Of a stretch of DNA of 20,582 bases, positions 1-20,582 are shown piece by piece. How positions within the stretch are numbered: position 1 is the stretch's first letter; each line of letters begins with the position of its first letter. This DNA comes from a virus. Below the pieces are notes generated by a model. It was not told the DNA's origin. It was given only the letters and a program-made list of their open reading frames with translations, and ran no database searches. The translations under genes were made by a program, and so were the position numbers. The stretch lies in IMG/VR virus record IMGVR_UViG_3300046009_002074, positions 1-20,582 of that record. One strand, written 5' to 3'.

Positions 1-469
1 TAGCCGCTTTCAGAGTTGCGGCGCGCCAGATCTGAAACGGTGCGGCCGCCGGATCTCCATACGTGCCCAAACGAAAAGCTCGGCCGGCGAATAGATCCGG
101 TAGAATCGCCGGATCATAATCAACGCCGGGGCGGGCGTATCGCCCGCGCTCATAAGCGCCATAAACGCTCGCAACGCTCTTGGCTACGTCGACGTAGCAC
201 TTGCCGCCCTTAAACGGGCGTTGCGAGCAATCGCCGCAAACTGATTCGTCCTGGCCGGTTTTCAGTGCGCGGTATGGGTGGACGTCGGCGCGGATGATAA
301 AGGTTTGGACCATTGCGCCGGTTTTGCTGTTACCGCTCGCCGCTTCAATCCGATTGGCGATGACGACGACTGGCGCGCCGTCTATAGCGCTCGGGCCTTC
401 ATACAGGATTACGCCTGTAAACCGATTGCGCTTTATTGCTTTGAGTAGGTCGTTTGCGTTGTCGATCAT
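1..469 (-). CDS. Conserved phage protein with CxxC cysteines (DUF7227-like), C-terminus beyond the window
   Basis: This leftward reading frame stays open from an ATG at 469 to the window edge (156 codons visible), so the gene is partial at its C-terminus. The start has a clear AAAGGAAA ribosome-binding site. Visible features are a hydrophobic strand GAPVVVIA (about residues 31-38), the segment TGAMVQTFIIRADVHP (about 50-65) and a cysteine cluster CGDC (C78, C81) followed by C91, which could bind a metal. The segment from ADVHP through the cysteines to the Gly/Tyr/Arg-rich YGAYERGRY resembles a phage family of unknown function that I know as DUF7227-like; the name is from memory. Its codons look normal, and the plus-strand frames here read as antisense shadows. 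It lies downstream of the 57-residue gene and shares its leader sequence, which suggests a common regulatory scheme. The molecular role is unknown. Confidence 0.8.
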   Translation of the reverse strand, partial: MIDNANDLLKAIKRNRFTGVILYEGPSAIDGAPVVVIANRIEAASGNSKTGAMVQTFIIRADVHPYRALKTGQDESVCGDCSQRPFKGGKCYVDVAKSVASVYGAYERGRYARPGVDYDPAILPDLFAGRAFRLGTYGDPAAAPFQIWRAATLKAA

Positions 470-497
470 GTCGTTTCCTTTCTTGTGGATATGTTAC
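467..497 (-). repeat. Duplicated leader, copy 1 (before the partial leftward gene)
   Basis: The 31 bases upstream of and including the ATG at 469 repeat the leader of the neighbouring gene. Positions 467-486 are identical to 707-726, and 483-497 are identical to 732-746. The copy carries the ribosome-binding site and one ATATCCACAA element (492-483). It lacks about 9 bases present in the other copy. Confidence 0.8.
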
Positions 498-529
498 AAA
501 AGAAAAGGCGACGCTGTAAAGCGCCGCCT
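498..529 (-). terminator. Intrinsic terminator after the 57-residue leftward gene
   Basis: Read on the minus strand, AGGCGGCGCT (529-520) pairs with AGCGTCGCCT (515-506) around a 4-base loop, giving a 10-pair stem with one G-T wobble. It is followed by TTTTCTTTT. It starts just 7 bases past the stop of the leftward gene at 536-709 and lies before the leader of the next leftward gene, so it should reduce or end read-through between the two. Confidence 0.75.
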
Positions 530-535
530 GTTAGA

Positions 536-709
536 TTAGGCTTGCGCGATCTTGCGCGCGAGCTGGACGATTGCCGCCCGCTCACTGTCTACTAGCATCG
601 CGAACGGATGTTTGCGGTCATACGCGACGACGGCGCGCGCCGCTTTGATTAGGGCGTCGCGGTTGCCAGCGCGATAGGCGGTTTTCAGAGCGGTTATCTT
701 CTTTTCCAT
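536..709 (-). CDS. Small hypothetical protein, 57 residues
   Basis: A short leftward gene with an ATG at 709 and TAA at 536-538. It is supported by a good AAAGGAAA ribosome-binding site, an upstream sigma70-like promoter and an intrinsic terminator right behind it. The product is basic and looks entirely helical: it opens MEKKITALKTAYRAG and ends VQLARKIAQA, with alanine-rich amphipathic stretches. No signal peptide, membrane segment or cysteines are present. It could be a small phage regulatory or accessory factor, but I do not recognise the family. As the first gene of the leftward unit facing away from the structural genes, it is probably expressed earlier than them (inference). Confidence 0.7.
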   Translation of the reverse strand: MEKKITALKTAYRAGNRDALIKAARAVVAYDRKHPFAMLVDSERAAIVQLARKIAQA

Positions 710-746
710 GTCGTTTCCTTTCTTGTATCCATTGTGGATATGTTAC
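707..746 (-). repeat. Duplicated leader, copy 2 (before the 57-residue gene)
   Basis: This is the longer partner of the leader at 467-497: 20 identical bases at the start-codon end and 15 at the distal end, separated by a short unique insert. It contains the ribosome-binding site and an ATATCCACAA element (741-732), and it abuts the -10 box at 747-752. Confidence 0.8.
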
Positions 747-774
747 GTTATAGGCCTTTTGTGGATATTGTCAA
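739..774 (-). promoter_or_regulatory. Sigma70-like promoter for the leftward genes
   Basis: On the minus strand a perfect -35 box TTGACA (774-769) is followed by a 16-base spacer and a -10 box TATAAC (752-747, five of six matches). The start point would be near 740, about 30 bases before the ATG at 709. The spacer contains ATATCCACAA (768-759), and a second copy (741-732) covers the predicted start point, so a protein binding this repeat would be placed to block or modulate the promoter. The operator role is inference. Confidence 0.7.
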
Positions 775-960
775 ATACTTTTTTACGAATAGTTGCGGAT
801 CGTCGTCGAAGCGTCGGACAACATGGCGTTGAATGCGAGGCGCCGCTTGAAAACGTCATATCGTCATGAGAGTTGTTATAGGGAGTTTTAGAATAAATGT
901 AAACATAATAGTATAGGGACTGCAAAAAGATTTGAGCGACCGAAAACGTCATGGCAATCC

Positions 961-975
961 GACGATCCGACGTTT
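961..975 (+). repeat. Direct repeat copy 1, GACGATCCGACGTTT
   Basis: This is an exact 15-base match to the copies at 1028 and 1075. It is also the right arm of an inverted pair, AAAACGTC (943-950) against GACGTTTT (969-976), which is followed by more T residues. Confidence 0.75.
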
Positions 976-1027
976 TTTGTCCCGCGCCGTCCAGGCGCAA
1001 ACATTCTGCATGAACCTGCGTCGTCAT

Positions 1028-1042
1028 GACGATCCGACGTTT
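1028..1042 (+). repeat. Direct repeat copy 2, GACGATCCGACGTTT
   Basis: This is an exact 15-base copy. The identity with copy 3 extends leftward to CATGACGATCCGACGTTT. It overlaps the perfect palindrome GTCATGAC at 1023-1030. Confidence 0.75.
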
Positions 1043-1074
1043 TGCTGGCGCTTGTCGCGACCTTCTCATCGCAT

Positions 1075-1089
1075 GACGATCCGACGTTT
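1075..1089 (+). repeat. Direct repeat copy 3, GACGATCCGACGTTT
   Basis: This exact 15-base copy starts 47 bases after copy 2 and is preceded by CAT as in copy 2. It is the copy closest to the rightward genes. Confidence 0.75.
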
Positions 1090-1248
1090 GATTGTCAACT
1101 TAACGTAATGCTTTAAGTTTACATTCAATCTGCATCTGAGCCGTTTACATATAGCTGGTTGACATTCAGAGGGAGGGGGGCTGGGCCGAGGGATCTCCTT
1201 TAAGAAAAACGAACTTTTTTATTTTTTATTTTAGTGGTAAAAGACTTT

Positions 1249-1755
1249 ATGTTTGAGTCTCTTCCATACGAACCGCGCAAAATAGAGGCGACGGAAGCCG
1301 TCCTAGAGCGCATCTATCTCGCCGCCCGCAAAGGGCTGAAAGGCGACACGCTCGCCTACGCCGCTGGCATGACGCCGACCGAGTATCGGCGGCTGGTGCA
1401 GTTTGATCCGATTGCGGAGTATGCTGAACAGAAAGGCCGCGCTGAAGGTGAGGCTGAGATGTCTGAGGTGCTGCACAACGCCGCCCGCGCTGGCGACACT
1501 AAGGCGGCGCTGGACATCCTCAAGCATGTCCACAAGTGGACGGCCCCGCAGTCGGTGCAGGTGCAGGTCGAGCAGCGCATCTCTATTATTGCGGCGCTGG
1601 AAGAGGCGCAGCAGCGCGTGATCCAAGGGGAGTTAATAGATGCAGGTGCCGATCTACTCAGCGGACGAAGAACAGAAGCTGATGGCGACGCTATGGTCGG
1701 CGCAGGTGAAGAACGACCCGGTCGCGTTCGTGAGGATGGCGTTCCCGTGGGGTAA
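1249..1755 (+). CDS. terS: Terminase small subunit-like protein
   Basis: This is probably the DNA-recognition subunit that brings concatemeric phage DNA to the large terminase. The N-terminal half (about residues 10-60) is helical with a helix-turn-helix-like segment, GDTLAYAAGMTPTEYRRL. A second helical part contains ARAGDTKAALDILKHVHKW, which is typical of small terminase subunits, and then an EEAQQR coiled stretch. The assignment rests mainly on this and on the position immediately before the large terminase. I chose the ATG at 1249; a GTG at 1234 in the same frame adds five residues, and neither start has a strong ribosome-binding site. The last roughly 39 codons run out of frame across the beginning of terL (116-base overlap) and are rich in Gly/Arg/Glu. 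They may be a genuine tail or the mark of a frameshift, since TAATAG stops lie in another frame at 1634-1639. Confidence 0.75.
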   Translation: MFESLPYEPRKIEATEAVLERIYLAARKGLKGDTLAYAAGMTPTEYRRLVQFDPIAEYAEQKGRAEGEAEMSEVLHNAARAGDTKAALDILKHVHKWTAPQSVQVQVEQRISIIAALEEAQQRVIQGELIDAGADLLSGRRTEADGDAMVGAGEERPGRVREDGVPVG

Positions 1756-3169
1756 GGCCGGCACGCCACTAGAGCATTTTACGGGGCCTAGACGGTGGCA
1801 GCTAGAAGTCCTCCAAGACCTGCGCGACCACATCAAAGAGAACGGCGGAAAGGTCGACTTCGAAACGTTCCGCATGGCCACCTCATCGGGCCGCGGCATC
1901 GGCAAATCCGCGCTCGTCTCATGGCTCGTGATCTGGATGCTGACGACCCGGATCGGCTCGACGACCATCGTGTCGGCCAACTCTGAGGCGCAGCTTCGCA
2001 GCGTCACCTGGGCTGAGATCACCAAGTGGCTATCAATGTGCCTTAACAGCCATTGGTTCGAGGTAAGCGCTACCCGAGTGCTACCGGCCAAGTGGATCGC
2101 AGAACTGGTCGAGCGCGACCTGAAGCTGGGCACGCGCTATTGGGGCGTGGAGGGGCGGCTGTGGTCGGCCGAGAACCCTGACAGCTACGCGGGCGTGCAC
2201 AACTTCGCGGGCGTCATGCTGGTGTTCGATGAGGCCAGCGGTATTGACGACAGTATATGGGCGGTGGCCAGTGGCTTCTTTACAGAGAACACTCCTAATC
2301 GTTTTTGGCTTAGCTTTAGCAACCCCCGCCGTAACAGCGGATACTTCTACGAGTGCTTCCACAACAAGCGCGACTTCTGGCGAAACAAGGTTGTTGACGC
2401 AAGAAGCGTGGAGGGAACTGATAAGGCAGTCTATCAGCAGATTATCGACGAATACGGCCCCGACAGCGCTCAGGCTCACGTCGAGGTCTACGGAGCCTTC
2501 CCGAACGCGAGCGATGACCAGTTCATACCGTCGTCATTGGTTCAAGACGCGCAGACACGCCCGCCATCACAGGATCAGACAGCGCCGATAATCGTGGGTG
2601 TCGACCCGGCGCGGTTCGGGGCAGACGCTACGGTCATCGCTATCCGGCAGGGCCGAGACATCATCGGCATACGCCGCTACCGGGGCGACGACACCATGGA
2701 GGTGGTGGGGCGGGTAATCGACATCATAGAAGAGTTCAGGCCAGCGCTCGTCGTCGTGGACGAGGGCGGGCTAGGCGCGGGCGTCGTCGACCGGCTCAAG
2801 GAGCAACGATATAAGATCCGGGGCGTCAACTTTGGGCAACGGTCAAGCAAACCGATCATGTTCGGGAACAAGCGGGCTGAGATGTGGCACGCCATGCGGG
2901 AGTGGCTCAAGACAGCCAGCATACCAAACGATCGCTTCCTCAAGTCCGACCTGACCGGCCCAATGATGAAGCCCGACAGTAAAGGGACTATATTCCTAGA
3001 GAGCAAGAAGGACATGAAGGCGCGAGGGCTGGCCTCACCCGACGCCGCCGACGCTATCGCCGTGACGTTCGCGTATCCGGTCGCGCACAGAGAGGCCCGC
3101 ACAGTAGACAATAGACCGCGCGTAACGTATGGTGGCAACGCAGCCTCTTCAGGATGGATGGGTCACTAA
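1640..3169 (+). CDS. terL: Terminase large subunit (packaging ATPase and nuclease)
   Basis: This is the motor that cuts concatemeric DNA and pumps it through the portal using ATP. At 509 residues it is a normal length. The N-terminal ATPase has a Walker A-type loop GRGIGKS (84-90), a Walker B strand VMLVFDEA with D197 and E198, and a coupling-type segment SFSNPR (225-230). The C-terminal RNase H-like nuclease shows the expected acidic residues: VGVDPARFGAD (D322, D329), VVVDEGG (D374) and SPDAADA (D468, D471). All key motifs are present, so it should be active. The ATG at 1640 has an AAGGGGAG ribosome-binding site and in-frame stops directly upstream, so the start is secure. Its TAA shares a base with the ATG of the next gene. 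I recognise the sequence as a common prophage-type TerL; headful (pac) packaging would fit the P22-like context but is not proven by the sequence. Confidence 0.95.
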   Translation: MQVPIYSADEEQKLMATLWSAQVKNDPVAFVRMAFPWGKAGTPLEHFTGPRRWQLEVLQDLRDHIKENGGKVDFETFRMATSSGRGIGKSALVSWLVIWMLTTRIGSTTIVSANSEAQLRSVTWAEITKWLSMCLNSHWFEVSATRVLPAKWIAELVERDLKLGTRYWGVEGRLWSAENPDSYAGVHNFAGVMLVFDEASGIDDSIWAVASGFFTENTPNRFWLSFSNPRRNSGYFYECFHNKRDFWRNKVVDARSVEGTDKAVYQQIIDEYGPDSAQAHVEVYGAFPNASDDQFIPSSLVQDAQTRPPSQDQTAPIIVGVDPARFGADATVIAIRQGRDIIGIRRYRGDDTMEVVGRVIDIIEEFRPALVVVDEGGLGAGVVDRLKEQRYKIRGVNFGQRSSKPIMFGNKRAEMWHAMREWLKTASIPNDRFLKSDLTGPMMKPDSKGTIFLESKKDMKARGLASPDAADAIAVTFAYPVAHREARTVDNRPRVTYGGNAASSGWMGH

Positions 3170-3429
3170 TGGCCAAAAAGTCGGTATCGCTGTCCGTTGG
3201 TCGAGGCGAGAAGCTGTCGACTAAAGCCGGCGCTGGGCTGACGGCCAAGGGCCGGGCTAAGTATAATGCTGCCACTGGCAGCAAGCTCAAGCCGCCGGCT
3301 CCCAACCCTAAGACCAAGGCCGATGAGGGGCGTAAGAAGTCGTTCTGTGCGCGCATGGGCGGCGTAGTCGCCAAGTCGAAGAACGCGGAGCGCGCCAAGG
3401 CCAGCATGAAGAGGTGGAAATGCCCGTAA
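3169..3429 (+). CDS. Small basic protein between terminase and portal (DUF6321-like)
   Basis: This 86-residue, very Lys/Arg-rich protein starts at the ATG overlapping the terL stop (TAATG). A further in-frame ATG 15 bases upstream lies inside terL and is less likely. Visible segments are a Gly/Lys-rich start, GAGLTAKGRAKYNAATGS (about 22-39) and a KSFCARMGG motif near residues 58-66. The pattern matches a small phage/prophage family that I recall as DUF6321, of unknown function. The composition suggests binding to DNA, RNA or an acidic protein surface. The position between terL and portal suggests a packaging or head-assembly accessory, which is inference. Its end overlaps the next gene by 10 bases. 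Confidence 0.8.
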   Translation: MAKKSVSLSVGRGEKLSTKAGAGLTAKGRAKYNAATGSKLKPPAPNPKTKADEGRKKSFCARMGGVVAKSKNAERAKASMKRWKCP

Positions 3430-3572
3430 AGAAACCGGGATTGTATGCTGCGATCCACGCTAAGCGGGCGCGTATCAAAGCCGGGTCAGGCGAGAAGATG
3501 CGCAAGCCGGGCGCAGAGGGCGCACCGACCGCCAAGGCGTTCAAACAGTCAGCTAAGACGAGGAAGAAGTAA
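3420..3572 (+). CDS. Small basic protein, 50 residues
   Basis: A short gene from the ATG at 3420 to TAA at 3570-3572, preceded by an AGAGGTGG-type ribosome-binding site inside the previous gene. The product begins MPVKKPGLYAAIHAKR and ends QSAKTRKK. It is almost free of acidic residues and probably flexible. The GLYAxIHAKR opening followed by SGEKMRKPG is a motif I recognise from many phage and metagenome proteins lying between terminase and portal genes, with no known function. It overlaps its upstream neighbour by 10 bases and its downstream neighbour by 1 base (TAATG), so translation is probably coupled. DNA or RNA binding is a guess from charge. Confidence 0.8.
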   Translation: MPVKKPGLYAAIHAKRARIKAGSGEKMRKPGAEGAPTAKAFKQSAKTRKK

Positions 3573-3739
3573 TGCCTCTAGTTAAGTCAACCAGCAAGAA
3601 CGCCTTCCGTAAGAACATCAAAGCGGAAGTCGCCGCCGGTAAGCCGGTGAAACAGGCCGTGGCTATCGCCTACTCGACGAAGCGCGCCGCGGCGTCGAAG
3701 AAGGGCGGCATGAGCAAGGGTAAATCTTGTGGCTTCTGA
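3572..3739 (+). CDS. Small basic protein, 55 residues
   Basis: The ATG at 3572 shares a base with the preceding stop, and the gene ends with TGA at 3737-3739. The product contains KNAFRKNIKAEVAAGKP followed by KQAVAIAYSTKR. This KxNIKAExxAGKPxKQAVAIAYS pattern occurs in many small phage proteins of unknown function and may form a short helical hairpin. It ends in a Lys/Gly-rich tail with a single cysteine. It is the third consecutive tiny basic protein here and overlaps the portal start by 11 bases. All three are probably made with terL and portal. I know of no demonstrated function. Confidence 0.8.
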   Translation: MPLVKSTSKNAFRKNIKAEVAAGKPVKQAVAIAYSTKRAAASKKGGMSKGKSCGF

Positions 3740-5846
3740 TGATGTCGTAGCGGCTGGCAAAGTCAGCGATAACCCGGACGATGACCGTCTGGCCACCATG
3801 CGTCACCGTTTTACAGTGGCGCAGGCGGCCTATTCAGACTCACGCGAAGATGAGCTGGACGACCTGCGGTTCATGGCGGGCTCGCCGGACAACGCCTGGC
3901 AATGGCCGGCCGACGTGCTGGCGACACGCGGCGCGGTGCAGGGCCAAACGATCAACGCGCGACCGTGCCTGACGATCAACAAGCTGCCGCAGCACGTGCG
4001 CCTCGTGACCAACGAGCAGCGCCAGAACCGGCCGACCGCCCGCGTCATCCCCGCCGACGAGAACGCGGACCCGCAGGTGGCTGAGATCTTCGACGGTATC
4101 GTGCGGCATATTGAGTATATGTCGGATGCCGACGTGGCCTATGATACGGCCTGCGATAACCAGGTCACATACGGCGAAGGTTACATCCGCATCCTGACGG
4201 AATACACGAAAGAGGACTCTTTCGAGCAGGACATCAAGATCGCGCGCGTTCGCAGCAGCTTCAGCGTCTATATGGACCCAATGATCCAAGACCCGTGCGG
4301 TCAAGACGCGAACTGGTGCTTTATTACGGAAGACATTCCGAAAGCCGAATACGAGCGCATGTATCCTGACGCTACGCCTGTCACGGGCATGATGTCTCAG
4401 GGTGTGGGCGACCAGACGCTCAGCATGTGGGTCAGCCAAGAGACTGTCCGCATCGCTGAGTATTTCTACATCGAGCATCGCAAGGCGACGCTGAACCTCT
4501 ACCCGGACAACATCACAGCCTTCAAAGGCACGCCGGAGGACAAGCGGCTCATGGCCGCCTATGGCAAGCCGCTGCGCTCTCGCGAAAGCGACCGTAAGCA
4601 GGTCAAGTGGATCAAGACCAACGGCTATGAGGTACTGGAGGAGCGCGACTGGGCGGGTAAGTACATCCCCATAATCCGCGTTGTCGGCAACGAGTTCGAG
4701 GTCGACGGTCAGATCTACATTAGTGGTCTGGTGCGTAACGCTAAAGACGCGCAGCGTATGTATAACTACTGGGTCAGCCAGGAAGCTGAAATGCTTGCTC
4801 TGGCCCCCAAAGCGCCGTTCATTGGTTACGGGGGCCAGTTCGAAGGCTACGAGACGAACTGGAAAACGGCCAATACGAACAACTGGCCGTATCTGGAGGT
4901 CAATCCCGATGTCACTGACGGGGCCGGAAACCCGCTACCGCTACCTGAACGCGCCCAGCCTCCGATGGCTCAAACGGGCCTTATTCAAGCCAAGATGGGG
5001 GCTGGCGAAGACATCAAGTCGACCACTGGCCAGTACGATAGTAGCATTGGGGCGACTTCCAACGAACGGACGGGTCGTGCGATCCTCGCTCGGGAGCGGC
5101 AAGGCGACACGAGCACTTATCATTATGTCGACAACCTCGCGCGGGCGGTGAAGTATGTCGCTCGCCAGCTCGTTGACCTGATCCCGAAGATCTACGACAC
5201 GCAGCGCGTGGCCCGCATCATCAACGTCGAGGGCGACGTGGACATGGCGCGCATCAACCCGGCTCAGCCGGAGGCGGTGCGGTCAATCGTCAACGAAGAA
5301 GGCATCGAGATCGCCAAGATCTACAACCCGAATGTCGGCACTTATGACGTTCAGGTTAGCTCCGGTCCTAGCTACATGACGCGCAAGCAGGAGGCGATGG
5401 ACACGATGGGCCAGATCCTCCAGACCAACCCGGCGCTTTGGTCGGTTGCGGGTGATTTGTTCGTCAAGAACATGGATTGGCCAGGCGCGGAGACGATGGC
5501 AAAGCGGTTTGAGAAAATGCTTGACCCGAAAGTGCTTCAGGATACCGACGAATCGCCGGAAGCGCAGGCCATGCGTATGCAGATGGAGCAGATGGCGCAG
5601 GAAATGGAGGCCACAACGGCCCAGATCCAGCAGCTTATGCAGTCCTATGAGATGCAGAAACTGGCGATTGACGAGCAAAACGCGCAGATTAAGGCTTATG
5701 ACGCCGAAACCAAGCGTTTGTCGGCCATGCAGGCGGGCATGACGCCTGAACAGGTGCAGGACATCGTGCAAGGCACCATCGCGGCGGCGCTGGACATGGG
5801 CGACATCGTGCCGGGCAACACGCCAATGAGGGAAATGGGACAATGA
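3729..5846 (+). CDS. Portal protein, P22 gp1-like
   Basis: This is the dodecameric ring at one capsid vertex through which DNA enters and leaves. At 705 residues it is close to P22 gp1. Early landmarks are RHRFTVAQAAYSDSREDELDDLRFMAGSPDNAWQW and INARPCLTINKLPQHVRLVTNEQRQNRP, both typical of the P22-type portal family; they are quoted here in parts of 20 or fewer residues: RHRFTVAQAAYSDSR (25-39) and LTINKLPQHVRLVTNEQRQN (81-100). The C-terminus has a long Met/Gln-rich helix (about 609-670), consistent with the barrel that P22 portals extend into the capsid. The start is a GTG at 3729 with an AAGGG ribosome-binding site 8 bases away, inside the end of the previous gene. The next ATG in frame is about 70 bases later and lacks this support. 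The stop overlaps the following gene by 4 bases (ATGA). Confidence 0.93.
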   Translation: MASDDVVAAGKVSDNPDDDRLATMRHRFTVAQAAYSDSREDELDDLRFMAGSPDNAWQWPADVLATRGAVQGQTINARPCLTINKLPQHVRLVTNEQRQNRPTARVIPADENADPQVAEIFDGIVRHIEYMSDADVAYDTACDNQVTYGEGYIRILTEYTKEDSFEQDIKIARVRSSFSVYMDPMIQDPCGQDANWCFITEDIPKAEYERMYPDATPVTGMMSQGVGDQTLSMWVSQETVRIAEYFYIEHRKATLNLYPDNITAFKGTPEDKRLMAAYGKPLRSRESDRKQVKWIKTNGYEVLEERDWAGKYIPIIRVVGNEFEVDGQIYISGLVRNAKDAQRMYNYWVSQEAEMLALAPKAPFIGYGGQFEGYETNWKTANTNNWPYLEVNPDVTDGAGNPLPLPERAQPPMAQTGLIQAKMGAGEDIKSTTGQYDSSIGATSNERTGRAILARERQGDTSTYHYVDNLARAVKYVARQLVDLIPKIYDTQRVARIINVEGDVDMARINPAQPEAVRSIVNEEGIEIAKIYNPNVGTYDVQVSSGPSYMTRKQEAMDTMGQILQTNPALWSVAGDLFVKNMDWPGAETMAKRFEKMLDPKVLQDTDESPEAQAMRMQMEQMAQEMEATTAQIQQLMQSYEMQKLAIDEQNAQIKAYDAETKRLSAMQAGMTPEQVQDIVQGTIAAALDMGDIVPGNTPMREMGQ

Positions 5847-6199
5847 GTTGCGCGGATCTGATCGGACACCTGTTTTTGGCGCGGGATGTGACCCATTCGG
5901 TGCATCTGAACACGCGGTCTTACGCCAAACACAAGGCTTTGGGCGGCTTTTATGAGAAAGTCATCGACTTGGCGGACGATCTGGCGGAAGCCTATCAGGG
6001 CCGTTACGGTCTGATCGGGCCGATCACGCTGCATTCGGCTAAAAAGACCAACAATGTCGTTGAATTTCTTGAAGATTCTCTAAAAGAGATCGAAGAGGCG
6101 CGAAAAGAGTATAAAGACGACTCCGCCATCCAGAACATCATCGACGGCATTGTAGACTTATATCTCTCAACGCTGTATAAATTGAAATTCCTAGCCTAA
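5843..6199 (+). CDS. Small helical protein, DUF5856/ferritin-like
   Basis: This 118-residue protein overlaps the portal stop by ATGA, so the two are probably translated together. It looks all-alpha. HSVHLNTRSYAKHKALGGFY (about 18-37) is followed by VIDLADDLAEAYQGRYG, and later by an EEARKEYKDD helix and a C-terminal LYLSTLYKLK helix. Histidines near 21 and 30 and acids near 38-49 are arranged as in small ferritin-like or Dps-like bundles. Similar phage proteins are listed, from memory, as DUF5856. Metal binding or oxidative protection is possible, but the required residues cannot be confirmed by eye. Its place between portal and the accessory block gives no clear role. Confidence 0.75.
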   Translation: MSCADLIGHLFLARDVTHSVHLNTRSYAKHKALGGFYEKVIDLADDLAEAYQGRYGLIGPITLHSAKKTNNVVEFLEDSLKEIEEARKEYKDDSAIQNIIDGIVDLYLSTLYKLKFLA

Positions 6200-6209
6200 A
6201 GAGGGCATT

Positions 6210-6485
6210 ATGGGTCTGAAATCTACTACTGTCTGCTTGGGCTATCAGCAGATCACGTCGCTTAGCTCTGCCGCTGGTTTGACCGTCCCCCAAGGCGCTA
6301 CACTGGCTTTGATCGTGCCGGAAACGCAGAACGTGCGTTGGCGCGACGACGGCACGAACCCCACGGCAAGTGTCGGAATGCCAATCTTTGTTGGCGCGTC
6401 GCTTAGCTATGACGGCGACTTCAACAAAATCAAATTCATCGAAACTGCCGCAAGCGCTAAGCTCAACATCAGCTATTACGCATGA
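6210..6485 (+). CDS. Small beta-rich phage protein, 91 residues
   Basis: The gene starts at an ATG preceded by AGAGGG. The product appears to be a small beta-sandwich-like protein with segments LTVPQGATLALIVPETQNVR and WRDDGTNPTASVGMPIFVGA, and ends in a hydrophobic strand pattern. The VRWRDDGxxPTAxxGMP pattern recurs in phage structural proteins of unknown function and looks like a virion surface or head-tail component. No signal peptide or catalytic motif is visible. The stop overlaps the next gene by 4 bases (ATGA). Confidence is good that it is a gene and low about its role. Confidence 0.75.
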   Translation: MGLKSTTVCLGYQQITSLSSAAGLTVPQGATLALIVPETQNVRWRDDGTNPTASVGMPIFVGASLSYDGDFNKIKFIETAASAKLNISYYA

Positions 6486-6694
6486 CGATACGGCTTCGGT
6501 CCATAAATGGCGATGAAATGCGGCTTCGGCCGCAGCTTCGCATTCAGCCAGCCTCGTATGAAGGTGGGCTAGGGCCGTTTATGCCGGCGGTCGGTGAGGG
6601 TGGCTCCGGTCCTATACCATCACAAGCGATCTTCGACCGTTTTGATGTTGCGATTCTTGACCGCGAAGGTTTTGAGATAGAGACGAGGGCGTAA
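6482..6694 (+). CDS. Small hypothetical protein, 70 residues
   Basis: The ATG overlaps the preceding TGA, and the TAA at 6692-6694 shares its last base with the ATG of the fibre gene. The gene is held only by these tight couplings and by normal codon use. The product contains an Arg-rich N-terminal strand (MTIRLRSINGDEMRLRPQLR), a Gly/Pro-rich middle (SYEGGLGPFMPAVGEGG) and a strand FDVAILDREGFEIETRA. I do not recognise a family. The position suggests a structural accessory to the fibre downstream. Confidence 0.65.
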   Translation: MTIRLRSINGDEMRLRPQLRIQPASYEGGLGPFMPAVGEGGSGPIPSQAIFDRFDVAILDREGFEIETRA

Positions 6695-7845
6695 TGGCTT
6701 ATATTTATAATCTTACAGATACTTGGAACGCCGCCGGAACGGCGTTCAACGGTATCAAGATGGTCGTTACGAACACGGCCTCGGCGGCAGGTTCTTATCT
6801 TATCAACCTAAGTTCGACAGGCGCGACCACTGGGTCGTTTACTGTCGATAAAAGCGGCAATGGCGCGGTGTCGGGGACTTTTACAGTCACTGGTGCTGGT
6901 TCTATTCAAGGAATGACGGTCGGTCTTGGCGGCGGCGCGTCGAGCACTAACGTCGCATTTGGCAATGTGGCGCTTGCGTCGAATACTACAGGCACGTTCA
7001 ACGTGGCCATTGGGTCGTCAGCGCTTGCCGCTAATCTTGTCGGAAACAATAATCTGGCGATCGGAAGTAGCACTCTTTCAGTCAATACTGGCAGCACTAA
7101 TACGGCTATTGGGACCGCGAGTCTTACGGCTAACACGACGGGCGTTCAGAATGTCGGCGTTGGGTACGCTACGCTTGCGACCAATAGTGTTGGCAATAAC
7201 AATACGGCGGTCGGCACGAATGCTCTAATCACATGCACTGGCAGCGGCAACGCGGCGGTTGGGTATAACGCGGGCAATAAAATCGCTGGCGGCGGCAATA
7301 ACACTACTGTGGGGAATAGCGCTGGCTACAGCATTACCAGCGGAATTAACAACGCATGTCTGGGTCAGGCATCCGGGTATGGTATTACGACCGGCTCCTA
7401 TAATGTTATCATCGGTGGTTATCAGGGCTCGGCTGCGCCAATTAGCGCAACAGGCAGCAACTATGTTGTGTTGTCTGATGGCGCGGCTAACATCGGCGCG
7501 TATTGGCAGAATGGCGGCGGTTGGTATCAGCAGAATAACAATGCGTCTTGGTCGGTTACGTCTGACGTGTCGATCAAGACAAATATCATTGATCTTGAGG
7601 GCGGGTTGAGTGTCATTAACGCGCTTCGCGCGGTTGAATTTGATTACATCGACTCAGGCCGCCACGATGAAGGTTTCATCGCCCAAGAATATATCAATGT
7701 TCTGCCGCGTCAGGTCGCCAAGAAAGAAGATGGAAAACTGGCGATTCAGTTCAATCTTCTTCCTTATCTCGTGAAAGCGATTCAGGAACTTTCGAGCGAA
7801 AATGCTGATCTTAAGCAGCGTCTAACGGCTCTGGAAGGAAAATAA
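6694..7845 (+). CDS. Fibre protein with YadA-head-like repeats and a peptidase S74 chaperone domain
   Basis: This is probably a trimeric fibre or appendage. After an N-terminal region (1-85) come about ten repeats of the form N-x-A-(V/I)-G starting at residues 86, 103, 120, 136, 153, 170, 186, 203, 220 and 237. The spacing of 16-17 residues suits a left-handed parallel beta-roll like YadA-type heads. From about 286 a peptidase S74 intramolecular chaperone domain begins with TSDVSIKTNI, continues through GFIAQEYINVLP, and ends in a coiled coil, KAIQELSSENADLKQRLTAL. In this family a Ser-Lys pair performs self-cleavage that frees the chaperone after trimer folding. S290 and K295 have the right spacing, so cleavage just before S290 is expected. 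The location between portal and scaffold is unusual for a fibre gene. Receptor binding is inferred. Confidence 0.9.
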   Translation: MAYIYNLTDTWNAAGTAFNGIKMVVTNTASAAGSYLINLSSTGATTGSFTVDKSGNGAVSGTFTVTGAGSIQGMTVGLGGGASSTNVAFGNVALASNTTGTFNVAIGSSALAANLVGNNNLAIGSSTLSVNTGSTNTAIGTASLTANTTGVQNVGVGYATLATNSVGNNNTAVGTNALITCTGSGNAAVGYNAGNKIAGGGNNTTVGNSAGYSITSGINNACLGQASGYGITTGSYNVIIGGYQGSAAPISATGSNYVVLSDGAANIGAYWQNGGGWYQQNNNASWSVTSDVSIKTNIIDLEGGLSVINALRAVEFDYIDSGRHDEGFIAQEYINVLPRQVAKKEDGKLAIQFNLLPYLVKAIQELSSENADLKQRLTALEGK

Positions 7846-7846
7846 G

Positions 7847-8176
7847 ATGGCTATTACGTATGCTTGGGATGTCGTCGAAATGGCGTGCGCCCCTGAATTA
7901 GACGGCCGGATTAATGTCGTGACTTCAGTGAAATGGACCGCCACAGCTACTGAAAGTGGAAAATCCACGAGTGTCTGCGGAAATCAAATGATCCATTTTA
8001 ACGACGACCGCCCGTTTGTGCCCTATGAAAATCTCACAAAGGCGCAGGTGCTTACTTGGGTCAAGAACGATCTTGGTGCGGATGGCGTCGCATTGACCCA
8101 GCAGAATTTGGCGGCAGCGCTTGCCAGCATTGGCAATCCTGCCGTCGTAGTCCCTGCGTTGCCGTGGAGCGTTTGA
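7847..8176 (+). CDS. Small conserved phage protein, DUF7936-like
   Basis: This 109-residue protein follows the fibre gene by one base, with GGAAAA before the ATG. It opens with ITYAWDVVEMACAPELDGR, then a strand VVTSVKWTATAT, a central PFVPYENLTKAQVLTWVKND and a terminal VVVPALPWSV. The YxWxVxxMxxxPxxDGxxxVV opening, the PFxPYxxLTxxQVxxWV centre and the P-x-LPW ending form a pattern I recognise from many short-tailed phage proteins grouped (from memory) as DUF7936. They usually sit near tail or fibre genes and have no established role. It could be a fibre-associated or virion protein. It is followed by a 64-base gap before the scaffold gene. Confidence 0.8.
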   Translation: MAITYAWDVVEMACAPELDGRINVVTSVKWTATATESGKSTSVCGNQMIHFNDDRPFVPYENLTKAQVLTWVKNDLGADGVALTQQNLAAALASIGNPAVVVPALPWSV

Positions 8177-8240
8177 CACGTCAAATACTCTATGGCATTG
8201 TAAACTAACCGACTAGCCGGACAGCTAGGTAGGAGACGTA

Positions 8241-9020
8241 ATGTCTGATGATGAACAGGCTGTAGCGGAGATCAGCCCCGCGCCGGAACCGGAAGCTACG
8301 GCAGCACCGGAATCTGCTGATACGACGCCGGAGGAACAGCAGCCTACAAAATCGTTCTCTCAGGAAGAGTTGGACGCGATTGTAAGCAAGCGCCTTGCAA
8401 GAGAACAGCGCAAATGGGAAAGAGAGCAGGCCCAACGGCTTGCGGAGCAGCAGGCGCGAACGCCCGCCGCACCTCCACCTGCGCCGGATGATTTCGAGAA
8501 TGCTCAGCAATACGCGGAAGCGTTAGCGGAGCAGAAAGCGCGAGATCTTCTAGCCCAGCGCGAGGCCGCAGCCCAACAGGCAGCGATCTTGGAGTCCTAT
8601 AAGGACCGTGAAGAAGAGGCTAGGGACCGATACGAAGACTTTGAACAAGTCGCGTATAATCCGAACCTTCCCGTCACGGACGTTATGGCTCAAGCCATCC
8701 AGGCTTCTGACATTGGCCCCGAAGTCATCTATTGGCTAGGGTCTAATCCGAAAGAAGCCGGGCGGATTTCCAAACTGCCGCCTGTCTTGCAGGCAAAAGA
8801 GATCGGGAAGATCGAGGTCAATCTGACCACGAACCCGCCGGTTAAGAAAACCTCAACCGCGCCCGCACCTCTTGCTCCTGTCACGGCTACTCGATCAAAC
8901 TCAGGCCCGCGTTACGATACGGCAGACCCTCGGTCTATCAAGTCAATGTCAACGTCGGAATGGATTGAAGCGGAACGGCAGCGTCAGATCAAGAAGTGGG
9001 AAGCGCAGAATCGGAGATAA
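8241..9020 (+). CDS. Capsid scaffolding protein, P22 gp8-like
   Basis: This is the internal scaffold that guides coat assembly and leaves before DNA enters. The 259-residue product starts with a very acidic, Pro/Ala-rich disordered tail (1-35). It continues with an Arg/Gln/Glu-rich helix, SKRLAREQRKWEREQAQRLA (about 49-68), and a long Ala/Gln/Glu coil at about 90-135. A compact segment around TDVMAQAIQASDIGPEVIYW (about 150-169) is typical of phage scaffolds, and the C-terminus EWIEAERQRQIKKWEAQNRR is a short basic helix, the type of element that contacts coat in P22. It sits immediately before the coat gene (3-base gap). The ATG has a TAGGAG ribosome-binding site. No protease motif is seen. 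Confidence 0.88.
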   Translation: MSDDEQAVAEISPAPEPEATAAPESADTTPEEQQPTKSFSQEELDAIVSKRLAREQRKWEREQAQRLAEQQARTPAAPPPAPDDFENAQQYAEALAEQKARDLLAQREAAAQQAAILESYKDREEEARDRYEDFEQVAYNPNLPVTDVMAQAIQASDIGPEVIYWLGSNPKEAGRISKLPPVLQAKEIGKIEVNLTTNPPVKKTSTAPAPLAPVTATRSNSGPRYDTADPRSIKSMSTSEWIEAERQRQIKKWEAQNRR

Positions 9021-9023
9021 GGT

Positions 9024-10220
9024 ATGTCTAACTCAATTCTTACGATTGACATGATTACTCGCAAGGCTCTGGAGATCCTTGAGAATAATCTTGTCCTGAC
9101 GCGCACCGTTAACCGCCAGTATGACGACTCTTTCGCCGTTGAAGGCGCGAAGATCGGCTCGACCCTGCGTATCCGCCTGCCTGACCGCGCTCTGGTCACG
9201 GACGGCGCTGCGCTTCAGGTTCAGGACGACAACGAACAGTACACGACCCTGACCGTGTCTTCGCAGAAGCATATCGGCGTGAACTTCACGACCGCCGAAC
9301 TGACGATGCAGTTGGACGACTTCGCGGAACGCGTGCTGAAGCCGCGTATTTCGCAGCTCGCCGCCAGCATCGACGCTGACGTTGCGAACTCGTTCAAATA
9401 CATCGGCAACTCGGTCGGCACGCCCGGCACGACTCCGGCCACCTCGCTCGTTCTGTTGCAGGCGCAGCAGAAGCTGAACGAGAACGCCGCTGTCATGTCG
9501 CCGCGCTATGCGACGGTCAATCCGGCTGCTAACGCCGCGCTGATCGAAGGCATGAAGGGCCTGTTCAACCCGGTTTCGGCTATCAGCAAGCAGTTCAAGA
9601 ACGGCATGTTCGGTGAAGGCATCCTCGGCTATGACGAGCTGAATATGTCGCAGTCGGTCAAGCAGTTCACGACCGGCTCGCGCGCCGGCACCGTGACGGT
9701 CAGCACCTCGGTCACGACCGAAGGTTCGACGACCATCGTTCTGACGGGCCTTGGCTCGACGACGATCAAGGCTGGTGACGTGTTCACGATTGGCAGCGTT
9801 TACGCCGTCAACCCGCAGACTCGCGAGTCGACCGGCTCGCTGTATCAGTTCGTGGCTCTGGCTGACGTTACGGCGTCCACCACGGCTTCGGTCACTGTCC
9901 CGGCGATGTATTCGGCTGGCCAGGCTCTCGCCACGGTCGACGCTCTGCCGGTTTCCGGCGCGGCTGTCACCTTCTACGGTTCTGCTTCGACGCAGTATCC
10001 GCAGAACCTGATCTACCATCGTGACGCCATCGCGTTCGCCACCGCCGATCTGCTTATGCCGCAGGGCGTCGACATGGCTTCGCGTCAGGTCCATAATGGT
10101 ATCAGCCTGCGCGTCGTGCGTCAGTATGACATCAACAACGACCGCCTGCCGTGCCGTATTGACGTGCTGTATGGCTATTCGGTCATTCGTCCGCAGATGG
10201 CTGTCCGTCTGTGGGGCTAA
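9024..10220 (+). CDS. Major coat protein, P22 gp5-like
   Basis: This is the main shell subunit, expected to have the HK97 fold. At 398 residues it is slightly shorter than P22 coat (430). The start, MITRKALEILENNLVLTRTV, is followed by GSTLRIRLPDRA (about 46-57) and GVNFTTAELTMQLDDFAERV (about 85-104), landmarks of P22-type coat proteins. A beta-rich insert at about 216-300, including GDVFTIGSVYAVNPQTRESTG, corresponds in place to the inserted domain of P22 coat. The C-terminal strand RIDVLYGYSVIRPQMAVRLW matches the family ending. Codon choice is strongly biased to C-ending and G-ending codons compared with neighbours, as expected for the most abundant virion protein. A strong hairpin terminator follows 6 bases after the stop. 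Confidence 0.95.
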   Translation: MSNSILTIDMITRKALEILENNLVLTRTVNRQYDDSFAVEGAKIGSTLRIRLPDRALVTDGAALQVQDDNEQYTTLTVSSQKHIGVNFTTAELTMQLDDFAERVLKPRISQLAASIDADVANSFKYIGNSVGTPGTTPATSLVLLQAQQKLNENAAVMSPRYATVNPAANAALIEGMKGLFNPVSAISKQFKNGMFGEGILGYDELNMSQSVKQFTTGSRAGTVTVSTSVTTEGSTTIVLTGLGSTTIKAGDVFTIGSVYAVNPQTRESTGSLYQFVALADVTASTTASVTVPAMYSAGQALATVDALPVSGAAVTFYGSASTQYPQNLIYHRDAIAFATADLLMPQGVDMASRQVHNGISLRVVRQYDINNDRLPCRIDVLYGYSVIRPQMAVRLWG

Positions 10221-10226
10221 CATTAG

Positions 10227-10253
10227 AGGGGGCTTCGGCCCCTTCTTCTTCTA
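10227..10253 (+). terminator. Hairpin terminator after the coat gene
   Basis: AGGGGGC (10227-10233) pairs with GCCCCTT (10238-10244) across a TTCG tetraloop, with one G-T pair, followed by CTTCTTCT. This is the classic stable tetraloop design. The trailing T run is interrupted, so termination may be partial, which would let the tail genes be made at a lower level than coat. Confidence 0.75.
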
Positions 10254-10270
10254 ATTCAAGGAGTTAATCC

Positions 10271-10753
10271 ATGACGACTACTTCGAATGCGGCTTATCCG
10301 CTTGAGACGTTTGGCCCTTACGGCGCTCTTCCGAATGGTGAAGGCGGCTACCAGGTCGGTGACGGCAATCTGTCTGGCACCAATTTTATCAATACGCCAG
10401 CTCCGGCGGCTATCCCCGCTGGCGCGGCCACGCTTACGGCTGCACAGGTCGTTGGTGGCTTGATTCTTGGCAGCCCAGGTGCTTCAGCGGCAGCTTACAC
10501 GCTTCCGACTGTTGCTAATCTTGAAGCCGAACTTATAGCGGTCGTTAAAGTTGGCGCAACCTTCGACTTCTCGATCATCAACGTCGATGGTTCTAGCTCT
10601 GGCGTTATCACTGTGACGACAAACACGGGTTGGTCAATCGGCACCTCTGGTAGTCAGGGTCTGATGACCATTGCGGCTGTTGCTGGAACGACACAGCGCT
10701 ATCGCGCTCGTAAGGCCAGTGCTACCACTTGGGCGCTTTACCGCATCTCGTAA
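10271..10753 (+). CDS. Putative capsid decoration or fibre-type structural protein, 160 residues
   Basis: The gene has an AAGGAG ribosome-binding site and is the first gene after the coat terminator. The product has a loose Gly/Pro-rich N-terminus (1-45) that may bind the shell. This is followed by a beta-sandwich-like part with VVGGLILGSPGASAAAYTLP, VGATFDFSIINVDGSSSGVI and a closing strand TTWALYRIS. The segment LPTVANLEAELIAVVKVGAT followed by FDFSIIN and GVITVTTNTG resembles a common small phage structural family found next to coat genes. No enzyme motif is seen. Low helix content and the location suggest a surface protein, but binding to coat is inference. Confidence 0.7.
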   Translation: MTTTSNAAYPLETFGPYGALPNGEGGYQVGDGNLSGTNFINTPAPAAIPAGAATLTAAQVVGGLILGSPGASAAAYTLPTVANLEAELIAVVKVGATFDFSIINVDGSSSGVITVTTNTGWSIGTSGSQGLMTIAAVAGTTQRYRARKASATTWALYRIS

Positions 10754-10768
10754 TAAAGGATAAAGGCA

Positions 10769-11224
10769 ATGCCAAACACAAAACCTGTAGGTGTTGCCTT
10801 TTCTGATCCCGAACTCGTAAGTGGCACAACCATTACGGGCGCGACGATCAGCGGAGGCACTATATCTGGCGCGACTTCGGTTAGCGCAAGCGACATCACG
10901 ACAACTGGCGGTCTTTATCTAAAGACGGCTACTGTAGCTGCGACTGGCTCAACACAGTCCGACGCCGCATCAATATCAGACGGGCTTACGCTTGTAACAG
11001 CGGCTGACGCTACTAAAGGCGTTAAACTTCCAGCGGCTATTGCAGGGCGCACGGTCATCATTAAAAATGGCGCTAATGCTGTTTTGAAAGTATGGCCTGC
11101 TACGGGCGACGGCATCAATGCAATCACAGTTGACTCCAACTATGTGCTTGCAGCCAATACTTCCTCGCTGCTCATCGCATATGACGCAACGACTTGGTAT
11201 TCTGTCCCGCTTCTGGCGTCTTAA
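10769..11224 (+). CDS. Putative decoration or fibre-type structural protein with pentapeptide-like repeats, 151 residues
   Basis: The gene is preceded by AAAGGATAAAGG. An N-terminal stretch at about residues 19-37 repeats five-residue units (TITGA, TISGG, TISGA), a pattern typical of trimeric beta-helical shafts in phage fibres. The rest is a compact beta domain with LVTAADATKGVKLPAAIAGR, VIIKNGANAVLKVWPATGDG, INAITVDSNYVLAANTS and ATTWYSVPLL. The sequence KLPxAxxGRxVIIKNxGANxxKVWPxxGDxIN is one I recognise from many phage head-associated or decoration-type proteins. It resembles the preceding gene in size and overall design, and the two may make one surface structure. A second hairpin follows. 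Confidence 0.7.
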   Translation: MPNTKPVGVAFSDPELVSGTTITGATISGGTISGATSVSASDITTTGGLYLKTATVAATGSTQSDAASISDGLTLVTAADATKGVKLPAAIAGRTVIIKNGANAVLKVWPATGDGINAITVDSNYVLAANTSSLLIAYDATTWYSVPLLAS

Positions 11225-11234
11225 TATAACCTTA

Positions 11235-11262
11235 CGGGCGGGCTACGGCCCGCCTGGCCCTT
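11235..11262 (+). terminator. Hairpin after the second decoration gene
   Basis: A 7-pair perfect stem, GGCGGGC (11237-11243) with GCCCGCC (11248-11254), closes a TACG loop and is extended by one G-T and one C-G pair. The bases behind it (GCCCTTTCC) are only weakly T-rich. It could be a leaky terminator or an RNA stability hairpin. Confidence 0.55.
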
Positions 11263-11276
11263 TCCATAGGTGTAAA

Positions 11277-11582
11277 ATGGCCCTGATTTATTTGCGTCAT
11301 GAGCGTCATGGCGTTAAGATCGCCACGCTAGAAATGGAAGCCGAAGCCGACGAAGAGAACGGCTGGGAAAGGTTCGATCCAAATGACGACGACGGCGGGC
11401 GATCAGATCAACGGAGCCCTGAGACTTCTGGGCGTCCTCGCAGAAGGCGAAACGCCCTCAGCGGAGACATCTCAGGACGCGCTGACAGCGCTGAACCAGA
11501 TGATCGACTCGTGGAACACAGAGCGTCTGGCGGTCTTTTCAACGCAGGACCAAACCTTTCTGTGGCCGCCAAGCGCTCTTAG
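11277..11582 (+). CDS. Small acidic protein overlapping the gp4-like gene
   Basis: The start is ATG at 11277 with a modest AGGTG ribosome-binding site. The first 40 or so residues look like a genuine small phage protein: MALIYLRHERHGVKIATLEM, then EAEADEENGWERFDPNDDD. The YLRHxxHGxKxAxxxxEAxxDExNGWxRF pattern is familiar from short proteins just before tail-connector genes in P22-like phages, with unknown function. After about residue 36 the frame runs for 200 bases over the start of the next gene and becomes Arg/Ser/Gly-rich, as expected of an out-of-frame reading. Either the protein has gained this tail or the stop was lost or shifted by a small indel. I am confident of the N-terminal part and much less of the C-terminus. 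Confidence 0.65.
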   Translation: MALIYLRHERHGVKIATLEMEAEADEENGWERFDPNDDDGGRSDQRSPETSGRPRRRRNALSGDISGRADSAEPDDRLVEHRASGGLFNAGPNLSVAAKRS

Positions 11583-12096
11583 CCGGACGCTTGGCCCTAC
11601 CGGCGATTTTGTTGGCAACCGACCTGTTCTGCTAGATGACGCGACTTATTTCCGCGACCCGCAGACCAATGTGTCCTACGGCATCAAGTTCATCAACCAG
11701 CAACAGTATGACGGCATCGCCGTCAAGACTGTTACGTCCACATACCCGCAGGTCATTTTTACGAATATGACCTACCCAGACATTGAAATGTTCATTTATC
11801 CGGTGCCGTTGCGGCTTCTGGAATGGCATTTCATTTCGGTCAAAGAACTGACGCAACCGGCCGTTTTGGCTACGCCATTGACGTTCCCGCCAGGCTATCT
11901 GCGGGCGTTCCGCTATAATTTGGCCTGCGAAATGGCCCCTGAGTTTGGCGTCGAGCCGTCAGCGCAGGTGCAGCGCATCGCCATGTATAGCAAGCGCAAT
12001 CTGAAGCGTATCAATAACCCGGATGACATTATGGCGCTGCCATACAGCATTGTGGGCACCCGCCAGCGCTATAATATCTACGCCGGAAACTATTGA
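11383..12096 (+). CDS. Tail accessory factor / packaged-DNA stabilisation protein, P22 gp4-like
   Basis: This is probably the adaptor that binds under the portal after packaging and begins tail assembly. The 237-residue product begins TAGDQINGALRLLGVLAEGE, then QDALTALNQMIDSWNTERLA (about 31-50), both hallmarks of the P22 gp4 family. A beta part follows with YPDIEMFIYPVP and EWHFISVKELTQPA. It ends with a helical segment, LTFPPGYLRAFRYNLACEMA, and SKRNLKRINN, the arrangement usual in this family. In P22, gp4 also has muramidase activity; no catalytic residue can be identified here by eye. The start lies inside the preceding frame. The end overlaps the oppositely oriented HNH gene by 7 bases. 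Confidence 0.9.
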   Translation: MTTTAGDQINGALRLLGVLAEGETPSAETSQDALTALNQMIDSWNTERLAVFSTQDQTFLWPPSALSRTLGPTGDFVGNRPVLLDDATYFRDPQTNVSYGIKFINQQQYDGIAVKTVTSTYPQVIFTNMTYPDIEMFIYPVPLRLLEWHFISVKELTQPAVLATPLTFPPGYLRAFRYNLACEMAPEFGVEPSAQVQRIAMYSKRNLKRINNPDDIMALPYSIVGTRQRYNIYAGNY

Positions 12097-12539
12097 TAAA
12101 TCAAGGACTTATACCTAAGGTAGGCAGCATGAGCTTCTTCAGGCGTATCAAAACACCCTATCTTGATGTGCTTGCGGTTGAGCATTATTTGCGCACGCCA
12201 TTTTCCTTGGTGCAGCGATACACCTCTGAAACCTGCCGCATTATTGCAGTTTGGTCTAGGGATGTTGTGCAAATTCTGCGCTCTGCTCACGTCGCGCAAA
12301 TTGCTGAATTTGTTGTTAGTTTTATCCCCGTCTATATGGTCTACATGGTGAACCGGCCAACTTCCCGTGACATAAAGCCAAGCCAATCTATGCGCAGTAT
12401 ATCGATGGCCATTCACATTTATGCGCCAATATCCGGTTTTCATTTTATCGCCGGCTATCTCACCCGTTTTGCGGCGCGTAAAAACACCTGTATCCGGGTC
12501 GTAGAACAACTCTTGGCGCAGAATTTTTGCGGTAAGCAT
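12090..12539 (-). CDS. HNH homing-type endonuclease with AP2-like DNA-binding tail
   Basis: This is the only leftward gene within the structural operon. The 149-residue product has an N-terminal motif (FYDPDTGVFTRRKTG, about 12-26) and a YTAHRLAWLYVTG segment (47-59). It then has an HNH core with HHVDHIDGDKTNNKFSNLR (H64, H65, D67, H68, D70, N75, N76, N80) and Asn89. The C-terminus (about 101-146) is AP2-like: GFRGVSLHQGKWRAQI followed by a helix, TPEEAHAAYLRYK. This domain order is typical of free-standing HNH endonucleases that spread among phages by cutting alleles lacking them. All expected core residues are present, so it may be active. The ATG at 12539 has a perfect AAAGGAGG site. The gene looks AT-richer than its neighbours, which suggests acquisition. 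Confidence 0.92.
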   Translation of the reverse strand: MLTAKILRQELFYDPDTGVFTRRKTGEIAGDKMKTGYWRINVNGHRYTAHRLAWLYVTGSWPVHHVDHIDGDKTNNKFSNLRDVSRAQNLHNIPRPNCNNAAGFRGVSLHQGKWRAQIMLNRKHIKIGCFDTPEEAHAAYLRYKSLIYQ

Positions 12540-12543
12540 GTTG

Positions 12544-12561
12544 CCTCCTTTGATGCGGAGG
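12544..12561. promoter_or_regulatory. Inverted repeat formed by two back-to-back ribosome-binding sites
   Basis: CCTCC (12544-12548) and GGAGG (12557-12561) are separated by 8 bases. On the minus strand the first is the ribosome-binding site of the HNH gene; on the plus strand the second is that of the gp10-like gene, 7 bases before its ATG. In rightward transcripts that read through the HNH region the two can pair and partly hide the second site. A regulatory effect is inference. Confidence 0.6.
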
Positions 12562-12568
12562 TTTTACC

Positions 12569-14002
12569 ATGAAAAGTCCGATTCTGGGAAGTAGTTACGT
12601 ACTGCGAAGTCCAAACGCTGCCAATAGTAGATGCGTTAATCTCTACCCCGAAATCGTCCCTGAAGGTGGCAAAGAAGCCGCATGGCTTCAGCGCTGCCCT
12701 GGACTGTCGCTCATAACCACTATCGGCGCTGGACCTATCCGTGGGCTCTGGACTTTTGGCGGTTATGGGTATGTCGCATCCGGGTCTGAGTTTTATCAGC
12801 TTGACACCGAATGGAACGCCGTTCTTCGCGGCACCATTTCAGGCACAGGGCCGGTCAGCATGTCTGACAACGGCACGCAGTTGATTATCGTCACCAATCC
12901 TGACGCGTATATATTCACACCCAGCACCAATACGTTCGAACAAGTTCTGGACCCTGATTTTCCCGGCGCGGTTACTGTCGGGTTCATCGACGGCTATTTT
13001 GTCTTTAACCAGCCGAACAGCCAAAAGATCTGGCTTACCGCATCTTATAATGGCTTGTTGATTGACCCGCTTGACTTTGCCAGCGCCGAAGGTTCGCCCG
13101 ATAACATCGTGTCTCTGATCGTCGATCATCGCGAAGTCTGGATCTTTGGCACGAACACTGTCGAAGTCTGGTATGACGCTGGCCTGCCAGATTTCCCGCT
13201 TACCCGTATTCAAGGCGCGTTCAACGAAATCGGCTGCTTAGCGGCCTATTCTGTCGCCAAGCTGGACAACACCCTGTTCTGGCTGGGCGCTGACGCGCGC
13301 GGTAACGGTATTGTTTACAAAGCCAAAGGCTACACTGGCGAGCGTATTTCGACGCACGCCGTTGAGTGGCAAATCCAGCAATACACAGATCTTAGCGACG
13401 CTGTTGGCTACACGTATCAGCAGGACGGCCACGCCTTTTACGTGCTGAATTTTCCCAACGCTAACACGACGTGGGTTTACGACGTGGCGACCGGCGCATG
13501 GCATGAGCGCGCGAGCTGGGTAAACGATCAGTTTGCGCGGCACCGTAGCAACTGCCAGATGAACTTTAACAATAGAATTGTTGTTGGCGATTATGAGAAC
13601 GGCAACATTTACTATTTTGACCTTGACAAATACGACGACTACAGCGGCGTGCAAAAGTGGCTGCGTTCTTGGCGGGCGCTTCCGACGGGCGAAAACAATC
13701 TTAAACGCACGACCCAGCACAGCCTTCAGCTAGACTGCCAAACAGGCGTAGGTCTGGACGGCACAACGCAGGGCACTGATCCACAGGTCATGCTGCGCTG
13801 GTCAGACGATGGCGGTCACACTTGGTCTAATGAACATTGGAAATCAATGGGTAAGATTGGCGCGTATGGCTACGGGACGATCTGGCGGCGACTTGGCATG
13901 ACGCTAAAGATTCGTGATCGGGTGTATGAGCTGTCGGGAACAGATCCGGTTAAGATTGCAATTATGGGCGCTGAACTGATCTTGAGCCCCACGAATGCCT
14001 AA
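12569..14002 (+). CDS. Packaged-DNA stabilisation protein, P22 gp10-like
   Basis: In P22, gp10 forms the hexameric ring that continues the tail hub below gp4 and keeps packaged DNA from leaking. This 477-residue protein matches that length. Its start, SPNAANSRCVNLYPEIVPEG, followed by GGKEAAWLQRCPGLSLIT, is the characteristic opening of the family. The rest is a series of beta-propeller-like strands, for example RGLWTFGGYGYVASGSEFYQ (about 58-77), VTVGFIDGYFVFNQPNSQKI, VWIFGTNTVEVWYDAG and FWLGADARGNGIVYKAKGYT. It ends with a fold containing MLRWSDDGGHTWSNEHWKSM. The ATG has a GGAGG site. The gene lies directly after the inserted HNH gene and overlaps the next gene by 8 bases, which keeps the gp4-gp10-next-tail-gene order of P22. 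Confidence 0.9.
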   Translation: MKSPILGSSYVLRSPNAANSRCVNLYPEIVPEGGKEAAWLQRCPGLSLITTIGAGPIRGLWTFGGYGYVASGSEFYQLDTEWNAVLRGTISGTGPVSMSDNGTQLIIVTNPDAYIFTPSTNTFEQVLDPDFPGAVTVGFIDGYFVFNQPNSQKIWLTASYNGLLIDPLDFASAEGSPDNIVSLIVDHREVWIFGTNTVEVWYDAGLPDFPLTRIQGAFNEIGCLAAYSVAKLDNTLFWLGADARGNGIVYKAKGYTGERISTHAVEWQIQQYTDLSDAVGYTYQQDGHAFYVLNFPNANTTWVYDVATGAWHERASWVNDQFARHRSNCQMNFNNRIVVGDYENGNIYYFDLDKYDDYSGVQKWLRSWRALPTGENNLKRTTQHSLQLDCQTGVGLDGTTQGTDPQVMLRWSDDGGHTWSNEHWKSMGKIGAYGYGTIWRRLGMTLKIRDRVYELSGTDPVKIAIMGAELILSPTNA

Positions 14003-15338
14003 TATTACCAGCATCACACCTCCGCGTGTCCCGCTTACCGACCCTCGAACGGGATTGATTACGCGCGAATGGTATCGGTTCTTTGTTAATCTGTTTACGT
14101 TAGCGGGTAACGGCACTACCGATGTGTCTTTGCAGGATCTTTTAGTTTCGCCGGGTAATCGGTCTGAAGAACTTACCGCTCGCGTTGATGAGATATACGC
14201 ACAGCTTTTTAACCAACCAACCGGTATATCCAGCGAATTACAGGCCCAGATTGATAGTCTGCGGCAGCTTGTTTTAACTTTGCCACGCCCAGATCTTGGC
14301 ACAATGGCGTCTGTCGAGCAAGACAACGTAAGATTTCTTGGTTTTAATACACTACCGTCGTTTACAAACGCGGATCAGCTTCCTGCCGGGACTATGTGGT
14401 GGGATTCGACAGGAACGCTTAATCTTCGCATGGGCAACGGCGCTGTTACTCAGCAGATAGGCGACGAACTATATGTCTACGGAAGAGCCTCGGAAGCAAT
14501 TACCGAAGGCCAAGTAATCGCTGTAACTGGGTCAGACGGCACAACTGGCGTCGTTAAATTTGAGCCCGCACCAATAGGAACGACAGACGCCAATGATATT
14601 GTTGGCATAGCGACTGAAAATATAGCCAAAAATGGCTATGGCCGCGTCACAGCTTTTGGCGTCGTTCATGGGCTCAATACGGCGGGATTGGGTGATGGAT
14701 CACCCATTTGGTATAATCCAGCGGTCCTTGGTGGATATACCATAACAGAACCTTCTGCGCCCAACATTAAAGTGCAAGTCGGTGTAGTCATAAAAGCGGC
14801 TGGCGGCACAAATGGATCTGTGCAAGTAAAAGTTATTCCGGGGTCTAAATTAGGCGGCACAGATAGCAATGTCCAGTTTGGAACGCTAAATAATGGCGAC
14901 ATTATTCAATATGATAGCGCGTTAACATACTGGAAAAACGTCCCGCTATCGACCGATGTGTCGTTCACGCCGATTATCCAGTTCGGCGGCGCTTCGACCG
15001 GCGTAACCTATACGACACAGATCGGGCGCTACACAAAGATAGGCCGGTTCGTTCACCTCTACATCAAAATAGTGCTGTCTAATAAAGGATCTTCAACCGG
15101 CGACGTTACTATTGTCGCAGGAACAGGTTCATTTCCGACAGCGGGCGACAATAGTGTTGGATCTTTTGACCCTGCGGCTAATATGGCAGGTTTAACGGCT
15201 GGCGGTGCAGTCATTCCGGTTATTTCCAGCACAACGTTGAATTTAGTTCAGCAAACGACAACTGGCCGCGCCAGTCTTACAGACACAAATTTTACCAATA
15301 CCAGCGATTTCCGCTTGACTCTCTGTTATGCGGTTTGA
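13995..15338 (+). CDS. Tail fibre / needle-position structural protein, 447 residues
   Basis: The gene starts inside the end of the gp10-like gene. A conserved-looking N-terminal motif, TDPRTGLITREWYRFFVNLF (15-34), occurs at the start of many short-tail phage tail proteins and probably attaches the protein to the tail hub. It is followed by a predicted coiled coil, SEELTARVDEIYAQLFN and SSELQAQIDSLRQLVL (about 57-94). A beta-rich middle (about 110-320) includes AGTMWWDSTGTLNLRMGNG. The C-terminal domain (about 322-447) contains QIGRYTKIGRFVHLYIKIVL, a pattern often seen in receptor-contacting ends of fibres. In P22 this slot holds the tail needle gp26, but the length and domains do not look like gp26. 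Trimeric fibre is the best reading; a needle equivalent is possible. Confidence 0.8.
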   Translation: MPNITSITPPRVPLTDPRTGLITREWYRFFVNLFTLAGNGTTDVSLQDLLVSPGNRSEELTARVDEIYAQLFNQPTGISSELQAQIDSLRQLVLTLPRPDLGTMASVEQDNVRFLGFNTLPSFTNADQLPAGTMWWDSTGTLNLRMGNGAVTQQIGDELYVYGRASEAITEGQVIAVTGSDGTTGVVKFEPAPIGTTDANDIVGIATENIAKNGYGRVTAFGVVHGLNTAGLGDGSPIWYNPAVLGGYTITEPSAPNIKVQVGVVIKAAGGTNGSVQVKVIPGSKLGGTDSNVQFGTLNNGDIIQYDSALTYWKNVPLSTDVSFTPIIQFGGASTGVTYTTQIGRYTKIGRFVHLYIKIVLSNKGSSTGDVTIVAGTGSFPTAGDNSVGSFDPAANMAGLTAGGAVIPVISSTTLNLVQQTTTGRASLTDTNFTNTSDFRLTLCYAV

Positions 15339-15386
15339 TTGCTAATCGTATGAAAACATGGCAGTATGCCGTCAACGAGGTAGATC

Positions 15387-17207
15387 ATGGTCGCTTCTCT
15401 TACGCCGCCGCCTAAACTGCAATTCTTTGATTCTAATGGAGATCCGCTTGTCGGCGGCAAGCTTTATTCGTATGCGGCTGGCACGACGACGCCTCAAGCG
15501 ACTTATGTCGACTATGCCGGTGTGTCTACAAACACCAATCCAGTTATTCTGGACTCTCGCGGAGAAGCGAATGTTTGGCTGAAGACCAATCCGTATAAGC
15601 TGGTCCTGAAGTCATCGACCGACGTTGAGATCTGGACCGTCGACAATATCTATCCGCAGCTTACGCAGGCGGATCTTAATATCTTCGCCAGTTCAAGCGG
15701 ATCGTCGCTTGTCGGCTATATTCAAGGCGGCACGAACTCTGTCGCCACCACCGTTCAGTCTAAGTTGCGTGAAGTCGTCAGCGTTTTTGACTTTATGACC
15801 GCCGCGCAGATCGCATCCGTTCGCGCGCGTAATGGCGTCGAAGATGTCACATCGGCCATCCAGAATGCGGTCAACTATTATTCGACTGGTAATGGCACCA
15901 TCTTTTTTCCCGGCGGCCTGTATAAAGTCACCAGCACGATTACGATTGCAAAAGATCGCGTTCATCTTGTCGGACAGGGTATTCGGTCTACGCAGATAAA
16001 TTTTGCGCCGACGGCGAACGGGTCGTGTTTTTCGTTTACTGCCGGTGTAGACTCGCTTTACGAATGCTCGTTGAAAAGTATGTCTTTCTACAGCAATGAT
16101 AACACATACGTTAAAACGGCTATTAACCTGAATGACATTCGCGAATTTGCGCTTGTGGACATTGAAATTGGCGGCGGCGTTGTAGCCGTTGCAGGGTCTT
16201 ATTTTTGGAGTGACGCGACCAATTCATCGCGCGGTCTTTACACGACGGGCCGCGAGGCGTTGTCCGTTCAGCGGTTCAAGGCATACGCTGATAAACCAGT
16301 CGTATTAGGCGTAAACCCTAACTTTGCTACGATTCACACGGATCACTTTCACTTCCAAGATTGTTTTTTAGCGGCGGCTAATAACCCTTGTGTCACCGTC
16401 CTTGACGGCGTGAACATGACCAACCTCACGTTTGATGGCTACCAAACGTGGAATCTTGGAACGCATGGATTTTATTGGAACGATGTTACATCGTCCACGG
16501 TGTCCTATAACGTGACTCTACGTGGCGTTAGGACTGAACAAGGGCTAGATACCACGGCGTATAGTGTTTATGCGTCGGGGTATGGAACTCAGAATGTTCT
16601 TGTGGCGGAATCGAGGCTGGATAATTTCCGAAACGGAATTTATCTGCGTAATGTTAAAGACCCTCTGATTAGCAATATAACGTATCAAGGTGGCGTTGGG
16701 CGGACTTGCCTAAATGTAGATGCTACTGTTGATGGCCTAGCGCTTCAAAGCTGTCTTTGGGTAATTAACTCAACGGCGGTTCTTACAGGCCAGTATTTAG
16801 TTTGGGGGGATAGCCCCGAAGAATCCGCCACGCCCTTACCACAGAATGCTGTTTATACATCTAACGTCGACACAAGAAGACTAAATACTAATTCAGCGCT
16901 GAATGGCCCTATCGTTACTATTGCTAGTAACGGAACTGCTGACATCGGGTCCGCGTTTACATATGGGTTTATGTCAATCGTAAACCCAGGCAATTCTTCG
17001 GCTTTGGCTGAACTCAGAGGCGGTGCGTCAGGCACTCCTGTATCGCTTGTTTCTACTGGCAGCGGTTTATATACGACTACTGTAAACAATGCGGGCACAG
17101 TAAACGTCTATTGGGACGCCGGAACGAGCGCGTTTAAGATACAGAATAAAACGGCCACGTCGTTGAATTTCTCGTATGCCCTTATAGGGTCGTTTACGTT
17201 CTTCTAA
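15387..17207 (+). CDS. Tailspike-like beta-helix receptor-binding protein
   Basis: This 606-residue protein has a clear two-part build. Residues about 1-95 form a small beta domain: LQFFDSNGDPLVGGKLYSYA, then TTTPQATYVDYAG, NPVILDSRGEANVWL and YKLVLKSSTDVEIWTVDNI. It resembles the head-binding domain of P22-type tailspikes. A linker, REVVSVFDFMTAAQI, leads to a pectate-lyase-like right-handed beta-helix (about 150-480) beginning DVTSAIQNAVNYY, then TIFFPGGLYKVTSTITI. The rest (about 490-606) is a Ser/Thr/Gly-rich beta domain. Proteins of this build usually bind, and often cleave, surface polysaccharide. Paired acids in the helix could be catalytic but I cannot assign them. The ATG has a GAGGT site. 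Host specificity probably lies here and in the preceding gene. Confidence 0.85.
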   Translation: MVASLTPPPKLQFFDSNGDPLVGGKLYSYAAGTTTPQATYVDYAGVSTNTNPVILDSRGEANVWLKTNPYKLVLKSSTDVEIWTVDNIYPQLTQADLNIFASSSGSSLVGYIQGGTNSVATTVQSKLREVVSVFDFMTAAQIASVRARNGVEDVTSAIQNAVNYYSTGNGTIFFPGGLYKVTSTITIAKDRVHLVGQGIRSTQINFAPTANGSCFSFTAGVDSLYECSLKSMSFYSNDNTYVKTAINLNDIREFALVDIEIGGGVVAVAGSYFWSDATNSSRGLYTTGREALSVQRFKAYADKPVVLGVNPNFATIHTDHFHFQDCFLAAANNPCVTVLDGVNMTNLTFDGYQTWNLGTHGFYWNDVTSSTVSYNVTLRGVRTEQGLDTTAYSVYASGYGTQNVLVAESRLDNFRNGIYLRNVKDPLISNITYQGGVGRTCLNVDATVDGLALQSCLWVINSTAVLTGQYLVWGDSPEESATPLPQNAVYTSNVDTRRLNTNSALNGPIVTIASNGTADIGSAFTYGFMSIVNPGNSSALAELRGGASGTPVSLVSTGSGLYTTTVNNAGTVNVYWDAGTSAFKIQNKTATSLNFSYALIGSFTFF

Positions 17208-17216
17208 GGATCTGTC

Positions 17217-17552
17217 ATGGCTGTCACAGTCACAGTAATCATACCGGCCAAAACGGCGGAAAATACGCAGACGACGCAATACACGTCTACGGGCTTGACG
17301 ACGATTATCGACAAGTTCACGGCGACGAACTATAGCGCGACGGCGGCGACGATCAGCGTCAATCTGGTCAATCCCAGCGGCACGCCGGGTAATTCTGATC
17401 TGATCGTCAAGACCAAGACGCTTCAAGCCGGTGAGACATATACATTCCCCGAACTGGTCGGCCATGCCTTGGCGTCTGGCGGGTTTATCTCCACGATAGC
17501 GGGGACAGCCTCGGCCATTAATATTCGTTCGACCGGCAGGACCGTGACATGA
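17217..17552 (+). CDS. Small beta-rich phage structural-type protein, 111 residues
   Basis: The gene follows the tailspike with an AAGGA site and overlaps the next gene by ATGA. Its segments GLTTIIDKFTATNYSATAAT, VNLVNPSGTPG and GETYTFPELVGHALASGGFI suggest an immunoglobulin-like beta-sandwich. The I-DKFTATN...A-T-SVNLV pattern with a late GHxLxxGGFIST segment recurs in many phages next to tail genes and has no established function. It might cap or attach to a fibre or serve as a decoration. No catalytic motif or export signal is visible. Confidence 0.75.
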   Translation: MAVTVTVIIPAKTAENTQTTQYTSTGLTTIIDKFTATNYSATAATISVNLVNPSGTPGNSDLIVKTKTLQAGETYTFPELVGHALASGGFISTIAGTASAINIRSTGRTVT

Positions 17553-17905
17553 CGACGCGGTTAGTCGATGACCGCGAGACAGCTCTGCGGATCGGCTATA
17601 CGGCGACCGACTGGAACTATCCAATATCTTTTGACGATCACGTCAGAAGAGCGGAAGGATGGAATGTAAACTTGATAGAGCGCGACGGGCAACCGATTGG
17701 CGCTATGTTTGAAAAAGACGGCGAGGTTCACTGTTCGATATTGCCTCAATGGCGGCGTAAATGGCTGACAAAAGGGCTTTTAAGACAGATCGTTGGCCGC
17801 CCTGACTTTTATACGCGGGTGGACGACGGGCACGACTATATGTATGGTATTCTAAAAAGACTTGGCATGGTGAGCCGCCCTGACGGCACGGTAGGAAGGA
17901 TCTAA
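17549..17905 (+). CDS. GNAT-fold-like small protein, similar in place to internal/head assembly proteins
   Basis: This 118-residue protein overlaps the previous gene by ATGA. It begins TTRLVDDRETALRIGYTATD, with strands WNVNLIERDGQPIGAMFEKD and GEVHCSILPQWRRKWLTKGL (about 60-79), then a C-terminal YMYGILKRLGMVS. The IGAMFEKDGEVHCSILPQWRRKWL arrangement, given here in shorter parts above, resembles the acetyltransferase-like fold of P22 gp14-type and T7 internal protein A-type small proteins, which lie just before the ejection genes. The acetyl-CoA loop looks degenerate, so an enzymatic role is doubtful. Likely a head or ejection assembly factor (inference). Confidence 0.7.
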   Translation: MTTRLVDDRETALRIGYTATDWNYPISFDDHVRRAEGWNVNLIERDGQPIGAMFEKDGEVHCSILPQWRRKWLTKGLLRQIVGRPDFYTRVDDGHDYMYGILKRLGMVSRPDGTVGRI

Positions 17906-17907
17906 CG

Positions 17908-18591
17908 ATGGGTTGGGGTAAGGCCGCAGCGGCTCAAAATCAGGCCACTCAGTTGGCGATGATTGCGCAGGCTCAGCAAGCCGCGAATGCGCAAAACGCA
18001 CTTCAGCAGGGTCAGCAGCAAGCTACAGGGGCTTATACGCCGTATCAGACTGTTGGCGTGAACGCCATCAATCAGCTCGCTAATCTCTATGGGCCGACTG
18101 GCGCATACACGCAGATGCCCACTATGGCTCAGCTTCAGATGGACCCAGGCTATGCGTTCCGCGAACAGCAGGGTCTTCAGGCGGTCCAGCGCCAGATGGC
18201 GGCTGGAGGACTGGGCGCTTCTGGCGCAGCGTTAAAAGGCGCGCAGCGATTCGGTCAGGATATGGCCAGTCAAGAATATGGCAACGCCTACAATCGGTTT
18301 ATGCAAAACCGTCTGGCGGCTACTCAGGCGCTCCAAGGACTTGGCCAGACCGGCTTTGGCGCAGCGCAAGGTATCGGCAATGCCGCTATCGGCACAGGCA
18401 CTAATCTGGCGCAGAATTATCAGAACCTTGGCCAAGCCATCGGTCAGGGCTACGCTAACATTGGCGCTAATAACGCCAGCGCCTATATGGGGCCGACAAA
18501 CGCCATGTCATCGTTGCTTGGGCAGGCGCTTCAAGCTGGTGGCACGTATGCTGGCTATAAGGCTGGTATGGGTAAATCTCTCTTTGGCTAA
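17908..18591 (+). CDS. DNA-ejection / DNA-transfer protein, P22 gp7-like
   Basis: The 227-residue product is dominated by Ala, Gln and Gly. Its N-terminus (about 1-50) is a Gln/Ala-rich helix. The central segment DPGYAFREQQGLQAVQRQMA (about 79-98), followed by GGLGASGAALKGAQRFGQDM and ASQEYGNAYNRFMQNRLAA, is the signature of phage DNA-transfer proteins (the DPGYxFRxxQG motif, the SGxALKG motif and the DMASxEYxNAxNR motif). The C-terminus is Gly/Ala/Asn-rich and low in complexity. In P22-like phages such proteins are packaged in the head and leave with the DNA to form a conduit across the envelope. The ATG has an AAGGA site. No signal peptide or clear membrane helix is visible. Confidence 0.88.
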   Translation: MGWGKAAAAQNQATQLAMIAQAQQAANAQNALQQGQQQATGAYTPYQTVGVNAINQLANLYGPTGAYTQMPTMAQLQMDPGYAFREQQGLQAVQRQMAAGGLGASGAALKGAQRFGQDMASQEYGNAYNRFMQNRLAATQALQGLGQTGFGAAQGIGNAAIGTGTNLAQNYQNLGQAIGQGYANIGANNASAYMGPTNAMSSLLGQALQAGGTYAGYKAGMGKSLFG

Positions 18592-18602
18592 GGTAATTTA
18601 CG

Positions 18603-20285
18603 ATGCCAATTCAATATCGTCCTATCCCTGAATTTGAAACGCCGAATTTGAACCTCATGGGTTCGTTTGCGCAGGGGCAGGCGTTTGCAGCAAACGCGCT
18701 CCAACAGCAGCGTTTAGAACAACAAATGCGGCTTGCTGAAGCAGCGGCGGGATATGCGGCTAATAAAGACATTCGTGAAGCCGATAAATTACAGGCCGAA
18801 CAGCAGGCGAAAGAATTTGAGATAGCATCTAAGAAATACGACTATCTCGTTAATATGACTCCGCGCATAAATGCACAAAATTACCCGTCTTGGCGTAAGC
18901 AGGTCACAGAGACATTTCCGCTCGCCGCCGCGACATTACCGGAAACATATGACCCGCAGTCGATTCAAATGATTGCTATGCAAGGCGCGGACATGAAGCC
19001 GCAAATTATGCAGCAGCATTTTGGCGATACTTCGCGGTTCATTCAAATCAATCCGCTTACTAGAAAAGCTAGCATTGTAGAAGGCTCAGAAGCCACAGCA
19101 ATGCCTAAGTATGTTGAAGTTAAACAAGGCGATAACATTGTTGGCTATCGCCCGGAACGCGGCGGCGGTATTATCAGTCCTGAAGAATTTGACCAGTTAC
19201 AATACACTATGGGCCGCGAAGGCACAGGTAAAAATCCGCGTTCATCAGCGCAAGGTGTAGGTCAATTCATCGACAGCACGTTTGTCGATACCTATCGCAA
19301 GACTTTTCCTGATCGCGCTAAAGGTATGTCAAAAGAAGCGATTCTGGCGCAGCGCGGGACGAAGATTGACGGACAAACGCCGATTGAAGAGCCAATGCTT
19401 CAGGCGTTTACGGCGGCTAATCAGCAGCGTTTGCGCGATGCTGGATTCGAGCCCTCTAAAGGCAATACTTATCTTGCGCACTTTGCTGGGCCTGACGGCG
19501 CGATTGATGTGTTGTCCGCATCGCCCGATACGCCTGTGACGGAGCTTTTGTCGCCCAGAGCAATCAAATCTAATCCCGAAGTTTTTGCTAAGGCTAAAAC
19601 GGCTGGCGATCTTATTCGTTGGGCTGGCGGCGCGGGCGGGGGAGCGACTAAGGCTCAAGAAGCTGGCATTCGAGAGCCATTAAAATCGTTTACTCCTGCT
19701 CCGATAGGCACGGAAGAAGCTGCCGGGCAAAAATCGGCGCTCAAATTCCTTGACGCTATCGAATATAACCCGGAAACGGGTGCGTCGCGTCCTGCGCAGT
19801 TGATGGAATCCGTTGGCGGCGGTCGGCCTACACAGGTTCTTTACGGTCTTGCGCGGGCTTTTGGCGTGTCTACGGAAGGAACACGCGGCGAAGCGCGGCT
19901 CAGCTCATCGCAGAAAAACGCTCTTTTGGATAAAGTTGGTGGCAGTCTTGGCGGCAAGAGCTTTACTGACGAAGATCGTAAATTTGTCATGGAAGCCATT
20001 GGCGGTCTTGATGACACGGCAGTTCCAGTCGGTGATCGACTAGCTAAATTTGATGAAGCCGTGCGTATGCTCTCGCGTCGTGCTGGCGTGCCGTATAAAG
20101 AAGCGCCGCAGTTAAGCCGACTTCGCAATAATATAACAACGCCTGAAGGCGCTGCGGCCACACGCGGCAAAGCTGGCGGAGAGGAGATGGTCACTATAGA
20201 CATACCCGGTCAAGGACCGCATAAGTTCCCGGCAAGTGTTGCGGATAAAGTTCGCGCGGCTATCGCGGCGCGGGGAGGTCGTTAA
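18603..20285 (+). CDS. Ejection protein with lysozyme-like (soluble transglycosylase-type) domain
   Basis: This 560-residue protein probably travels into the cell envelope with the DNA. Residues about 22-80 are a long Gln/Ala/Glu helix (NALQQQRLEQQMRLAEAAAG). The lysozyme-like core starts near 198: YTMGREGTGKNPRSSAQGVG, with E206 as the candidate catalytic acid, and continues with QGVGQFIDSTF (217-227), the SLT motif II equivalent. It includes FTAANQQRLRDAGFEPSKGN and TYLAHFAGPDGA (289-300), seen in phage-type transglycosylase domains. The C-terminus (about 528-560) carries MVTIDIPGQGPHKFPASVA, a motif common in large ejection proteins. Peptidoglycan cutting during entry is the expected role. 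Its stop shares a base with the next ATG. Confidence 0.85.
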   Translation: MPIQYRPIPEFETPNLNLMGSFAQGQAFAANALQQQRLEQQMRLAEAAAGYAANKDIREADKLQAEQQAKEFEIASKKYDYLVNMTPRINAQNYPSWRKQVTETFPLAAATLPETYDPQSIQMIAMQGADMKPQIMQQHFGDTSRFIQINPLTRKASIVEGSEATAMPKYVEVKQGDNIVGYRPERGGGIISPEEFDQLQYTMGREGTGKNPRSSAQGVGQFIDSTFVDTYRKTFPDRAKGMSKEAILAQRGTKIDGQTPIEEPMLQAFTAANQQRLRDAGFEPSKGNTYLAHFAGPDGAIDVLSASPDTPVTELLSPRAIKSNPEVFAKAKTAGDLIRWAGGAGGGATKAQEAGIREPLKSFTPAPIGTEEAAGQKSALKFLDAIEYNPETGASRPAQLMESVGGGRPTQVLYGLARAFGVSTEGTRGEARLSSSQKNALLDKVGGSLGGKSFTDEDRKFVMEAIGGLDDTAVPVGDRLAKFDEAVRMLSRRAGVPYKEAPQLSRLRNNITTPEGAAATRGKAGGEEMVTIDIPGQGPHKFPASVADKVRAAIAARGGR

Positions 20286-20582
20286 TGGCCGACTATTCAG
20301 ACATTATATCTCAATACGGCGGCGCACCGGCTGGCGATTATTCTGACATTATCTCTCAATATGGCGGCGTTCCTGAACGAAAAGCTGTTTCGCCAGTATT
20401 TGAAAAACCATTCTTCGGCACTGCGCCCAAAACAGGTGAAGAAGCGCTCGGCAATCTTCTTGACATTGGCACGCTATTAGGCGGCGGCGCGGCTATTGCC
20501 GGCATGAATATCGCCCGCGAGCCCATGAAACCCGCCGTAGAAATGGCAAAAGGCGTTGTTGGTCTGCCTCTTATGGCGGGCC
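20285..20582 (+). CDS. Ejection-type protein, N-terminal fragment cut by the window edge
   Basis: The reading frame opens at the ATG overlapping the preceding TAA and is still open at the window end (99 codons visible). It begins with two copies of DYSDIISQYGG (residues 3-13 and 18-28), then a PFFGTAPKTGEEALGNLLD segment and a hydrophobic Gly/Ala stretch, IGTLLGGGAAIAGMN. The rest is unseen. The position after the transglycosylase protein is where P22-like phages encode their largest internal ejection proteins, so this is probably one of them. The YSDIISQYGG style motif also opens other large phage internal proteins I have seen. The assignment is by context. Confidence 0.7.
   Translation, partial: MADYSDIISQYGGAPAGDYSDIISQYGGVPERKAVSPVFEKPFFGTAPKTGEEALGNLLDIGTLLGGGAAIAGMNIAREPMKPAVEMAKGVVGLPLMAG

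Follow-up and report, generated by a model that had tools for sequence, protein, structure and literature searches.

A repeat array of constant place and variable sequence upstream of terS in P22-like podoviruses: a putative replication origin

The winged helix of the P4 alpha protein is described as binding the repeats of the P4 origin (PMC4234260), and the C-terminal domains of SaPI Rep and SCCmec Cch2 are reported to bind iterons (PMC7581432). In the account of phage lambda that we cite, iterons bound by the phage initiator O lie beside A+T-rich sequence (PMC3349717), and the helicase of the NrS-1 primase-polymerase has been described as SF3-like (PMC7102993). For the PLE satellites of Vibrio cholerae, RepA_N is reported to covary with ori, and experiments to have shown that each functions only with its cognate partner (PMC8263062), so that covariation of an initiator with its origin is already known. 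What seems to be new in the locus described here is the occurrence of many spellings of an array among near-identical phage genomes, and the location of this array 4 kb from the presumed initiator gene. Our literature search, which covered titles and the beginnings of abstracts and had most subscription journals outside its range, gave, among the entries listed, no description of such a system for lytic phages.

The window, i.e. the whole 20.6-kb stretch of viral DNA analysed here, represents part of a P22-like podovirus genome, as judged from the families to which its portal, major head and head-closure proteins belong. Among annotated phages, its closest relatives are MW202483 (TerL 83.5% identical), which is annotated with a P22-like portal and coat, and OR003940, the lake-metagenome phage DSL-LC05 (TerL 65%). 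As the annotations of these two phages, to which the integrase check was confined, include no integrase, the group is provisionally called lytic. Relatives with 67-77% identical TerL come from MAG bins labelled Rhodoferax, Methylococcaceae, Burkholderiales, Gammaproteobacteria, and also from bins labelled Acidimicrobium and an actinobacterium; since the binning of phage contigs is unreliable, these labels do not fix the host. From about 780 to 1248 the window has a divergence gap, with small genes directed leftward and terS-terL rightward. The terS gene (1249-1755, + strand) was assigned to the small terminase subunit by its position, the gene at the same position in OR003940 being so annotated; residues 1-137 of its product had no PHROG or Pfam match. 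The terL gene (1640-3169, +; PHROG 2, E 1.8e-40), encoding the large terminase subunit, served as the marker gene of the locus. An HNH endonuclease gene with an AP2-like tail (12090-12539, -) lies on the opposite strand among the late genes.

The divergence gap contains a cluster of short repeats. As originally predicted, three exact copies of the 15-mer GACGATCCGACGTTT are found at 961-975, 1028-1042 and 1075-1089, all on the + strand and spaced by 67 and 47 nt, together with two copies of GAAAACGTCAT, at 849 and 942, and a partial box at 796-804, which is an exact inverted 9-mer (GACGATCCG on the - strand). That first reading had missed the 20-nt inverted site TCATGACGATATGACGTTTT (850-869, -), which is 90% complementary to 1024-1043 and contains a fourth copy of GACGATCCGACGTTT with two mismatches (851-865, -), and the palindrome TCGTCATGACGA (1021-1032), overlapped by the copy at 1028. 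Dinucleotide shuffles gave a mean of 0.67 matches at up to three mismatches, and none of 100 shuffles reached the four of the window. The array comprises a composite site (942-976, +), in which the inverted half box GAAAACGTCAT (942-952) is followed by the tandem boxes CCGACGATCCGACGTTTT and which is strongly conserved in the alignment of relatives, a site combining the palindrome with the box GACGATCCGACGTTTT (1019-1043, +), and the site GCATGACGATCCGACGTTT (1071-1089, +). A second repeat family is represented by GTTTACATT at 896-904 (-) and, within 1117-1166 (+), by GTTTACATT (1117-1125), GTTTACATA (1143-1151) and GTTGACATT (1158-1166); related repeats compose the array of the relative L092.

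The earlier statement that no gene explains the repeats holds as far as it was tested. No reading frame is kept across the region, because it contains indels (22 nt in L008, 1 nt in L044 and L050), is rearranged in L071 and has its sequence replaced in other relatives. A 32-codon ORF running through the repeats, spotted by eye, was rejected, being lost where the arrays change, and a structured RNA was rejected on the unremarkable folding of 940-1240 (z -0.55). The sequence TATAGGGA, at 877 and 912, bears what we take to be a resemblance to T7-like promoters.

To the right of these sites lie a G-rich block with a CTGGGCC..GGGATCTCCTTTAAGAA element (1171-1209, +), kept in the seven representatives shown with at least 94% identical TerL, which have several array types, and an A+T-rich stretch adjoining terS (1201-1248, +; GC 0.27-0.35 in the intervals 1180-1239 and 1210-1269), which is a candidate unwinding element. 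To the left, a candidate leftward promoter, TTGACA-16-TATAAC (774-747, within 733-774, -), was read by eye and not reported by the promoter scan. The motif TGTGGATA, presumably DnaA-box-like, occurs three times in the leftward leaders of the window (484-491, 733-740 and 760-767), and its copies at 733-740 and 760-767 overlie the candidate promoter. A duplicated leader, CATGTCGTTTCCTTTCTTGT ... TTGTGGATATGTTAC (467-497 and 707-746), precedes two leftward small ORFs. Insertions cluster beside the presumed origin: in G001 an HNH endonuclease gene (L094:9214-9693) separates the array from terS, in L030, L009, L076, L068, L014 and L069 the gap between them is longer by roughly 480 bp, and in other loci a 213-aa ORF without a Pfam match lies between terS and terL (L098:16884-17522). 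The L151/G011 control region has a small ORF, MKYIHFALDAGMALGFTAFIIGNIIELMTF (translated by eye), between array and terS.

The exact 15-mer has matches in 87 IMG/VR stretches, and among the 80 matches listed 27 loci carry two or three copies. In 26 of these 27, terS lies beside the array; for the other, L073, it is found in the full record (G001), with the HNH gene intervening. The alignment of the window with its relatives (20 distinct rows, six relatives with long insertions having been omitted and six identical rows merged) is nearly ungapped over 944-1125, apart from insertions near 980 in L008, L044 and L050 and the rearranged L071, and its flanks are mosaic.

Comparison of 102 distinct control regions, from which nine loci without a recognised terS had been dropped, revealed that the place of the array upstream of terS is constant in the IMG/VR relatives whereas its spelling is not. 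Phages with 93-99% identical TerL have different 8-9 bp boxes (TGACGAT, TGACTAT, TGGCGAT, GCATAAACT, GCATAAACC, CGCCTAAC and others). Thus, the same place is occupied by ATAGTCAT/TGACTAT in L113 (TerL 99.2%), ATCGCCAT in L107, tandem GCATAAACT in L156, GCATAAACC in L165 and CCCGAT in L162, and in distant relatives by TGTTTACATAAAC (L092), TTGTCCACA (L235), ATGACCCAA (L233) or ACCCACTGGGT palindromes (L093). Copies within one genome are largely uniform; variants are mixed in L107, L114 and L148, and two kinds of repeat occur in L162. The original prediction had proposed conservation of the repeat in relatives as a check, and had named as contrary evidence the absence of the repeats from close relatives with the same gene order, together with packaging ends that map elsewhere. 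Conservation applies to the position and not to the sequence: taken literally, the repeats are absent from such relatives, L113 for example, because the array there has another spelling, and it was this difference that proved informative. What the window contains is one spelling of a repeat array that is fixed in place and variable in sequence. Differently spelled sites occupy corresponding positions in the different phages. They lie 50-300 bp from one another, on either strand, and since sites up to 300 bp apart change in concert, a common DNA-binding protein is suggested.

When the ORFs of G002 were compared with 15 other records, three genes contrasted type 1, the array type of the window, with the rest. 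The primase-helicase is 98, 94 and 100% identical to those of the type-1 genomes holding the gene and 72-84% identical to the other eight, which include G011 with its degenerate type-1-like array; the corresponding values are 95-100% versus 59-91% for dnaAC and 94-100% versus 48-83% (where matched) for g82. The 762-aa primase-helicase combines a RepB_primase domain (E 2.4e-10) with an SF3/D5-type helicase domain (DUF5906, E 9.2e-14; NrS-1 primase chains, E 6e-8). Its gene ends 3.8 kb (G001) or 4.1 kb (G002) to the left of the first exact copy, and other genes intervene. Along 14 of these proteins the correlation with array distance was highest in the last segments (0.43-0.47), reaching 0.26-0.39 in the helicase half and 0.09-0.24 in segments starting before residue 260. 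The C-terminal 100-110 residues or so of this RepB-type primase/DUF5906 helicase are referred to below as the CTD.

For the Mantel tests, redundancy was removed on the combined basis of CTD and control region, which reduced 108 records to 47. The G records, which are listed as linear, were handled as circles; this matters for pairs such as G010 and G011, where gene and array lie at opposite ends. A first run on 27 hand-picked near records gave a correlation of 0.42 between array and CTD, 0.43 for the CTD given the helicase and 0.02 for the helicase given the CTD. With 32 records the values were 0.54 for the CTD and 0.48 for TerS; the CTD retained 0.36-0.46 given each gene, but with the CTD controlled for, eight of the ten further genes or segments still gave 0.20-0.33 (p <= 0.02). 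As this set includes the distant G014 and L092, a near-only run was made on 25 records, a TerS cutoff dropping seven of the 32. Here, in tests that control for ancestry in part and concern a protein picked after the gene-by-gene contrast table had been seen, the Mantel r was 0.37 for the CTD (p 0.001, the minimum), against which ten further genes or segments, some of them situated between primase and array, reached 0.12-0.24. Given each of these ten, the CTD remained at 0.34-0.43 (all p 0.001), the helicase given the CTD fell to 0.00, and TerS, dnaAC (0.18), g82 (0.21) and g68 kept residuals of 0.16-0.21 given the CTD. After thinning to 13 records with CTDs less than 95% identical, the CTD gave 0.41 (p 0.005), 0.32 given TerS (p 0.01) and 0.37 given the helicase (p 0.006).

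All 19 records counted for CTD class KRHI have TGRCKAT boxes (L092, a KRHI record with neither box family, was left out), and 9 of the 11 records of class KKHC have GCMTAAMY boxes (Fisher 3.8e-6, for records that are not independent). The two KKHC misfits are L056, which has the boxes of the other family, and G013, which has neither. Phages with GCATAAACT, GCATAAACC and CGCCTAAC arrays have a common KKHCFV form of the CTD. Natural swaps were also found: G010 and G020, bearing TGACTAT and GCATAAACT arrays, respectively, from different box families, are 89.3% identical outside the CTD and 56.4% within it, while L116 and G002, both of type 1, are 82.6% identical outside and 95.7% within, and G011 and G002 80.5% and 89.6%. 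A CTD-like domain in homing endonucleases, on the model of the PLE-targeting Odn, was considered and rejected, as the CTD profile found no other ORF below 600 aa at E below 0.56 in 27 records.

The association of CTD and array is one between two broad classes and between near-identical copies. Within KRHI (19 records) the correlations were 0.32 for the CTD (p 0.0015), 0.07 for TerS (p 0.21) and 0.08 for the helicase; thinned to nine records, the CTD correlation vanishes (0.09, p 0.29), so the signal within this class stems from near-identical copies. At least three CTD forms occur among the TGACTAT phages, and their mutual likeness (mean 0.73) is the same as their likeness to the CTDs of TGACGAT phages (also 0.73). 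In L169, which has a TGACTAT array, the first half of the CTD is type-1-like and the second type-2-like (MSPKYTSKRH), the whole being 87.0% identical to that of G002 and 73.9% to that of G010; the CTD of G023 (TGACTAT) is 77.4% identical to both. Within KKHC (11 records) the array is explained at least as well by TerS as by the CTD (CTD given TerS -0.08, TerS given CTD 0.48). In 15 distant records the respective values are -0.01 and 0.38, and in 19 L loci, some of which represent almost identical phages to those of the G records, TerS given the CTD stays at 0.41. The primase gene lies outside the window. The nearest relative of the window, L056/L101 (99.2% over 1,837 bp; contig of 9,771 bp), is discordant: it joins a type-1 array to a KKHC CTD identical to that of G019, the C-terminus of its primase-helicase matching the one found in CCCGAT/GCATAAAC phages at 100% identity. 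The closest relative of this mosaic contig switches several times within 5 kb, by either recombination or mis-assembly. GC skew does not locate an origin; in 8 of 13 genomes its minimum is no more than 170 nt from terS, which is uninformative because position 0 was set at terS and the curve rises almost throughout.

An AlphaFold2 model based on 32 aligned CTDs has a mean pLDDT of 78.7 (82-92 per block over residues 21-110) and the order helix-strand-helix-helix-strand-strand, which fits a winged helix without proving it. Against the PDB the model gave weak fold matches (best Z 5.6), Foldseek gave none at E <= 0.001, and the CTD profile run against the sequences of solved structures found nothing credible and no solved origin-binding domain.

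Based on these observations, we consider it somewhat probable that the array represents the iterons of a phage replication origin bound by the CTD of the primase-helicase. An origin served by a self-loading initiator fits the locus, because it combines short repeats clustered in non-coding DNA, an A+T-rich neighbour and a CTD class that goes with the box family. Computation places the array at one fixed site, with turnover in near-identical backbones and a broad association of box family with CTD class; from this we infer the following course of events. The iterons would sit in the divergent region, with the early genes pointing away to the left and the packaging genes to the right, and the predicted winged-helix CTD would bind their 8-9 bp boxes, here TGACGAT/GACGTTT. 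Multimers of the primase-helicase would then load on the arrayed sites, the SF3-like helicase would open the adjacent A+T-rich stretch, and the primase would start synthesis. Box family and CTD class would evolve together, and recombination would move whole types, giving unusually polymorphic origins in close relatives.

Less likely, though with the best claim among the alternatives, is a cluster of operators for the early and late divergent promoters, bound by the CTD-bearing protein or another phage regulator, with array turnover as repressor-operator coevolution. The array does lie between divergent transcription units, the promoter-like TTGACA-16-TATAAC adjoins it, the genomes encode further HTH proteins, and the CTD leaves the finer spelling unexplained in correlation tests that cover the genes of the compared region. 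However, among the compared genes of the near clade the array is best tracked by the CTD of a replication enzyme, and the most conspicuous extra regulator, a protein of 203-230 aa, is missing from G001. This protein, which combines an HTH resembling that of DnaA domain IV with another HTH-like stretch, is encoded by several but not all genomes (in G002 at 25451-26137, L098; in G010 at 37757-38404, L252) and has two quite different forms, one in two T2 genomes and another in three T1 genomes plus G011; it was rejected as the partner of the array, as G001 lacks it and yet has a T1 array like that of G002. Mycobacteriophage stoperators are repressor sites dispersed through the genome, whereas the exact copies described here are confined to this one locus in nine longer records.

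Neutral repeat turnover by slippage and gene conversion, with no trans-acting partner, appears quite improbable. Some arrays do look like pure tandem expansions, e.g. CCCGAT in L162, and the mixed box variants of L107, L114 and L148 would suit such a process, but it does not predict that scattered sites in both orientations change jointly at matching positions, nor that the box family is associated with a domain whose coding sequence lies kilobases away.

The original prediction had called the repeats iteron-like and had offered operators or a packaging or replication site. The location of the repeats, the make-up of their boxes and their association with a replication protein favour the iteron and replication part, and an array docking a replication initiator seems more likely than a packaging site. 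That the array is a pac site bound by TerS we regard as highly improbable, even though it adjoins terS, correlates with TerS at 0.14 in the near set and is better predicted by TerS in the distant set (0.47) and within KKHC (0.74). The pac reading is disfavoured because one identical 38-residue segment of TerS, presumably DNA-binding (TerS has no Pfam match), occurs in 16 of 32 records with at least four array spellings among them, and TerS was rejected as the array partner on this ground; within KRHI, moreover, its correlation is not significant.

Phages of this clade also encode a stand-alone DnaA domain IV protein (Bac_DnaA_C, E 7e-16), and the motif TGTGGATA, found in the same clade, occurs, irrespective of array type, in 42 of 45 control regions of phages with at least 91% identical TerL and in 3 of 39 others; it is probably the site of this protein, to judge from their distribution. 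DnaA boxes are of the TTATCCACA type, from which the array boxes differ, and TGTGGATA is separate from the array, in three copies. That the array itself consists of sites for this protein or for host DnaA is accordingly hard to credit: the sequence of the Bac_DnaA_C protein contrasts with array type (with the residual of 0.18 in the near set) and a distant subclade has arrays of TTGTCCACA, which we take to be a known DnaA-box form, but TGTGGATA is a likelier site for the protein than the array boxes, and the protein was rejected as array partner since its key stretch, GGRDHTTIMHG, is the same in four array types (TGACGAT, GCATAAACT, GCATAAACC and CCCGAT).

If the array is a replication origin bound by the CTD, its polymorphism calls for a cause. 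We put forward, as a speculation that is rather unlikely to be right in full, that the lytic phage population keeps many origin types, each consisting of an array and an initiator domain, which are exchanged as modules between near-identical genomes, and that rare types escape targeting or titration of the origin. Candidate agents would be origin-directed nucleases, host or satellite decoy origins, and co-infecting phages sharing the initiator. Such escape is a possible explanation by analogy: Odn targets the origin of the PLE satellites, and ectopic lambda origins have been reported to target or titrate the origin (PMC4488673). The origin would then serve as a tag for recognition in conflicts of phages with each other and with parasites. 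Whatever the cause, an origin bound by the CTD would provide, in the winged-helix domains and their boxes (TGACGAT, TGACTAT, TGGCGAT, GCATAAACT, GCATAAACC, CGCCTAAC), a natural series for studying the evolution of origin recognition. It would also raise the question of why a lytic phage needs polymorphic origins.

Compared with known systems, the presumed initiator resembles the NrS-1 primase-polymerase in its helicase domain, to which it is related by sequence, and a weak structural alignment to the CTD was obtained with NrS-1 residues 618-718 (Z 3.4). NrS-1 is described as having an 8-nt recognition sequence in two copies per genome, with no array, unlike the locus studied here (PMC7102993). 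As in the lambda origin, phage iterons adjoin A+T-rich sequence, with initiator binding putative in our case (PMC3349717); in lambda they are described as lying inside gene O. The P4 alpha/ori system likewise joins primase, helicase and a winged helix, which is predicted here and which in P4 is reported to bind the origin repeats (PMC4234260). Its primase is, however, of the TOPRIM type, unlike the RepB-type primase of these phages. SaPI Rep and Cch2, the self-loading initiators, share with the primase-helicase a helicase with a C-terminal domain and short iterons, the recognition of which is putative here (PMC7581432). Their origin is described as lying directly downstream of the helicase gene, whereas the array lies about 4 kb away, past several genes. 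Another difference from SaPI Rep and Cch2 is the fusion of a RepB-type primase to the helicase; lambda O is not known to contain a helicase or primase. A parallel in covariation is PLE RepA_N/ori, where the initiator is conserved except for its DNA-binding domain, which varies along with the origin and is inferred to have been swapped (PMC8263062). PLE is, as described there, a satellite of a lytic phage, with a RepA_N initiator, three semi-palindromic iterons of about 30 bp and two groups. The presumed counterpart here is a primase-helicase with 8-9 bp boxes in more spellings.
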